Source of the DNA: a bacterium
Lineage (GTDB): Bacteria; Planctomycetota; Planctomycetia; Planctomycetales; Planctomycetaceae
Assembly: GCA_016125225.1 (NCBI GenBank)
Contig: WGME01000003.1
Location: 620,001-684,000, forward strand
Length of the DNA stretch: 64,000 nt
Direction: 5' to 3'
A program made the translations under genes and the position numbers. Below are positions 1 through 64,000 of the stretch, in pieces. Under the pieces are notes generated by a model. The model was not told the DNA's origin. It saw nothing but the letters and a program-made list of their open reading frames with translations, and did not search any database. Each line of letters opens with the position of its first letter. Position 1 is the first letter of the stretch.

Positions 1-39
1 GACAAAACATACCAGGGAGGCAGTGGCGGCGGCGATAAG

Positions 40-1083
40 GTGCGCCCCAGCGATGCGGCATTGCCGGCAGGAGCCTTTGCGGCCGATGACACCCGGCAGG
101 ATGAAGAACTTCGTCCGCAGCGTCTGGCAGATGTGGTCGGGCAGCGGAAAGTCCTCGAACGTCTGCAGATCAATCTGCACGCCACCCTCAAGCGCAAAGA
201 ACCGCTCGGCCATCTGCTGCTCGATGGTCCTCCCGGCTTAGGGAAAACGACGCTGGCCATGACACTGGCTCGTGAGATGGGGGTGGAATGCCAGATCACC
301 TCCGGCCCGGCCATCGAGGCCCCGAAAGATCTGCTCTCGTATCTCACCAACGCCAGTTACGGCTCGGTGTTGTTCATCGACGAAATTCACCGACTGAAGC
401 CCGCCGTCGAAGAATTCATTTACCCGGTGATGGAAGACTTCCGCGTCGACATTGTGCTCGGTGAGGGGCTGAATGCCCGCACCATCAACATGAAACTCAA
501 GCCTTTCACGATCATCGGGGCGACCACCCGCAGCGGAATGCTGACGGCTCCGTTGCGCGACCGCTTTACTTTCCGGGAACATCTCGACTTTTATTCCGAG
601 ATGGAACTCGCCGAAATCGTCTCCCGGAACGCCCGCAAGCTGAAGACCGAACTGGCAAGTAACGCAGCACAAGAGATCGCCGTTCGCAGCCGGGGGACAC
701 CACGGAAAGCGAACAACCTGCTGCGTTGGGCTCGGGATTTCGCGACCGTGCATCATGTCTCCGGGAACATCACCAGCGACATCATCTGCCGGGCGCTGGC
801 GATGCTGGAGGTCGATGTTCTTGGTCTGGATCGCCAGGATCGCCGCTACCTGGAAACGCTCGTCAAGGTTTTCAGTGGGGGGCCAGCTGGCATTCAGGCG
901 GTCGGGCATACGATGAATGTCCCTCCGGATACTCTGGAAGACGAAGTCGAGCCCTTCCTGCTGCGGTTGGGGTTCATCCAACGGACACCTCGTGGACGGG
1001 TCATTACGGCGGCCGCTCTCAGCCATCTGGGCCTCACGCGGCCACCAGAATCGCCGGACTCTGGCCCCACGCTCTTCGACTGA
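40..1083 (+). CDS. ruvB: Holliday junction branch-migration helicase RuvB
   Basis: This is the hexameric AAA+ motor that, with RuvA, drives Holliday junction branch migration in recombinational repair. The protein shows the RuvB order: a RuvB-type N-terminus ([11 protein letters not shown], about residues 25-35), Walker [10 protein letters not shown] (63-71), Walker B FIDEIHR, the sensor GATTRSG, the arginine-finger segment APLRDRF, and a C-terminal winged helix ending in RTPRGR, the DNA-binding tip. The 347-residue length is normal for the family. The start given is a GTG. The frame stays open to the left edge of the window, so the true start may lie outside it and the gene may be 5' partial. 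The large antisense frame here is a shadow. Confidence 0.95.
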
Positions 1084-1373
1084 AATCAAGCAAATTCCAC
1101 TTGCAGGGTCGGTCCTGGTTCCGGCCGCGCAGATGCAGAACCGGGCATGCAGCTTCGGTTAACCGCCGCTCCAGTGGAATGTGGTCCGCACTATTCCGTA
1201 GAGTCGGAATATCACTCGTGTTCCGGCCGATTCGGATGACGGCTGGAACCTCAATCTGAGAGAAAAGCGTGAATCCGCGGCGGTGGAATTCACAATCCCC
1301 GTCGGCATGGCGTAGGATAGCCGTCCATCTGTGAGTTCCCGTTCTCCCGTTGCCTTCAGAGAAGTCGCCGTCA

Positions 1374-3665
1374 GTGAACGTCCGTAACTGTTCATCCAGC
1401 CTGGCAGGCGGTGCATGTCGCTGGTTGACTGCAGCCGTTGGACTGTGCGGCTTCGTGCTCAGCTTCCTGGGCACGGGCAATCTCGCCGCTGCCGAAGTGA
1501 GCTTAAATCTCGGTTGGGATCAGACCGTTCGGCTGGGACGCTGGAATATCGCCTCCGTAACGACGACGGCTGAGTCTGCGGGGCAATATCAACTGCAGTG
1601 TCTGGCCCCCGATCCCGAGGGACATATCGCGGCGTTTGAGTCCCCGCCGGTGGAAGTCGCTGCCAACGCCGCCGTGCATCTGGAAGTCCCTTATCTGTTG
1701 GGCCGCCCGGACGGTCAGTTGCGTTTTGAACTGCGGCAGGACGGCACAGTTCTCTGGCAGCAAACGGTCCGTCCCGGGAGCGGGCATCTCAGCCCCAACC
1801 GCCCGTTGGTCTTCACCGATCAGCTCATTGTGACGGTGGGCAAGCCGAAGGGATTTCCGAGCCTGAATTCTGAGGCTGGTCTGCCAGGAAAAACCGGTCG
1901 CCATGTGGTCGATGTGCCGGCCGAAGCGACGTTGCCCCAAAGTCCCCTGGCCTATGATTCCATCGACTGGCTGGTGCTTTCCGGAACACCGGCGCTGGAA
2001 GATGCCTCACTGACCGCTATCCGTCTGTGGGTCCAGCAAGGGGGCCGATTGATTGTCAGCTTGCCCGTCTCGTCGAAAGACTGGCAGGCATCACGATTAC
2101 GCGAGTGGCTTCCGGCCACGATCCCGCCCGAATATGTCACGGCGCGTGGACTGGGAGATCTGGAAGCCTTTGCCGGCCGGAATGTCCGCATCCCTTATGT
2201 GAACCGGCTCGAAATCCCGCAGTTGCCCGCGTCGCCGGGACTGGTGCTGGCCAGTAGTCGCGATAATCCCTTGCTGCTGCGCATGCCCTGGGGCTTAGGG
2301 GAAGTGTTGCTGGTGGCTGTTGACCTGACACAGCCCCCGCTCGCGAATTGGGGGGGCCTCGATGACTTTGTCCGCAAACTCGTGGAAACCGACGCCGCAA
2401 GTCTCACCGCTCGGCGATCCTCCGATCAAAATGCGAGCCGCCCATTGACCTCCTCGGGCATTACCGACCTGGCATCACAATTGATGGCAACTCAGGACAA
2501 CTTTCCCGAAGTTCATCGACCGGCTCCCTGGTGGTCGATGGTCTGGATGCTGGTCCTGCTGGCCATCGTCGGACCTGTGGACTATGTCGTGGTCCATCGA
2601 CTGTTGAAACGACCGCATTGGACGTGGTTGACCCTGCCCCTCTGGTTGATGACGGCCACGGCCTATGCCGCCTGGACCGGTGGCCAATGGAACTTCTCGA
2701 CGGTCACGCTGAAGCAAATGGATATCATCGATGTCGACGCGGCATCCAACATGACACGCGCCGAAAGCTGGATCACCACGCTCTCACCGGTGACCGCCAG
2801 ACAGACGATTGCGGTCACGCCGACCATGGGAGACTGGCAGAACCTCTGGAGCGGGGAACCGGCTCATTCCCTGCCGCTCCGCTGGTGTGGTATCCCGGAA
2901 ACAACTACCGGCGGGGTCTATCGTTCGAGTGGAACCGAATGGGGCCGCACGACCTACGACATCGATGTCACCCACGCACAAATGACCAACCTGCCACTGC
3001 TGCAATGGTCAACACGCACGCTCCGAACGAGTTGGACATCGGAAACCCTGCAACTGGTCGATCCGCAATTGCGAAATGCAGGTCTCGGGCGGCTTTCCGG
3101 AGAAGTCACACACCACCTGCCGGGAAATCTCACCGACTGGATGCTGGTGTACGGCAGCCGCGTTTACTGGTTGCAAAAAGATCGGAATAACGACGAGGTT
3201 CAACCGTGGGAACCGGGGCAACGGTTCTCAGTGGAGAGCCCGCTCACGCAGCAGAACGACTTGAAAAACGTCATTAAGCAGATGACGTTCATTCGCGAAG
3301 ATGACACCGACCGTATCACGGAGAATCGTGTGCGGCATGAGCAAACCCGTTACGAAGTTTCCGATCGATCCCCCGACCGCCTTTGGCAGGTTTTGAGTTT
3401 TCACGAAGCCGTAGGAGGACAGTCTTACACCGGACTGACCAATTCGGTACTGACGGCCCATGACCTGTCCCGGCAGCTTGATATGGGGCGGGCCGTCGTC
3501 TTCGGCAGACTCGAAGCCACGCCAGCAGCCACGGTGACCATCGATGGCAAGAGTCCCGAAGCCGAATTATCGGTCGTCTATGTCCGCTTGGTTTTACCCG
3601 TGCAGACGACGGGCGAAGTTTTGCGAGTGCTCCCCAAGCTCGGCGCAGACGATGCCCGTAAATAG
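1374..3665 (+). CDS. Large membrane-anchored protein with amidotransferase-like N-terminal fold, partner of an ABC ATPase
   Basis: The precise function is unknown. The protein has an N-terminal signal or anchor segment (about residues 15-42, ending in LAAAE). A long extracytoplasmic part follows, including a stretch (YDSIDWLVLSG, then IRLWVQQGGRLIVSLP) that looks like the GATase1-like fold of planctomycete membrane proteins. Near residues 385-435 come two hydrophobic helices around the motif VGPVDYVVVHRLLKR, then a C-terminal soluble region. The PVDY-hydrophobic-basic motif recurs in proteins encoded beside ABC-2 type ATPases, and an ABC ATPase follows here after 89 bp. I chose the GTG at 1374, which has a purine-rich stretch upstream; a TTG at 1350 is an in-frame alternative. 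The 290 bp between ruvB and this gene hold no gene I can see. Confidence 0.7.
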   Translation: MNVRNCSSSLAGGACRWLTAAVGLCGFVLSFLGTGNLAAAEVSLNLGWDQTVRLGRWNIASVTTTAESAGQYQLQCLAPDPEGHIAAFESPPVEVAANAAVHLEVPYLLGRPDGQLRFELRQDGTVLWQQTVRPGSGHLSPNRPLVFTDQLIVTVGKPKGFPSLNSEAGLPGKTGRHVVDVPAEATLPQSPLAYDSIDWLVLSGTPALEDASLTAIRLWVQQGGRLIVSLPVSSKDWQASRLREWLPATIPPEYVTARGLGDLEAFAGRNVRIPYVNRLEIPQLPASPGLVLASSRDNPLLLRMPWGLGEVLLVAVDLTQPPLANWGGLDDFVRKLVETDAASLTARRSSDQNASRPLTSSGITDLASQLMATQDNFPEVHRPAPWWSMVWMLVLLAIVGPVDYVVVHRLLKRPHWTWLTLPLWLMTATAYAAWTGGQWNFSTVTLKQMDIIDVDAASNMTRAESWITTLSPVTARQTIAVTPTMGDWQNLWSGEPAHSLPLRWCGIPETTTGGVYRSSGTEWGRTTYDIDVTHAQMTNLPLLQWSTRTLRTSWTSETLQLVDPQLRNAGLGRLSGEVTHHLPGNLTDWMLVYGSRVYWLQKDRNNDEVQPWEPGQRFSVESPLTQQNDLKNVIKQMTFIREDDTDRITENRVRHEQTRYEVSDRSPDRLWQVLSFHEAVGGQSYTGLTNSVLTAHDLSRQLDMGRAVVFGRLEATPAATVTIDGKSPEAELSVVYVRLVLPVQTTGEVLRVLPKLGADDARK

Positions 3666-3754
3666 TCGTGACTGTGGAAAGGACTTGGCAACACTGTGAG
3701 AGTCGAGTCCCAGTGGAAACGAACCTGGATTCCCCCGGTTCAAGGTACTGAATT

Positions 3755-4681
3755 GTGATTGAAACCCGACAACTGACGAAACGCTACGGCCAACTGATCG
3801 CCGTCAACGAAATCAATCTGCTCCTGAAGGAAGGAGATGTTTTCGGGTTCATCGGTCCGAACGGGTCGGGCAAGACGACAACCATGCGGATGATCGCCAC
3901 CTTGCTGCAGCCTGACTATGGCGAAGCCTATGTCTGTGGCAAGTCGATCTATACCGATCCGCAGGAAATCCGCCGGATGGTTGGTTACATGCCCGACTTT
4001 TTCGGCGTGTACGACGACATGACCGTCATCGAATATCTGGAGTTCTTTGCCTCAGCCTATCGGATTCATGGCCCGGCCCGTCGCAAGATTTGCGAGGAGA
4101 AGCTGGAACTGGTCGACATGTCGTTCAAACGCGACGCCATGGTGAACCAGCTCTCGCGCGGTCAAACACAACGTGTGGGACTGGCTCGCGTGCTGCTCCA
4201 TGAACCACAGGTGCTGCTCCTGGACGAACCGGCTTCCGGCCTCGATCCCCGGGCTCGAATTGAAATGCGAAATCTGCTGCGGCGGTTGGGCGAGATGAAA
4301 AAGACCGTGATTGTTTCCAGCCACATTCTCCCCGAACTGGCCGATGTCTGCACGCGGGTCGGCATGATCGAGAAGGGCAATCTGATTATCGATGGCTATG
4401 TCGATGAGGTGATGCGGAAAGCCCGTCAGCAGATCATGCTGGAAATTCGCGTGAAAGACCGGACCGAAGCAGCCGCCCAACTCCTCGAGCAACATCCCCT
4501 CGTGGACAGTGTCGATGTGGTGAAGGGGGTCATTCAGGCGACGCTCAAACCCGACGTGCTCGATTACAGCGACCTGCCGCAGGCGATCATCGAAGCGGGT
4601 TATCAACTAGCGATGTTCCGCGAAGAAGAAGTGAACCTGGAAACCGCATTTCTGGCGCTCACCAAAGGCCTGGTCCAGTAG
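3755..4681 (+). CDS. ABC transporter ATP-binding protein (ABC-2/NatA type)
   Basis: This is a cytoplasmic ATPase subunit of an ABC exporter. All the motifs are intact: Walker A GPNGSGKTT (34-42), Q-loop region, signature LSRGQTQR (about 133-140), Walker B VLLLDEP with D-loop SGLDP (about 152-163), and switch SSHIL (about 188). The C-terminal 90 residues form the usual extra domain of ABC-2 ATPases. The start is GTG with AAGG ten bases upstream. The gene follows the large membrane protein at 1374 and is probably co-transcribed with it. No ABC-2 permease gene lies next to it: the next gene downstream is convergent. The substrate cannot be told from sequence. Confidence 0.92.
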   Translation: MIETRQLTKRYGQLIAVNEINLLLKEGDVFGFIGPNGSGKTTTMRMIATLLQPDYGEAYVCGKSIYTDPQEIRRMVGYMPDFFGVYDDMTVIEYLEFFASAYRIHGPARRKICEEKLELVDMSFKRDAMVNQLSRGQTQRVGLARVLLHEPQVLLLDEPASGLDPRARIEMRNLLRRLGEMKKTVIVSSHILPELADVCTRVGMIEKGNLIIDGYVDEVMRKARQQIMLEIRVKDRTEAAAQLLEQHPLVDSVDVVKGVIQATLKPDVLDYSDLPQAIIEAGYQLAMFREEEVNLETAFLALTKGLVQ

Positions 4682-4735
4682 CCTGAGACTTCGAGTCAGA
4701 CCGGAAGTTACTTCGCTGGATTTTCAGCGTCCGAC

Positions 4736-5095
4736 TCAGGCCAAACTCGCGAAGGCGGCGGCTTCCGTCGGTTGAATCGGAAAGACCAGATTCAACCGCT
4801 GCAGCAGCAGAATTTCTTCGACCATCGGCTGCAGTTCGCACAGGCAGAGTTGGACCTTCTTTTCGGCCAGTCGCTTGGCAAAACGAATGAGGGCACCAAT
4901 GCCGGCACTGGAAAAGTAGTCGACGCCGCGCAGGTTCAGAATCACCGCCGGCGTTGTGACGTCGCTGGCAAACTCCAGCAGCAGTTGTTGCAGCGCTTCG
5001 ATCTTGTCGGAGTCATACAGCCGCTGCTTGTGAAACCGCAGGACAGTAACACCCTGCACGACATCCTGCTCGAACATTGCTGAAGTGATCGCCAT
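4736..5095 (-). CDS. STAS-domain protein (anti-sigma factor antagonist type)
   Basis: This is a single STAS domain of 119 residues, the SpoIIAA/RsbV type that binds an anti-sigma kinase and is switched by serine phosphorylation. The key segment VDYFSSAGIGALIRF carries the D-x-x-S-S-x-G phosphorylation loop, and VILNLRGV is the strand before it. I start at the ATG at 5095 (MAITSAMFEQ), which has an AGGA about 13 bases upstream. An in-frame ATG at 5176 would add 27 residues that do not look like a STAS N-terminus. No sigma factor, kinase or phosphatase partner lies nearby, so it probably acts with partners encoded elsewhere. Confidence 0.88.
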   Translation of the reverse strand: MAITSAMFEQDVVQGVTVLRFHKQRLYDSDKIEALQQLLLEFASDVTTPAVILNLRGVDYFSSAGIGALIRFAKRLAEKKVQLCLCELQPMVEEILLLQRLNLVFPIQPTEAAAFASLA

Positions 5096-5211
5096 GTCTG
5101 TCACGATTTCCTGCGTTACGAGTCGGCCCGCAGCAGGAAGTGTAACAAGGCCGCAGCAGCCCCGAATGGCAGCCACGCGATGTTCACCGAGTTTTCACAA
5201 TCTCCGACCTG

Positions 5212-5850
5212 TCAGGCACAGAGTTCCACTTCGATGAACCGCCAGGGATGCTTGGCATATTCGGCCGCCATCATCTGCAATGTCGACCACCGCGTGCTGT
5301 GATGAGGCGAGGCAAAGGCGGGGGCTTCGGCCGGCAACTTCGTCAGCACCTCTTTCCGAACGACCATCGCCCGCACTTTACGGGTTCGCAATTCGCCATG
5401 GCATTCACACGTGAGGCAGATGAGGTAGCGAGCCTGTTGAATCGGGGCACCCAGATCGCGACGCAAATGCCCGACGGCAAACTGCTCCGAGAGTTCATTG
5501 AGAACCGCATTCAGGTAGTACCAATAGTCGTCTTTGGAAAAGGGTAACAACGGGTCGGTCGGCGTTGTTTTGCGAGCCGCCTCGACCACTTTGGCTGCGG
5601 CCTGAGAGTTCAGGAAAATCTCCTGCCCGTGCTTCTCCGTCAGCGTGCGAATCAGCAACTGCCCATTGTGGATGCTGTTCAACGAGATGTTCAAACGATC
5701 GAGGAACGTCTGCTTCTGCCAGTCGTACCGGGCTCGGCGATGCCCCCAATACCAGCCCACCACCATGAGCACCAGGCCGGTGATGATTTTGACGGCATGA
5801 TCCTGCAGATAATCGACGAGGGTTTCCAGCACCTGAGCGAGGGGCGGCAT
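5212..5850 (-). CDS. Hypothetical single-pass membrane protein
   Basis: I do not recognise this 212-residue protein. Near the N-terminus (about residues 20-38) is one transmembrane helix, VKIITGLVLMVVGWYW, followed by the basic cluster GHRRAR, which suggests a cytoplasmic C-terminal domain. The soluble part has an all-helical look, with tryptophan- and tyrosine-rich stretches and a CLTCECHGE segment holding three cysteines and a histidine that could bind a metal. It follows the symporter gene on the same strand by 32 bp and may be the last gene of the ggt-symporter unit. I chose the ATG at 5850 because AAGG lies seven bases upstream; an in-frame ATG at 5919 would overlap the symporter gene. 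Confidence 0.6.
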   Translation of the reverse strand: MPPLAQVLETLVDYLQDHAVKIITGLVLMVVGWYWGHRRARYDWQKQTFLDRLNISLNSIHNGQLLIRTLTEKHGQEIFLNSQAAAKVVEAARKTTPTDPLLPFSKDDYWYYLNAVLNELSEQFAVGHLRRDLGAPIQQARYLICLTCECHGELRTRKVRAMVVRKEVLTKLPAEAPAFASPHHSTRWSTLQMMAAEYAKHPWRFIEVELCA

Positions 5851-5882
5851 CGATCGGCCTTGATTCAGACGTTGAGGGACAT

Positions 5883-7526
5883 TCAGGAAATCGTCGGGGT
5901 TGCTGCCGGGGTTTCCCACGCTTCAGCACGGATATGATCGTTGATGGGAGCCTGTTTCGCATAGATCAATTGACAGAGGTTATACGCCAGAATGGACGTC
6001 AAAAACCCCCACAGATCGGAAGGCAGGAAGGTGATTATCGGCATCAACCCCGCAAGCATGGGCACCTGCTGGACGAGATAAGCATCCCAGGTGAGATCCA
6101 GACCCTGCGACTCCACCACGCCCGTGAAGTAGTATTCCGTGCCAAAGTAGACAAAGAAGACGACCGCACCGGCGACCATCGCAGCAATGCCCGAAACCGG
6201 CGACTTTGGTCGACCGTAAATGGCCATCGATAACGGGATGAATAAGGCCACCAACTGCAATGATAACGCCAGGTCGAGCAGTTCCATAATTGACTGGCCG
6301 GTATAAGCCAGCACGAGGCCGCCCATCGAAACCAGGAACACGCAGGAGCGTTCCAGAATCAGGCCGTGACCTTTGAAGAATTTCAGTTTGCCGAGCAGGT
6401 TGTGACCCAGCAAAGTCGCCGGGGCCAGGACGGCACTGGTCGCGGTTGAGACCACGATCGACGTGAACGCGATCACGAAAACCACGGCCATGTACTTGTT
6501 CAAATATTTCCCCGCCAGCAGCGGCAAAATCCCGCCGGAGATTTCACCGGGATCGGTAATGCGTGACGCAAACCCGAGAGTCACAGGGATCAACCCAAAT
6601 CCGAGATAGAGCACGCCGGCGAAGATGCAGGCCAGTTGCCCGGTCCGCGGACTGTTCGACGCAAAGACACGCTGCTGCAGGTCTTGTCCGGGAATGTTCC
6701 CGAATAATCCTGTCGCCCAGGTTCCCAGGTAAACCATCCACGCCCCGAAGCCAGCCGAGACCGGCCACAGATAAAGATGGTCGGGCGTCTTCTCGGCGGT
6801 CTCAGAAATGATGCGCTGGAAGCCGTCCCAGGCTGAACCGTTACCCACCACGGCGTATGTCGAAAGGGCCAAGACAATTAACCCGAAGAATGCAATCAGG
6901 ATCTGCAACGTGTCGGTCAATGTCACCGACCACATACCACCAATCAGCGTGTATCCCAAGGTGACAAGGCAAGCAATCAGAATGGCCCAGTGCAGGGGAA
7001 TGCCAAAGTAGATGTGCTGCATCTGACCGAGTGCGGTGTACTGGGCAGCAATCCAACCGAAGTACGCGGGGACCTGAATCGCAGCACCGATGGTTTCGGC
7101 CGTCCCACCATACGTCCGGCGATAAAGGTCACCGCACGTCAGGAGTTTCAAACGCCACATGGGACCAGCAAAAAAGAGACCAGCGAAGATCAACGTGGCT
7201 GAACAAGCAATGGGGTCGAGAATGACCCCCATCAACCCTTCATCACGAGCCGCTTGAGCTGCGCCGGACATCGTCGCAGCGCCAAACCAGGTGGCGATGA
7301 GTGTGCCCCATGCCAGCCACAATGGCAAACTGCGTCCGGCCACCAGATAGTCTTCTTCGGTCTTCACTTTGCCAGTGGCGAACACGCTGAGACCGAACAG
7401 GGCACACAGATAGAGCAGAATCACAATGCCCAGCAGCCAGCGAGCATCGGATGGCAGATCGATTTCGGCAAATTCGGGCATATCCGCTGCAAAGAGCCAA
7501 GTCATGCCGTTCAACCCCACATTCAT
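5883..7526 (-). CDS. Sodium:solute symporter (SSS family)
   Basis: This is an inner-membrane secondary transporter of about 547 residues with the many hydrophobic helices of the SSS/LeuT-fold family. The family hallmark near helix 1 is present: EEDYLVAGRSLPLWLAWGTLIATWFGAATM is the region, with A-T-W-F-G-A. In the middle there is YTLIGGMWSVTLTDTLQ, matching the usual GGMWAVTxTDxxQ motif. It probably takes up an amino acid or organic anion with sodium; the substrate cannot be read from sequence. It lies 72 bp downstream of gamma-glutamyltransferase on the same strand, so it may import the amino acids that enzyme releases. The start at 7526 is favoured by AAGGA nine bases upstream; an in-frame start at 7580 is possible. 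Confidence 0.9.
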   Translation of the reverse strand: MNVGLNGMTWLFAADMPEFAEIDLPSDARWLLGIVILLYLCALFGLSVFATGKVKTEEDYLVAGRSLPLWLAWGTLIATWFGAATMSGAAQAARDEGLMGVILDPIACSATLIFAGLFFAGPMWRLKLLTCGDLYRRTYGGTAETIGAAIQVPAYFGWIAAQYTALGQMQHIYFGIPLHWAILIACLVTLGYTLIGGMWSVTLTDTLQILIAFFGLIVLALSTYAVVGNGSAWDGFQRIISETAEKTPDHLYLWPVSAGFGAWMVYLGTWATGLFGNIPGQDLQQRVFASNSPRTGQLACIFAGVLYLGFGLIPVTLGFASRITDPGEISGGILPLLAGKYLNKYMAVVFVIAFTSIVVSTATSAVLAPATLLGHNLLGKLKFFKGHGLILERSCVFLVSMGGLVLAYTGQSIMELLDLALSLQLVALFIPLSMAIYGRPKSPVSGIAAMVAGAVVFFVYFGTEYYFTGVVESQGLDLTWDAYLVQQVPMLAGLMPIITFLPSDLWGFLTSILAYNLCQLIYAKQAPINDHIRAEAWETPAATPTIS

Positions 7527-7598
7527 TCCCTGCGTTCCTTGCGAATCAGACTTGTGCTTTTGCGACTTGGCAATACCCACAGAGCGACGCCATGTCGT

Positions 7599-9374
7599 TT
7601 AGTACCCCACTGCGGCTCCATCTTTGCGGACATCCGACGCCCCGTGAAGCACACCGTGTTCCCAATCGATTAAAATTCCCTGGTAACCCCCGTAGGAACC
7701 GAACGAACCAATCTCGACGCGATGCCCCCGGCGTTGCAGTTCGCTGACCACTTCGGGTGAGTGACCACTTTCCAGATAGATAATGCCGCCATCGGCATCG
7801 CCGGGAAGCCCCGTTGGTGTCGCCGATCCCGCATGCCGGATGCGAGCCGCATCTCCCGCGGCCTGCACGTTCATGCCGAAGTCGATCATGTTGATCAGTA
7901 CCTGCACATGCCCCTGCGGCTGCATGTCGCCCCCCATGACGCCGAAGCAGAACCACGGGCGATCCTCTTTGGTGACCATCGCCGGAATGATGGTGTGGAA
8001 GGGTCGCTTGCCCGGTTCGAGTCGGTTCGGATGATCGTCCGTCAATGCGAAGAGTTGGCCGCGATTCTGCAATGGAAAGCCAACGTTCCCCGGCACCACA
8101 TGTGATCCGAATCCGTGATACAGGCTCTGAATCAGCGAGCAACAGTTGCGATCTTTATCAACCACGGTGAGATAGACCGTATCACCATGTGCTAACTTGG
8201 GATCACCCGGCTCGACGTTCGTCAAAGCCCGATCGCGGTGAATGCGTTGCCGCTGGCGATCGCCGTAGGCTTTCGAGATTAACTCAGCCACGGGAGCCGG
8301 GGCGAAGTCGGGGTCGGCATAGAACTTCGCACGGTCCGCAAAAGCCAGCTTCTTCGCTTCCGTGAAATAGTGGATGTAGTCGGGATGTTTCGGTCCCAGA
8401 GATTTGAGATCGTAGCCTTCAAGGACATTCAACATCTGCAAGGCGGCGATGCCCTGCCCATTCGGTGGCAACTCCCAGACCGTATAACCCCGGTAGTTCG
8501 TGGAGACCGGTACGATCCAGTCGCTGTGATGCCGGGCAAAATCTTCAAGCGTGAAATAGCCCCCATTCGCCTCGCTGAACCGAACAATTTCTTCAGCAAT
8601 CTTGCCCTGATAGAAGGCATCGCGACCGTGCGCGGCGATCAGGCGATAACTCGCCGCCAGTTCTGGCAAGCGGGCGATCTCTCCCGCCGCAGGGGCCTTG
8701 CCATCCGGAAGAAAGACACGGGCGGAATCGGGCCATTCGCTGAGTCGCTTGGCCGAGGCCTGCCAACTTTGGGCAATGATCTCGCTGACGGGATACCCCT
8801 CTTCCGCCGTTTGGATTGCGGGGGCCAGTAAGCTATCCCACTTCACCTGGCCGAACTTCTGATGAAGTACCCACCAGCCATCGACGCAGCCGGGGGTGGA
8901 CCAACTGAGGGGGCCATGATCGGGAATCTGCTTCAATCCGCGCTGCAAAAGTTCTTCACGACGGATCTGTAGCGGACTGCGGCCCGAGGCATTGAGGCCA
9001 TACAGTTGTTGCGTCTTCGCGTCCCAGACAATGGCAAATAGATCGCCGCCGATGCCACAACTCATCGGTTCGACCACGCCGAGCATGGCATTCACCGCGA
9101 TGGCAGCATCCACAGCCGAACCACCATTGCGGAGTACATCCAGCCCGGTTTGTGCGGCCTGCGGATGACTGCTGGCCACCATGCCATGGCGTGACATCAC
9201 GACCGAACGCGATTGCCAGCGGGGTTCCGTCGGACGGTCATATTCCGCAGCATCGGCCGCCATCAGCATTGCTCCGAAACTGCATAGCCAACCCATCCAA
9301 CAACCACGAATCCACCACCTCGCGGCGGTGCCCGAGTGATAGTCAGGGGAGTTGTGAGTGGCGTCAAAGTTCAC
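7599..9374 (-). CDS. ggt: Gamma-glutamyltransferase (glutathione hydrolase family)
   Basis: This Ntn-hydrolase is made as a proenzyme that cleaves itself before a threonine, which then attacks gamma-glutamyl bonds of glutathione or similar peptides. The N-terminus has a signal-like segment (GWLCSFGAMLMAADAAE, about residues 28-44), so it should act in the periplasm. Family motifs are clear: MVASSHPQAAQTGLDVLRNGG, the glycine-rich EPMSCGIGGD, and the processing site HGDTVYLTVVD, whose threonine (about residue 398) is the expected nucleophile. GVMGGDMQPQGHVQ and the C-terminal YGGYQGILID are also typical. The 591-residue length fits. It heads a probable operon with the sodium:solute symporter. 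Confidence 0.93.
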   Translation of the reverse strand: MNFDATHNSPDYHSGTAARWWIRGCWMGWLCSFGAMLMAADAAEYDRPTEPRWQSRSVVMSRHGMVASSHPQAAQTGLDVLRNGGSAVDAAIAVNAMLGVVEPMSCGIGGDLFAIVWDAKTQQLYGLNASGRSPLQIRREELLQRGLKQIPDHGPLSWSTPGCVDGWWVLHQKFGQVKWDSLLAPAIQTAEEGYPVSEIIAQSWQASAKRLSEWPDSARVFLPDGKAPAAGEIARLPELAASYRLIAAHGRDAFYQGKIAEEIVRFSEANGGYFTLEDFARHHSDWIVPVSTNYRGYTVWELPPNGQGIAALQMLNVLEGYDLKSLGPKHPDYIHYFTEAKKLAFADRAKFYADPDFAPAPVAELISKAYGDRQRQRIHRDRALTNVEPGDPKLAHGDTVYLTVVDKDRNCCSLIQSLYHGFGSHVVPGNVGFPLQNRGQLFALTDDHPNRLEPGKRPFHTIIPAMVTKEDRPWFCFGVMGGDMQPQGHVQVLINMIDFGMNVQAAGDAARIRHAGSATPTGLPGDADGGIIYLESGHSPEVVSELQRRGHRVEIGSFGSYGGYQGILIDWEHGVLHGASDVRKDGAAVGY

Positions 9375-9596
9375 GGGCTGCTATTGACCTCACAGTCCGA
9401 GGATCAACAGAAGATGCTACGCCCCTACCGGTGGGTGAAGTGTCTCCTGCTCGGTCAAAAGTGTCGCAACTCACCCGACGGAATGCAATCCGCATCGGAA
9501 AACTGGTCAAAACGACGGACGAGCCGTTTAAGGCCAGTTTCCCTCAGATGATTGCAATCTCAAACTGTCTAACTCGCAGGTCGATACTCGAAGGAA
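9375..9596. other. Intergenic region between the bc complex gene and ggt
   Basis: These 222 bp separate two minus-strand genes. I see no coding frame with a recognisable product, no clear hairpin with a T-run and no repeat. It probably holds the ggt promoter, but I cannot place one. Confidence 0.4.
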
Positions 9597-11513
9597 TTAG
9601 TGGCCGCCACCGGATGCCACTGCTGGCACATGAATGGTCTGCTTGGTGGGAATGTAATCGCCCACCATCCAGCGAACGAGCAGATCCAACTGATCCGGGG
9701 TCAACTTCGCAGCGAACACGGGCATCAGGTTATTCTCGCCATAGAAATCGGCGTGACCCGGGTTTTCGATGAAGCGCCTGAGCCAGATCGCTCCTCCATA
9801 CCCTTCCAGCGTCGGCACTCCGGAACCGCTGTTTTCACTGAGGAATTCCTCAGCGTTCGGCAGTTTCATGGTGTGACAATCGGTGCAGGCCGACGACAAG
9901 GCATCGCCCGATTTGAGCATGCCGCCGGTGAAAATCTCCTGTCCCTTCAAGGCGAGGGGGGCATCAATCTCCCCGGCATCGGGTCGAGCCCCTTGTTGAG
10001 CGAGGAATTCCACGAGGGCCTTCAGGTCCTCGGGATTCTTCGTCAAAGCCTCTTTGTTATCGGTTGACCAACTGGCCATGTCGCCCGTCAGAAAACGTTC
10101 CCCCGGCTTTTGCTCGCCATCGACGATGTTCTTGACCGGAGCAAAGACCTCGTGGTAATTCACGAGGATATCCGACATCCACTCGCGCGAGCCAAAGTTG
10201 CCGAGGTCGGCCGCCGTCGGTTCGACAGGGGTAGAAACCAGATCGTGGCCTTTGCCGGTGGTCACCAACACGATGCGGCCGGTGCCATCGTGTCCGTTGT
10301 AATGATGGCAACTCGAACAGGCCCGGGCGAAGATGCGTGGCCCTTGCGTGAACGGGTCTTGCTTCAGCAGCGATAACGCCCCCTGCGCGGGAATGCCCTC
10401 GGCTTGAGCCAGTTCTACAGCTCGCTGGCCATCGCGATGAGCTTCCGCCACGGCGGCTTGGTAATCGATATTGGCCTTGTCTTCTGATAAGGCCAGCACC
10501 GTCAGATAAGCGGCCCCACCTAACAGACCCAAAGTATATGCCACGTTGAAACGATGGCCGAGTTTCCACCGACCGATAATCGGCATCAGAGCAATGATGC
10601 CCATCAGAGCGCCGGGAATGTAGATGGCACCGACATCCAGGCCCATGGCATCGATGGCTTCAAACTTCAGGAAGCGGAACAGGAACAGGAAGTACCATTC
10701 GGGTCGTGCTGCCGAGTAGGCTTCCGACGGATCGGCCGGGCCACTCAATTCCGCACCCCGAGTGATGGCGAAATACAGAATGGTGGCCAGGACGGCGAGA
10801 CAGGCGATCGCGTCACGCAGCACCTGATCGGGCCAGAACATCTCGGCCGGTTTCGCAAGAAATCGATGGGGAACATGCAGACCATGTCGACGGAAGACAG
10901 CGATGTGAGCGGTCATGAAGACCAGCAACAGCACGGGCAGCAATCCGGCATGCAAAGCAAAGAAACGCGTCAGGGTATGATGACCGTAGCCGGTTCCCCC
11001 CTGAGCCATTTGCTGAATCTCTGGTCCGAACCCCGGAGTGACTCCGGCGATATTCGTTGCCACCTGCGTGGCGTAATATCCCTTTTGATCCCACGGCAAC
11101 AGGTACCCCGTCAGCGAAAGTCCCAGCACGATCTGCATCAGAATCAGACCGAGCCAGAAATTGACTTCACGCGGAGCGCGATAAGCCCCATCGATCACCA
11201 CCTGCAGAAAGTGTAGTCCCAGCAGAATCATCATCGCCTGTGCGGCGAAGTGGTGAATGCCACGCACCAGCCAGCCGTAAGACAGCTCGTGCTGAATGAA
11301 GTAGACGCTTTCCCAGGCGGTAATGGTGCTGGGGCTGTACGCCGTCCACAAAAAGAAACCGGTGATCATCTGCGTGACGAAGACGAAGACCAGGGTACTT
11401 CCCCAGACATACCGCCAGCGGGCACCGCCGGGGACCGGTTCGTACAACGCATCGTGCAGCAGGCGGCGATGACCAATCCGATCGTCGAGCCAGTTCGAGA
11501 GTCCTGCGAGCAT
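9597..11513 (-). CDS. Cytochrome b fused to c-type haem domains (bc complex subunit)
   Basis: This 638-residue inner-membrane protein joins three parts. Residues 1-220 are cytochrome b with its four-helix core; the paired haem-ligand histidines are seen in RGIHHFAAQAMMILLGLH and in RFFALHAGLLPVLLLV...TAHI. Residues 220-345 are the C-terminal cytochrome b/subunit IV helices, with PEWYFLFLFRFLK. From about 370 a periplasmic region carries two CxxCH sites, CSSCH (about 398) and CTDCH (about 542), with a downstream methionine in NLMPVF as a likely ligand. It oxidises quinol and passes electrons on to a periplasmic acceptor. Its start overlaps the stop of the Rieske gene (ATGA), so the two are translationally coupled. 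Confidence 0.93.
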   Translation of the reverse strand: MLAGLSNWLDDRIGHRRLLHDALYEPVPGGARWRYVWGSTLVFVFVTQMITGFFLWTAYSPSTITAWESVYFIQHELSYGWLVRGIHHFAAQAMMILLGLHFLQVVIDGAYRAPREVNFWLGLILMQIVLGLSLTGYLLPWDQKGYYATQVATNIAGVTPGFGPEIQQMAQGGTGYGHHTLTRFFALHAGLLPVLLLVFMTAHIAVFRRHGLHVPHRFLAKPAEMFWPDQVLRDAIACLAVLATILYFAITRGAELSGPADPSEAYSAARPEWYFLFLFRFLKFEAIDAMGLDVGAIYIPGALMGIIALMPIIGRWKLGHRFNVAYTLGLLGGAAYLTVLALSEDKANIDYQAAVAEAHRDGQRAVELAQAEGIPAQGALSLLKQDPFTQGPRIFARACSSCHHYNGHDGTGRIVLVTTGKGHDLVSTPVEPTAADLGNFGSREWMSDILVNYHEVFAPVKNIVDGEQKPGERFLTGDMASWSTDNKEALTKNPEDLKALVEFLAQQGARPDAGEIDAPLALKGQEIFTGGMLKSGDALSSACTDCHTMKLPNAEEFLSENSGSGVPTLEGYGGAIWLRRFIENPGHADFYGENNLMPVFAAKLTPDQLDLLVRWMVGDYIPTKQTIHVPAVASGGGH

Positions 11514-12082
11514 CAGATCACCTCCTTCGCTGCGACGCCGCGCTGGAAGTTTTCATACTTCACCCACACGCGATTCTCGAGATCGACTTTTACTTCCAGA
11601 GTGTCCATACCACGTGGAGGAATCAGGTTTTCGCGTTCCCCATCCAGTTTGAAAGAACTCGCGTGGCAAGGACAAAAGAAGGTTTGAGTCGCAGCCTTGT
11701 AGTCGACCTTGCAACCCAGATGCGGGCAGGTGTCGTTGAAGGCAATCACCTGTCCAGCAAGTTTTCGCAGATACACCGTGCCAATGGTCTGATTGCGGAA
11801 CAGATTCCAGGCATCGAGTTTGTCGGCACTCAAGGCGAACCGTAGCGGCGTGCCATCATCGGGGAGTTCCGTCAGGTTGGCCACCGGCAGGTAACCTTCC
11901 GCGTCGGCTCCACGCATCGATGGTCGACGTTTCAGCAGTGGGTCGAGGAAAAAGGCCAGTCCGGCGGCCAATGGTGTCAGTGCGACCACAGCCCCGGTGG
12001 CCACGGCAGCAGCCGCTGCCAGAAAATTGCGTCGCGGAGGCGGCGCCTCGGGAATTGACGACGATGGCGATTCGTGCGACAT
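11513..12082 (-). CDS. Rieske [2Fe-2S] protein of the bc complex
   Basis: This is the 189-residue iron-sulfur subunit of the quinol:cytochrome c oxidoreductase. The N-terminus has a twin-arginine signal (PPRRNFLAAAAAVATG) that stays as a membrane anchor. The cluster-binding motifs are intact: CPHLGC (about residue 116) and CPCHASSF (about 137), giving two cysteines and two histidines. The two extra cysteines form the usual disulfide. It is the first gene of a two-gene operon and overlaps the cytochrome b-c gene by four bases. Planctomycete-type complexes lack a separate cytochrome c1 when cytochrome b carries the haem c domains, which matches the gene order here. Confidence 0.95.
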   Translation of the reverse strand: MSHESPSSSIPEAPPPRRNFLAAAAAVATGAVVALTPLAAGLAFFLDPLLKRRPSMRGADAEGYLPVANLTELPDDGTPLRFALSADKLDAWNLFRNQTIGTVYLRKLAGQVIAFNDTCPHLGCKVDYKAATQTFFCPCHASSFKLDGERENLIPPRGMDTLEVKVDLENRVWVKYENFQRGVAAKEVI

Positions 12083-12207
12083 GGTGGTTCCTTCGGCGAG
12101 CGGTGGGAGACTGCCTGGCAGTCGGATTCACTGAACACTAGATGTTGATGGCGAGTCTTTATTATCGGAGGCAGGAGCTTTCGGGGGACCAAGGCAGGAG
12201 TATTATT

Positions 12208-13197
12208 CTAACCGGCTCCCAGAGCCGTTTGCATCGCTTTTAAGGCTTGACTGAGAGCATTCGCAAAAGGAGCGGGGAAGGTGGCACCGGCCGCCTGCTT
12301 GTGTCCACCGCCGCCAAATTGTTCGGCGACGGCCGCGACATTAACATCGGTCCGGCTGCGAAAACTGACTTTCACCTGACGATTGGCCTGTTCAATCGCG
12401 ATAAACGCCGCTTTCGTCCCGGCAATCCGCAGGCATTCGTTGACCAGATCTTCGGTATCCGACGCGACTGCACCGAGTTCCTCGAAGTCGGACCACTGGA
12501 CCATGGTGTAGGCCAACCGGCCATCGCAATCGAGCGTGATGCGCCCCAACACCCGACCGGCCAACCGCATGCGAGCCAAAGTCGCCTGCTCGTACAATTC
12601 CCGGTAGATCGCATCGGGACGGGCACCACAGGCGATCAACTCCCCGGCTACCCGGTAGGTGTCAGCGGATGTGGCGGCAAACCGGAACCAACCGGTATCG
12701 GTTGCCATGGCTGCGAACAGGGCCGTTGCAGCCGATGGACTCACCGTCACGCCGAGATCACCAGCCAATTCATAAATCAAAGAGCCCGTGGCTTCCCGCG
12801 TGGTGTCCTTCAGTTCTATGGCACCGAGATCATCAGAACTCACGTGATGATCAATCACTGCTCGCGGCTTGCCCGACTCTTTGAAGACCTTGCCAATGTC
12901 CGAGAGTTGCGGCCAGGCACTGGTATCCACAATCAAATGGGCATCGAACGCTTGCACCTCAGCCGCGGTGATCGTTGAACCCAACTGCCGGATGTCGCCT
13001 TCGGGATCGAGAAATTTCAGATTCGGTGGGGTGGGCGAGACGTTCACAATGGTCGCGGTCTTACCCAACTCGCGCAGCACACACGCCAAGCCAATTTCCG
13101 ACCCGATGGCATCGGCATCGGGTCGAATGTGGCTGGTGATGACGAACCGCTCGTGGGCGGCAATGAGGTTTTTGAGTGGTTGCCAGTCGATCTTCAT
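12208..13197 (-). CDS. nrnA: DHH/DHHA1 phosphoesterase (NrnA-like oligoribonuclease / pAp phosphatase)
   Basis: This 329-residue cytoplasmic enzyme degrades short RNA oligomers and/or 3'-phosphoadenosine 5'-phosphate. The DHH motifs are all present: SHIRPDADAIGSE (motif I), the D of LIVDTSAW (motif II), VIDHHVS (motif III, the DHH signature), EATGSLIYEL (motif IV). The C-terminal DHHA1 domain ends in FGGGGHKQAAGA, which binds substrate. The order and length match NrnA of Bacillus and its relatives. The gene stands alone on the minus strand between the bc operon and the sugar-acid genes. The 125-bp gap downstream, towards the Rieske gene, shows nothing I can name. Confidence 0.9.
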   Translation of the reverse strand: MKIDWQPLKNLIAAHERFVITSHIRPDADAIGSEIGLACVLRELGKTATIVNVSPTPPNLKFLDPEGDIRQLGSTITAAEVQAFDAHLIVDTSAWPQLSDIGKVFKESGKPRAVIDHHVSSDDLGAIELKDTTREATGSLIYELAGDLGVTVSPSAATALFAAMATDTGWFRFAATSADTYRVAGELIACGARPDAIYRELYEQATLARMRLAGRVLGRITLDCDGRLAYTMVQWSDFEELGAVASDTEDLVNECLRIAGTKAAFIAIEQANRQVKVSFRSRTDVNVAAVAEQFGGGGHKQAAGATFPAPFANALSQALKAMQTALGAG

Positions 13198-13270
13198 GGC
13201 GACATGTTAGAAGACGCCCTAGGGCGCTGGCAAGCTAAGCATGCACAGTTCTTGATGCCACGAATCATGA

Positions 13271-14812
13271 TTACGTCACAGGCCCCCAGGTCCAGGGGCA
13301 GAACTCTTCGTCGCCGATGCTCTGGGCTTCGCTTTTGGTGGGTTTGCCACTGGCGACTGCGATCACCTCTTCAAAAATCTCGCGGCCGACCTCGTCGATG
13401 GTGGCACCATCGAGAATGCGGCCGGCATTGATGTCCATGTCGTCGATCAACCGCTCATACATCGGCGTATTGGTCGAAATCTTGATCGTGGGGACGGGTT
13501 TGCAACCGAAGCAACTCCCACGCCCGGTGGTGAAGCAGACGACATTGCAGCCGCCAGCCACCATGCCGGTGACCGATGCGGGGTCGTAACCCGGCGTGTC
13601 CATGATCACAAAGCCCTTTTCACGGATCGGCATGGAGTACTCGTAGACACCCCGTAACGCCGTCGTTCCGCCCTTGGCAATCGCCCCGAGTGACTTTTCA
13701 TAAATCGTGGTCAGTCCACCTTTCTTGTTGCCCACAGACGGGTTGATGTCGATCCGTTCGCCGAACTTGGCGGTGTAATCGATCCACCAGCGAATGCGTT
13801 CGAGCAGTTTTTCTCCGACATCCCGGGAGACAGACCGACGCGTGAGGAGATGTTCGCCACCGTAGATCTCGGGAACTTCCGACAGACAGGCAGTGCCACC
13901 GTGCGCGACAAGCAAATCGCTGCAATAGCCGAGCGCGGGGTTGGCCGTCACGCCGCTGTTGCCATCGCTGCCTCCACATTCCAATCCGAGCATGATCTCG
14001 CTGACAGGGATGGGCACGCGGCGGGCCCGATTCACATCGGGCAATAACTCACGGATGGCCCCACTGACGCGATCGACCGTCTTGGCAACACCGCCGGCGT
14101 CTTGAATGTTGATCACCAGCGGCGCAGCGGCCGGAGTGGTTCCTCCCAGCTGAACCAGTCCGCCGTGCTCCATCAGAAACGATGCCTGTGCCGTTTCGCA
14201 TCCCAGGCCGATGACCACATAGGCAGCGATGTTTGGATGGCGGGCAAACCCGGCCAATGTGCGGGCCAACTGTTGATGATCGGCTCCGCCATATTGCATG
14301 GCACAGCCCCCTTTATGAACGAGGGGCACCACGCCATCGACTTCCGGGAACTGTTCGAGCAGCGACGCATCAAACCGCTGCGCCACATATTTCGATGTGG
14401 TCGCGGAACAGTTCACCGTACTGATGATGCCGATGTAATTGCGTGTCGCCGCACGACCATCGGGACGACGATAGCCGTCGAACGTGCGGCCGGTGATTGG
14501 CGTGGGAGCGGGGGGGACTTCCGTGCAGAATTCATAATCGAGACTCAACTCGCCAGCCGTGACGTTATGAGTATGCACCCACTTTCCTGTGTCGATAGCA
14601 GCCTGTGCATAACCGATCGCCTGGCCGAATTTGCGAACCTTGTCGCCGGTGGCGATGGGCTTCACGGCGACCTTGTGTCCCATCTCGATCGCTTCAGCCG
14701 TTGTCACACTGCCACCGAAGTCAAGCGGGCAGACTTCTCCGGCAGCAATCGGTCGAGCCGCAACGGCAATGTTGTCTTCGGCGTGCAATTGAATCAATGG
14801 GCGAGCAGGCAT
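13271..14812 (-). CDS. uxaA: UxaA-family hydro-lyase (altronate/galactarate dehydratase type)
   Basis: This iron-dependent sugar-acid dehydratase has 513 residues and both UxaA domains in one chain: an N-terminal SAF-like domain (about residues 1-90, with HAEDNIAVA) and the large catalytic domain with GRTFDGYRRPDGRAATRNYIGI as the joining region. Motifs typical of the family are HKGGCAMQYGG, GLGCET, GLECGGSDGNSGVTANPALG and TTGRGSCFG. It should remove water from an aldonate such as D-altronate. The start at 14812 (MPARPLIQLH) gives the right N-terminus; upstream frame residues look non-coding. It follows the 2-hydroxyacid dehydrogenase on the same strand, which suggests a small sugar-acid operon. 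The exact substrate is inferred. Confidence 0.88.
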   Translation of the reverse strand: MPARPLIQLHAEDNIAVAARPIAAGEVCPLDFGGSVTTAEAIEMGHKVAVKPIATGDKVRKFGQAIGYAQAAIDTGKWVHTHNVTAGELSLDYEFCTEVPPAPTPITGRTFDGYRRPDGRAATRNYIGIISTVNCSATTSKYVAQRFDASLLEQFPEVDGVVPLVHKGGCAMQYGGADHQQLARTLAGFARHPNIAAYVVIGLGCETAQASFLMEHGGLVQLGGTTPAAAPLVINIQDAGGVAKTVDRVSGAIRELLPDVNRARRVPIPVSEIMLGLECGGSDGNSGVTANPALGYCSDLLVAHGGTACLSEVPEIYGGEHLLTRRSVSRDVGEKLLERIRWWIDYTAKFGERIDINPSVGNKKGGLTTIYEKSLGAIAKGGTTALRGVYEYSMPIREKGFVIMDTPGYDPASVTGMVAGGCNVVCFTTGRGSCFGCKPVPTIKISTNTPMYERLIDDMDINAGRILDGATIDEVGREIFEEVIAVASGKPTKSEAQSIGDEEFCPWTWGPVT

Positions 14813-14888
14813 GGTGAGAGTGTTCCGGCAGAAGAGGCTGACAATGTCTGCCAGCGTATCCGCCAACGATCACGGCGGGAAGCGGGAA

Positions 14889-14950
14889 GGTTGATGGTTG
14901 ATGGAAATCTAAAGTTGCAGTCCTAATCCATCGACCATCGACCATCAACC
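14889..14950. repeat. Inverted repeat built from a gatggt-type unit
   Basis: The arm at 14889-14904 (ggttgatggttgatgg) pairs with the end of 14928-14950, with one mismatch over 16 bases. Both arms are themselves direct repeats of a 7-base unit (atcgacc / gatggtt). The element lies between the hydroxyacid dehydrogenase stop and uxaA. Similar unit arrays occur upstream of the phosphohexomutase gene near 26812-26852 and upstream of metY near 27941-27972. Confidence 0.6.
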
Positions 14951-14952
14951 CT

Positions 14953-15957
14953 CTAATACCATTTCCGCTTATCGACCAGCGTTTTCGGCGGTTCTCCAGC
15001 CACAAAGCACCGGATGTTTTCCAGCAATGTGGCCAGATGCCGTTCGGCAATCCGGGGTGAAGCCGCTGCCACATGCGGCGTGATGATCACATTCGGCATT
15101 CGCCATACCGGATGGTCGCTCGGCAATGGTTCCTGCTCGCAGACATCCAGAGCCGCCCCACGGATTTCTCCGGCATTCAATGCGGCGATAATATCATCCA
15201 GCACGACAATTGCCCCGCGGCCGATATTGATCAGCACGGCATCGCGCCTCATCTGTTGCAACAAAGAACGGTCGAACAGCCGTTCGGTCTCCGGAGTATG
15301 CGGCGCCGCGATCACCACATAATGCGATTCCGCGAGAAGTGTTGGTAAGCAGGAGAGCGGTTGCACGGTCAGGCCCAACTCCGGCACCTCGCGTGGTACC
15401 GTATCGACGCCCTGCACCGACATGCCAAACGCGAGAGCTCGACGGCAGATCTCGGTTCCAATCTGACCGACACCCACAACCCCTAGTGTCAGATCCGCTA
15501 AATGTTGATGGGCCAGATCGACCGGCGAAACTCGGCCCGGTGCGGAAACGAAGTCAGCCACCATGGCTTGATCACCGACGGGAGCCCAAAGCCCTGCGGA
15601 CTGTTGTCGCAGATAGAGATGCAGGTTTCTGGCGAAGCAAAGGACATACCCCATCACATGATCGGCAATCACATCGGAGAATAGTCCGCGCATGTTGCTT
15701 AAGAGACAGGGATGCTCCACGAGTTCTGGAAAGAGATAATGCTCGAGACTCGCGGTCGGCGATTGCACCCATTGCAAGTGCTGCGCTGCGCGTAACAGCG
15801 GTGGAGTGATTTTGCCAAAAAACGCCTGTGAATCAACGATTTCCCGCAAAGCCGTGGCTTCATCAGCGGCATTCACCACCAGCAGTTGCTCTGACACTTT
15901 TGTAATGGCCGAGCAACGTGCCGCATCGATCGCAGGAAAGATTACAAGCTTCAACAT
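14953..15957 (-). CDS. NAD-dependent D-2-hydroxyacid dehydrogenase family protein
   Basis: This cytoplasmic oxidoreductase of 334 residues reduces a 2-oxoacid or oxidises a D-2-hydroxyacid. The Rossmann motif is GVVGVGQIGTEI. The catalytic triad is visible: arginine in NIGRGAIV, glutamate in CEQEPLP, and histidine in ITPHVAA. This is the standard D-2-hydroxyacid dehydrogenase set. I place the start at the ATG at 15957 (MLKLVIFPAID); the seven residues upstream come from a TTG-led extension. It is followed on the same strand by the UxaA-type dehydratase, which suggests that the two act on related sugar acids. Specificity cannot be read from the sequence. Confidence 0.9.
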   Translation of the reverse strand: MLKLVIFPAIDAARCSAITKVSEQLLVVNAADEATALREIVDSQAFFGKITPPLLRAAQHLQWVQSPTASLEHYLFPELVEHPCLLSNMRGLFSDVIADHVMGYVLCFARNLHLYLRQQSAGLWAPVGDQAMVADFVSAPGRVSPVDLAHQHLADLTLGVVGVGQIGTEICRRALAFGMSVQGVDTVPREVPELGLTVQPLSCLPTLLAESHYVVIAAPHTPETERLFDRSLLQQMRRDAVLINIGRGAIVVLDDIIAALNAGEIRGAALDVCEQEPLPSDHPVWRMPNVIITPHVAAASPRIAERHLATLLENIRCFVAGEPPKTLVDKRKWY

Positions 15958-16166
15958 GAGAAGTCTCAACAAGAGCAATCAACGTCCTGGCATCCTCTTG
16001 GACAGAGATTTGTCAGCTCTGTCAAGTGCTGTGATGTGCGTAAAAATTGCACAGCAACTTTTAGAAAGAACGGCTTGCCGTCTGACTCTTGACTCGGCAG
16101 AATGACACCCCGTGCTGTGGTTCTTCGGAACCAGTTCCCATCCCGATGGTTCGTAGGGTCCACGTG

Positions 16167-16370
16167 ATGCAAGTCTTTCTTCGCGGCGTTGACGAGAGTC
16201 TGTTGATTGGTGATGACGTCACTGTGACAGTGCTGGAAGTTCAACGCGATGCGGTGCGTCTCGGGATCACCGATCTCTCCAATGTGCCGTCCTATTGGGA
16301 AGAGACGCTGTACCTCGAAGAAGTCGATGAAGGCTCTTCGCTGGAACTCGCCAGCGCTGTCCCCTGGTGA
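16167..16370 (+). CDS. Divergent CsrA-like RNA-binding protein
   Basis: This 67-residue protein aligns end to end with CsrA: ESLLIGDDVTVTVLEV matches the CsrA segment ETLMIGDEVTVTVLGV, and VRLGI matches VRIGV. In CsrA, a homodimer that binds GGA motifs in mRNA leaders, residues near L4-R6 and R44 contact RNA. Here R6 is kept, position 4 is phenylalanine, R7 is glycine and R44 is tryptophan (SYWEE in place of VHREE). RNA binding may therefore be changed or lost. The start at 16167 has AGGG eight bases upstream; frames further upstream do not match the family. It sits alone before uppS with about 160 bp between them. Confidence 0.82.
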   Translation: MQVFLRGVDESLLIGDDVTVTVLEVQRDAVRLGITDLSNVPSYWEETLYLEEVDEGSSLELASAVPW

Positions 16371-16529
16371 GACGGCCGGGCGTCTTGATAGCCCAGAGAA
16401 CGGCAGGTAAGTGCGCCGAGCCGGGCTTTCGCACCAGCATCAAGACAGCTTGGCCTGCGAAAATCCTGATGCCGCAGGGTTGTACCGTGAGCAGAAAGCG
16501 CCAGAATAGGGAGCGGAGTATTGCGACCT

Positions 16530-17336
16530 ATGTCTGTTGCCAGCCACGTTTCGAAACCCCCGGTAACCCTTTCTGCTGAGCCTCCCTATACACGGGAGCA
16601 GTTGGCGGATCGCGGGTTATCGATCGATCGCTTACCTCGACACATTGCCATCATCATGGATGGCAATGGGCGCTGGGCTCAGTCGCAGGGTTTACCGCGG
16701 ATCGAAGGTCATCGCCGCGGGGTTTCCAGTGTTCGGCAAATTGTCGAAGAGTGCTCCCGCATCGGCATCGAACAACTCACGCTTTACTGCTTCAGCAGCG
16801 AAAACTGGAAGCGGCCCGAAGCCGAACAGCGGCTACTGATGCAGTTGCTGGTGCAGTATCTCATCGAAGAACGCTCGGAGATTCTCCGTCAGAACCTGCG
16901 ATTTGCTGTCATCGGACGCCGTCAGCAACTCAGTGATGAAGTCTTGGCGGAGATCGATCTGACTCAGAGTTTAACCGCTCACCAAACCGGCATGCGGCTC
17001 TGTCTGGCGATCAACTACGGCAGTCGCGGCGAGATTCTCGATGCCGTTCAGCGGATTGCACAGGATGTCGCTACGGGTGAAATTGATCCCGCGGCCATCA
17101 CGGAAGAGACCATCGCCCAGCATCTCGACACGGCGGGGATGCCCGATCCCGATCTGGTCATTCGTACGGCCGGGGAAATGCGGATCAGTAATTTCCTGCT
17201 GTGGCAGATCAGTTACTCTGAACTATGGGTCACTAACACCTGCTGGCCCGAGTTCAGCACGCTGGACTTGCATCAGGCTTTGCGAGATTATGCCAGTCGT
17301 GATCGGCGCTTTGGAGGTCTAAAGTCTCCTGTCTGA
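16530..17336 (+). CDS. uppS: Isoprenyl transferase (undecaprenyl diphosphate synthase)
   Basis: This cis-prenyltransferase extends farnesyl diphosphate with isopentenyl diphosphate to make the undecaprenyl carrier for cell-envelope glycans. The catalytic motif IAIIMDGNGRWA, with the essential aspartate, is followed by GHRRG, then LTLYCFSSENWKRP, and the C-terminal PDLVIRTAGEMRISNFLLWQ and SELWVT, all typical. The length is 268 residues with a normal 30-residue N-terminal extension. I chose ATG at 16530, with GGAG 11 bases upstream; a TTG at 16521 is possible. cdsA follows after 89 bp, the usual uppS-cdsA arrangement. Confidence 0.95.
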   Translation: MSVASHVSKPPVTLSAEPPYTREQLADRGLSIDRLPRHIAIIMDGNGRWAQSQGLPRIEGHRRGVSSVRQIVEECSRIGIEQLTLYCFSSENWKRPEAEQRLLMQLLVQYLIEERSEILRQNLRFAVIGRRQQLSDEVLAEIDLTQSLTAHQTGMRLCLAINYGSRGEILDAVQRIAQDVATGEIDPAAITEETIAQHLDTAGMPDPDLVIRTAGEMRISNFLLWQISYSELWVTNTCWPEFSTLDLHQALRDYASRDRRFGGLKSPV

Positions 17337-17425
17337 TCGGTTGCCCCTCCACTCCTTTTGCAACAACGGATTGTGCTCTTGCCAGACAAATCTTCTCAGC
17401 CGACCATATCGAGGTCCGATCACCC

Positions 17426-18328
17426 ATGCTGATCTGGCGGCTGCTGATGTCTGCCATTCTCATTCCCACGGTCTTCGGGGTCTTCTATCTCGATGCCTGG
17501 CTGGGGCCATCGGCACCGCTGCTGCTGTGTTTCGTCATCTTGCTGGCATTACGCGGGGCGAACGAAATGGTCGACCTGCTGGCCACGCGCTCTTTCGCCC
17601 CCCATCGCGTGGTGGTTTGTGCCTGCTGTGTGCTCGTCGCCGCGGCGAGCTGGTACGGACGGCTGGGTTTAGTGCCGATCAAGGTCCCCGGTGAAGAAAA
17701 CACGCTGGCTCAGGTGATGCTGGCCTATTCGTTCACCGTGCTGACCTTGTTCGCGACAGGCACCTACCGCTATCGCGAGCCAGGCAAAAGCATGGAAACC
17801 CTGGGGGCCGAGCTGTTGATTGTCAGCTACATCGGCGTGTTGCTGGGAGTCGCTTCTCAGTTGCGCTGGGTCGCGGGTGACGCCGCCGGATATCTGGTCC
17901 TGGGATCGCTACTGGTGGTGACGAAAGGGGGCGATGTCGGGGCCTACACGTTTGGCCGCTTGTTCGGCCGCCGCAAGATGTTCCCCATTCTTTCACCGGG
18001 CAAGACGTGGGCTGGTGGCGGCGGAGCCCTGTTCGGTTCGGCCCTGTTCGGCATGTTGTGGCTGCAATATGCCACACCACTGTTCAATCGCAGTTGGGAG
18101 CCCCCAGCTTGGTACTGGAGTGCCTTCTACGGGCTCATCATTGGCATGGTGGGACTGGTGGGTGACCTGTGCGAATCGCTGATCAAGCGTGATGTCGGCA
18201 AAAAAGACTCCGCGGCTTTAATTCCCGGCTTCGGCGGCCTGCTCGATATCCTTGACTCCGTCATCTACGCCGGTCCCGTCGCCTACGTCCTCTGGAAAGC
18301 TCTCCCCCTGGCAACCTGGCAGGTTTGA
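17426..18328 (+). CDS. cdsA: Phosphatidate cytidylyltransferase (CDP-diacylglycerol synthase)
   Basis: This polytopic inner-membrane enzyme makes CDP-diacylglycerol from CTP and phosphatidic acid, the entry to phospholipid synthesis. The 300-residue chain has about eight hydrophobic helices. The CdsA signature lies near the C-terminus: ESLIKRDVGKKDS, then PGFGGLLDILDS. The usual form is PGHGGxxDRxDS, so the histidine is phenylalanine and the arginine isoleucine here, while the metal-binding aspartates remain. SPGKTWAGGGGA is the other family motif. It forms an operon with uppS, and a hairpin terminator follows at 18373. Confidence 0.93.
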   Translation: MLIWRLLMSAILIPTVFGVFYLDAWLGPSAPLLLCFVILLALRGANEMVDLLATRSFAPHRVVVCACCVLVAAASWYGRLGLVPIKVPGEENTLAQVMLAYSFTVLTLFATGTYRYREPGKSMETLGAELLIVSYIGVLLGVASQLRWVAGDAAGYLVLGSLLVVTKGGDVGAYTFGRLFGRRKMFPILSPGKTWAGGGGALFGSALFGMLWLQYATPLFNRSWEPPAWYWSAFYGLIIGMVGLVGDLCESLIKRDVGKKDSAALIPGFGGLLDILDSVIYAGPVAYVLWKALPLATWQV

Positions 18329-18372
18329 TTCATTTCGTCCACTATTTGCCGAGCCAAATAGCTTGGAAAAAC

Positions 18373-18418
18373 GCAGCACCGATCAGCTCGCCAAAGCCAG
18401 ACCGGTGCTGCATTTTGT
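18373..18418 (+). terminator. Probable rho-independent terminator of uppS-cdsA
   Basis: The arms gcagcacc (18373-18380) and ggtgctgc (18404-18411) can pair, and attttgt follows. It lies 45 bp after the cdsA stop. The T-run is short, so strength is uncertain. Confidence 0.55.
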
Positions 18419-18485
18419 CAGAGACATCTGAGCGAGACGAAGCCATGATCTCGTTGGCAAGTCGTCTTTGTGCCAATGACCAAGC

Positions 18486-18968
18486 CTAGCGAGGAAACAG
18501 TCCCGGAGGCGGACGCAGCTTTGAATCGAGGACGAAATCAAAGCTCGAAGTGGGGCCTTTCACCTTGGCACTTGTCACAACGGCCTGCGGTGCGAAGACC
18601 GTATAGACCTTGGGAATCTGCTCTTCCATCCCCACCTCACCCCGTTGAGCTCCCGGGGGAATCGGCGACCCATCGGGTTGAGTGATTTTGGTGAAGGTCA
18701 CGGCATAATCCCCCGGGGGGCAGCCGGGGACTTCCTGATAGTCTGTCAATGTGAACTTGCCTTCGGCGTCTGTCACTCCATAACCGCCATTGCCTTTGGT
18801 TCCGGGAAGGGGGTTGAACAGCACAGTGGCTGCAGCCAACGGCTTGCCATCGAGCTTCGCCGTGCCCGTCACGGGAATCATTTCAAGTCCCGGCCCTGCG
18901 GCACCTCCACCGCAACCTGGCAAGCCCATCAACAATATGCTGGCCATTCCGCATAGCGCAAACCGCAT
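18486..18968 (-). CDS. Small lipoprotein with carboxypeptidase-regulatory-like domain
   Basis: This 160-residue protein starts with a lipoprotein signal peptide (MRFALCGMASILLMGLPGC), whose cysteine would be lipidated. The mature part is a single beta-sandwich resembling transthyretin/carboxypeptidase-regulatory domains: VTGTAKLDGKPLAAATVLFNP, then YGVTDAEGKFTL, then PPGDYAVTF. Such proteins very often follow DUF1559 genes in planctomycetes, as here, 238 bp downstream of one on the same strand. The function is unknown; a role at the cell surface together with the DUF1559 protein is inferred. I chose the ATG at 18968 because it begins the signal peptide. Confidence 0.8.
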   Translation of the reverse strand: MRFALCGMASILLMGLPGCGGGAAGPGLEMIPVTGTAKLDGKPLAAATVLFNPLPGTKGNGGYGVTDAEGKFTLTDYQEVPGCPPGDYAVTFTKITQPDGSPIPPGAQRGEVGMEEQIPKVYTVFAPQAVVTSAKVKGPTSSFDFVLDSKLRPPPGLFPR

Positions 18969-19206
18969 GCAAAGTCCTGATCGGTCCAAGACGTTGACCT
19001 TTCGTATGAGATGTTCAGAGATGACGCGATTCCAGCATGAACCGCGCACTTAGATTGATCGAGATCCACTGTTGGGCTTGCCCCCAGGGCAGCACTCGGA
19101 GACTGTGCCACAGCTAAATCAAAATCGACGGGACGCAGACGACGAAATGCCCTGCTATCCCGTCGACAAGTGAGTCAGCCATTCGCACCGACAGATCGGC
19201 GAGTGA

Positions 19207-20193
19207 TTAGAACTCGCCGAGCACTGCACCATCTGCGATGTAAGACAGACCGCGTCGCGTGGAAGCATCGATGTTCTGACTTAGAAATTTCACCGCGCCG
19301 TCGGCCAACAACACGTAACAGCCCCCAACATGCGAACTGCCCGGCAAACTGTACGAACCAAGCTTGCCAATCACGCGAGGATTGGCATTCGGAGGTGTGG
19401 TCCAACTGCAGCAGACCATGTCATTGATCCCCCGGCTGTTCCCCAGGAACACACCATTCCCGGCGTAGACGCTACAGCCCCAGAAGTTGCCGATACCGTC
19501 CCACACTTCGCGGGTGGTTTCCACCACCATGGCAGTGTTACTTGTACCATCACGGCAGTCGCGAATCGAGGACTTGGAATTTTCTCCGAACAAAGCCCGA
19601 GCTGTCGAGGATTCGTTAGCCCACAATCCCCAGGGGCCAGTTCCTGAGGTAACGCTGAAAGCGTAGTTGATGTTCTGGCTACCAGAAACACCACAGCCGT
19701 AGTAGCTGGTCGACGAATTATAAGTCATCGATCCGGCGTCACTGGGACAGGCGAAGACATTGATGATGTTCTTTGACAGATTGGCATTGGATGTTACTGA
19801 CGCAGAGGCTCCACCCACAGTCCCGGAACTGGTGCTCGACCAGCCGCTGAAGAGACTATTGCGCTCAGCAGCGGTGAAATCGAATTTGTTGTAAAGCGGT
19901 GACTGATCGAGATAGGGCAGCACCATCGGCCAGCCCGAATGGTTCAGAATGTTGGTGCCCGATGTCGTAAAGTCCATGGCATTGTTAGCAGACGAATACG
20001 GGAAGACGGTAAACGTGTCGTGATAGTTGTGGAGCGCCAGACCAATCTGCTTCATGTTGTTCTGGCACTGAGACCGGCGAGCGGCTTCACGGGCCTGCTG
20101 CACAGCGGGCAGGAGCAAGGCAATCAGAATCGCGATGATGGCAATCACCACGAGCAATTCGATGAGCGTGAATCCAGAACGACGAACGGACAT
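19207..20193 (-). CDS. DUF1559 protein with type IV pilin-like N-terminus
   Basis: This is one of the large planctomycete family of surface or secreted proteins with a prepilin-like N-terminus. [20 protein letters not shown] is the type III/IV prepilin cleavage site plus the hydrophobic helix, followed by [17 protein letters not shown], the family hallmark. The rest, to 328 residues, is the DUF1559 beta-rich domain with a C-terminal motif around [16 protein letters not shown]. The ATG at 20193 has GGGAG seven bases upstream. The small lipoprotein downstream is a common partner. Function is unknown; pseudopilin-like assembly is inferred from the N-terminus only. Confidence 0.92.
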
Positions 20194-21184
20194 CGTGCAC
20201 TCCCAAAGACATGTGAACAAAAACCACATAATGAGGTGGGGCCTCAGCATCTCCACCGATATCCACTGGGAAGCAAGTCTCATTCCGTACGAAGTATTTC
20301 CCAAGTCGGTGCGGAGTCCCAAAACACTCCCAGAATCTGTGGGGAGCGGCAGAATTGACTTGCCTACATGGAAAATACCTAGTTATTCCTCGGAGTGCAG
20401 ACGTAATAATTGAGACTTCAGCTTGGATCTGAATATGTTTGAACAGCCAAAATGTGAAAATGGCGGCCGGCAATGTGACTGAATATTAAGCAAAACACCA
20501 AGAATCGCGCGCAACGCATCAGTGTTCGTTACTTTGATGAACTGTCTGGCACGACTGCGTACGATTCTGGACATTATGCGTTGTGTCAGGTATCCGATCT
20601 GTAATATCCGTGGTTCTACTCATCCAGCGGCCAGTGTTAGGCTTCTCCCATTGATGCCAAACGCATAACCTGGAATGGATTCGTGGTGGCTCGGAACCAG
20701 ACCAACTTCCACAAACCTAACCTCCGAGCCCCGCAATTCTGGAAGAAATCAGTATAGACACCTAGAAGCCACTCGTTCTCGAGATTGCCGGATTTAGCGA
20801 CCTGGCATCAGACTGGCGCAATTCAGATCAGCCGGAGAAGAGTGCTGGAACCAACATTCTTGACGGAACAGAGAACTCCAGCAGCTCCCCTCTGGCTTGA
20901 GCACCTGCTGGTCACGCCAAGACATTACGTCGAATCAAGCCTCGCCGACCTGGTTCCATTGATAGTCCCGGAAGTGTGTACACTCTTGGTATCGCTGCTT
21001 CTTCAGCGAACACCCCCGTCAGACGAGCGTGCTCGCCATTCACCAAATGGTGTCGCCACCAAATCATAGCCAGGCAATTTCACGATCAAGCACGTAGTTC
21101 ACCATCGATTAATGTGGAACTATCGTGAAAGAGGAACTTGGGCAGCGGCGACCCGGCTCTCCAAGGGGCATGACCAACTTATGC
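20194..21184. other. Gene-poor region of about 1 kb
   Basis: I can support no gene here. Several short frames exist (the longest, at 20785-21069 on the plus strand, would encode 94 residues) but none resembles a known family or has a good ribosome-binding site. I see no tRNA, no rho-independent terminator and no long repeat. The part next to 20194 must contain the DUF1559 promoter. Base composition looks lower in G+C than the flanking genes between about 20380 and 20780. Confidence 0.45.
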
Positions 21185-21541
21185 CTATTCCTCGGGTTGA
21201 CCCCAGGGGAAAAAGAAGTGATCGGGATCATGGGGGTGAAGATCGTGATCCCCGATCGCCGCCTCGTGCATGGCATTTTGTGAGCGGACGTCAAATTCCG
21301 TACCCGCGGGGTGCAACGTACGGATGCGGAAGTCTTCCCACATCAACGTGTAGGCAAAGCAGGGTTCCCCATCGAGGGCGTAGGCCACCGGCTGGCTTTC
21401 CCAGAAACTCAGGCACGTTCCCTGAGGAGGGCGAGTGTAGAGACGCTGCTTGCAACAGGCACAGACCGGTCCCAGCCAACTGCTCTGATCTTCAGGCCGT
21501 TGGTGAATCAGGCACCAGCCATGTTCAACGGGCGTGGTCAT
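21185..21541 (-). CDS. Hypothetical small cysteine/histidine-rich protein
   Basis: I do not recognise this 118-residue protein. It begins MTTPVEHGWCLIHQ and has a CACC motif, further single cysteines and a histidine/aspartate-rich C-terminus (GDHDLHPHDPDHFFFPWG). A metal-binding role is possible. The frame stays open upstream to 21781, but that part looks like non-coding translation, so I start at 21541. It lies downstream of holA on the same strand with a 248-bp gap in which I see nothing else. It may be a real small gene or chance; the plus-strand frame over the same stretch is less convincing. Confidence 0.45.
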   Translation of the reverse strand: MTTPVEHGWCLIHQRPEDQSSWLGPVCACCKQRLYTRPPQGTCLSFWESQPVAYALDGEPCFAYTLMWEDFRIRTLHPAGTEFDVRSQNAMHEAAIGDHDLHPHDPDHFFFPWGQPEE

Positions 21542-21789
21542 ACCATTCAGTCTATCGCTGCGGGCGGAATGATCGCCACTCGATTCCCGGTTCGCACCCC
21601 GAGATCGCTGTGGCAAAAACACCACGTCTCGCGAAAATCCTCGGGAAAGTCCGTCATTTGCCTGGTAGCGAATTTCCCGGCGTGTGGCCTTTGGGAAACA
21701 TTTCGATGAACCTGTGCAGATCACCGGTAAAGAGCAGTCAGGAGCGTACTGCGTGTGTTGGCACTGTAGCAGCCTGCCCATCAGGTGTG

Positions 21790-22788
21790 TCAGCGTGAAC
21801 CGCCTGGGCCTGCGAGTTCAATCAGAAGCCGTTCCATCTGAATCCGTTCCGGCAGACGACTGCCCCCCTTGAGGCCATGGTCGGCGGTAACGATCGCCGT
21901 GATGATCCGCTCGGCATGATTGCGGCCGATCCGCTTGAGATATCGCCCGGCTAACCCTAGATCGCGCGGGAAAACGCCCGCTGACTTCAACGCCTGATCA
22001 AAAGGTTGGTGTCGAGAGAGTTCGGTGGCCATGGCCAGTTTGCGGAATACAAAGCTGATGCCCCCCAACAGTTTTTGCGGAGCCTCACCCGCGACCAGCA
22101 GTTGATCGAGCGCGGCCAGGGCATCGGGCAGCCGGCCATCGCGGACGGCGTCGGTCATGGCCCAGGTGGTTTCGGTCCGCCAGCCCCCCACCAGCACCCG
22201 GACATCATCGAGCGTGATGCGTTGGCGATCGCCTACATAAGAGGCGACTTTGGAGAGTTCCTGATCGAGCAACCCGGGTTCTTCGCCGACTAGTTCGACC
22301 AGCAAGGCAGCCGCATCGCGATCCAGCTTCACCTGATAATGCTGGGTTGCCAGGTCGTTGATCCAACGCAATAGTTCCACGCCCTTCAGTGCACTGCAAT
22401 CGATTTCTAACCCTGTTTTCGTGACCTGCTTTGCAATGCGAGTCGTCTTCGGCCAGGAAACGGCATCGATCACCAGCACGGACTTCTTCGCCGGAGCTTC
22501 GACATATTTCTCCAATCCCGCGCGATGCGCCGAGACAAACTCATCGGCTTCGTCAACTACCACCAGACGCCGGTCGCCCCACATCGACAGGGTCCGCAAT
22601 TCATCGGTCACCGATTGCAGATCGGTCTCCTTGCCGACAAAGCGGGTCAGTGACGTGTCATCATCGTTGATCACCTGCTGCCTGAGTACCGCCAGCACAC
22701 TCTGTTTGAAGTGCCGCTGATTGCCGGTGAGCACGATCACCGCCGGGAACTCAGCGGGCGGTTGTTTCAGAAACTCCACCGCATGCAT
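21790..22788 (-). CDS. holA: DNA polymerase III subunit delta
   Basis: This is the clamp-loader delta subunit, which opens the beta sliding clamp. The 332 residues follow HolA: an N-terminal AAA-like domain (VIVLTGNQRHFKQSVLAVL, then MWGDRRLVVVDEADEFV) without a Walker A motif, as expected for delta, a central LLDQELSKVASYVG segment and a helical collar domain (APQKLLGGISFVFRKLA, then RIQMERLLIELAG). It is transcribed on the minus strand after the HAD phosphatase, with 60 bp between them, and may share its transcript. Confidence 0.92.
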   Translation of the reverse strand: MHAVEFLKQPPAEFPAVIVLTGNQRHFKQSVLAVLRQQVINDDDTSLTRFVGKETDLQSVTDELRTLSMWGDRRLVVVDEADEFVSAHRAGLEKYVEAPAKKSVLVIDAVSWPKTTRIAKQVTKTGLEIDCSALKGVELLRWINDLATQHYQVKLDRDAAALLVELVGEEPGLLDQELSKVASYVGDRQRITLDDVRVLVGGWRTETTWAMTDAVRDGRLPDALAALDQLLVAGEAPQKLLGGISFVFRKLAMATELSRHQPFDQALKSAGVFPRDLGLAGRYLKRIGRNHAERIITAIVTADHGLKGGSRLPERIQMERLLIELAGPGGSR

Positions 22789-22848
22789 GGGACATCATCC
22801 GGAAGATGAGGAAAGATCGAAACCATCTCTGATGTTGCGATGTCCGCA

Positions 22849-23451
22849 CTAAGACTTCGAAATCCGTCGCGGTGTGTAGATGCTGCGAACATCAATCACC
22901 TGCATGCCGGCCGCATAGGCGGCCTGCACGCCGGGGTCGGTGTCTTCATAGGCCAAGCACATCTGCGGGGAAACATTCAACCGCCGGGCCGCCTCCAGAT
23001 AGATATCGGGTTCGGGTTTATGCCGGGTAACATCTTCACAGGTGACGATCGTCTGGAAGAGTTGGTCGATGCCGATGTGTAACAGGATCGCATCGACAAT
23101 GCGTCGCAAGCCTCCCGATGCTACCGCCATCGGCAGTTGCCCATGATGCCGGTGGGCGACCTCAACTACGGGGTCAATCGGCCGGACCAGATTCAGTGTT
23201 TCCTCGAACAAGGCTTCCTTCTCGATCGTGATCTGGTCGGCAGTCACCGGGGAGGTCGGCGGGGTCCGATCCAGCAGGAATTGTGCAACCTGGGTCGTCG
23301 GCCAGCCCCCCATGGCATAGAACTCGTCTTCATCGAAGGGGATGCCGTATCGCTCCATGATGGTAACCCAAGCCTCATAATGGCTGGGCATGGTGTCTGC
23401 CAAGGTGCCATCGCAATCAAAAATGATGGCTAGGGGTTCAAACGTCAGCAT
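22849..23451 (-). CDS. HAD-superfamily phosphatase (beta-phosphoglucomutase-like)
   Basis: This 200-residue cytoplasmic hydrolase belongs to HAD subfamily I with an alpha-helical cap. Motif I is FDCDGTLADT with the nucleophile aspartate and the acid/base aspartate two residues on; motif II is AVASGG; motif III is the lysine of RHKPEPDIYLEAA; motif IV is YEDTDPGVQAAYAAGM. It should act on a small sugar phosphate, but the substrate is unknown. The ATG at 23451 has AGGA seven bases upstream. It lies upstream of holA on the same strand, and a phosphohexomutase-like gene starts divergently 176 bp away. Confidence 0.9.
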   Translation of the reverse strand: MLTFEPLAIIFDCDGTLADTMPSHYEAWVTIMERYGIPFDEDEFYAMGGWPTTQVAQFLLDRTPPTSPVTADQITIEKEALFEETLNLVRPIDPVVEVAHRHHGQLPMAVASGGLRRIVDAILLHIGIDQLFQTIVTCEDVTRHKPEPDIYLEAARRLNVSPQMCLAYEDTDPGVQAAYAAGMQVIDVRSIYTPRRISKS

Positions 23452-23627
23452 CAACTCTTCCTGAAGACATCCAGATTCCGTGTGAAGCTTGCAGGCCGTC
23501 TTACCAAGAAAACTTCAGAAGTTCCCTGCAGGTGGCCCGCAGCAGTCTGTTCTACCCGATTGAACCGGCATTGACCAATCTGCGCGAGTCGATGTACATC
23601 TTATGCCGCTGATTTCCGCGAGGGACC

Positions 23628-24890
23628 ATGACGCCTCTTCCTCAGGTGCCGTTGCCGCCGCAGACTTTTTACACCTGTCCGAATGAACGGCATGCCATTC
23701 CGCGGTCCGTGCATCTGGCGAGGTTGGGGCGTTCGTATGCGGCTTGCCGCGATTGTCCGCATCGGCACGATTCCGGCCTCGTTCCCGCGTCTGTCGTACA
23801 GCAGATGGAAACGACTCGCGCCAGTTTGTCGTCGCAGATTCGACTGGTTCCGACGGGTCTCCGAGGCCGGTATCTGAACGACATTGTCCGGCAGGACGGT
23901 TATCGCTGGGGCTGTGCCGTCGCGGGAATTGCCTGGAGCGAACGGCCCTGGACGGGACGCTTCAGTGACTCGCTTGCCACTTCAGCACCACGCCCCGACG
24001 TCTCGCAACCCACAGTGCCGGTGATTGTGGTGGGATACGATGAACGTCCTAGTTCCCCCGACTTGGCGATTGGGGTCGTCACCGGTTTGCGACATGCCGG
24101 GATCTGCGTGCTCGATATCGGCATGGTAACGCGGCCGATCTGGCATTTTGCGGTGTCAACGCTCCAGGCAGATGCCGGGGTGCTCATCACCGGCGCCGGT
24201 TGCGATGTGAACTGGACGGGGTGCGATCTCATCGGCCGTGCCGGAACGCCGTGGCGGCAAGATCAGGAACTGGCCGTCTGGTTCGAGCGTCTGCAGCAAC
24301 CGGTTTCACGGCCCGTGCGCACCGCCAGCAGTGTGCAGGCATTGGCCGTCTCGGTCCCTTACCAAGACCATGTGCGGCGACACTTTCATGCTCTGCGGCC
24401 GTTGCGGCTGGCAGTCGCGGTTTCCTCACAGACTGTGGCCTATCATCTGGAACACGTCTTCCGAGGATTGCCGGTCTCGCTGGAATTGAGCGTCGATGCC
24501 GATTGGCGTGATCCTCGCGATCTTCCGGCACGGATTGCCAGTTTGCCAAATGAGTCGCTCACCGATGCAGTGGTGTGGATCGCCGAGGACGGTGAGCACT
24601 GCAGGGTGTTTGATGCCGACCGGCGACCATTGTCCGGCGAGTGCGTGGCTCAGTGGTTGCAGGAAGGGGTGCAGTCTGGTGCCATCGATTTGCCCGTCGC
24701 TCCGTTGGTGTCGAGTCTGACCATTGGATGGCAGAATGAGACAGTTCGACAGGCTGGTCCGATGTCGCCGGGTAACCGTGTCGACAGCGATCCCGTTCCC
24801 TGCGATGCGATTCTGACAATCGCGGCCATTCTGCAGGCCATGAGCTGGAGCGATGCGCCGCTGGCCGAACAGTTAACTGGCGTGGTCTGA
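23628..24890 (+). CDS. Phosphohexomutase-fold pseudoenzyme with an N-terminal Cys/His cluster
   Basis: The middle of this 420-residue protein follows the alpha-D-phosphohexomutase fold: VPTGLRGRYL (residues 74-82) matches the usual TDGIRG start, and VVGYDERPSSPDLAIGVVTGL and LDIGMVTRPIWHFAV match domain 1. At the active site the usual TASHNP is TGAGCD (188-193), so the phosphoserine is Ala190. The metal loop DGDADR is DGEHCR (321-326). The fourth domain seems to be missing. It cannot work as a normal mutase. The N-terminal 50 residues have C17, C40, C43, H45 and H47, a possible zinc site. A role as sensor or partner protein is inference. The ATG has GAGGGA close upstream. Confidence 0.8.
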   Translation: MTPLPQVPLPPQTFYTCPNERHAIPRSVHLARLGRSYAACRDCPHRHDSGLVPASVVQQMETTRASLSSQIRLVPTGLRGRYLNDIVRQDGYRWGCAVAGIAWSERPWTGRFSDSLATSAPRPDVSQPTVPVIVVGYDERPSSPDLAIGVVTGLRHAGICVLDIGMVTRPIWHFAVSTLQADAGVLITGAGCDVNWTGCDLIGRAGTPWRQDQELAVWFERLQQPVSRPVRTASSVQALAVSVPYQDHVRRHFHALRPLRLAVAVSSQTVAYHLEHVFRGLPVSLELSVDADWRDPRDLPARIASLPNESLTDAVVWIAEDGEHCRVFDADRRPLSGECVAQWLQEGVQSGAIDLPVAPLVSSLTIGWQNETVRQAGPMSPGNRVDSDPVPCDAILTIAAILQAMSWSDAPLAEQLTGVV

Positions 24891-24974
24891 TCTCATCGGA
24901 CCACACACAGGCAGTGCTCGTGCCCCTCAGTTCACCGCTTAACCTTTCCCCTTAGGCTGTTCGGCGATACCCTC

Positions 24975-25409
24975 ATGCAGATGCCGTACTTTGAAACCAC
25001 CCGCCGCGTGGAATTCTGCGATACCGACATGGCGGGCATCATGCACTTTGCCAATTTCTTCCGCTTCATGGAGGCGGCAGAACACGCGTTGTTTCGGCAC
25101 CTCGGGCTGAAGATCGCCGGGAGTCTCTCCGATGGCACGCATTACGGTTGGCCGCGGGTTTCGGCCGATTGTTCCTACAAACAACCCGCGCGGTATGAAG
25201 ACGAACTGTCGATTCGCGTGATCATTGTGCAGCGGAACTCGCGGTCTTTGACCACGAAGTACGAGTTCTATCGCGAGCAGACGTTGCTGGCCACGGGGGA
25301 AATGAAGACGGTGTTCTGCATCTTACCGCCGGGTCAAAAGATGCAATCAGCCGACATGCCTGACGACATCGCCGCCAAACTGGATGCCGCGCGTCAGGCC
25401 GAAGAGTAA
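24975..25409 (+). CDS. Acyl-CoA thioesterase (YbgC/4-hydroxybenzoyl-CoA thioesterase family)
   Basis: This hot-dog-fold cytoplasmic thioesterase has 144 residues. The family motif VEFCDTDMAGIMHFANFFRFMEAAE holds the catalytic aspartate (in CDTDMAG) and the H-x-x-N-F pattern. It probably hydrolyses short or aromatic acyl-CoA esters; substrate unknown. The stop of the upstream pseudoenzyme is 84 bp away on the same strand, so the two may be co-transcribed. An ATG at 24981 is an alternative start two codons in. The short stretch before it contains the imperfect inverted repeat gtggtc...gaccac at the end of the upstream gene, without a T-run. Confidence 0.88.
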   Translation: MQMPYFETTRRVEFCDTDMAGIMHFANFFRFMEAAEHALFRHLGLKIAGSLSDGTHYGWPRVSADCSYKQPARYEDELSIRVIIVQRNSRSLTTKYEFYREQTLLATGEMKTVFCILPPGQKMQSADMPDDIAAKLDAARQAEE

Positions 25410-25467
25410 ACCTCGCTTGCACCACCGGTTTCGATAGTGGATCACTCGGTGAGGTTTCGGCTTGCGA

Positions 25468-26811
25468 TCACCCCACGGCAGCCCGAACGAAGCTCATCGC
25501 CTCGGAACATAATTCCTTGGCGGCAACATCGTCGGGAGCTTCCGAGATCACCCGCAGAATGGGTTCGGTATTACTCGCCCGCACCTGCACCCACCGGTCC
25601 GACCAGTCGAGCCGCAGGCCATCTCCTTCGCTCGCGCGGGCATCGGGAAAGGCCCGGCGGAGAGCCGTACAGGCGGCGGTCACTTTTTCCCGCGGGCAGG
25701 TCACCTTGTCTTTGATGATGGTGTACTTCGGCAGCGAGTCGACCCATTCGGCGAGTGTGCCATGGCGTTCGAGCATCCCCTGTAATACGTAGGCCATGCC
25801 GACGAAACTGTCGCGGACATAACCGACCTTGGGTTCAATCACGCCCCCATTTCCTTCACCACCAATGAGCGAGTCGACTTCCCGCATTTTCGCGACCACA
25901 TTCGCTTCGCCCACATAGCTGCGGTGGAATTCGCACCCATGCTTCGCGGCAATGTCGGCAGTCACCCGGCTGGTCGAACCATTGACGACCACCGGACCTT
26001 TGGCATGAGTTAAAACATGGTCGACACACAACGCCAGTGTCAGTTCTTCACCTATGTAGCGGCCGGTGTTATCGACGATGGCCAACCGATCGGCATCGGG
26101 GTCTTCCGCGAATCCGACATCGGCCCCCAAGGCTTTCACGGCATCACACAACGAGGTCAAATTCTCTTTGAGTGGTTCGGCGGGATGCTCGAACTGCCCA
26201 TCCGGCACGCCGCCGAAGACTGAGACATCGCACCCCAAGGCCGCGAGCAGCTTCGGACCGAGGATCGCTCCCGACCCATGATTGACATCGAGAACCACCT
26301 TGAATTTCCGCTGCTTGAGCTTCGCCACATCTACTAATGGCAGCACTTTGTCGAGATGAATTTGCGCGGCGTCTTCAAATTCGCTGACGGTCCCCAGGCC
26401 ATTCCAGGGGCGATAGTTCGCGGGCTGCTCCAACGCGGCCAGTAGTTTTTCGCCCAGCGCCTGATCAAAGACGCCCCCTAAGGCAGAAAAGGGTTTCAGA
26501 CCGTTCCATTCAATGGGGTTATGGCTCGCCGTGAGTTGCACGCCCCCCGCCGCTTTAAGGTGTTGCACCAGCACGCCACAGGTCGGAGTGGAGGCGATGC
26601 CGAGATCGATGACTTTGCAGCCGGTCGACAGCAGCCCGCTCAACACGGCATGTTTGAGCATCTCCCCCGTGCTGCGGCCATCACGCGCGATGACCACGGT
26701 GCCGCCATCGAACAGTGTCCCCAATGTCGCCGCAAAGCGGGTGACATATTCGGGATCGAGTCCGTCGCCGAGAACACCGCGAAGACCGGAGATGCTGAGG
26801 ATGCGTGGCAT
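25468..26811 (-). CDS. glmM: Phosphohexomutase, phosphoglucosamine mutase-like
   Basis: This 447-residue enzyme interconverts hexose or hexosamine 1- and 6-phosphates, most likely glucosamine phosphate for cell-envelope precursors. All active-site elements are intact: SGLRG at the start, TASHNPIEWNGLKPF with the phosphoserine (about residue 95), the metal loop DPDADR (about 236-241), the sugar-binding loop GGEGNGG and the C-terminal phosphate loop RASNTEPILR. The sugar loop GEGNGG, rather than GEQSGH or GEMSGH, resembles archaeal-type mutases. The start at 26811 gives the right N-terminus. It is convergent with the thioesterase gene and lies about 580 bp from the end of the pseudoenzyme gene that shares its fold. 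Confidence 0.88.
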   Translation of the reverse strand: MPRILSISGLRGVLGDGLDPEYVTRFAATLGTLFDGGTVVIARDGRSTGEMLKHAVLSGLLSTGCKVIDLGIASTPTCGVLVQHLKAAGGVQLTASHNPIEWNGLKPFSALGGVFDQALGEKLLAALEQPANYRPWNGLGTVSEFEDAAQIHLDKVLPLVDVAKLKQRKFKVVLDVNHGSGAILGPKLLAALGCDVSVFGGVPDGQFEHPAEPLKENLTSLCDAVKALGADVGFAEDPDADRLAIVDNTGRYIGEELTLALCVDHVLTHAKGPVVVNGSTSRVTADIAAKHGCEFHRSYVGEANVVAKMREVDSLIGGEGNGGVIEPKVGYVRDSFVGMAYVLQGMLERHGTLAEWVDSLPKYTIIKDKVTCPREKVTAACTALRRAFPDARASEGDGLRLDWSDRWVQVRASNTEPILRVISEAPDDVAAKELCSEAMSFVRAAVG

Positions 26812-26853
26812 GGTAAGGTCGATGGTTAAGAGTGAATGGTCGATGGTGAAAAG

Positions 26854-26971
26854 CCGCCACCGCTGAGTGGCGGGCCTTTTCGTCTTAGCCCCCGGTGAGT
26901 CACCGGGGGCCGATGGAGTGCCCGATATCAAATGAGGAACCGACCCCCCGTCATTGACGGGGGGCTAAGAC
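26854..26971. repeat. Composite palindromic element with three hairpins
   Basis: Between the phosphohexomutase start and the plsC stop there are three adjacent hairpins: one at 26854-26874 (ccgccac / gtggcgg), a near-perfect palindrome at 26888-26910 (gcccccggtga / tcaccgggggc), and one at 26944-26965 (ccccccgtca / tgacgggggg). The last two are enclosed by an outer 11-bp inverted repeat, gtcttagcccc at 26882-26892 and ggggctaagac at 26961-26971. No T-run follows. The layout resembles REP/BIME-like intergenic repeats. Confidence 0.75.
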
Positions 26972-27057
26972 ACCATGCAGTATCGCCGATGCCCCCCTGA
27001 AACATCAATGTCGACACGACGATGCTGGTTAGCCGCGAGGCATAGCCGAGCGCGGCA

Positions 27058-27726
27058 TCAACGCTCATCCCGCCACGATTGTGCGGCGGCGGCACACTCA
27101 ATGATGCGCCCGCGGACGAAATGGACCAAACCCTCTTCGTTGCCTTTGCCGAAGCCGTCGAGTTGTTCACGGGGAATCGCTTCGCCGAAAACGACCCGCA
27201 CTTTGCCCGGCCACGGGAACGGCGTCCCTTTGGGATAGCACTCGTACGCCCCGGCAATGCCGACGGGAATGACCGGAACCTTTGTCCGCCGCAGCAAAGC
27301 GAGGAAACCGGGCTTCATCTCGCCGACCGTGCCGTCCAGCGTGCGGGTTCCCTCGGGAAATATGCCCACATAGAAACCGCCGTCAATCCGGCGGATCGCT
27401 TCGCGAATGCTCGTGGTGCTGGCGGCTTCGCGGTTAATCGGCATCACATAGGTGTTCCGCAAAATGTGACCAATGATCGGCACACGGAACAGGTTATCAC
27501 GGGCGAGGTAACTCACCGGCCGGGTGAGCGGCAGACCGACCAGCAGCGGGTCGACATAACTCTGATGGTTGACCAGCAGCAACGCCCCACCGGTGGTCGG
27601 CAGGTGTTCAATCCCGCGAGCCCGATATCGCAACCAGAAACAGAAGAAATTCTGCAGGATGAACTGAATCGTCCGCCAATATACATTGCGACGAACGGGG
27701 TCGGGCAGCGGGGGAATTTCTGGCAT
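27058..27726 (-). CDS. 1-acyl-sn-glycerol-3-phosphate acyltransferase family (PlsC-like)
   Basis: This membrane-associated acyltransferase of 222 residues transfers a fatty acyl chain to a lysophospholipid, probably lysophosphatidic acid. The catalytic HX4D motif is NHQSYVD (about residues 53-59), and the second block FPEGTRTLDG binds the substrate phosphate; PVIPVGI is block IV. A hydrophobic segment near residue 20-35 (FILQNFFCFWL) should hold it to the membrane. It starts divergently from metY. In the cell it would act just before CdsA, also encoded in this window. Confidence 0.9.
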   Translation of the reverse strand: MPEIPPLPDPVRRNVYWRTIQFILQNFFCFWLRYRARGIEHLPTTGGALLLVNHQSYVDPLLVGLPLTRPVSYLARDNLFRVPIIGHILRNTYVMPINREAASTTSIREAIRRIDGGFYVGIFPEGTRTLDGTVGEMKPGFLALLRRTKVPVIPVGIAGAYECYPKGTPFPWPGKVRVVFGEAIPREQLDGFGKGNEEGLVHFVRGRIIECAAAAQSWRDER

Positions 27727-27747
27727 AACGTGACAAACTAGGTATAG

Positions 27748-29271
<1,524 letters not shown>

Positions 29272-29285
29272 TCATTCATAACCCC

Positions 29286-29321
29286 AAGAAGCCCAGGGAT
29301 CGCCATCCCTGGGCTTCTTTT
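29286..29321 (+). terminator. Rho-independent terminator after metY, also a repeated palindrome
   Basis: Arms aagaagcccagggat (29286-29300) and atccctgggcttctt (29305-29319) are perfectly complementary with a cgcc loop, and TT follows in a TTTT run. It lies 15 bp after the metY stop. The same core palindrome occurs again at 30148 after kdsB. Confidence 0.8.
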
Positions 29322-29352
29322 CGTGATATCGCGCTTCACGGAGGGAGCACTC

Positions 29353-30108
29353 ATGACGGTCTACGCTGTGATACCGGCCCGGCTGCAATCGACCCGGTTG
29401 CCACGGAAGCTGCTGCTCAACCAGACGGGCAAACCGCTGATTCAATACGCTTGGGAAGCGGCGTCGCGGGCGAAAAGTCTCGATGGGGTCTGCATCGCCG
29501 CCGATGATGTCGAGATCGAAACCGTGGTCAAAAACTTTGGCGGCCGTTGCGAGATGACCGGCGACCATCCGTCGGGGACCGATCGCATCGCTGAAGTGGT
29601 GCAGCGGTCTCTCTCCGATGCCGATATCATCGTCAACGTGCAGGGCGATGAGCCGGAGCTCGACCCCGCAGCGATTGATCAACTCGTCGCGGTGATGCAG
29701 GCCAATCCGGCAGCCGAAATGGCGACGTTGGGCACGCCGATCAAATCGCTGGAGGTTTTGCAGGCCCCGTCGTGCGTGAAAGTGGTCTGTGCGGCAGATG
29801 GCAAAGCCCTCTATTTCAGCCGGTCGATGATTCCGTTTGTCCGCGATCAGGACCCGCAAACCGTGCTGAATGCGCCCAACAGCCCTTGGCTGCTGCACAT
29901 CGGGATTTACGCCTACCGCCGCGATTTTCTCCTGTCGATCACCCAGAAACCGGTTTCGCGACTGGAACAACTGGAAAAACTGGAACAATTGCGGGCCCTG
30001 GAAGCCGGTGCCCGCATTCAAGTGGCGGTTGTCGAGCGGCACTCCGTTGGCATCGACACGCCGGAAGATTATGCTCGATTCGTGGAGCGGCAGCGCACCA
30101 ATCGTTGA
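29353..30108 (+). CDS. kdsB: 3-deoxy-manno-octulosonate cytidylyltransferase (CMP-Kdo synthetase)
   Basis: This cytoplasmic enzyme activates Kdo with CTP to CMP-Kdo for the inner core of lipopolysaccharide. The 251 residues show all family motifs: VIPARLQSTRLPRKLL (CTP binding), ADDVEIETVVKNFGG, GTDRIAEV, VNVQGDEPELDP and YFSRSMIPF, with HIGIYAYRRDFL near the C-terminus. The ATG at 29353 has GAGGGAG about eight bases upstream. Presence of kdsB supports an LPS-type outer membrane. pyrG follows, which makes the CTP this enzyme uses. Confidence 0.95.
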   Translation: MTVYAVIPARLQSTRLPRKLLLNQTGKPLIQYAWEAASRAKSLDGVCIAADDVEIETVVKNFGGRCEMTGDHPSGTDRIAEVVQRSLSDADIIVNVQGDEPELDPAAIDQLVAVMQANPAAEMATLGTPIKSLEVLQAPSCVKVVCAADGKALYFSRSMIPFVRDQDPQTVLNAPNSPWLLHIGIYAYRRDFLLSITQKPVSRLEQLEKLEQLRALEAGARIQVAVVERHSVGIDTPEDYARFVERQRTNR

Positions 30109-30147
30109 CGCTCAAAATCGACGATGACGTCGCAACGCGCGACGGAA

Positions 30148-30171
30148 GCCCAGGGATCGCTATCCCTGGGC
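30148..30171 (+). repeat. Palindrome gcccagggat / atccctgggc between kdsB and pyrG
   Basis: Arms gcccagggat (30148-30157) and atccctgggc (30162-30171) pair perfectly around cgct. It has the same core as the metY terminator at 29286, but only cgtctt follows, so termination would be weak. kdsB is therefore flanked on both sides by the same palindrome. Confidence 0.7.
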
Positions 30172-30226
30172 GTCTTGGTGAGGTGGGTAGTTTTCGAGTT
30201 CGCAGATCAGGACGCATGACCAGTTC

Positions 30227-31849
30227 ATGACCAAGCATATTTTCGTGACCGGCGGCGTGGTGAGTTCTCTGGGGAAGGGGCTGACGTCGGCCTCGATTGG
30301 CTGCATTCTGGAACGCCGCGGACTCCGCGTCCGCATGCAGAAGCTCGACCCGTACATCAATGTCGACCCCGGCACCATGAGCCCTTACCAGCACGGCGAG
30401 GTGTATGTCCTCGATGACGGGGCCGAAACCGATCTCGATCTTGGTCACTACGAGCGATTCACCAATTCCCCGCTGTCTAAAGATTCCAACTTCACCTCCG
30501 GCCGCATCTATCTCAAGGTGATTGAGAAGGAACGCCAGGGGAAATACCTCGGCGGCACCGTGCAGGTGGTGCCCCATATCACTGATGAAATCAAAGCCTC
30601 GGTCCGGAAGCTCGCCGGTCCCGATGTTGATGTGGTGATCACCGAACTCGGCGGCACGGTGGGCGATATTGAAGGTCTGCCGTTTCTCGAAGCGATCCGC
30701 CAGATTCCGCTCGATATCGGTCGCGAAAACTGCCTGTTCATTCACCTCACGCTGGTGCCGTACCTCAAGGCGGCGAAGGAGCTGAAGACCAAGCCGACCC
30801 AGCATAGCGTGCAGCAACTCCGCGAAATCGGTATCCAGCCAGACGTACTGATCGTGCGGACGGAACGCGAACTTGGCCGTGATAATGCCGAGAAGATCGC
30901 CCTCTTCTGCAACGTCGAAAAGAAGGCGGTCATCGAGGAACGCGATAAAGAGTTCTCGATCTATGAAGTGCCGCTCGGATTGCTGGAACACCGACTAGAC
31001 GATCTGATTCTCAAGAAGCTGGGCCTCACCGCAGGTGAGCCGGACATGGAAGATTGGGAAGAAATCGTCCGCCGGATTCGCAATCCCGATCATGAAGTCA
31101 CCGTCGCGGTGGTCGGCAAGTACATCGAACACCGCGATGCCTACAAGTCGATCTACGAAGCCTTGGATCATGCGGGACTGGCTCATCGATCGCGAGTGAT
31201 CATCAAGCGGATTGAAGCCGAAGAACTCGAAAAGGCCGATGTGGCTCAGGCGCTCGCCGGTGTCGATGGCCTGCTGGTTCCCGGTGGCTTCGGTAAGCGG
31301 GGCGTTGAAGGAAAAATTAATGCGGTGCGGTTTGCCCGGGAAAATCGCATTCCCTATTTCGGCATTTGCCTCGGCATGCAGGTCGCGGTGATCGAGTACA
31401 CGCGGAATATGATTGATCGCCCGAACGCTCACAGCACGGAATTCGCCGCTGATACCCCTGACCCGGTCATCTGCCTCCTCGAAGATCAGAAGCAGGTGAC
31501 AGCCAAAGGCGGCACGATGCGGCTGGGGGCTCAACGCTGCCTGCTGCAACCCGATTCGATCTCTGCCCGTGCGTATGGAAGCGATGAAGTTTCCGAGCGG
31601 CACCGGCACCGTTATGAGTTCAATCCGGTCTATCGCGACGAACTGCAGGCGGCAGGACTCCATGTGATGGGACAAAGCCCGGACGGCAAGCTCGCGGAGA
31701 TCGTGGAGATCCCCGATCATCCGTGGTTCGTGGCGGTGCAGTTCCATCCGGAATTTAAGTCCAAGCCGAACCGCCCGCATCCGTTGTTCCAGGGATTCAT
31801 CGAAGCCGCCCTCGAACGACACAATTCCCGCTCGGCCGTGATGGCCTGA
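30227..31849 (+). CDS. pyrG: CTP synthase
   Basis: This cytoplasmic enzyme makes CTP from UTP, ATP and glutamine. The 540-residue protein has the synthase domain ([23 protein letters not shown] at the very start, then [21 protein letters not shown] and [10 protein letters not shown]) and the C-terminal glutamine amidotransferase domain with the nucleophile cysteine in YFGICLGMQ and the histidine/glutamate of FHPEF. Length and start are exactly as expected. kdsB lies upstream and consumes CTP, as do cdsA and ispD elsewhere; the pairing is common in bacteria. Confidence 0.97.
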
Positions 31850-31865
31850 TCCAAAGGTGACGGCC

Positions 31866-32984
31866 ATGCCGCTGCAGATCGACCCTCTTCGCTGGCAACG
31901 GGCCTGTGACCTCGCCGCGGGTTGGGTGGAGGCAGGCAAAGCCCCGGCGATCACTTTCATCACGGGGACTGCGAATTCAATCACCGGGCCAGTGTCGTTC
32001 GGCTCACGCATTATCGACGAAGTGGCTCCGCTGTCCGAGGCGCCGATTTATCTGGTCGCATCGATCACCAAACCCATTGTCGTGATGGGGGCCATGCTGC
32101 TGGTGGAACGGGGGCAGTTATCGCTCTGTGATCGCGTAACCGAGTACATTCCCGAGTTCGGCAAGCAGGGGAAATATGGTGTCGAGGTGCGGCATCTGAT
32201 GACGCATACCTCGGGTCTGCCCGACATGCTGCCGAACAACAACGAACTGCGGGCGTCGCATGCGACGTTGCAAGATTTCGTGCAACAGACCTGCGACATT
32301 GGTCTCGACTTCCCTCCCGGTCGCGGTGTGCAGTATCAGAGTATGGGGCTGTTGATTCTCAGCGAAATCATGGCCCGTATTACTGGCCAAAGCTGTGCCG
32401 CGTTTCTTCAAAAGGAAATCTTTGAACCGCGGGGCATGCAGGATTCCGTTCTGGGGATTCCGTCGGCCTGGTATGAACACACTCCTTCTCCGTTGTCGCG
32501 CTGCGTTGATGTTCGTTTAACTCCCGAACAGCAACAGGCCGCGACGTGGAATTGGAACAGCCGCTACTGGCGGCAGTTGGGGGCTCCATGGGGCGGGCTG
32601 TTTACCTCGGCTCAGGACTTGGCGAAATTGTCACAGTGTCTGTTGCGGGGAGGAAAAAGAGATGACGGCCAACCGTTGTTTGCTCCCGCGACCGTCGCCG
32701 CCGCGACACGCAATCAGATTGAGCCGATGCGGGATATTGCCGAGAGCGATCGCCGCTGCAAGCCGTGGGGTTTAGGCTGGCGGCTGCATTGGCCCACGCA
32801 TTCCGCCAACTTCGGCGATCTACTCGGGCCAAACACCTATGGCCACTGGGGGGCAACCGGCACCGTGATGTGGATCGATCCCGATCACGGCACGTTCGCC
32901 GTCATTCTCTCATCGCAACCCCAGGAACCCACGGGGCATTTTCTGTCGCGGCTGTCGAACAGCATCGCCGCCGCGTGGGTCTGA
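31866..32984 (+). CDS. Serine beta-lactamase-like hydrolase (class C/PBP4* family)
   Basis: This 372-residue protein has the class C beta-lactamase fold used by esterases, D-aminopeptidases and penicillin-binding proteins. The nucleophile motif SxxK is SITKP (in VASITKPIVV), the YxN-like element is YQSMG, and the third motif is probably HWGATG near the C-terminus. No signal peptide is apparent, which argues against a secreted beta-lactamase and for a cytoplasmic esterase. ATG at 31866 has AAGGTG six bases upstream; GTG at 31857 is an alternative. It starts 16 bp after pyrG and is probably co-transcribed with it. The substrate is unknown. Confidence 0.85.
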   Translation: MPLQIDPLRWQRACDLAAGWVEAGKAPAITFITGTANSITGPVSFGSRIIDEVAPLSEAPIYLVASITKPIVVMGAMLLVERGQLSLCDRVTEYIPEFGKQGKYGVEVRHLMTHTSGLPDMLPNNNELRASHATLQDFVQQTCDIGLDFPPGRGVQYQSMGLLILSEIMARITGQSCAAFLQKEIFEPRGMQDSVLGIPSAWYEHTPSPLSRCVDVRLTPEQQQAATWNWNSRYWRQLGAPWGGLFTSAQDLAKLSQCLLRGGKRDDGQPLFAPATVAAATRNQIEPMRDIAESDRRCKPWGLGWRLHWPTHSANFGDLLGPNTYGHWGATGTVMWIDPDHGTFAVILSSQPQEPTGHFLSRLSNSIAAAWV

Positions 32985-33013
32985 CTCGCTTGAGAGACTT
33001 CTGAGAATCGCCG

Positions 33014-34756
33014 ATGCCGGAGCAGGAATCGAGGACCGTACCGTCAGGCAGGCGTACCAATTCGCAGGTCATCGGCCAACCCCTGTTTTCTTTGCCATTG
33101 ATCGTGGCCGTTGCGATTGTGTGGTGCGCGATCGCTTTCGTCTATGTACCGGTTCTCTCGTTTGAGTTTGTCAGTTTCGACGATCCGACTTATGTCGTCA
33201 CGAATCGGCACGTGCAAATGGGGCTGACGCCGACCTCGATTGTATGGGCCTGGACGACGGGCGAGATGTCGAACTGGCATCCGCTCACCTGGCTGTCACT
33301 TCAACTCGATCGGCAGCTTTACGGGAACTGGGCTGGGGGATTTCACCTCACGAATGGGCTGTTGCATGCTTTGGGTTGTACCGGTCTGTTACTCGCCCTT
33401 GTAAAGATGACCCGCCGTGTTGATCTGAGCCTCGCCGTCGTGTTGCTGTCAGCCGTGCATCCGTTGCATGTGGAATCGGTGGCCTGGGTTTCCGAGCGCA
33501 AGGGCATCCTGAGCACCTGCTTCTGGATGTGGACCATGTGGGCCTACGCCCGCTATGTCGAACACCCCACACGTGCGCGATACGCCTGGGTTGTGGCACT
33601 GCTCACATTGGGCCTGCTCGCCAAACAGATGCTGGTGACATTGCCGCTGGCGTTGCTGTTGCTCGACCTTTGGCCGCTGCGGCGTTCATGGTCTTGGCGG
33701 CTGGTGACGGAAAAGCTCCCGTTGTTCGGCATCGCGGCGGCCTTCACGGTGATTGCCTACATCGCCCAAGATCGGGGTGGCTCCGTGTCAGAGATGCCGT
33801 GGGCCACACGGCTGACGCAAGTGCCGGTGGCTTACTGGTTGTACCTCGGTGACGCATTCTGGCCGATCCGACTGTACGCCCCCGATATGGGTTCGATGAC
33901 AGGGTTTTCGATCGGGGCGGCTGCGGTGGCCAGTCTGGCGATCATCGTGATGACGCTGATTGTCTTATTACGGCAAGACCAGCAGCCGTACTGGTTCACG
34001 GGCTGGATGTGGTATCTCGTCACGTTCCTGCCGGTCATTGGAATCATTCCGATCGGTGTGCAATGGCGGGCCGATCGCTATACCGACATTCCCTTGATCG
34101 GGATCATCATGGCCACGGTCTGGATGTTCGACAGCGCGATCCGATCTTCTGCACAGGCGGGCTTCCGTCGTGGTGCGTTGATGGGCGGCGGCCTCGTTTT
34201 GGTCACGCTGGTGGTCTTGGCTCATCGGCAGACTTACGTCTGGGAGAATAGCGTTTCGCTATGGACCAACACCATAACTTGCGATCCCGATCATCCCACG
34301 GCTGCGGTGAATCTGGGAAAAGCCTTGCTGGAACGAGGCCGCATCGCCGATGCGGTCCCCTGGTTTGAAACCGGGGTTGAGGTCGCCCGAAATGATCAGA
34401 CGCGGGCTGTCGCTCATTACAATCTGGGTCTGGCACTGTTCGAATTACGGCGGATTCCGGAATCGATTGCCCAGTACGAGGCGGCCATCCAACTCGATGA
34501 AGACGAGCCGGAACCACATAACAATCTGGGCAATGCCTTGTATGTGACAGATCGTTTAGACTCGGCACGAACCCATTTGGAACGTGCTATCGAATTGCGT
34601 CCGGACTATGCGATTGCCTACTACAATCTGGGCAACGTTCTCTCGGCCCAGCAGCAGTCTGCTCCCGCAAAGCAGGCTTACCAACAGGCCAGTAAGCTGG
34701 CTCCGCAAAGCTCGAAGCTCCAGCAGCGGGCCTTGCAAAAGGCACTGAGCCTGTAA
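33014..34756 (+). CDS. TMTC-like membrane protein with C-terminal TPR repeats
   Basis: The 580-residue protein has about eleven hydrophobic helices (residues 20-410) and then four or so TPRs (about 420-575). The first loop, FVSFDDPTYVVTNRHVQMG, and TGEMSNWHPLTWLSLQLDRQLYG match the luminal loop of the TMTC/GT-C-like family; HPLHVESVAWVSERKGILST is the second hallmark. Animal TMTCs are O-mannosyltransferases; the bacterial members are uncharacterised. The TPRs carry the NLGxALxxxGRxxEAxxxYxxAIxLxP pattern (ITIWAM frame excluded). A role in protein or polymer glycosylation is inferred. The stop lies only 15 bp from the stop of the convergent Hsp20 gene. Confidence 0.85.
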   Translation: MPEQESRTVPSGRRTNSQVIGQPLFSLPLIVAVAIVWCAIAFVYVPVLSFEFVSFDDPTYVVTNRHVQMGLTPTSIVWAWTTGEMSNWHPLTWLSLQLDRQLYGNWAGGFHLTNGLLHALGCTGLLLALVKMTRRVDLSLAVVLLSAVHPLHVESVAWVSERKGILSTCFWMWTMWAYARYVEHPTRARYAWVVALLTLGLLAKQMLVTLPLALLLLDLWPLRRSWSWRLVTEKLPLFGIAAAFTVIAYIAQDRGGSVSEMPWATRLTQVPVAYWLYLGDAFWPIRLYAPDMGSMTGFSIGAAAVASLAIIVMTLIVLLRQDQQPYWFTGWMWYLVTFLPVIGIIPIGVQWRADRYTDIPLIGIIMATVWMFDSAIRSSAQAGFRRGALMGGGLVLVTLVVLAHRQTYVWENSVSLWTNTITCDPDHPTAAVNLGKALLERGRIADAVPWFETGVEVARNDQTRAVAHYNLGLALFELRRIPESIAQYEAAIQLDEDEPEPHNNLGNALYVTDRLDSARTHLERAIELRPDYAIAYYNLGNVLSAQQQSAPAKQAYQQASKLAPQSSKLQQRALQKALSL

Positions 34757-34771
34757 AGCCGCAGGGGCGAA

Positions 34772-35257
34772 TTACAACGCTGCCGGGCTATCGCTCTCGC
34801 CACTGCGTTGAATGGGAATCTGCCGGGACGCCGAGGTGTGAACCTTCTTCATGGTCACATGCAACACGCCATCACGCACGACCGCCCGGACGGAATCGGG
34901 ATCGACCTGTGCGGGAATCGGCAACGTACGTTCAAAGGTCGTGGTGATCCGTTCCCGCAAATGAACGGCAGAATCTTCCGTCAGCAACGGCGAAGGAATC
35001 CGAATCGCTTTCAGCGTCAACACCTGGCCCGACAAGGCCAGTTCAACACCGTCCGCTCCCACGCCGGGCAAGTCGACATGCACGTGGATGTCGGTCTCGG
35101 TTTCAATGATGTCGGTCGCCGGGGGAAGGGGACGAGTATCGGAAGCCAGGCCCACGGCATCGAGCGTCCGCTCTCCGGCGATGCGAGCCGCTTCGAACCA
35201 GCGATCAAGTTCCTGACGCAAGCGATCGAATCCGGGGGTGGGTTGTGAATAAGCCAT
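34772..35257 (-). CDS. Hsp20/alpha-crystallin small heat-shock protein (third of three)
   Basis: This 161-residue ATP-independent holdase has the alpha-crystallin domain from about residue 50: TDIIETETDIHVHVDLPGVGADGVEL, with DLPGV as the family motif, then the later GVLHVTMKK strand. The usual C-terminal I-x-I anchor is represented by RQIPIQ. The start at 35257 has AGAGGA eight bases upstream. It is the last gene of a tandem of three Hsp20 genes on the minus strand, each only 24-37 bp apart. Confidence 0.9.
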   Translation of the reverse strand: MAYSQPTPGFDRLRQELDRWFEAARIAGERTLDAVGLASDTRPLPPATDIIETETDIHVHVDLPGVGADGVELALSGQVLTLKAIRIPSPLLTEDSAVHLRERITTTFERTLPIPAQVDPDSVRAVVRDGVLHVTMKKVHTSASRQIPIQRSGESDSPAAL

Positions 35258-35294
35258 CACAGTCATCCTCTGAGAGAAAGAACGATCCATCAGT

Positions 35295-35684
35295 TCAATC
35301 GGTGGCAATCGGAATCCGTCGAGGTTCCCCACGTTGAACCCGAGGCAGAACTACTTCCAGAACGCCCTGGTTCAAGCGTGCCGAAATCCGTTCATGGTCG
35401 ACTTCATCGCTCAAAATGAACGATCGCAGGAAATGTCCGACTTGATACTCCTGATGCAGCAGTCGGGCCTCGGCTGGCACCTGAGGACTGACGCGGCCGA
35501 ACAATGTCAGCTTGTTATCCTGAACCTGGAGTTCGAGCGTTTCGGAAGTGACCCCCGGCAAATCGGCAAGCAACACCAGACCGGCATCGGTTTCGAAGAT
35601 GTCAATCGGCGGCGTGAATACGAGTTGCCGTTCTGGCGGCGGCGCCGGTGCCGTCTGTGTGACCGGGACGAGATCCTGAGACAT
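35295..35684 (-). CDS. Hsp20/alpha-crystallin small heat-shock protein (second of three)
   Basis: This is the shortest member, 129 residues: a proline-rich N-terminus (APAPPPERQ), then the alpha-crystallin domain starting PIDIFETDAGLVLLADLPGV, with GVLEVVLPRV near the end and the RRIPI motif that anchors dimers into oligomers. It sits between the two other Hsp20 genes, 24 bp after the first. The three proteins differ enough to suggest mixed oligomers or divided substrate ranges, not recent duplication. Confidence 0.9.
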   Translation of the reverse strand: MSQDLVPVTQTAPAPPPERQLVFTPPIDIFETDAGLVLLADLPGVTSETLELQVQDNKLTLFGRVSPQVPAEARLLHQEYQVGHFLRSFILSDEVDHERISARLNQGVLEVVLPRVQRGEPRRIPIATD

Positions 35685-35708
35685 ACGCTGACTCCCGACT
35701 AACGGACT

Positions 35709-36173
35709 TCAAACTTCCGGCGACGATGAGGAATTTCCATCCACAACTTTAATCTGCCGTGGACGGGGCACCGGAGCACGGGGCAACCGAATCTTCAAAA
35801 CGCCATTCGTGAACTCGGCTGCCAGTTGATCTTCCAGCACCCGCTCGGGCAGCTGAAACGACCGCTGCCAATTGCCACGCGGACGTTCCTGCCGACGATA
35901 GCGATCATCGGAAATGCCTTCGGGACCCACGCGCCGGCCACGAATGGTGAGGATGCCATCGGCGACAGTGATTTCCAGCTCATCGCCTTTTACGCCGGGC
36001 AATTCCGCCGTCAGGTGCAGTTCATTTTCCACTTCATACAAATTGACCGCCGGGTATTGGCGACCAAAACGGATTCCCGGAAAACCGAGCGAGACTGAAG
36101 ACAGGAGGCGGTCGACTTCCCGCTCCAGATCTTGAAAAGGCACCCACGGCTGTCCCCAACGAAAGACGGCCAT
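35709..36173 (-). CDS. Hsp20/alpha-crystallin small heat-shock protein (first of three)
   Basis: This 154-residue holdase has a longer N-terminal arm (MAVFRWGQPWVPFQDLEREVDRLL, amphipathic), then the alpha-crystallin domain with VNLYEVENELHLTAELPGVKGDELEITV and GVLKIRLPR. It is the promoter-proximal gene of the Hsp20 operon. I searched the 270 bp upstream by eye for a CIRCE inverted repeat (ttagcactc-N9-gagtgctaa) and did not see one, so the heat-shock control element, if any, is of another kind. Confidence 0.9.
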   Translation of the reverse strand: MAVFRWGQPWVPFQDLEREVDRLLSSVSLGFPGIRFGRQYPAVNLYEVENELHLTAELPGVKGDELEITVADGILTIRGRRVGPEGISDDRYRRQERPRGNWQRSFQLPERVLEDQLAAEFTNGVLKIRLPRAPVPRPRQIKVVDGNSSSSPEV

Positions 36174-36444
36174 GCGACTGACTCCTTACGAACGCTCGAA
36201 GAATCCCGAGTGGCGAGGGACACAAATTCACTCAACGTCACATTAAACAGCAGCTTTCGTTCCAAAGATTACGGAACAGGCCAGCAGCCACGGAATCCAC
36301 GGAACCCCTTTTACAGTAATTGTTAACGATTACATATCATGGCCGTCAACCAAGATGAATTCCAGAACAATTGGCGACAGAAGTGGTGCGGCAGGCGTCA
36401 GTTTGTTGACAGAGACTGCCGTTTTGGCCGACCACCGGGCATCG

Positions 36445-37578
36445 TCAGGAAGCGAGTTTCACGCAGCAATCGGGAACGCTGGCACGTGACGGGGTTCGTC
36501 TAGCAAGGGAGTCCGCAGGCAGGCGGAGTCGCCGAGTCGGCCGTTCGATCACTAGATAAGACAGGCTGGCACAGGCCCCGATCAAGATCAGGTTTTGTGG
36601 AAACTGGCCCGGCCACCATGAGTGTGTCCAGTCGAGGAAAAGTTGCTGCCAGAGATACAGGCTATACGACATCTGTCCGATGAGCATGAAGGGTCGACTG
36701 TTCAAAAAGGTGGTAAGCAGCGGCACCCTGGCGTTCAGACTCACCCACAACAGAGCGGCCATGCAGACAGCCAGAAGCGTGGGTTCCAGCGACTGAACCG
36801 CCAATCCCCAGCGATTCGGGATCAGCTGCGATGTCAGAATCCCCAACGTCGCCAAGCCGATGCTAGGCCAAGGGTGGCGTTCAAGCCAGCGGAGTATCCG
36901 GGGTGAGAGATCACCCCGCGCAAGACTGGCGAGGACACACCCCGCCGCAACGGCATCGAGCCGGGTGAACGTCACGAAATCTGTATCGAAGGTAGTCCAA
37001 CGGATCGTCAGGTATCGCAGGAGTGGCTGTGTCAACAGGACACCAAGGGCCAGCTTTCCCGCTCGCTGTGGTCCGAGGCTACAAATCAGTAGGGGCCACA
37101 CGAGGTAGAAATGCTCTTCGACCGACAGAGACCAGAGATGACCAAACGGAATCGCCACATGGTCGTAAAAGTTGACGGTATAAGTGACAGCCGCAAACCA
37201 GTCGCGCCGCGGAATGGTGACCAGACCACACAGGCCCAGCAGCACCACCACGCACAGATAGGACAGCAACGGCGGCATGATGCGGACGGTGCGGCGAAAA
37301 TAGAATCGTGCCAGGTCCACTCGACGTGTCAGGTCGAATTCTCTGAGCAAGAGCGTACTGATGAGGAATCCACTGATGACAAAAAAAAGGTCAACACCGA
37401 TGGCTCCCCTATGAGCCACGCTTTTCCAAGGGGCTGGAACCGACGAGCCGCCAGACAAGGAAAGGTGATAGCAGAGAACCAGTGCGATCGAGAGGGCACG
37501 CCATCCATCCAGACAGGGAATGTGGCCGCCTGTCATCCAGGTGGGCTGCGTTGGTGGTGTGGGAATGGTTGTGGTCAT
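36445..37578 (-). CDS. Acyltransferase family 3 (OafA/YrhL-like) membrane protein
   Basis: This 377-residue integral membrane O-acyltransferase has about ten hydrophobic helices. The motifs are the histidine-bearing CLDGWRALSIALVLCYHLS near the N-terminus, GAIGVDLFFVISGFLISTLLL, the basic FYFRRTVRIMPPLL loop, and HLWSLSVEEHFYLVWPLL. It most likely acetylates a surface polysaccharide or LPS sugar. ATG at 37578 is preferred over a TTG at 37593. It follows a glycosyltransferase gene on the same strand by 88 bp. The 271 bp to the Hsp20 genes hold no gene I can see and include the Hsp20 promoter. Confidence 0.9.
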   Translation of the reverse strand: MTTTIPTPPTQPTWMTGGHIPCLDGWRALSIALVLCYHLSLSGGSSVPAPWKSVAHRGAIGVDLFFVISGFLISTLLLREFDLTRRVDLARFYFRRTVRIMPPLLSYLCVVVLLGLCGLVTIPRRDWFAAVTYTVNFYDHVAIPFGHLWSLSVEEHFYLVWPLLICSLGPQRAGKLALGVLLTQPLLRYLTIRWTTFDTDFVTFTRLDAVAAGCVLASLARGDLSPRILRWLERHPWPSIGLATLGILTSQLIPNRWGLAVQSLEPTLLAVCMAALLWVSLNARVPLLTTFLNSRPFMLIGQMSYSLYLWQQLFLDWTHSWWPGQFPQNLILIGACASLSYLVIERPTRRLRLPADSLARRTPSRASVPDCCVKLAS

Positions 37579-37666
37579 GTCGGGGGAGGGCAATTCTGGC
37601 AGGGATTGCTGTTATCGAAAGATCGGGCGACACGGACGAACACGGTAGTCGGCACGTGGCGTCTTT

Positions 37667-38614
37667 TTAGGCCGTCTCGTGAGGCGATGCATTCATGTGA
37701 GTATGGTGAGCCAGTCGGGATGGCAGGGACGCGAGACAGGCCGACTTGCAGACAATCCACCAGGCCTGAGGTCGCCACGGTTCGAGCCGCAATCGTTGGC
37801 AGGCCGGTCTGAAGGCTGATCGCGGGAGACCGGCTCCGAGATGTTCAGCGGCCCAGCGTCGATAGACGATTGCCATCTGTTTCAAGGAAGGCCCGGAACC
37901 CAATTCCGCTTGATGCCGACAAATCATGCGCAGCATCCGTTGGCAGTCTCGATCGATATTACTGCGTGAGATACCGCCGGGTTCCTGCACATACGTCGCC
38001 AGCAGTTCAGGGCAAATATAGGCCGCATACTGGTTGAGCAGGCGAAACCACAAATCGCGGTCCTCGGCGGGCTCCAACTCGGACACAAAACGATCTTTCA
38101 GCAACACGCTTCGGCGAATCATCAGGCTGCCGGTCCAAACACAGGTGGCCAACTGAAATGCTGCCGGGCCTTGGGTCTTCAACACACGGCCCGCATAGTC
38201 GGCCGTTTTCGCACGGTCGGGAATCTGCTGCCCCCCCGGTACCTGGTTGTACCAGCGGCACCCGATCAACGAGACCTCGGGGTACACCTCTGCGATCGCG
38301 GCTTGCCGCGCAAGTTTTTCAGGTTCCCAATAATCATCCGCATCAAGAAACGCGATCCAATCTCCGGTCGCTTGTTCGACACCCCGATTGCGGGCGCTGG
38401 CGACTCCACCATTTTTTTGTTCCAGGCGAGTTACTGCTTGGCCGTACGATTGCAGGGCGGCAATTAATTCAGCGCGGTCTGGGCTGCCATCGTCCACCAC
38501 GAGAATCTCGTTGGGTTGAAGATGTTGATGCAACACACTGTCGATGGCACGCCGAATAGTTCGTGCGGCCCGATAGGCAGGGATGACGACGCTGATAGTC
38601 ATACTGAACTTCAT
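37667..38614 (-). CDS. Glycosyltransferase family 2
   Basis: This 315-residue inverting GT-A enzyme transfers a sugar from a nucleotide sugar during polysaccharide or LPS assembly. SVVIPAYRAARTIRRAIDSVL is the GT2 start, LVVDDGSPD the first nucleotide-binding aspartates, NGGVASARNRGVEQATGDWIAFLDADDYW the region that includes the DxD-type metal site (DADD). Near the C-terminus there is the expected acceptor region, with no transmembrane helices, so it is probably cytoplasmic and membrane-associated. An ATG at 38602 is an alternative start. The acyltransferase gene downstream may decorate the same glycan. Confidence 0.92.
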   Translation of the reverse strand: MKFSMTISVVIPAYRAARTIRRAIDSVLHQHLQPNEILVVDDGSPDRAELIAALQSYGQAVTRLEQKNGGVASARNRGVEQATGDWIAFLDADDYWEPEKLARQAAIAEVYPEVSLIGCRWYNQVPGGQQIPDRAKTADYAGRVLKTQGPAAFQLATCVWTGSLMIRRSVLLKDRFVSELEPAEDRDLWFRLLNQYAAYICPELLATYVQEPGGISRSNIDRDCQRMLRMICRHQAELGSGPSLKQMAIVYRRWAAEHLGAGLPRSAFRPACQRLRLEPWRPQAWWIVCKSACLASLPSRLAHHTHMNASPHETA

Positions 38615-38946
38615 TTAGGTGAAATGCCGCCGACTGCGGTCGCCGCGACCTCTCGCAGCGAGAACTACTACGCAACCTAGATTCGTCAAATCGAAGGATT
38701 GAGTTTTTGGAGAAATTCTGAGTCATTTCTGACTGCCAGACGGGAAATCACAACGGATTTGTCATCCGGGGCCAAAAGGCAACATCGCGCCCACTCATGG
38801 CTGACCGTGAGACGTTGCCACTGTTCTTCAAGCCGTTAAATCCGGAACCGGAATTCGGCGGGCGAAACCCTCGATTCGGCCTGGTGGCTGCGACAAAGCC
38901 GCGGAGTGTACAATTGGGCGATTGCCCTTCACCTGGAGAGTGGTTG
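38615..38946. other. Intergenic region between divergent glycosyltransferase and coaD
   Basis: These 332 bp separate two divergent genes and must contain both promoters. I see no coding frame worth reporting (the in-frame extension of coaD to 38797 lacks similarity to CoaD) and no strong hairpin. The stretch 38680-38740 is A/T-rich compared with its surroundings, as expected of promoter DNA. Confidence 0.4.
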
Positions 38947-39471
38947 ATGTCCGTCGCCGAATTGAGTTCCCATCATGCCGTTTACGTCGGCAGCTTTGAC
39001 CCACTGACCCTGGGGCATCGCGATTTGATTGAGCGGTCCGCAAAATTGTTCGATCAGGTGACGGTGGGCATCGGCATCAACCCGGAAAAGCGGCCGTTGT
39101 TTACGCCAGAAGAACGTTTGCAACTGGCGACGGTCGTCTTGAAGCCCTGGGCCAACGTCACGGTGCGGACATTTCAGGGACTGGCGGTGGAATTCCTGCG
39201 CGACTGCGGTGCCCGAGTGATGATACGCGGCGTGCGCACCTTGTCCGACATTGATACCGAATTCACGATGGCCCTGGCCAATCGGGCACTCGATCCGGAA
39301 ATCGAAACGATCTTTCTCACGGCCAGCGAAAAGTACACCCACATCTCCAGCACGCTGATCAAGCAGGTGGCTCAACTGGGGCGATCCACGGCGGCCGAGC
39401 GGCTCAAGGAATTCGTGCCGCCAGAAGTTGTGAAGCCCTTGCTCGCCAAGTTTGCGTCCCCAGCGACTTGA
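38947..39471 (+). CDS. coaD: Phosphopantetheine adenylyltransferase
   Basis: This enzyme transfers AMP to 4'-phosphopantetheine, the step before dephospho-CoA. The 174 residues carry the nucleotidyltransferase motifs AVYVGSFDPLTLGHRDLI (T/SxGH type), MIRGVRTLSDIDTEFTMALANR, FLTASEKYTHISSTLIKQVA (SST motif). The ATG at 38947 has GGAGAG about seven bases upstream and gives the correct N-terminus; 50 extra upstream codons are open but not CoaD-like. Confidence 0.96.
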   Translation: MSVAELSSHHAVYVGSFDPLTLGHRDLIERSAKLFDQVTVGIGINPEKRPLFTPEERLQLATVVLKPWANVTVRTFQGLAVEFLRDCGARVMIRGVRTLSDIDTEFTMALANRALDPEIETIFLTASEKYTHISSTLIKQVAQLGRSTAAERLKEFVPPEVVKPLLAKFASPAT

Positions 39472-39556
39472 CCACGCAGAGAAAATCCTCCAGTCTGACG
39501 GCGTTCAACACACCAAGTGATCTGCCCCTGCGATCAGAAACTGAAGGAGATTCGAG

Positions 39557-40156
<600 letters not shown>

Positions 40157-40203
40157 GCCGAGCTGACGTTTGAACTTCTAAACTAATAAGAAAACTATTG
40201 AAA

Positions 40204-41112
40204 ATGCTGCAAAAAACTAGCTGGAACCGCCGCGCTTTCACCCTCATTGAATTGCTGGTGGTGATTGCCATCATCGCCGTCCTGATTGCCCTGCTGTTGC
40301 CCGCAGTGCAGCAGGCGCGGGAAGCCGCCCGACGGACCCAGTGCCGGAATCATCTGAAGCAATTCGGTTTGGCATTCCATAACTATCACGATGCCCATCA
40401 GACCTTCCCGCCGGGATATCTGTATCGGCCCGACAATTCCAATTCGCCGACGCAGAACGGGGCGGGTTACAGTTGGGGGGCGATGCTTCTGCCCTATCTC
40501 GATCAGGGCAACCTGTATGGCCAGTTGAACTGGAATGTGCCGGTTTTCGATGCGGTCAATCTGGCCGCCCGGGAACGGCACATCACAGTCTTTCTGTGTT
40601 CTTCCGATCCAGTTTCGCAATTGGGTTTTGTGGAAATGGGGCCTACTCCCGAACGCTATGCGATGGCCAGTTATGTCGCGAATTTTGGCCCCCCCGATCT
40701 CGATGCGAACCAGGAGCAGCGCGACGGGATGTTCAGCCGCAACAGCCGCACTCGAACCGCCGATGTCACAGACGGCCTCAGCCAGACGTTAATGGTCGGC
40801 GAGCGCGTGAATGGTCCTTTCCGCAATGGGGCCTTGCATGGCAACCACTTCGAATACGAGACCACCTGGTCAGCCGCTGTGCGTGATTGGGACGAACCCG
40901 ATGATGATCATGGACATATGGTGCTCTTCCAGACCGGACATGTCCCCAACCATCCACAAAGCGACGACCGCGATGTTTCTGCTCCGCATGTCGGTTATGC
41001 CAATTACCTGCTGAGCGATGGTGCGGTCCGTGCCATCAGCGAGAATGTCGACATCTGGGTCTATCAGCATTTGAGTACCCGAGCCGGGGGCGAGACCATC
41101 GGCGAGTACTAA
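40204..41112 (+). CDS. DUF1559 protein with type IV pilin-like N-terminus (second copy)
   Basis: This 302-residue protein has the prepilin-like start [19 protein letters not shown] followed by [23 protein letters not shown], the DUF1559 hallmark, and ends with [18 protein letters not shown], the family C-terminal motif. Unlike the DUF1559 gene at 19207 it has no lipoprotein partner beside it. The first part of the two genes is nearly the same in protein sequence and similar in DNA, as is usual within this family. ATG at 40204 is preferred over TTG at 40198. Function unknown. Confidence 0.92.
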
Positions 41113-41267
41113 TACCCTAATCCACTGCATCGCCCGAATTCCTACCAGACCACACATCTTGATCCGCCTGAATTGCATCAGTTCCCGCTGATGTGTTATG
41201 GTTTCTACCGAGTTGAGGAGGGCGCTTTCTCCTGTCGACTGACCTCGTGTTTTCAGGAGAGTTTTCG

Positions 41268-42665
41268 ATGCCTCATGGTCCCGCTGTCGCCCGTCCTGCC
41301 TTGGGAAACTGGTCTCGTCGGGACATGTTGAAATGGGGACTGGCGGGTGGCGTCGCCATGGCGACCGGCCTGGCTCGACCGCCCAAGCTGCCGGCGGCGG
41401 TTTCTTCGAAATGGTTGACCGTTGAGACCATCAAGCGCACCACGGTGCAGATGCCCTATCGGGAAGTTCCCGCCCGTGCCATGGCCCGCGAATTGCCTCA
41501 TTGGCAGTATGTCGAAGTCTGCGAAGTGACTTTGAAATCGCAGGTCACCGGCTTTGGCGAAACACTGCTCTATTACACTTGGGGCGTTCCTTCTGACGAA
41601 GCCGTTGCCCGCTGCGAAGGTCAGAATGCCGCTGAACTGATGTGGGACGATTCACTTGGGGCAGGGTTGCAGATCGCCTTGTTCGATGCCGTCGCACGAA
41701 CTCTCGACGTCCCGGTGCATGCACTACTGGGGAAAAAGCGCTACGACCGCACGCCGCTGTCGTGGTGGAATATCGATATGCCCCCGGAAGACATGGCAAG
41801 CGAATGTGCGCTGGCGCTGAAATCAGGCTATTCTTCGTATAAAACAAAAGGCCGCCCCTGGTTCGATCTGTGGAAGCAACTTGAGTTGGCGATCCAAGTG
41901 GTGCCCGAGTCGTTCAAGATCGACATGGATTTCAACGACACATTGCTCGATGCCGAGCGGGCGATTCCCATCCTGAAAGAGCTGGATGACCTCCCGCAGG
42001 TCGATATCTGGGAAACGCCGATTCCGCAAAAAGATCTGGTTGGCAACCATCAGATCAAAGAAGCCGTCCGTGCGAAAGTGGCCATGCACTACGGAAACCC
42101 AGACCCCTGGGAAACACTTAAGGCCGATGCCTGTGATGGGTTTGTCGTGGGTGGTGGAGCCACGACTCTTCTGAACACCGCTGCCGTTTGTGCGATGGCA
42201 GAAAAGCCCTTCTGGCTGCAGCTCGTGGGTTCGCAGATTACCGCCGCTTTTTCGCTGCAATGTGGCGGTGTGTTCGAACAGGCTCGCTGGCCCGCCGTCA
42301 ATTGTCACCAGCTCTATCAGCACGACCTGCTCACCGCGCCGATCACCGTTTCCAACGGGTCAGCAGCGGTTCCCGATGCCCCTGGATTGGGTTTTGAGCT
42401 GAACCGCGATGTCCTTGAGAAATTGAAAGTCGCAAAACCCGAGTCACGCCCCGAACCGCAGCGATTGCTGGAAACCCGCTGGCCGGATGGACGTGTGATG
42501 TATCTCGCCAGCAATGGCACCATCAACTTCGTGCTGAATCGGGCCATTGCGGCTGAGATGCCTTACTTCGTCAAAGGGGTTACCACGCGGCTCGTTCCCG
42601 ACGATGGCTCGGCCCGCTATCGCGATCTCGTGCAGAAGTCGCAAAAGCAGCCCTATTTCGAGTAG
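41268..42665 (+). CDS. Enolase-superfamily protein (mandelate racemase/MLE-like) with twin-arginine signal
   Basis: The 465-residue protein starts with a Tat signal (NWSRRDMLKWGLAGGVAMATG), so it is exported folded. The body has the enolase-superfamily capping and barrel domains: YSSYKTKGRPW with the K-x-K pair, the first metal ligand in FKIDMDFN, and the second in VDIWETPIPQ. The third usual ligand (E/D at the end of the next strand) is not obvious: that strand reads VAMHYGNPDPW. It may be an exported sugar-acid dehydratase or racemase, or an altered enzyme. The start at 41268 has AGGAGA seven bases upstream. Neighbours do not reveal a substrate. Confidence 0.78.
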   Translation: MPHGPAVARPALGNWSRRDMLKWGLAGGVAMATGLARPPKLPAAVSSKWLTVETIKRTTVQMPYREVPARAMARELPHWQYVEVCEVTLKSQVTGFGETLLYYTWGVPSDEAVARCEGQNAAELMWDDSLGAGLQIALFDAVARTLDVPVHALLGKKRYDRTPLSWWNIDMPPEDMASECALALKSGYSSYKTKGRPWFDLWKQLELAIQVVPESFKIDMDFNDTLLDAERAIPILKELDDLPQVDIWETPIPQKDLVGNHQIKEAVRAKVAMHYGNPDPWETLKADACDGFVVGGGATTLLNTAAVCAMAEKPFWLQLVGSQITAAFSLQCGGVFEQARWPAVNCHQLYQHDLLTAPITVSNGSAAVPDAPGLGFELNRDVLEKLKVAKPESRPEPQRLLETRWPDGRVMYLASNGTINFVLNRAIAAEMPYFVKGVTTRLVPDDGSARYRDLVQKSQKQPYFE

Positions 42666-42857
42666 GACGCTCCCGCGATCTGGCGTGAATTCCTCTTGAC
42701 CGAACTGCAGTGACGCGGTAGGGTCGCCGAGCGCAAATCTCGGGGAACCACTGGAATTCGCTGTGTTTTCTGGTGTTCCCAGCTTGTCAGCACTCCCGAA
42801 CGGTTCTGCGGTGAACGCCGCAATGCCGCGTTTTTCGGCTCACAGGATGTGGCCGCC

Positions 42858-43760
42858 ATGCTTCGCCAGATCGCGCCAGAACGGTGGATCGCTCAGGCAC
42901 CAGCCAAGGTGAACCTGTTTTTACGAGTTGTGGCCCGACGGCCCGATGGCTATCACGATATTGAAACCGTGATGCTGAAAGTGCCCGATCTGGCTGACTC
43001 GCTGGAGTTTACTCCTCGGACAGGTGGCCAGGTCGCCTTGTCTGTCAGGTTGGCCTATCCCCAGGCTCTGGGGGCACTCGCCGTCCCAGTCACGGAAGAC
43101 AATCTGGTGCTGCGTGCTGTCCGCATGCTGCAGACCCTGTCCGGCTGCCGAAAGGGTGTGCAAATCTGCCTGACAAAGCGGATTCCCCCAGCAGCCGGAC
43201 TCGGCGGTGGATCAAGTGATGCAGCGACTACCTTAATCGCCTTGAATCAGTTGTGGGGTCTCTCCCTCCCCTTAGAATCTTTACTGACACTCGCCGCCGA
43301 ATTGGGGAGCGATGTGCCATTTTTTATTGCGAATGCCGCTTGTCAGCTAGGCACGGGGCGCGGAGAAGAACTCCATTCGGTAGCAGTCCGGGCGAGTTTG
43401 CCACTGGTTTTAGCGAGACCGCACTCGGGATTATCAACTCCGGCGGTCTATCGAAGCTGTGTTCCAGAGCCCGAAGGTCCAACGGCACAAGCAGTTATAG
43501 AGCTTCTGGGGAGGGCAGGGCTCTCACCGCTGGCACGACGTTTGCATAATTCTTTGCAACCACCAGCAGAACAGCTCAACCCGGAAGTTGTTGCTCTGCT
43601 GCAGCGGTTCCAGCGTCAGGGGGTGGTGACACAGCAAATGACGGGGAGCGGGTCTGCCTGTTTTGCGCTGTGTCATTCGTTGCGACAGGCCCGTGTTGTC
43701 GCCGGTCGGTTACGAGCCTCTGGCGTGCCGTGGGTCTGGATCACTTCGACAGCGGTTTAG
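42858..43760 (+). CDS. ispE: 4-diphosphocytidyl-2-C-methyl-D-erythritol kinase
   Basis: This GHMP kinase phosphorylates CDP-methylerythritol in the MEP pathway to isoprenoids, feeding enzymes such as UppS. The 300 residues show AQAPAKVNLFLRVVARRPDGYHDIETV at the start, the glycine-rich ATP loop PPAAGLGGGSSDAA, SDVPFFI, and the C-terminal MTGSGSACFAL. ATG at 42858 has AGGA ten bases upstream; GTG at 42849 is an alternative. spoVG follows 89 bp downstream on the same strand, the same neighbourhood seen in Firmicutes. Confidence 0.95.
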   Translation: MLRQIAPERWIAQAPAKVNLFLRVVARRPDGYHDIETVMLKVPDLADSLEFTPRTGGQVALSVRLAYPQALGALAVPVTEDNLVLRAVRMLQTLSGCRKGVQICLTKRIPPAAGLGGGSSDAATTLIALNQLWGLSLPLESLLTLAAELGSDVPFFIANAACQLGTGRGEELHSVAVRASLPLVLARPHSGLSTPAVYRSCVPEPEGPTAQAVIELLGRAGLSPLARRLHNSLQPPAEQLNPEVVALLQRFQRQGVVTQQMTGSGSACFALCHSLRQARVVAGRLRASGVPWVWITSTAV

Positions 43761-43849
43761 GTTTTCCGGAGACCGGGAACAATGGTAGACGGCGATACGA
43801 CAGACCTTCTGGCTGCCGCCTTCGTCGCCCCTGAAAGGAACAGGGCAAC

Positions 43850-44512
43850 ATGGAAATCACCGAGATTCGCATCAAGCTGATGGACGATCCGAACGATCGT
43901 CTGCAGGCCTTCTGTTCGATCACATTCGATTACTGCTTCGTCATTCGCGACTTGAAAATTATCCAGGGGCTTAAGGGTTCCTTTGTGGCGATGCCGAGCC
44001 GCAAGTTGACCGATCGCTGCCCACGATGTTCCGCGAAAAACCACCTGCGTGCCCAGTTCTGCAGTGAGTGTGGCGTGCGGTTGCAGGAAGATCGAGCGAT
44101 CAAGAACAACGATGGCCGTGCCAAGCTCTACGCGGACATCGCCCATCCAATCAATTCCGACTGCCGCGATATGATCCAGCGGCAAGTCATCGAAGCGTTC
44201 CACCAAGAACTGGAACGGTCGAAAATGCCCGGTTACATTTGCTCTTACGATGACTATGGCGAAGATGCCTACGCAACCTTGGGCGAAGACAGCGAGGAGA
44301 TGCTCGAACTGCGGACCATTGTGTCCATCAGCGAAGGGGCTCGTCGCAACGGTGGCTTTACTAACGGATCATCCGATGGCTACCGCCAGCCGCAGCAAAT
44401 CGCTGTCGGTCAGACGACGGTAATGCGTCATGGTCACCAGCCATCGCGGATGACCGTGATTCAGCGGTGCGATACCGACGCAGCAGAAGGGTTTGGCGAC
44501 GGCTTGATGTAA
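43850..44512 (+). CDS. spoVG: SpoVG-family regulator with an inserted zinc ribbon
   Basis: The 220-residue protein contains the SpoVG core in two parts: [27 protein letters not shown]...[10 protein letters not shown] (residues 1-52) and [17 protein letters not shown] (94-110). Between them is a four-cysteine zinc ribbon with C57, C60, C71 and C74 (CPRC and CSEC). After the core comes a C-terminal tail of about 100 residues, rich in Q, G and D, with no recognised domain. SpoVG proteins are small site-specific DNA- or RNA-binding regulators; the ribbon could add nucleic-acid contacts. It follows ispE by 89 bp. Confidence 0.88.
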
Positions 44513-44598
44513 TTCAGCCGTCGGCCGCATCGGATCTCGTGTCCGCAGATCGCAAGCTGAGTTGGTGCATTCCGCTGGCTTTTGCTCGCGACGCCGTA

Positions 44599-45402
44599 TC
44601 AGCTAAAGTAGTTGACCGCGTTCTGGAAGATCTTCAGTCCAGCGCCAGCCCCACGCAGGCCGCGGCGGGTCCACTGAGGATGCTGTGTCGCGAACAGGTA
44701 CCGTTCCGGGTGCGGCATCAGTCCCAGCACTCGCCCGGAAGCATCGCTCAGGCCCGCCAAGTCTCCCAGCGAACCATTGGGGTTGGTGGCCCAAGTCGGG
44801 GCGAGTTGGCTGCCATCCGCGAGCCACTCTGTATACGTTAATGCCGCCTGTCCTGCGCTCTGCCACCGCGAGAGTAAACCGGAGTCATGCGTCACCAACC
44901 GGCCTTCCGCATGAGCGATGGGCAAGTCGATCTCATCGATGCCGCGGAGAAACACATTCTGTGGTGACTGAACTTTGAGGCGAACCCAGCGCGCGGTGTA
45001 CTTGCCGTTTTCATTCCAGGTCAACGTGGATTGGGCCGGGGCCGACTGCTGACGCTGCCAGCTCACTTGACCATCGGGCAAGACGCCTGCCTTCAACAGC
45101 GTCTGGAAGCCGTTGCAGATGCCGAGCACTAATTTGTCTGCCTGCAGGAACTCATTCAGCGCGTCGAACAGATGGGCCCGTAACTGGCTGGCGAAGACCA
45201 CTCCCGCACCAATGTCGTCACCGTAACTGAAACCGCCAGGTACGCAGAGAATCTGAAACTCCTGCAGGCGTTGGGGTTGTTCGAGCAGTCGGAACAGATG
45301 GACCGACTCCGGGGTGCCACCGCACGATTCGAAAGCGAAGGCGGTTTCCACATCGCAATTTGTTCCCGGTGCACGCAACACACAGACACGCGGCTTGGCC
45401 AT
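44599..45402 (-). CDS. purQ: Phosphoribosylformylglycinamidine synthase subunit PurQ
   Basis: This glutamine amidotransferase subunit supplies ammonia to PurL in purine synthesis. The 267 residues carry CVLRAPGTNCDVETAFAFE at the start, LCVPGGFSYGDDIGAG, the nucleophile cysteine in LGICNGFQTLL, and the histidine/glutamate of MPHPER. The start at 45402 gives MAKPRVCVL, the right N-terminus. It lies on the same strand as the rhamnulokinase gene, 56 bp downstream of it. PurS and PurL are not in this window next to it. Confidence 0.95.
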   Translation of the reverse strand: MAKPRVCVLRAPGTNCDVETAFAFESCGGTPESVHLFRLLEQPQRLQEFQILCVPGGFSYGDDIGAGVVFASQLRAHLFDALNEFLQADKLVLGICNGFQTLLKAGVLPDGQVSWQRQQSAPAQSTLTWNENGKYTARWVRLKVQSPQNVFLRGIDEIDLPIAHAEGRLVTHDSGLLSRWQSAGQAALTYTEWLADGSQLAPTWATNPNGSLGDLAGLSDASGRVLGLMPHPERYLFATQHPQWTRRGLRGAGAGLKIFQNAVNYFS

Positions 45403-45458
45403 AATGGTCTCAATTGTCCTCTTATTTTTTGCAGGCAACCACCGGAGTCGCACGCCGG

Positions 45459-46955
45459 TCAAGCCCGAGATCGATCACGAAGTTCCTGAAAGCGCTGGTA
45501 GGCAGCCTCCCAAGCGGCGGACTCTTGGGGATGATACTCTTGCATCTGCGAAGAGTTCCGCACGATGGTTCGAATTTGTGCCAGCGAACCAACATCCCCT
45601 GCGGTTCTGGCCTGTAGCAAGACGTTACCCAAGGCCGTGGCCTCAACAGGGCCGGTCACCACCTTGCGACCTGTCGCGTTCGCGGTGAACTGATTGAGCA
45701 GTTCATTTTGCGTGCCACCACCGACGATATGGATAACTTCGACGCGTTCGCCCGACAGTTCTTCCAACCAACCGAGGACCATGCGGTACTTGAGGGCCAG
45801 GCTCTCGAGACACATACGGATAAGTCCGCCTGGGCTATCCGGGGTGGCCTGTCCCGTTTTGGCACACCAGTTCCGTAATGCGGTTGGCATGTCGGCGGGT
45901 GCCAGAAAACTATGGTCATCGGGATCGACCAGCGAGCGGAAGGGTGCCGCATGTTCTGCGAGTTGTTTCAACGTCGCATAATCGACGCCTTGCCCCGATT
46001 TCTCGAATGAGCGGCGACATTCCTGCACCAGCCAGAGGCCCATGATGTTTTTGAGCAGTCGGTAGGTGCCATCAATGCCCCCCTCATTGGTCACGTTCAA
46101 TTCGAGAGCGCGGGGTGTCAGCACGGCATGGGGCAGCTCCAATCCCATCAGGGACCAGGTGCCGGAACTGATATAGGCCCATTTCGCGGTACCGGTCAAC
46201 TCGGTCGGGATCGCAGCGATGGCCGCTCCGGTATCGTGTGTGGCCGGGGTCACGACATCGAGCCGGGGCAGGTTCGTCCGTTGGGCCAGGCTTTCCCGAA
46301 GTCGGCCGAGTTTTGTGCCCGGGTCAACCACTTGCGGAAACATCGCCGTGGGAAGTTCCAGCTTTCGCAACAGGTCATACGACCAGTCGCGATGAGTCGG
46401 ATGAAAGCATTGCGATGTGGTGGCGTTGGTGAATTCCACCACCTGACTCCCGCACAGCAACCAATGGAACAGGTCGGGCATCATCAGGAACTTGTCGGCC
46501 TGCGCCAGCAATTCGCGATGGTGCTGCTGGAATGACAGCAACTGAAACAGCGAATTGATCTCCATGAACTGCAGACCGGTCTGCGCAAAGATCTCTGCAC
46601 GGGGGACGCGGCGGAAGGTGGCTTCGAGTTGGCCATTGGTACGAGGATCGCGATAGCAGTAGGGCTGCCCCAGCATCTCTCCCGTTTTGGAGAGAAGCAT
46701 GTAGTCGACACCCCAGGTGTCAACCCCCACCGAGACCAGCGATGGGCCATATTTCGCGGCGGCTTTGCCCATGCCGACCTGGATTTCTGACCACAGCCGC
46801 AGCACATCCCAGCGCAGAGTTTCGGCGACGGAAACCGGGCCGTTCGGAAAGCGGTGCAGTTCTTCCAAACGTACCTGATCGCCATCGAACAGGCCGGCAA
46901 TAACTCGACCGCTTTCCGCTCCCAAATCGATTGCCAGGAAGCACTTATCTGCCAT
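45459..46955 (-). CDS. rhaB: Rhamnulokinase (FGGY carbohydrate kinase)
   Basis: This 498-residue cytoplasmic kinase phosphorylates L-rhamnulose, the second step of rhamnose breakdown. [16 protein letters not shown] is the FGGY phosphate-1 motif, [13 protein letters not shown] and [15 protein letters not shown] contact sugar and phosphate, [14 protein letters not shown] and [25 protein letters not shown] are rhamnulokinase-specific, and [23 protein letters not shown] is the ATP-binding FGGY C-domain motif. ATG at 46955 is chosen over TTG at 46967. No other rhamnose genes are in the window. Rhamnose and fucose breakdown is common in planctomycetes that feed on algal polysaccharides. Confidence 0.92.
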
Positions 46956-47060
46956 CGTTCGGTCCAAGCTCAGTCAGTGATTTCCATGATGTCGGAGGAT
47001 ATCAGCGTAGGATACCGGATTCCGGCGGATCATGCGATGATTGGCCACATTGCCGCAGGG

Positions 47061-47801
47061 TTAGCCAGCTTGGCACCGCTTGAGCAGGAAAGCCGCCGTG
47101 GCTTCGAGGACTTCAAAGGGAATTTGATGTCCACCGTTGAAATCGAGAGCTTCAAGGCTGACGCCACTGTCATTCAGGACCTCAGCCAGCCAGTTGCCTG
47201 CGAGGAAGGGTAACACGACATCTTGTCGGCCGTGACTCTGCAGCACCGGCAAACCGTTCATCCGCTTCCATCCGGCTCGCCACGCCGTTTCATGAATGAG
47301 CGCTCCAGAATACAGGACGGCACCGGCGGGTCGCTCGGGAAGACCCGCGACCGCTTCCATGGTCAGCATCGCCCCTTGGGAGAACCCCCCCAAGATGACC
47401 TGCGGCCAGGCGAGTCCGTTGGTTTCCATCCAAACAGAGACTGCCCCTCTCAGCTTTTCCGCCGCGTCTTCCAATCCCTCCGGGCATTCCTGGCGGATTT
47501 CATGAAAGCGGCTCGCTGTCAGTTGGGCCTGGAGCCGTTGCAGACTGAGGGGCCACCAGGCATAGCCTCCAAACATTCCCTGGTCGGCGAGACTGACTGG
47601 GGCTCCGGGAAACAGAAACTGCACGCGCGAACTTAATTCGGGTTCCACTTGCAACAAGACCTCGGCGAGCGGGACCAGATCGGTTTGCGGTGCCCCGTAA
47701 CCATGGCAAAAGACCACACCCAATTCGGGCTTCACTCCCGCCGGGAGATCATCAATCACTTCACATTCGAGGGACCCGAATGTCTGTCGAACCGTTCGCA
47801 T
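47061..47801 (-). CDS. Phospholipase/carboxylesterase family (YpfH-like) alpha/beta hydrolase
   Basis: This 246-residue serine esterase has an intact triad: oxyanion region FCHGYGAP, nucleophile in VILGGFSQGAML (GFSQG), aspartate in LQSHGRQDVVLPF, histidine in DFNGGHQIPFE. This is the pattern of the phospholipase/carboxylesterase family (YpfH, acyl-protein thioesterase type). No signal peptide is seen, so it is probably cytoplasmic. It lies upstream of rhaB on the same strand, with 105 bp between, and might share its transcript. Substrate unknown. Confidence 0.9.
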   Translation of the reverse strand: MRTVRQTFGSLECEVIDDLPAGVKPELGVVFCHGYGAPQTDLVPLAEVLLQVEPELSSRVQFLFPGAPVSLADQGMFGGYAWWPLSLQRLQAQLTASRFHEIRQECPEGLEDAAEKLRGAVSVWMETNGLAWPQVILGGFSQGAMLTMEAVAGLPERPAGAVLYSGALIHETAWRAGWKRMNGLPVLQSHGRQDVVLPFLAGNWLAEVLNDSGVSLEALDFNGGHQIPFEVLEATAAFLLKRCQAG

Positions 47802-48060
47802 GCTTCGCTTTCAGTACGCCGGATTGCGACATCTCACTGACGACACGCCAATGACTGGGATGACATCAATACGACTGCATTTAGTGCTGTGTTCGATTGC
47901 AAACCAGCACGTTTCTCAAATGGGAAAACTACCGAACCATCTGTCAGATATTGAGTTCGGATAATTCTCCCCTGCAGTCATGTGCAGTTTGGCACCTCAC
48001 CTGCTTTCTCACAAGAGCCAACTCCCGAATTCCCGTATTCCGGCAGAATCTGGTGCTCTC

Positions 48061-48594
48061 ATGAATTTCGTCACCTCTCTCTATCTCGGCATGTCGCTCA
48101 TCATGGCTTTGAGTTGGGAGAACGCGGTGGGGGCAGGAGAATTGCAAGAACGCGAAGCTGCCCGGAATCAGGTGATTGGATGCTGTCATCGATTGGCCTC
48201 GTATTGGGATTCCGTGGGTGGATCGCGACATCATATTCTGCAAATTCACCGTCTGGCCGACCCGTTGCAGGGGGGAACGCGATCAGATCTCTACGCAGAA
48301 TGGGCGTTGAGCCAGGCACTGCGTCAGTCGAGTGAACACGCGGCGCGAACCCTCGTAGAACTTCGTGTGGCGACGCATTCCCCGGTGTGGGACATTCGCA
48401 TCAGCCGCGGGTTTCTGAGCGAGACGGTTCCCGTGCCAACGGGGTTGGCCAAGTCGACCGGCGCTCGGCTACTGCAAGATCTCGATCACGCCCTCGCGGC
48501 TTGGGAAGAAGCCTTGATTGCGGCATTGGCTGACGAGTTGTGTCATCCGCACGAACTGGCGCCGCCTTCAATTGAGCCATTCTCTCGCATTTGA
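48061..48594 (+). CDS. Hypothetical exported helical protein
   Basis: I do not recognise this 177-residue protein. It begins with a signal-like hydrophobic stretch (MNFVTSLYLGMSLIMALSW, with AVGAGE as a possible cleavage region). The mature part is mostly helical, with several histidines and single cysteines (GCCHRLASYW, LCHPHEL), and no repeats. The start at 48061 is chosen because the signal begins there; the frame is open to 47980. The 259 bp upstream, from the esterase start, hold no gene I can see. It is followed on the same strand by the Fae-like gene, 112 bp on; no functional link is evident. Confidence 0.5.
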   Translation: MNFVTSLYLGMSLIMALSWENAVGAGELQEREAARNQVIGCCHRLASYWDSVGGSRHHILQIHRLADPLQGGTRSDLYAEWALSQALRQSSEHAARTLVELRVATHSPVWDIRISRGFLSETVPVPTGLAKSTGARLLQDLDHALAAWEEALIAALADELCHPHELAPPSIEPFSRI

Positions 48595-48706
48595 ATATCC
48601 AATGAACACTGAGACTGCGAGACAGAACCCTTGCATTCTGGATGTGGCAATGTTGCAATCCTCGGCAACTCTGTCGTGAACACTCACTCCGTTCAAGGAT
48701 GCTGTT

Positions 48707-49288
48707 GTGCCGAAGAAAAAGGCTGTTAAGAAGTCTTCAACCCCGAAGCGAATTGTGTTGCGCACGGGGGAAGCCCTGGTCGAAGGTGGTCCTGATTGTC
48801 TGTGTGCGGAACCTGAAGTCGTGATCGGTGAACTCGATGGCCCAGTCGGGTTCTCGATTGCCAACCTGATGGGGAATCAGGTGCAGGGACATACCAAAGT
48901 CTTTGCGATTCTGAATTGCGATGTGCAGGTCCGCCCGACGACGGTCATGGTCAGCAAAGTGACCGTGAACAGCACCCGTTACACCAACATCCTGATGGGC
49001 ACCGTTCAGGCTGCGATTGCGAATGGCGTTTTGGATGCCGTCCGTGCCGGGGATATTCCCAAGGCGAAGGCCGATGACCTGGGCATTATCGTTTCGGTCT
49101 GGCTCGATCCAGCAGTATTGAAGGAAGAGAAGCTCGATTGTGAACAACTCTTCCAGAACCATCGGCAGGCAGTGGCCAAGGCTTTGAAGAAGGCCATGAA
49201 CAATGAGCCGGGGATTGATTGGTTACTGAAGAATCAGGACAAGGTCACCCACATCTATCATCAGATGGCGGTCGATGGGCAACTGTAG
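48707..49288 (+). CDS. Formaldehyde-activating enzyme (Fae)-like protein
   Basis: The 193-residue protein matches Fae over residues 18-175: GEALVEGGPD, the core IGELDGPVGFSIAN, PTTVMVSKVTVNS, and IPKAKADDLGIIVSVWLDP. Fae condenses formaldehyde with tetrahydromethanopterin in methylotrophs and some planctomycetes. Known Fae proteins have a catalytic histidine in the segment HIDLIIG; here the aligned residues are EPEVVIG (E35), two residues longer in the loop before it, so the histidine appears missing. A lysine-rich N-terminal tail (MPKKKAVKKSSTPKR) is extra. It is probably a Fae paralogue with another job. The start is GTG with AAGGA upstream. Confidence 0.85.
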   Translation: MPKKKAVKKSSTPKRIVLRTGEALVEGGPDCLCAEPEVVIGELDGPVGFSIANLMGNQVQGHTKVFAILNCDVQVRPTTVMVSKVTVNSTRYTNILMGTVQAAIANGVLDAVRAGDIPKAKADDLGIIVSVWLDPAVLKEEKLDCEQLFQNHRQAVAKALKKAMNNEPGIDWLLKNQDKVTHIYHQMAVDGQL

Positions 49289-49317
49289 GTCGTGTCTCAG
49301 TATGTCGCTGTGAACAA

Positions 49318-49356
49318 AGAGACGGCATCAACTGAAGTGTTGATGCCGTCTCTTGT
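49318..49356. terminator. Bidirectional hairpin terminator between convergent genes
   Basis: Arms agagacggcatcaac (49318-49332) and gttgatgccgtctct (49339-49353) are perfectly complementary around a six-base loop; tgt follows on plus, tttgttcac on the minus side. It lies between the stops of the Fae-like gene and the convergent DUF1501 gene and can end both transcripts. Confidence 0.8.
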
Positions 49357-49380
49357 ATCGACCGCTCTGACATTTTTGGA

Positions 49381-50673
49381 TCAGGCGAGTAACTCGTGAA
49401 TCGGTTGATAAGCCGGGTCCGCAATCGGGACATCGCGGCCATCGATCTGGAACGAGTCGGCGGTGTTCACACCCACGGCTGACAGATAGGTGTGGAAGAG
49501 ATGGCCATGATCGACCTGGCGATCGGTCACTTCCGTCCCCTTATCGTTCGTCTTGCCGATGATGGCCCCCTTCTGCACGCCGGTGCCACCCATCAGGACC
49601 GACCAGGCTCGGCTCCAGTGATCGCGACCGTAATAGGGGTTGATGTTCGGAGTCCGGCCGAATTCCGACAGCACCACGATCAACGTGTGTTCGAGCAAAC
49701 CCCGTTCTGCGAGATCGCTAACCAGGGTGGCAAACGGGGTATCGAACTCGCCCAACTGTTCGATATGGAAGTTGAAGTTCTCATTGTGTGTGTCGTAATT
49801 GCTGTGAGTCACCTGCACGAACGAGATGCCATTCTCGATCAACCGGCGAGCGAGCAGACATTGCCGACCAAAGTCGTGTTTGCCGTAACGCTCAAATTCC
49901 TTTTCCGGTTCTTTGCTGACATCGAAGACGTCACGCTGCGCTAGCAGTTGCTGGGCCTGCTCATAACTGAAGGTGTAGGCTTCGGTCAGTGCGGTCCGTC
50001 GTCGACTGAGAAACTGCTGGTCGAGCTGTTTGCGGAAGGCGTTACGGCTGGCATCCATGGCTTCCGTAAGATCTTCAGGCCGCGAAGTATTTTGCGGAGG
50101 TTTGCCACCACCCAGAGAGAGGCTGGCATACTTTGGGCCAAGATACGATGCATCGTTGGAACGTCCGCCCCCGCCGCCGGGCGTCACAATGATGTGGCCG
50201 GGCAAGGCGGCAGTGATGGGTGAAATGGCCTTGGCTGTCACGGCTCCGAGCACCGGGAAGTCGGAAGCGGGAGTCTGTCGGCGGCCGTGGAGCATCATGT
50301 ACGCTCCCTTGCCGTGATCATCTTCCGCGGTATTGATACTGCGGACGATCGACAGGTGCTGCATCTGCTTGGCGGTCTCCGGCAGCAGTTCGCAAATGTG
50401 CATCCCCGGCACGGCGGTGGGGATGGCCCGGAAGGGACCACCAGTTGGAGTCGCTGGTTTCGGGTCCCAGCTTTCCAACTGGCTCAGGCCACCGTGCATA
50501 TTGAACACCAGCATGCGCTTCTGCTGCTTCTGCAGTTCGGCCGTGATGCCGGGGCGGGTGAACAGGTCCATGCCCCCACCAGCCAAAGCACCGGTTCCGG
50601 CCGCCAGCGTCCCCAGAAACTGTCGGCGAGCCATTCCGTGTTCCGCCGATCGACAGGCATAAGACGCGTGCAT
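49381..50673 (-). CDS. DUF1501 protein (sulfatase-like, twin-arginine signal)
   Basis: This 430-residue protein of the planctomycete DUF1501 family has an N-terminal Tat-type signal (MARRQFLGTLAAGTGALAGG). The fold is alkaline-phosphatase/sulfatase-like: VFNMHGGLSQLESWDPKP at the start, VRSINTAEDDHGKGAYMMLHGR, HSNYDTHNENF and VVLSEFGRTPNIN near the end. ATG at 50673 has AGGAG nine bases upstream. It follows the DUF1549/DUF1553 gene on the same strand by 53 bp. The two families are almost always paired in planctomycetes and related phyla, where they are thought to act together at the cell surface on an unknown substrate. Confidence 0.93.
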   Translation of the reverse strand: MHASYACRSAEHGMARRQFLGTLAAGTGALAGGGMDLFTRPGITAELQKQQKRMLVFNMHGGLSQLESWDPKPATPTGGPFRAIPTAVPGMHICELLPETAKQMQHLSIVRSINTAEDDHGKGAYMMLHGRRQTPASDFPVLGAVTAKAISPITAALPGHIIVTPGGGGGRSNDASYLGPKYASLSLGGGKPPQNTSRPEDLTEAMDASRNAFRKQLDQQFLSRRRTALTEAYTFSYEQAQQLLAQRDVFDVSKEPEKEFERYGKHDFGRQCLLARRLIENGISFVQVTHSNYDTHNENFNFHIEQLGEFDTPFATLVSDLAERGLLEHTLIVVLSEFGRTPNINPYYGRDHWSRAWSVLMGGTGVQKGAIIGKTNDKGTEVTDRQVDHGHLFHTYLSAVGVNTADSFQIDGRDVPIADPAYQPIHELLA

Positions 50674-50726
50674 GTGTTCTATCTCCTGAATCGTTCGAGA
50701 GACCCAAAAGTACGAGTGGCGGACTG

Positions 50727-53600
50727 TTACAGGTTGAACCGAAACTCTGCGGAGGACAACATCGCCCAGACCAATTCTTGAATGGCCTGTGGCCGTTCAT
50801 TCGCACGGGCAGCGAGATAGTCTGTGACGTGAGCCACTTCTTCCGGTCGAGCCGACCGAGCAAACACGCTGACGTAAAGTTCCTCGGCGACCGCTGCTGG
50901 TTCAGTGAGAGCATTCAAACGTGTTGCCAGATTATTCCCAGCCGGATTCACCCAGCTACGAACCGTGCCACCATTGGCGACAAAGAGCGCCTGGTCGACC
51001 GTCGCGAAAAACTGATCCTGCGGTTGCCCCGCTCCACTCCCGTAAAGGTTGATGAAGGCATTCACGTGGCCTCGCATGCGCTCGCGGACAAGTTGATGCA
51101 CCTGGAACTCACGGGCCGCCAGCTTTGTGGCGTCCTCTGCCACCGAGGCTTTGGGAACCGTCTTCTCGATTTCCGCATCGGCTGCGGCAATTTGTGCGGC
51201 CAGCATGCCACTGGCGACCGCCATCGAATAGGTCAACTGTTCCGGACTGAGCGGCTTCTCCACGCGGCTGACAAATTCCCGTTCCCAGGTTTTCATGACC
51301 TGATCCTGAGCGGTCCGCATGCCGGTTTCCGTGGTCGTGATCTGATCCTGGGACTGTTGAACAGCGGTTGTTTTTTCGGCCAGCATCTGCTGACGAGCCG
51401 TCAATTCCACAGTTGCGGCGGCGAGCGTTTGTTCCGCTGCTTGCAGCTTCGATGTCGCGGCTTGATGCTCTGCCGTGCGCGTGGTGGTAACGCCTTCCGC
51501 CTCTTTAATCGCCGATGCCAAGGGTTCGAAACGGGCTTTGAGTTTCGCCTGAACGTCGGTCAGTTCTGCGTCACCCGCCAGCTTCTGCAAAGCCAGTTCC
51601 AGATCTGCCATGGCATCGCTGACTGGCTTGGCAACCACAGTGCGATTGGTTAACTCCGTTTTGGCTGTTTCCAACTGCTGCTGAGCCGTTTGCACCTCTT
51701 GTGTGGTGGTGTTGACTGTGTTGGTCGCGGCAGTGACCACCGATTGCTGTTCGGTCATCGCTTGCTGGGCCTGTGTCATTGCCGATTGAGCGACCGGTAA
51801 TGCGGCCTGCGCTGCAGCCAGCTGGTCCATCGATTGAGCCAGTTCGATCGACTTCTGCCAACGGTCTCGTTGGCTCCTCAAGGCTTCCACTTGCGAGGCT
51901 GCGGCGAGTGTGGTGACTCTCGCTGCATGCCATTTCGGTTTGATCGTTTCCCAGGTTGCTGTCGCAGCCATGTAAGTCTGATAGGCTCCCTCGGCGGCAG
52001 TCACACCTTCTTGCCACTTCACACGGGCCGCTTCCACTGCAGCCGTTTGGTCGGTCGCCGTCTGTTGCAGAGCGGCCAGTTCCGTGGTGGTGGACGTGAC
52101 TTTGTTCGCGAAGGTGGTTGAGGCCTGGGTGACTTCGGCATCGTTCGGCAGCAGTTTGGCCGCCTCTGCAGCTTTGGCTGCCGCCTCGGTCAATGCGGCA
52201 ATCACCGCTTGTTTGGCGGTGACATCGCCTTGCGTTTTGGCGAGGGCCGCTTGGGCATCGGTCCAAGGCTTTTTCAGGGCTAATGCCGCTTGGACCGCTT
52301 TCTGATACGCCTGCTCGGGTTCGGCAAAAATTTTCCGCGCTTCCATCATCTCCTGGTAGAGCTTGGTTTGCTCATCCGATGCCGTGGTGACGGTGGCTTC
52401 CAGTTCCTGAATTTTCTGGTCGAGCGGGGGGAGTTGAGCAGGGACAATCGCCAGTTTGGCGGTGATGTCGGCGGGCGGATCGATTGATCGCTGGTAGGCT
52501 TGCGACAGCACGATCTGCTGAATCAAGGCTTTAATGTTGTACCCGGAGGTGACGAATTCCTGCGTCAGCAGATCCAGTGTTTCCGGGCTGGTCGCAGGAT
52601 TTCCCGGATGATGCCAATCGACAGGATGGACCAGACCGCGACCCAGCAGATTCGCCCAGAGACGATTGGGGATGTTCCGATCAAAGGCGGCATTGCCCCC
52701 TTCCGTGGCTTTGGCCAGCAACGTTCGCCGGCTGAACTTGGGAACGGGCCGAACTTTGTCTGTGGGGGCGGCAATATACTCATCATCCAATGCAAAATGA
52801 GGTTCTTCCAGTTCGAGTCCGCCGATCAACCGGGGCCGTGAACGACTGGCATCTTTCGTGAAGACCGACTGATAATCGGCTTCGCCTTCTGCCTTTTCGC
52901 CCAGATGCCGGAGTTTCGCCGGTTCGTCGTGAAACAGAACCGTCCGATTCACAAAGGCATGCAAGCCATAATAGTCTGACTGGAGATAATGATCGACGAG
53001 GGGATGGTCATGGCATTGGGCGCACTGCAGATCGACTCCAAAAAAGATGCGGCCGACATCCCGTGTGAGGATATGGGGTTCTGCGTTTCGATCGAGAAAA
53101 AACTTGGCCGCGGGACGAGTTGCCGGATCGGTTCCATCTGCCAGGAAGAGTTCGCGGGCCAGCGCATTCCAGGGTTTGTTCTGCTGGAATGAGGCCTGCA
53201 GGTACTTGATCCAATCGGCATGCGGGACGTACTGATCGGGCCGACGCTCCATCAGCAGCACATCAAAGACCTCGGCCCAATGCAGCGGAAACCTTGGATC
53301 AGCCAGCAGCCGTTCAATCAGTTTCGACCGCTTGTCGGGGTCGGCGTCTGCCAGGAAGGCTTTGGTTTCGTCCGGCGTGGGTAGGGTTCCCACCAGATCG
53401 AGCGTGATGCGGCGGACGAATTCCGTCTCGCTGGCCAGGGTCGTTGCGGGGCCTGTGAGCGACTGCTCCAGGACCGTGTCAATCCGTTGATGCAGCGGTT
53501 CTTGTGCCGACGCTGTGCCAGCGGTCAACAGGCACGCAAGAACGGCGGGCAATAACCCCCAGCAGGTTGGGGAGATCGCACTCAATTGCGATCGATTCAT
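50727..53600 (-). CDS. DUF1549/DUF1553 protein with a large coiled-coil insertion
   Basis: This 957-residue exported protein has a signal peptide (LLPAVLACLLTAGTASAQ) and DUF1549 (about residues 35-240) containing CAQCHDHP, a CxxCH motif that might bind haem c. DUF1553 starts near 280 (RTLLAKATEGG, IPNRLWANLLGRGLVHPVDWHHPGNP). From about 390 to 770 the family fold is interrupted by an Ala/Gln/Thr-rich coiled coil with many heptads. DUF1553 then resumes (GSGAGQPQDQFFATVDQALFVANG, ending in the helical VWAMLSSAEFRFNL). ATG at 53600 has GGGAG six bases upstream. It is paired with the DUF1501 gene downstream. Confidence 0.9.
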   Translation of the reverse strand: MNRSQLSAISPTCWGLLPAVLACLLTAGTASAQEPLHQRIDTVLEQSLTGPATTLASETEFVRRITLDLVGTLPTPDETKAFLADADPDKRSKLIERLLADPRFPLHWAEVFDVLLMERRPDQYVPHADWIKYLQASFQQNKPWNALARELFLADGTDPATRPAAKFFLDRNAEPHILTRDVGRIFFGVDLQCAQCHDHPLVDHYLQSDYYGLHAFVNRTVLFHDEPAKLRHLGEKAEGEADYQSVFTKDASRSRPRLIGGLELEEPHFALDDEYIAAPTDKVRPVPKFSRRTLLAKATEGGNAAFDRNIPNRLWANLLGRGLVHPVDWHHPGNPATSPETLDLLTQEFVTSGYNIKALIQQIVLSQAYQRSIDPPADITAKLAIVPAQLPPLDQKIQELEATVTTASDEQTKLYQEMMEARKIFAEPEQAYQKAVQAALALKKPWTDAQAALAKTQGDVTAKQAVIAALTEAAAKAAEAAKLLPNDAEVTQASTTFANKVTSTTTELAALQQTATDQTAAVEAARVKWQEGVTAAEGAYQTYMAATATWETIKPKWHAARVTTLAAASQVEALRSQRDRWQKSIELAQSMDQLAAAQAALPVAQSAMTQAQQAMTEQQSVVTAATNTVNTTTQEVQTAQQQLETAKTELTNRTVVAKPVSDAMADLELALQKLAGDAELTDVQAKLKARFEPLASAIKEAEGVTTTRTAEHQAATSKLQAAEQTLAAATVELTARQQMLAEKTTAVQQSQDQITTTETGMRTAQDQVMKTWEREFVSRVEKPLSPEQLTYSMAVASGMLAAQIAAADAEIEKTVPKASVAEDATKLAAREFQVHQLVRERMRGHVNAFINLYGSGAGQPQDQFFATVDQALFVANGGTVRSWVNPAGNNLATRLNALTEPAAVAEELYVSVFARSARPEEVAHVTDYLAARANERPQAIQELVWAMLSSAEFRFNL

Positions 53601-53771
53601 GGCGGGCTCCCAAGGCGGGACGTAGCAGGCAGGCACTGACGAATCAGCGAATCTGAATATGATGGCAATTGCAGCCATCGGCGTCAATATGATCGGGCAT
53701 CAATCGCTCGGTTCCGGAAAACGTTTTCCGCCGGGATTTGCGATCCGACTGAACGCTTTGCGTAAGCCGGG

Positions 53772-53800
53772 AAACAAAAAACCCCGGCATGACCGGGGTT
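53772..53800 (-). terminator. Rho-independent terminator of the alpha/beta hydrolase gene
   Basis: Arms aaccccgg (53780-53787) and ccggggtt (53793-53800) form a hairpin, and on the minus strand a run of T (TTTTTTGTTT) follows. It lies 29 bp after the stop of the minus-strand gene at 53829. Confidence 0.85.
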
Positions 53801-53828
53801 CTTGACAGCAATCTGTTCACCGAGGGTG

Positions 53829-54785
53829 TCAATCCTGAAGCGGACTTTTACGGTCCCGCCATTCGCTGGTGGACTTCTTCACGAACTCGTCGAGAAACTT
53901 GTACATCTGTGGCTCAACACCCACGCCTTTATTCAGAAGTTCCGCGCCTCGAAATTTTGTATCATACTGCTGCAGAAAGAGATACGGCATTTCTTCGGTC
54001 TTCGGGGAGATCAGGTCAGCGAGCTTCTTAGCCGACCCCTTGTCCTGGTTGTCCTTCTTGCCGACACCAATCATGACTGGCATTTTCATGTTTCGGATCA
54101 TGGTAACAGCGTTGTTCACATTGAGTCCCGGCACACGGGTATCGGGTGACAGCAGGACGAGAGCCCGCACATCCTGCCCGCGTGGTGTGCGTTGTGACGC
54201 AATGGCGGCGTCATCATACGGCTCTTTCAGCCAATCGAGTTCCGTATAGAGCAGAGCCACCGCGGAAGAAAAATCGGCCCCTACGATCGCCAATTTGTTC
54301 ATATTCAGGGCTTGCTTCTGGTGCTCATCGAACAGGAACTTTTTGACCGCTTCCAAGTCCATGGCGACCATGGCCTGATAATCACGCGGAACAAACCGCA
54401 CGACTTCGGGTTTGCCCGCCGCTCCCCCTGCAATGTTCTCGCCATGTCCACGCAGGTCGACGGTTAGCACGGCAAAGTCATTGTTCTGCAGGGCTTGAGC
54501 AAATCCAGGGGCCGTCCCGACACCGGCTTGCCAGACCAGACGATTTCCTTTGGTGCCGTGCAGCAGAACTGCTACCGGGGCGTTTCGTCCCGCGGCTGAG
54601 GGGAAATAGGTGGCATGCAAGGTGACATTGTCTTTGGTCAGCAACGTCATGTTCTGCATGGCGGGAATCGCCGGCTTCTTGGCTGTTCCCTGTGCCCAGA
54701 CAGATGTTGTCCCGGCAAGGTCCGAAGAGGCGATAAGGCAGACCAGTAGTCCGTACGTGATCAACCGAATTTGGGTGAGCATCAC
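53829..54785 (-). CDS. Alpha/beta hydrolase-fold protein, catalytic residues replaced
   Basis: This 318-residue exported protein has a signal peptide (LITYGLLVCLIASSDLAG, cleavage near VWAQG). The fold is clear: VAVLLHGTKGNRLVW with the oxyanion HG, FAVLTVDLRGHGEN, and the nucleophile-elbow strand LAIVGADFSSAVAL. The elbow reads GADFS, so the usual serine is Asp171. GVGKKDNQDKG supplies a possible acid, but the histidine position near the C-terminus reads TKFRGAELL with arginine. It may be inactive or use an Asp nucleophile, as haloalkane dehalogenases do, yet those also need the histidine. The GTG at 54785 has AGGAG eight bases upstream; ATG at 54782 is close. Confidence 0.82.
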   Translation of the reverse strand: MMLTQIRLITYGLLVCLIASSDLAGTTSVWAQGTAKKPAIPAMQNMTLLTKDNVTLHATYFPSAAGRNAPVAVLLHGTKGNRLVWQAGVGTAPGFAQALQNNDFAVLTVDLRGHGENIAGGAAGKPEVVRFVPRDYQAMVAMDLEAVKKFLFDEHQKQALNMNKLAIVGADFSSAVALLYTELDWLKEPYDDAAIASQRTPRGQDVRALVLLSPDTRVPGLNVNNAVTMIRNMKMPVMIGVGKKDNQDKGSAKKLADLISPKTEEMPYLFLQQYDTKFRGAELLNKGVGVEPQMYKFLDEFVKKSTSEWRDRKSPLQD

Positions 54786-55297
54786 GGGGCAGGCTCCTGT
54801 GGATTGTCTGACGGTTCGAAGATCCGAGGGGAATTCTGAGGCAACCGAGGGTGCAATAGAATGCCGCCAATCAGTTGATGCGTGTGAAGATGCTCACGCC
54901 GAGCTTTTGGGGTTGTGCTGCTGTGCTGCTGCTGGAGCATCAGGCAGGAAACCACAAAAAGCTACCAAGACATCATCTTGCATCTTTGTAATAGTCTAGG
55001 GGGATTGCCTGCGGGAGGTCAATTCGTGAGACGATTCCCGAGACTGTTTCCTGCAAGTCTTTTGACGAAAACCAGCATAATTTCTCTGAATGCCCGCTCT
55101 GTTACGTCCCGCAAGGTGTTGAATGCGATATCGAAATTGTGTTCGACACGATGCATTTCAGGTAGATTCCTTGAAACTGGAACTTGCTCTCGCGCCGTGC
55201 CACAATTGAGAGTCCCGCGAGATCTTTGACCCTGTGCGGCAGGAACTCGCAGGAAAATCATTAGTCGTATTCCCCTCAGCCTCAGCGTGATGAGACT
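54786..55297. other. Intergenic region upstream of the MarR gene
   Basis: These 512 bp separate the divergent hydrolase and MarR genes. I see no gene with support (the open frame at 54915-55229 on the plus strand has no recognisable features) and no strong hairpin. A MarR operator is expected here but I cannot point to a convincing palindrome. Confidence 0.4.
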
Positions 55298-55807
55298 ATG
55301 AAAGACCTGGCTGTCGACGAGCAGATTGTGGTGGTCCTGCGCCGGATCACTCAGGCGATTGACTTATGGTCACGGGAGCTGCAGCGTAATTTCGGATTGA
55401 CTTCGCCGCAGTTGGCCGTCTTGCGTGAAGTCGCTGCGGGAGTGCACGTTACGCCGACCAGCCTTGGTGAGATCTTGCACCTCAGCCAACCGACGGTCAC
55501 CGGCATCTTGCAGCGGCTCAGCGAAGCGGGCTATGTGGCGCGGGAACGATCGGACAGCGACCGTCGCAGCATCGTTGCCCATGTCACGGAAGAAGGGGCG
55601 GCAATTCTGTCCAAAGCACCTCCCCTGCTGCGCGACCAGTTTCGCGAGCGGCTGGCGGAGTTTCCCGAGTATCGTCAGACTGAGTTGCTGTCGAGTCTGC
55701 AACTGGTCGCCGATATGCTGCAAGCCCCAACGGATGGCGAGCAGGTTCCCTTCCTCGATCCCTCGTCGCCGACCAAGCGCCGCAGCAAGCGAGCCTCATC
55801 AAGCTGA
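55298..55807 (+). CDS. MarR-family transcriptional regulator
   Basis: This 169-residue cytoplasmic DNA-binding protein has the winged helix-turn-helix of MarR: LTSPQLAVLREVAAGVHVTPTSLGEIL is the helical start, LSQPTVTGILQRLSEAGYVARERSDSDRRS the recognition helix and wing, followed by VHVTEEGAAIL-like dimerisation helices. MarR proteins usually bind palindromes near their own promoter and release on binding a small phenolic or organic ligand. The divergent neighbour is the alpha/beta hydrolase-fold gene 512 bp away, and MscS lies 277 bp downstream; either could be a target, but nothing shows it. Confidence 0.92.
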   Translation: MKDLAVDEQIVVVLRRITQAIDLWSRELQRNFGLTSPQLAVLREVAAGVHVTPTSLGEILHLSQPTVTGILQRLSEAGYVARERSDSDRRSIVAHVTEEGAAILSKAPPLLRDQFRERLAEFPEYRQTELLSSLQLVADMLQAPTDGEQVPFLDPSSPTKRRSKRASSS

Positions 55808-56084
55808 TTCTACATGCAGAGATGATTCTCTCACCAACTGTGCGAGACAGTGTTTCTATCTAATGCCTGCTGCCTCGTTTTCACGAGACATCAGCGCAGC
55901 AAGCAATGTTTCGGTATCGAGTTCGTTATTCAGGCTCGAATCGACATCATTGGGCATTTGGGCTAAGATCTGAAGACATAAATGAAGATCGGCTCGTTGG
56001 CAGGGATGCTGACTGGAGGCGATCGTGGCGCATCGCTTGCGCCGAATCAATCGACCTGACCGCTTGTTCAAAAGGAGTTTGCCC

Positions 56085-58247
56085 GTGTCTGCCCTACGCC
56101 AGCACGGATTCTACTTCCCGACATCGTTCTTTCGCCTGGTGTCGCTCATCCGTCCTGCTTATCGAGTGGGACTGGTCTGCACGTTATGTTGTTTCTGGGG
56201 AACGTCGAACGGTGTTATCGCTCAAACACCGCAACTAACAGGGACTGTGCCTGCAAGTTCACGCGAAACACCCGGTGAGAAGCCTCTTGCAAACCCGGCC
56301 AATCCCGCTGTGCCCACCACACCGGCCGCCACTCCCGCGCCGGTCTCGGAAGCAGAACGCATTTCCGGTTTGCAACGCTCGATCGATGCTGATGCGGCAC
56401 GTGTGAAAGAGCTGGAACGGGATTTGTCGAATCCCAAAAGTCCCTACGCACTGGCAGAAACCGAGTTCAAAAAACTCGACATGCAATTGAACGATCTTCG
56501 CAAGGAATTGAAACAGGCGGAGAACGATAACAATGTCACCAGGCAACAGGAAATCACAGCGAAAATCCAGGAGCTTGAGCCCACATGGGAAGAATCGAAG
56601 CGGCGCTTTGAGCTGGAAATTGAATCGAGCAAGACCCGGAAAGCCACACTGGAAACGCTCAATGCTCGGTTGAAGGCCAATCGAGAGTTGCTGGAGAAAC
56701 TGCGAAATCCTGATGTTCCCGCGTCCAAAGATCCTAATGCGACAATGCCCGCCCCGGCGACCGCAACGCCACCAACAGGCACCGCTCCCGGCAACACGCC
56801 CACTCCGGCAGCAAACCCTGCGACGACGCCACCGCCACTGACGCCCACTGAGGTGATAACCGGGGTCCCATCCACAACCCCGGCCGCTCCTTCCTCGCCA
56901 CTCCTGGCACCACCCGCCAAAGATGAGCAGGTTCAGGCGGCCGAGGCGAAGGTCGAGCAACTGACGCAAGAGTCGGCCAAAGCCCAGGCCGAACTCGACA
57001 GCGTGACGCAACGCATCAATTCTCTCGAAGAAAATATCGGACTCGAACGCAAGCTCCGTGACCTGGCTCGCCAGAAGGTGATCGAAGCCGAAGCCGAAGT
57101 GAAGAAGCAGCGGCAGTCTTACTGGCAGCAACTCTCGGCAGGAGACCTGACTGCGGCTGAGACGCGTAAGCAGTTGGACGAGTCGCAGAAACGACTCGAT
57201 GCCGCGGCTGAAGACTCCCGCAAAGCGGCGAATCATCTCGATGAACTGCAAAGTGAGCTGGCTTTAGTTCAGGCGGAACAAATTGCAGCCATGCGGCTGG
57301 CGGAAAAACGCTCGAAAGACGTCGAAGACGCGAAAAGCCAACTCGATTCGCTCTCCAGCCCGTGGTCACGACATCGGATTGAACGTTGGCTGGTCAATCA
57401 AGGCGTCAGAATTCTGATCATTCTGATTGTCGGCCTGCTGGTGCTCCGGATTTCCCGGGCCTTGCGCAAGCGACTCGTCGATCTCATTGTCAACCGCAGC
57501 CGCCGTGGGACCACCAATGAGCGGGAAAACCGTGCCCGCACTCTGGTCAGCGTCTTTCACAACGCTTTCACCACGTTTGTGTACGGGTTAATGGCGGTCC
57601 TCGTTCTCGAAGAATTCGGATTCTCGGTCACCCCGCTGCTCGGCGGTGCTGCGGTTGTCGGTTTGGCCGTTGCGTTCGGGGCACAAAGTTTGATCAAGGA
57701 CTACTTCACCGGGTTCATCGTGCTGCTCGAGCAACAGTACATGCTGGGTGATGTCATCAAAATCGGCAGCCTCTCCGGTCAGGTGGAGCGTGTGACATTA
57801 CGCATGACGGTGCTGCGCGATCTGGAAGGCAATGTCCATTTCATTCCCCATGGTCAGATTAACTTCGTAACCAATATGACACACGGCTGGTCGCGCGCGG
57901 TCTTTGATGTGCAGATCAGCTATGACGCCGACATCGATCAGACCATTCGCGTGATCATGGATCTGGGCCGGGAATTACGCCGTGACCCGGCCTTTGGCCC
58001 GCTGATCATTGAGGAGCTTTCGATGCTCGGCGTCGATAACCTCGGCGACTCCGGCATCGTGATCAAGTTCTTTATTGCCACGCGGCCCTTGCAGCAATGG
58101 ACCATCAAGCGTGAAATGCTGCGGCGGATCAAGATGCGTTTCGATCAGGATGGCATCGAAATTCCTTACCCGCAGATGACCTTGCACACGTCGAACGGAG
58201 AGATGCCAGAGCAGAAGCCCCGCCACGAGAATCCACTGCTGTCATGA
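56085..58247 (+). CDS. MscS-family mechanosensitive channel with long periplasmic coiled coils
   Basis: This 720-residue channel has a signal peptide (VGLVCTLCCFWGTSNGVIAQ), a coiled coil (about residues 90-205), a Pro/Thr/Ala-rich linker (215-285), a second coiled coil (285-420), then the membrane part (434-560). The MscS pore helix is PLLGGAAVVGLAVAFGAQSLIKDYFTGFIVL, followed by the beta domain (GDVIKIGSLSGQVERVTLRMTVLRD) and a cytoplasmic alpha-beta domain. It should open under membrane tension, releasing osmolytes. The GTG at 56085 has AAAGGAG seven bases upstream, clearly better than the GTG at 56025. The 277 bp between MarR and this gene hold no gene I can see. Confidence 0.9.
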   Translation: MSALRQHGFYFPTSFFRLVSLIRPAYRVGLVCTLCCFWGTSNGVIAQTPQLTGTVPASSRETPGEKPLANPANPAVPTTPAATPAPVSEAERISGLQRSIDADAARVKELERDLSNPKSPYALAETEFKKLDMQLNDLRKELKQAENDNNVTRQQEITAKIQELEPTWEESKRRFELEIESSKTRKATLETLNARLKANRELLEKLRNPDVPASKDPNATMPAPATATPPTGTAPGNTPTPAANPATTPPPLTPTEVITGVPSTTPAAPSSPLLAPPAKDEQVQAAEAKVEQLTQESAKAQAELDSVTQRINSLEENIGLERKLRDLARQKVIEAEAEVKKQRQSYWQQLSAGDLTAAETRKQLDESQKRLDAAAEDSRKAANHLDELQSELALVQAEQIAAMRLAEKRSKDVEDAKSQLDSLSSPWSRHRIERWLVNQGVRILIILIVGLLVLRISRALRKRLVDLIVNRSRRGTTNERENRARTLVSVFHNAFTTFVYGLMAVLVLEEFGFSVTPLLGGAAVVGLAVAFGAQSLIKDYFTGFIVLLEQQYMLGDVIKIGSLSGQVERVTLRMTVLRDLEGNVHFIPHGQINFVTNMTHGWSRAVFDVQISYDADIDQTIRVIMDLGRELRRDPAFGPLIIEELSMLGVDNLGDSGIVIKFFIATRPLQQWTIKREMLRRIKMRFDQDGIEIPYPQMTLHTSNGEMPEQKPRHENPLLS

Positions 58248-58277
58248 GGGCAAGGCTGCGATGGACGACGGGATTCG

Positions 58278-58778
58278 TTAGGGCGTGGGCAGCGTTCCTA
58301 TCAGGTCATTGACCAGTTTCGAAAGCTGCTCGTGGGTGATCCGCAAAGGCACACGCACACGTCCGCCCGATTGCGAATCGGCTTCAAAACGCTGCAAGGT
58401 GAACCGTCCGGCCCCCTGGGTCGAGAGGACCACTTCGTAGTATTTGGGGTGGCCAACGGAAGTATCGGGCGGATTTGACCGGATGAGCACTTCATTCCCC
58501 TGGGCATCGAACTCCAGCGGATGGAGTGTTTCCAGCAGGTAAGTGATCCGCTGACACAGACCCTGAGCCCAGGTCTTCAAGGTATCGAGGGACGTCGCGG
58601 AAAGCCCCGGCACCGTCAAGCGAAGTTCTTCACACGAGACCCCCAGCGATTCCACGCAGATCAGATCGACCGCCAGGGAATTTCCCGATGCATCTTTGAC
58701 GGCGAGCGTGTGTGAGGGCAGGAACGTCTGCCCGACAAGGGTTTGCAGGGCCGCCGCCAGATCGAGAGACAAACTCAT
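58278..58778 (-). CDS. Hypothetical cytoplasmic protein
   Basis: I do not recognise this 166-residue protein. It has no signal peptide or transmembrane segment and looks like a compact alpha/beta domain: LQTLVGQTFLPSHTLAV at the start, LRLTVPGLSATSLDTLKTWAQGLCQRITYLLE in the middle, then EVVLSTQGAGRFTLQRFE and IGTLPTP at the end. Codon use and frame quality look coding, and the protein reads as one domain. It lies downstream of spoVR on the same strand by 51 bp and may be the last gene of that operon. It is convergent with the MscS gene. Confidence 0.65.
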   Translation of the reverse strand: MSLSLDLAAALQTLVGQTFLPSHTLAVKDASGNSLAVDLICVESLGVSCEELRLTVPGLSATSLDTLKTWAQGLCQRITYLLETLHPLEFDAQGNEVLIRSNPPDTSVGHPKYYEVVLSTQGAGRFTLQRFEADSQSGGRVRVPLRITHEQLSKLVNDLIGTLPTP

Positions 58779-58829
58779 ACCGCTGGATTCTTTCCCGGAT
58801 CACGGACATGGATGCCATCGGTCAGATGC

Positions 58830-60356
58830 TCACAAGGCTTTGACCGTGTGACTATGTCCATCATAACTGTAGACGGTCGGTTTGTCGTCCACCATCGATT
58901 CCAGATGGACCGGACGAGCCCAGAGCTTCTGCACATTGGCCAGGGTGTCTTGCGTGTAATCCTGTCGCAATTCCACGCCCTGAAACGTGTGCTTGAGGTA
59001 CAGCTCGCCCCGATTGCGATGATTGCCATCGACAATATAGATGAACGGCCGGCCGTGATTGGTAAGGCTGTTGAGCAACTGCTGCTTCACCTCGGTGAAC
59101 TGGCGCGAGGCAATTTCGTAGGTCGATTCCCCTTCATTGTAGGCAAAGCTGAACAGCTTGTGCTTGGCACAGAACTCCGGCGTCAGAAAGGTATCGATGA
59201 AGGTAATGTCGTTATGCACCCGGCGGACTTCGAAAATCTTGTCACGCCCGAGGCCCAGTTGCTTGTCCCATTTCCGGCGGACTTCCCAGTTGTCGATGTC
59301 TTCATATTCCGCACCGAACTGCCCCCGGTTCCAGCGTTCTTCGATTTCGCGGAAGAGTTCGATGCCGATCTTGTAGGGATTGATCCGCTGCGGACTCATG
59401 GCGACGGTGCCGCTGTGATGGTCGGCATAGTCAATCACTTCGGCATCGGTTAAGCCATGACGCGTCATGATGGTGGTGTGCCAGTAGCTGGCCCATCCTT
59501 CATTCATGATCTTCGTCTGCCCCTGCGGTGCGAAGTAATAGGCCTCGTCGCGAATGATGGAGAGAATATCGTGCTGCCAGTCACGTAACGGGGCGTGTTG
59601 CAGCAGGAACAGCAGGATGTCGCGCTGTGGTTCATCGGGGAAGCCCCGTTTGGCATCGCGTTCATCCTGGGCCTTTTGCCGCTCCACAGCTTCCTTGTGC
59701 AGGACATCGGGTGGATTGATGAATGGGTCCATGTAGTTCTTCGCGGGGAGCCGCCCCTGTCTCGCGAGAAACTCCAGATCATCATCACGCAAAAGCGCCG
59801 CATGCGGCAGCGGATCGGTCGCGGGACGCCTTTGAATGTGCACCGAATGCGGGTCGATCAGGTCTTCAATCGACAGGCAGGCATCGATGAATTCTTCGAC
59901 CTTATCAAACCCGAACCGATCGACATACCGCTGAATACGCGTGGCATGATTCGCCATCGTGTCGAGCATTTTGCGGTTGGTCTGGCTGAACCACGCGTTG
60001 TTTTTGAAGAAGTCGCAATGGCCATAAACATGGGCGATCACCAGCTTCTGATCCGCCAGCATGTTGGTGTTGAGCAGATAGGCGTAACACGGATCGTTAT
60101 TGATCACCATTTCATAGATGCGCTGGAGGCCGTACATGTGGGTCTTCAGCAGCTCATCGTATTCGGCACCAAACCGCCAGTGCGGATAGCGAACCGGGAA
60201 GCCCCCATAGGCCGCGAACATGCACAACTCTTCAAGATCGAGCATCTCGAAAATGGTCTCGTAACAGTCGAGGCCATAGTCGCGGGCGTGGCCTTCCATC
60301 TTGAGTTGAATGTCTCGAATTTCGGACGGAAGGGTTCGAGCGGTTGAAATCGACAT
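58830..60356 (-). CDS. spoVR: SpoVR family protein
   Basis: This 508-residue cytoplasmic protein belongs to the SpoVR family, named from its role in Bacillus spore cortex formation but widely present in non-sporulating bacteria. Family stretches are DCYETIFEMLDLEELCMFAAYGGFPVRYPHW (in part), PCYAYLLNTNMLADQKLVIAHVYGHCDFFKNNAWF, PRRDILLFLLQHAPL-like DWQHDILSIIRDEAYYFAPQGQTKIMNEGWASYWH, and the C-terminal RGELYLKH. The many conserved histidines and GHCDFFKNN suggest a metal site. In other bacteria it is encoded with the serine kinase PrkA and DUF444. AAAGGA lies nine bases before the ATG. Confidence 0.95.
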   Translation of the reverse strand: MSISTARTLPSEIRDIQLKMEGHARDYGLDCYETIFEMLDLEELCMFAAYGGFPVRYPHWRFGAEYDELLKTHMYGLQRIYEMVINNDPCYAYLLNTNMLADQKLVIAHVYGHCDFFKNNAWFSQTNRKMLDTMANHATRIQRYVDRFGFDKVEEFIDACLSIEDLIDPHSVHIQRRPATDPLPHAALLRDDDLEFLARQGRLPAKNYMDPFINPPDVLHKEAVERQKAQDERDAKRGFPDEPQRDILLFLLQHAPLRDWQHDILSIIRDEAYYFAPQGQTKIMNEGWASYWHTTIMTRHGLTDAEVIDYADHHSGTVAMSPQRINPYKIGIELFREIEERWNRGQFGAEYEDIDNWEVRRKWDKQLGLGRDKIFEVRRVHNDITFIDTFLTPEFCAKHKLFSFAYNEGESTYEIASRQFTEVKQQLLNSLTNHGRPFIYIVDGNHRNRGELYLKHTFQGVELRQDYTQDTLANVQKLWARPVHLESMVDDKPTVYSYDGHSHTVKAL

Positions 60357-60383
60357 GACGGGTGTCCTTTCCGCAAAGCTCTG

Positions 60384-61262
60384 TCAGCCCTGACTTGGCG
60401 CGGTCTTCACACAGACAAATTCGTTGCAGCCCAGATTGCCGCCACACGTGGAGAGTTCCTGAAGTTGAAAACCCCGATCACGCAAAAAACGAAAAATGGC
60501 TTCGGGGCTTGCCACTTCGAACGGATATCCGCCGATCCAGTCGACAAGGTCGTACCACAGGTGCATCCCACGGCGGCGCTGGCTGGCGGCGACCGCAGCG
60601 GTCGATGCGGGTTGCTGTTGTAAACCGAATAGCCGGAGGATCACTCCGCCGGTCTTGAAGAATAACTTGATGCACGCCCGCTGCAGCATCCAGGTCCCAC
60701 CAACCACGAAAACATACGTGGGCTGCAACATCGGCGGCAGTGCCACATAGGTCCGCTTGATCCCTCGCCAGATGCGGCTGTAAACGCCTTGATCGTTGTA
60801 AATCGCGAGATAAAACTGCCCACCGGGACGAGTTCGCTGTGCCGCCTGATCGATTGCAGTCCACATGTTGCCGGTGTGATGCAGCACGCCCCAGGAATAA
60901 ACAATGTCGAAGGTGCCGAGCATCTCCATGTACTTCGCATCGAGCACGGAACCCTGTTCGACGATCCAGCGATCATCGGTCGCCTGTTCACGTTGCCGCA
61001 ATTCCTTGGTGCAGGCAACGGATTGCGGATCGTAGTCGAACGAATGGACCGTGGCCCCCAGACGATACGCCGCCAGACTGAACAACCCACTCCCCGAACC
61101 AATATCCAGAAACGTGCGACCGGCGAGAGATTCCAACTGCAGAAACTGCCGCAAAGACCCCATCGCCGCCTGAATGCGGTCTTCCGTCAAGGTCGACAAA
61201 AACCGCTGCCAGTTCACACCAAACTGAAAGCGAGGCTCTTTGATGTCAATCGTTTGAGTCAT
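60384..61262 (-). CDS. Class I SAM-dependent methyltransferase
   Basis: This 292-residue protein has the Rossmann methyltransferase fold: motif I FLDIGSGSGLFSLAAY (about residues 51-66), the acidic loop VHSFDYDPQSVACTKEL, motif IV FDIVYSWGVLHHTGNMWTAI, and post-motif PGGQFYLAIYND. The C-terminal half has hydrophobic stretches (VALPPMLQPTYVFVVGGTWML) that may touch a membrane or a lipid substrate. The substrate is unknown. It lies inside the operon between the retropepsin-like gene (26 bp upstream) and spoVR (27 bp downstream), which is unusual for a spoVR/DUF444 locus. Confidence 0.9.
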   Translation of the reverse strand: MTQTIDIKEPRFQFGVNWQRFLSTLTEDRIQAAMGSLRQFLQLESLAGRTFLDIGSGSGLFSLAAYRLGATVHSFDYDPQSVACTKELRQREQATDDRWIVEQGSVLDAKYMEMLGTFDIVYSWGVLHHTGNMWTAIDQAAQRTRPGGQFYLAIYNDQGVYSRIWRGIKRTYVALPPMLQPTYVFVVGGTWMLQRACIKLFFKTGGVILRLFGLQQQPASTAAVAASQRRRGMHLWYDLVDWIGGYPFEVASPEAIFRFLRDRGFQLQELSTCGGNLGCNEFVCVKTAPSQG

Positions 61263-61288
61263 AAACAGCGGGTGATTCCGACCAATAT

Positions 61289-61654
61289 CTAAGATGATGG
61301 ATTGATTTGATGAATCTCAACCTGACGGTTGACAAAGTCCACGCAAAGTCGATGTTTCGAAAGCAATTCCGTACCGATCAAAACGCCTGCGTCTTGGGAA
61401 AATGTAGCGGAAACCTGACAAGGAACGCCATCAAACTCCAGCGAGACCAAGTACAGATCCTCGGAGACTCGGCGTCCACCGGCGAGTTCGGAAATGGCGG
61501 TCCCCAACCTGGAGGCCGAGAGCAGCGGCATCAAATCCGCAGGTAATTCCAGACTACCGTTGAATCCGGTATCAACCAGTGCAAAAAAGTCTCGATTCGC
61601 GATCGTCAACGAAATCACGGGAACACGGTCGTGATTCACGATGCCCCGAATCAT
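61289..61654 (-). CDS. Retropepsin-like aspartic protease (clan AA)
   Basis: This 121-residue protein is a single-domain retropepsin-like protease that should dimerise to form the active site. The catalytic motif is ALVDTGFNGSLELP, with D28-T29-G30, and GVLIGTELL is the typical second structural motif near the C-terminus. No signal peptide is seen. Its ATG overlaps the stop of the upstream 87-residue gene (ATGA), so the two are translationally coupled. Prokaryotic members of this type are poorly studied; the obvious candidate substrate or regulator is the coupled small protein, but that is inference. Confidence 0.85.
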   Translation of the reverse strand: MIRGIVNHDRVPVISLTIANRDFFALVDTGFNGSLELPADLMPLLSASRLGTAISELAGGRRVSEDLYLVSLEFDGVPCQVSATFSQDAGVLIGTELLSKHRLCVDFVNRQVEIHQINPSS

Positions 61655-61914
61655 CTCTTGGCACCCTTCACAAAATAAGTGCTGGCACCCACACGCACAA
61701 AATGCAATAAGGCCATATCCCCGGTCGATTTCCGCTGTTGCGATAATTCCGCCAGTGATGCCGCCAGCCAGACTCTTTTGGTTTGCGGGTCAATTCCAGC
61801 CGTCCAGCCACGATAAGGAGATAGATCGTGAGCCGCTTGGTACTCCGCCCAAATCTGCTCGGCCCGCGCGATTTCGACGGGTGACAGACTGAGTTTCGTA
61901 CCTTGCTCCGACAT
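61651..61914 (-). CDS. Small hypothetical protein coupled to the retropepsin-like protease
   Basis: I do not recognise this 87-residue protein. It starts MSEQGTKLSLSPVEIARAEQIWAEYQAAHDLS, mostly helical, followed by YRGWTAGIDPQTKRVWLAASLAELSQQ and ends in ALLHFVRVGASTYFVKGAKR, basic. It is soluble and shows no signal peptide. Its stop overlaps the protease start by four bases, and its own ATG lies two bases after the DUF444 stop, so it is co-translated with both. The size, basic end and tight coupling fit an adaptor, substrate or antitoxin-like partner of the protease. Confidence 0.75.
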   Translation of the reverse strand: MSEQGTKLSLSPVEIARAEQIWAEYQAAHDLSPYRGWTAGIDPQTKRVWLAASLAELSQQRKSTGDMALLHFVRVGASTYFVKGAKR

Positions 61915-61916
61915 CG

Positions 61917-63023
61917 TTACTTACCCTTACCGAGGAACGTGCGAATGGATTCGTAGATGCCTTCTTTGTTCTTGATTTCGCTGAGGACGAGGTTCTCGAA
62001 CTTGCCCGTGATTTTCTTCAGCTCACGGATATAGTCGCCGGAACCGTAGGGACTTTCCACCTGACCGTAGCAGACGAGATTGCAGGTCGGCAGGAAAAAC
62101 TCCTGCAGCATCTTCAGGCACTGGGTGTTGTCTTCCCCCCAGTTATCGCCATCGGAAAACTGGAAGACGTAAATGTTCCAGTCGCTGGGGGGGAAATCGC
62201 GTTCGATGATCTGCCGCGTTTTGACATAGGCCGACGAAATCCTCGTGCCACCCGACTCGCGTGTGCGGTAGAACGTGTCTTCATCGACTTCGTAAGCCAC
62301 AGCGTCATGCACGACATACCGCCGCTGAATGCCGTCATACTGACTCTTCAGCCAGGTATCGATCCAGAAGGCTTCCGTCCGGACAATTTCCTTCTGTTCG
62401 TCAGTCATGGAACCGGAAACATCCATGACATAGACAATGGCAGCGTTGGCTTGGGGTTCGGGATTGTCGGTCCAGGAACGAAAGCGTTCGTCTTCCCGAG
62501 TGGGAATGACGACGGGTTCACGCGGGTCGTAATCATTGGAGGAAATCAACCGTCGCAAAGCCCGTTTGTAGGTCCGCTTGAAATGCCGGAGAGAATCGGG
62601 GCCGGTCTGGCGGATGCTGTCGTAGCGGGTCTTGATCGACTTGATTGAGTTCTGCCCCTTGGGCTCGATCTTCGGCAGTTGCAGTTCATTGCCGAGCATT
62701 TCTGCGAGTTCATCAATCGTCAGTTCGGCTTCGCGGATGTGCTGACCGGCTTCATCGCCGGCTTGCCCCTGGCCATCTCCCTCATCGGGTGACTTGCCAA
62801 TGGGCTGACCGACATCGCCCTCTCCCTGACCGACACCGCCCGAACCCTTTTTGCCATGCCGGAAATGGGGGATATCGATGTTGGGCACGGGAATGGAGAC
62901 GACTTCGCGGCCCTGTTTGCCCAGCACTTCGCCGTGGGTGATGTACTTCTTAAGATTCTGCCGGACCTTGCCGCGCACAATCTCTTTGAAGCGCTGATTA
63001 TCGCGATCAATGGCACGGGTCAT
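61917..63023 (-). CDS. DUF444 protein (YeaH/YhbH family) with von Willebrand A domain
   Basis: This 368-residue cytoplasmic protein belongs to the YeaH/YhbH family that partners with the PrkA kinase and SpoVR in stress and stationary-phase regulation. The N-terminus starts [21 protein letters not shown], typical of the family; a glycine-rich linker ([17 protein letters not shown]) follows, and then the vWA domain with the MIDAS motif [15 protein letters not shown] and [10 protein letters not shown]. The start is at 63023, 46 bp after the stop of the gene at 63070. It heads the block small protein - protease - methyltransferase - spoVR. PrkA may lie upstream, outside the window. Confidence 0.93.
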
Positions 63024-63069
63024 GGAAAAGGTCCACAGGGGTCAGGCATCAGGTTTCAGTGTCAGTACA

Positions 63070-63993
63070 TCACTTTGTCTGGAGCGATTTCAAATGTTCC
63101 AGGGCATCATGCACCCTTGCTGGGCGGTCAAATGTTCCTTGAGGGATCTCAGCCTCGGCGTTGACTCGGACATTGTGGAATGAAAAGCGTTGCACCCAAC
63201 TGACTCCATCATGCGTGAGCACGATGCAGGGAAGCTGCTCAGTAGGACGAAAAGCGACTCGCAATGTGCGTCGAGGGGCATGCATCATTGCGGGATCCTG
63301 CCGCGAGAGGAGGTCGATAATGACGTAATCAGAATCACAGAGTCGCAATTTGAAGGTGTAATCTGCCAATGGCTGATTGATCGGAAGGAAAAGCGGCATA
63401 ACCGCCTGGGGGGCATAATTTTTGCCAAAGAATTCGGCATTCCAATTCTGCCATGTCGTATTGACCGGATTTTTTGCGGAAGCTGGTTTCCATTCAATGA
63501 CTTCATAGATGGGATCATCATTGCGATCACCCCTTCCTACAAATATTTCGGTGGGGTTATCGATCACTGAGTAGGCGGGCATCTGTGAGACTGACGCGCT
63601 GGGTATGGTAGTCCATAAAAGTCGATCAACTCGCTGTCTGGATGTCTGGGAAGTCGCGCGGATTGGAGCCTGCGGCGAACGAACACTCCTCAAGTCAGCT
63701 GCTGAAGCGGGAAACTTCTCGTATGGGATCAATTGATACGCCCAGTTACTTCCATCACGATAACAGGAGCCGCGACCATAACTGACGCTCTGCAAGAGAC
63801 CGTTGCATTGTTGAATGTGGAACTCCGCCGAAAGCCGGGTCGCATCGTGAATGGCATCCGACCAGCGCGCGAGATAGGCCTGGACGATCGCGTCGTCGGC
63901 AGAGATGGGCCCAGTTGCCTGTTCCTGGGCGAACACGCTTGCCGCCACGGAACAAGTGGCCCACGCCACCAGGAGTCTTAATGTTGCTTTCAT
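63070..63993 (-). CDS. Hypothetical exported protein, possibly LolA/TIGR03009-like
   Basis: This 307-residue protein has a signal peptide (MKATLRLLVAWATCSVAASVFAQ). I do not recognise it with certainty. The start of the mature part, DDAIVQAYLARWSDAIHDATRLSAEFHI, and the alternating strands after it recall the LolA-like planctomycete family TIGR03009, but this is a weak resemblance. It lies 46 bp upstream of the DUF444 gene on the same strand and may belong to its operon. The gene is complete in this window, with its ATG at 63993. Confidence 0.6.
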   Translation of the reverse strand: MKATLRLLVAWATCSVAASVFAQEQATGPISADDAIVQAYLARWSDAIHDATRLSAEFHIQQCNGLLQSVSYGRGSCYRDGSNWAYQLIPYEKFPASAADLRSVRSPQAPIRATSQTSRQRVDRLLWTTIPSASVSQMPAYSVIDNPTEIFVGRGDRNDDPIYEVIEWKPASAKNPVNTTWQNWNAEFFGKNYAPQAVMPLFLPINQPLADYTFKLRLCDSDYVIIDLLSRQDPAMMHAPRRTLRVAFRPTEQLPCIVLTHDGVSWVQRFSFHNVRVNAEAEIPQGTFDRPARVHDALEHLKSLQTK

Positions 63994-64000
63994 CCCTGAA

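Follow-up and report, generated by a model that had tools for sequence, protein, structure and literature searches.

Pseudoenzymes are known as a kind, also within the α-D-phosphohexomutase superfamily. According to an excerpt of PMC8573169, GlmM without its domain 4 still binds and inhibits the c-di-AMP cyclase CdaA. The herring protein PGM5 is described in a part of PMC7761743 as inactive and able to bind the substrate glucose-1-phosphate, and a part of PMC9426568 reports a distinct phosphohexomutase family that produces Glc-1,6-BP. In the openly licensed PMC literature, the titles and abstract beginnings of the matches listed mention neither an inactive planctomycete phosphohexomutase nor a Cys/His module like the one described below, and this module is uncatalogued in Pfam and NCBIfam.

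The locus described here is located in a stretch of 64,000 nucleotides of planctomycete DNA, which is referred to as the window, and its features are compiled in Table 1. The ORF starts with an ATG that is preceded by GAGGG at positions -8 to -4. Its product was originally predicted to have a phosphohexomutase fold from which domain 4 appears to be missing, and both statements were confirmed by profile searches, structure prediction and a fold search. The Pfam family PGM_PMM_I was detected at residues 130-216 (E-value 1.4e-12), and no other Pfam family was found at E-values of up to 1. A profile of 27 homologues, taken from a first alignment of 30 loci minus three truncated ones (L019, L026, and L029), was searched against the sequences of solved structures and resulted in 25 distinct matches (E-value up to 0.01), all belonging to the phosphohexomutase superfamily. 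The best match (1.6e-43) was to PMM/PGM crystal sequences and spans domains I-III. The AlphaFold2 model, calculated from 60 aligned rows, reached a pLDDT of 86.9 and a pTM of 0.82. Its top VIA-align superposition was obtained with a PGM chain of 452 residues (Z 31.4, rmsd 2.4 Å, 304 aligned), and the matches below it were other PMM/PGM, GlmM, PGM1, and PGM5 chains. Because residues 71-420 of the model cover only residues 3-368 of this PGM chain, domain IV is missing from the window protein. The three α/β domains of the PGM fold are present in the correct order, and the protein is by descent a member of the α-D-phosphohexomutase superfamily, namely a three-domain pseudoenzyme. Three other PF02878 proteins are encoded in the genome of the window, and the string SHNP is found in the translation of all three.

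Table 1. Features of the pseudoenzyme locus; positions refer to the window.
Feature	Position	Strand	Basis
holA, DNA polymerase III delta subunit	21790..22788	-	TIGR01128, 208.9 bits (cut-off 80)
HAD hydrolase, between holA and pseudoenzyme	22849..23454	-	profile search
Pseudoenzyme CDS, 420 aa	23628..24890	+	ORF; match in 35/37 genomes of the window's family
N-terminal Cys/His module, residues 15-49	23670..23774	+	invariant residues in 60 rows
C17, candidate metal ligand	23676..23678	+	60/60 rows
H29, candidate metal ligand, Cys in module-bearing intact mutases (11/11)	23712..23714	+	60/60 rows
C40, candidate metal ligand	23745..23747	+	60/60 rows
C43, candidate metal ligand	23754..23756	+	60/60 rows
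Phosphohexomutase-like body, residues 69-420, domains I-III only	23832..24887	+	profile, AlphaFold2 model, structure alignment
TGAGCD, residues 188-193, in place of the phosphoserine loop TASHNP	24189..24206	+	alignment
AEDGEH, residues 319-324, in place of the metal loop DGDADR	24582..24599	+	alignment
Intact Arch_GlmM-type phosphoglucosamine mutase	25468..26931	-	TIGR03990 equivalog, 481 bits (cut-off 439)

For the analysis of the catalytic site, 78 pseudoenzyme rows were compared with 35 intact planctomycete mutases. The 78 rows, some of which are near-identical, consist of 74 loci from a peptide-pattern scan (described below), the window protein, two rows from further genomes and L181, a separate case, so that the clade proper has 77 members. 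L109 and L128 (<300 aa) as well as L115 and L127, the module start of which is unreadable, are not part of this set. Out of 76 columns that are invariant in the 35 intact mutases, 52 are kept in less than 20% of the 77 pseudoenzymes, and only five are retained in 90% or more. Domain IV with its phosphate-binding loop is absent in all 77 clade members. In the window protein, the four tested sequence features of an active mutase, i.e., TASHNP, DGDADR with three Asp, GE-SGH, and domain IV, are all lacking, which supports the original view of an erased active site.

In detail, Ala190 does occupy the phosphoserine position of the window protein, as had been stated, but this residue is not conserved: the column contains Ala in 27, Ser in 22, His in 11, and Pro in 8 of the 78 rows. 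Ala190 was rejected as a defining change. Homologues with an intact TASHNP motif were also looked for, and the His of this motif is present in none of the 77 clade members. The metal loop had been read as DGEHCR, which is two positions out of register with the family alignment (Table 1); the first Asp is replaced by Ala in the window protein and the middle one, D321, is the only one retained. Across the 78 rows, the middle Asp is found in 70 and the third in three. The Glu of the sugar loop GELSGH is kept in two of the 78 rows, and the His of this loop in none of the 77 clade members.

These counts bear on the question whether the protein is still an enzyme with an altered chemistry, e.g., a phosphatase or a bisphosphate synthase. 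The rows with Ser at the catalytic position and the widely kept middle Asp would agree with such an activity, as would the distinct family that makes Glc-1,6-BP, as far as it is described in the excerpt of PMC9426568. However, the TASHNP His and domain IV are lost throughout the clade, the third metal Asp is nearly always replaced, and the window protein combines Ala at the Ser position with Ala at the first metal Asp, which renders an altered enzyme quite improbable. Phosphorylation might persist in those clade members that have Ser at the catalytic site. Judged by its sequence, the pseudoenzyme is a conserved and catalytically dead derivative of a phosphohexomutase.

Besides these losses, the body is characterized by five residues (N84, R228, R231, W385, and D393) that became fixed in 91-95% of the pseudoenzymes but are seldom found among the 35 intact rows; the window protein deviates from the clade at the W385 column, where the confidence of the model is low. 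Of the old body residues, R79 (86%), D138 (97%), R140 (94%), and D321 (90%) were retained. A body of this kind might bind a phosphorylated sugar, and the N-terminal module might report the bound state to a partner, so that the protein would act as a sugar-phosphate sensor. The retention of R79, D138, R140, and D321 and the newly fixed R228 and R231 speak for this explanation, and PGM5 is a precedent for an inactive protein that binds glucose-1-phosphate, according to the part of PMC7761743 cited above. Nevertheless, both GELSGH, the sugar loop, and the loop of domain IV that binds phosphate have been lost, and a sensor is considered rather unlikely.

The distribution of the pseudoenzyme was analyzed at several levels. 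Within the window's own family, the two genomes without a match are draft genomes, and the window's genome is counted among the 35 with a match. From other families of the class, 22 genomes were searched, of which one (G040) matches over both the module and the body, 10 match in stretches of the mutase domains only and 11 gave no match. The peptide-pattern scan covered 84,980 species genomes with two patterns and resulted in 78 loci; the patterns used the His form of the module, so this number is silent on the Cys form outside the Planctomycetota. The records of these loci are labelled Planctomycetota except for L090 ("bacterium") and L124 (Chlorobiales), and the gene of L124 is identical to a Planctomycetaceae locus across 302 compared body codons. 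Because two of the scan loci (L056 and L065) carry the label Kuenenia, MAG labels need care.

The conservation of the N-terminal region was derived from an alignment of 60 rows, consisting of 59 of the 76 module-bearing scan loci and the window. Seven positions are invariant among these rows, which have 22-42% identity to the window, and all of them (C17, P18, I24, H29, R32, C40, and C43) are located in the module. The mean frequency of the top residue is 0.73 for residues 15-49 compared with 0.49 for residues 70-420, and the best 35-column stretch of the body reaches 0.64, so that the module is conserved clearly above the background. The module of about 35 residues follows the pattern C-P-x5-I-x4-[HC]-x2-R-x7-C-x2-C, to which residues 17-43 of the window protein fit exactly and which is also matched by 89 other rows. 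The original prediction had named a cluster of C17, C40, C43, H45, and H47. All five residues are present and the three Cys proved to be invariant among the homologues, but H45 and H47 vary (His in 42 and 17 of the 60 rows, respectively) and were rejected as ligands; the invariant H29 had been missed.

The pseudoenzyme is under purifying selection in Planctomycetaceae and some other Planctomycetia, as indicated by codon comparisons: dN/dS ranges from 0.04 to 0.30 for the body and from 0 to 0.24 for the module in at least 45 informative pairs (46 listed, one of them identical), many of which share a member. The loss of the catalytic motifs and of one domain might as such speak for a decaying gene without function. 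Due to the purifying selection, the presence in 35 of the 37 family genomes and the seven positions that are invariant in spite of the low identity, simple decay was rejected and is regarded as extremely improbable. These data point to a working protein with a changed function, in line with the original proposal of a protein derived from a sugar-phosphate mutase.

The four invariant Cys/His residues probably bind a single structural metal ion, for which zinc is the best candidate. Sets of four ligands, either four Cys or Cys together with one His, can also hold iron-sulfur clusters, and exactly these compositions are seen in the rows of the module. The protein could accordingly be a sensor of redox state or oxygen, with the cluster as its iron-sulfur or redox-active centre. 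The exchange between Cys and His alone and the varied partner domains of the module would fit structural zinc better, however, and a redox centre appears very doubtful. No Pfam or NCBIfam model was found over the module of the window at E-values of up to 1, and a sequence search of the PDB with the module gave only matches with E-values of 0.28 and 1, which were taken as chance. Little weight can be given to the fold search with the model of the module alone, which was weak (pLDDT 68); the best Foldseek E-value was 6.2, and no row had a Z of 2 or more.

The module was also searched in 392 Planctomycetota genomes and could be detected in 71 of these at an E-value under 1e-5 (27 from the window's family, three from f5, 22 from f48, four from f79, six from f98, and nine others); 18 of 89 genomes had weak matches only (E-values from 2e-4 to 0.01), which were set aside as probable chance. 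The gene context was read in a minority of these 71 genomes, and the following statements rest on the rows read. In 11 loci from two families (L139-L149), the module is part of an intact four-domain PMM/PGM and has Cys at the position of H29. TASHNP, DGDADR, GELSGH, and the RKS-TEP loop are present in all 11. Because 13 of 14 genomes tested from these two families contain the hydrazine synthase alpha gene, the families presumably represent anammox bacteria. Seven more fusions of module and mutase (L189-L195) are intact apart from motif changes in L190, which has TASNNP and GDLSGH, and in L192, which is without a GGE-SGH string. Three loci (L182, L183, and L186) have the module as a small ORF of its own, which sits between a TatD-like gene upstream and a mutase gene immediately downstream. 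The adjoining mutase is intact in L183, intact with TASHNA in L186, and cut by the contig end in L182.

Furthermore, the module heads two giant repeat proteins of 2753 codons (L178:9004-17262) and 1982 codons (L179:4029-9974), for which PEGA repeats and an Lcl_C end were detected with Pfam in the former and are seen by likeness only in the latter. A second dead mutase (L181:2182-4005) belongs to another family and has a module with four Cys and a degenerate domain IV. In a quick tree, it groups on a long branch with intact module-bearing mutases (support 83), and its catalysis was thus probably lost independently. In L185, the module is located near the end of an ORF of 451 aa, the reality of which is doubtful, and no module was found by pattern in the fetched stretches of L180 and L197. 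Two small module proteins (L184:1898-2479 and L188:3-686) have a Pro/Ala-rich linker and similar aromatic C-terminal ends (IYNLF and IYDYF, respectively), and no mutase was found within the 5 kb read around them. No Pfam or NCBIfam model scored above its cut-off for two stand-alone module proteins; the best sub-threshold match was Exotox-A_target (E-value 0.083, 13.3 bits, cut-off 25). Among the rows read, the His form is restricted to the dead clade, with 78 of 78 rows (two of which, L119 and L151, are one gene) compared with 0 of 11 intact rows. By its sequence record, the module can be described as a portable unit linked with PMM/PGM.

Phylogenetic trees were calculated from 63 rows and from a second set, in which 11 rows were dropped, namely the GlmM rows L156 and L159 and the rows L108, L112, L119, L121, L125, L181, L182, L196, and L213, which are long, partial or divergent. 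The pseudoenzymes form a well-supported clade (100/100), the stem of which has a length of about 2.3 changes per column. A constrained joint clade with 14 intact module-bearing rows was not rejected (p-AU 0.324), and neither was a wider group that includes modules in trans (p-AU 0.205). Because the pseudoenzymes are not nested among the intact mutases with a module in these trees, the order in which features were gained and lost is one that we infer. In the simplest reading of the sequences, a module-bearing active PMM/PGM would have come first and the form in Planctomycetia would then have lost catalysis and domain IV. Since the module also travels, its separate acquisition by the pseudoenzyme is possible.

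The gene neighborhood was compared across the loci. Among the 72 loci with an upstream flank of 900 nt or more, the window included, 36 have holA in divergent orientation within 1.2 kb; the distance is 3 kb in L114 (Pirellulales). If ORFs antisense to the pseudoenzyme gene and to holA are set aside, no neighbor is as widespread as holA. An aminotransferase, identified in L118, is located downstream on the same strand in 13 loci. A protein-kinase cluster was found in 14 loci, nine of them with the kinase downstream or overlapping on the same strand; the kinase neighbor in L076 also has a cyclic-nucleotide domain. The HAD and 4HBT genes next to the pseudoenzyme in the window were detected in none of the other loci at an E-value of 1e-6 and were rejected as conserved neighbors. 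The genes at 29323-30108 and 27058-27726 of the window were read from their translations as CMP-KDO synthetase-like and PlsC-like acyltransferase genes, which suggests an envelope gene region.

An intact mutase within 600 bp had been pointed out as well. It is the GlmM gene, the near end of which lies 577 bp downstream of the pseudoenzyme on the opposite strand. A phmmer search with GlmM found no other mutase gene in the 78 other loci, for which flanks of at most 6 kb per side were available (of 76 loci, 62 have 3 kb or more upstream and 61 have this length downstream). All 53 matches around the 78 loci and the window are pseudoenzymes except for the GlmM gene itself, comprising 51 module-bearing ORFs and L115, which is cut by the contig. 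With a best match of 64 bits compared with 1099 bits for GlmM itself, the gene was discarded as a conserved partner.

For the intact module-bearing mutases, a sugar-nucleotide epimerase/dehydratase (domain identified in L143) is nearby in all eight f48 loci and in none of the three f79 loci, and its presence near the f48 mutases agrees with the usual function of a PMM/PGM for the intact form. In all six f98 loci (L189-L192, L194, and L195), the mutase gene is divergent from dnaA. Because of this arrangement and of the divergent holA in half of the pseudoenzyme loci, a wider role was considered, in which the portable planctomycete metal module would mark PMM/PGM in cis or in trans and dock them to a partner in the cell, and the tagged enzyme would have turned, in Planctomycetia, into a free-standing regulator without catalysis that links sugar-phosphate metabolism with DNA replication. 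The six dnaA arrangements belong to one clade and perhaps go back to a single event, the links to both replication genes may reflect nothing beyond shared divergent promoters, and such a coupling is a long shot.

We favor, with moderate confidence, the reading that the pseudoenzyme is a non-catalytic binding or regulatory (adaptor) protein with a structural metal site for docking. It descends from the PMM/PGM-GlmM superfamily, without domain IV and the catalytic motifs, and is maintained by purifying selection. The four Cys/His residues would hold the single structural metal ion, likely zinc. The module is a portable unit, as it is also found, with H29 replaced by Cys, on intact mutases, as small ORFs next to mutase genes and on other proteins, and it might serve as the docking element. 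The body with N84, R228, R231, W385, and D393 might hold a partner or a phosphorylated ligand without turnover, and the output would be by binding, in analogy to the inhibition of CdaA by GlmM without domain 4. One DAC protein is encoded in the genome of the window. The 22 of 78 rows that retain Ser at the catalytic site and the weak module-only model (pLDDT 68) speak against the adaptor reading, as do the lack of nesting in the trees and the deviation of the window protein at the W385 column. The original description as a "metal-bound sensor or partner protein" was a fair guess.

If the adaptor reading is true, a widely conserved pseudoenzyme of central sugar-phosphate metabolism exists alongside extant intact relatives with the same tag, so that it can be traced how catalysis was lost and the fold reused. 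The module would be a handle for the search for partners, as a tag common to active mutases, small proteins, and PEGA-repeat proteins. If the holA and dnaA neighborhood is functional, carbon status would be connected to replication by a route that can be tested, in a phylum whose cell biology is unusual.

Compared with known systems, the window protein shares the fold and the order of domains I-III with the PMM/PGM (AlgC-type, NF007088) and GlmM enzymes. In contrast to these, it lacks domain IV, the catalytic Ser and His, a complete metal loop, and the sugar loop, and it has the Cys/His module in addition. PGM5, a vertebrate paralogue of PGM1, is likewise an inactive member of the superfamily that is conserved for a non-enzymatic role. 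According to the excerpt of PMC7761743, PGM5 resembles PGM1 overall and binds glucose-1-phosphate, whereas the window protein has neither the domain IV nor the sugar loop of such a PGM1-like architecture with an intact substrate site and carries the additional module. In the GlmM-CdaA system, domains I-III suffice for binding and inhibition, as stated in the cited part of PMC8573169, and the window protein also consists of domains I-III; GlmM differs in its enzymatic activity in the cell and in the absence of a Cys/His module. The module-bearing intact mutases (L139-L149 and L189-L195) have the same spacing of the N-terminal module as the window protein and differ from it by their four domains, their intact motifs (L190 and L192 excepted), and the Cys in place of H29.
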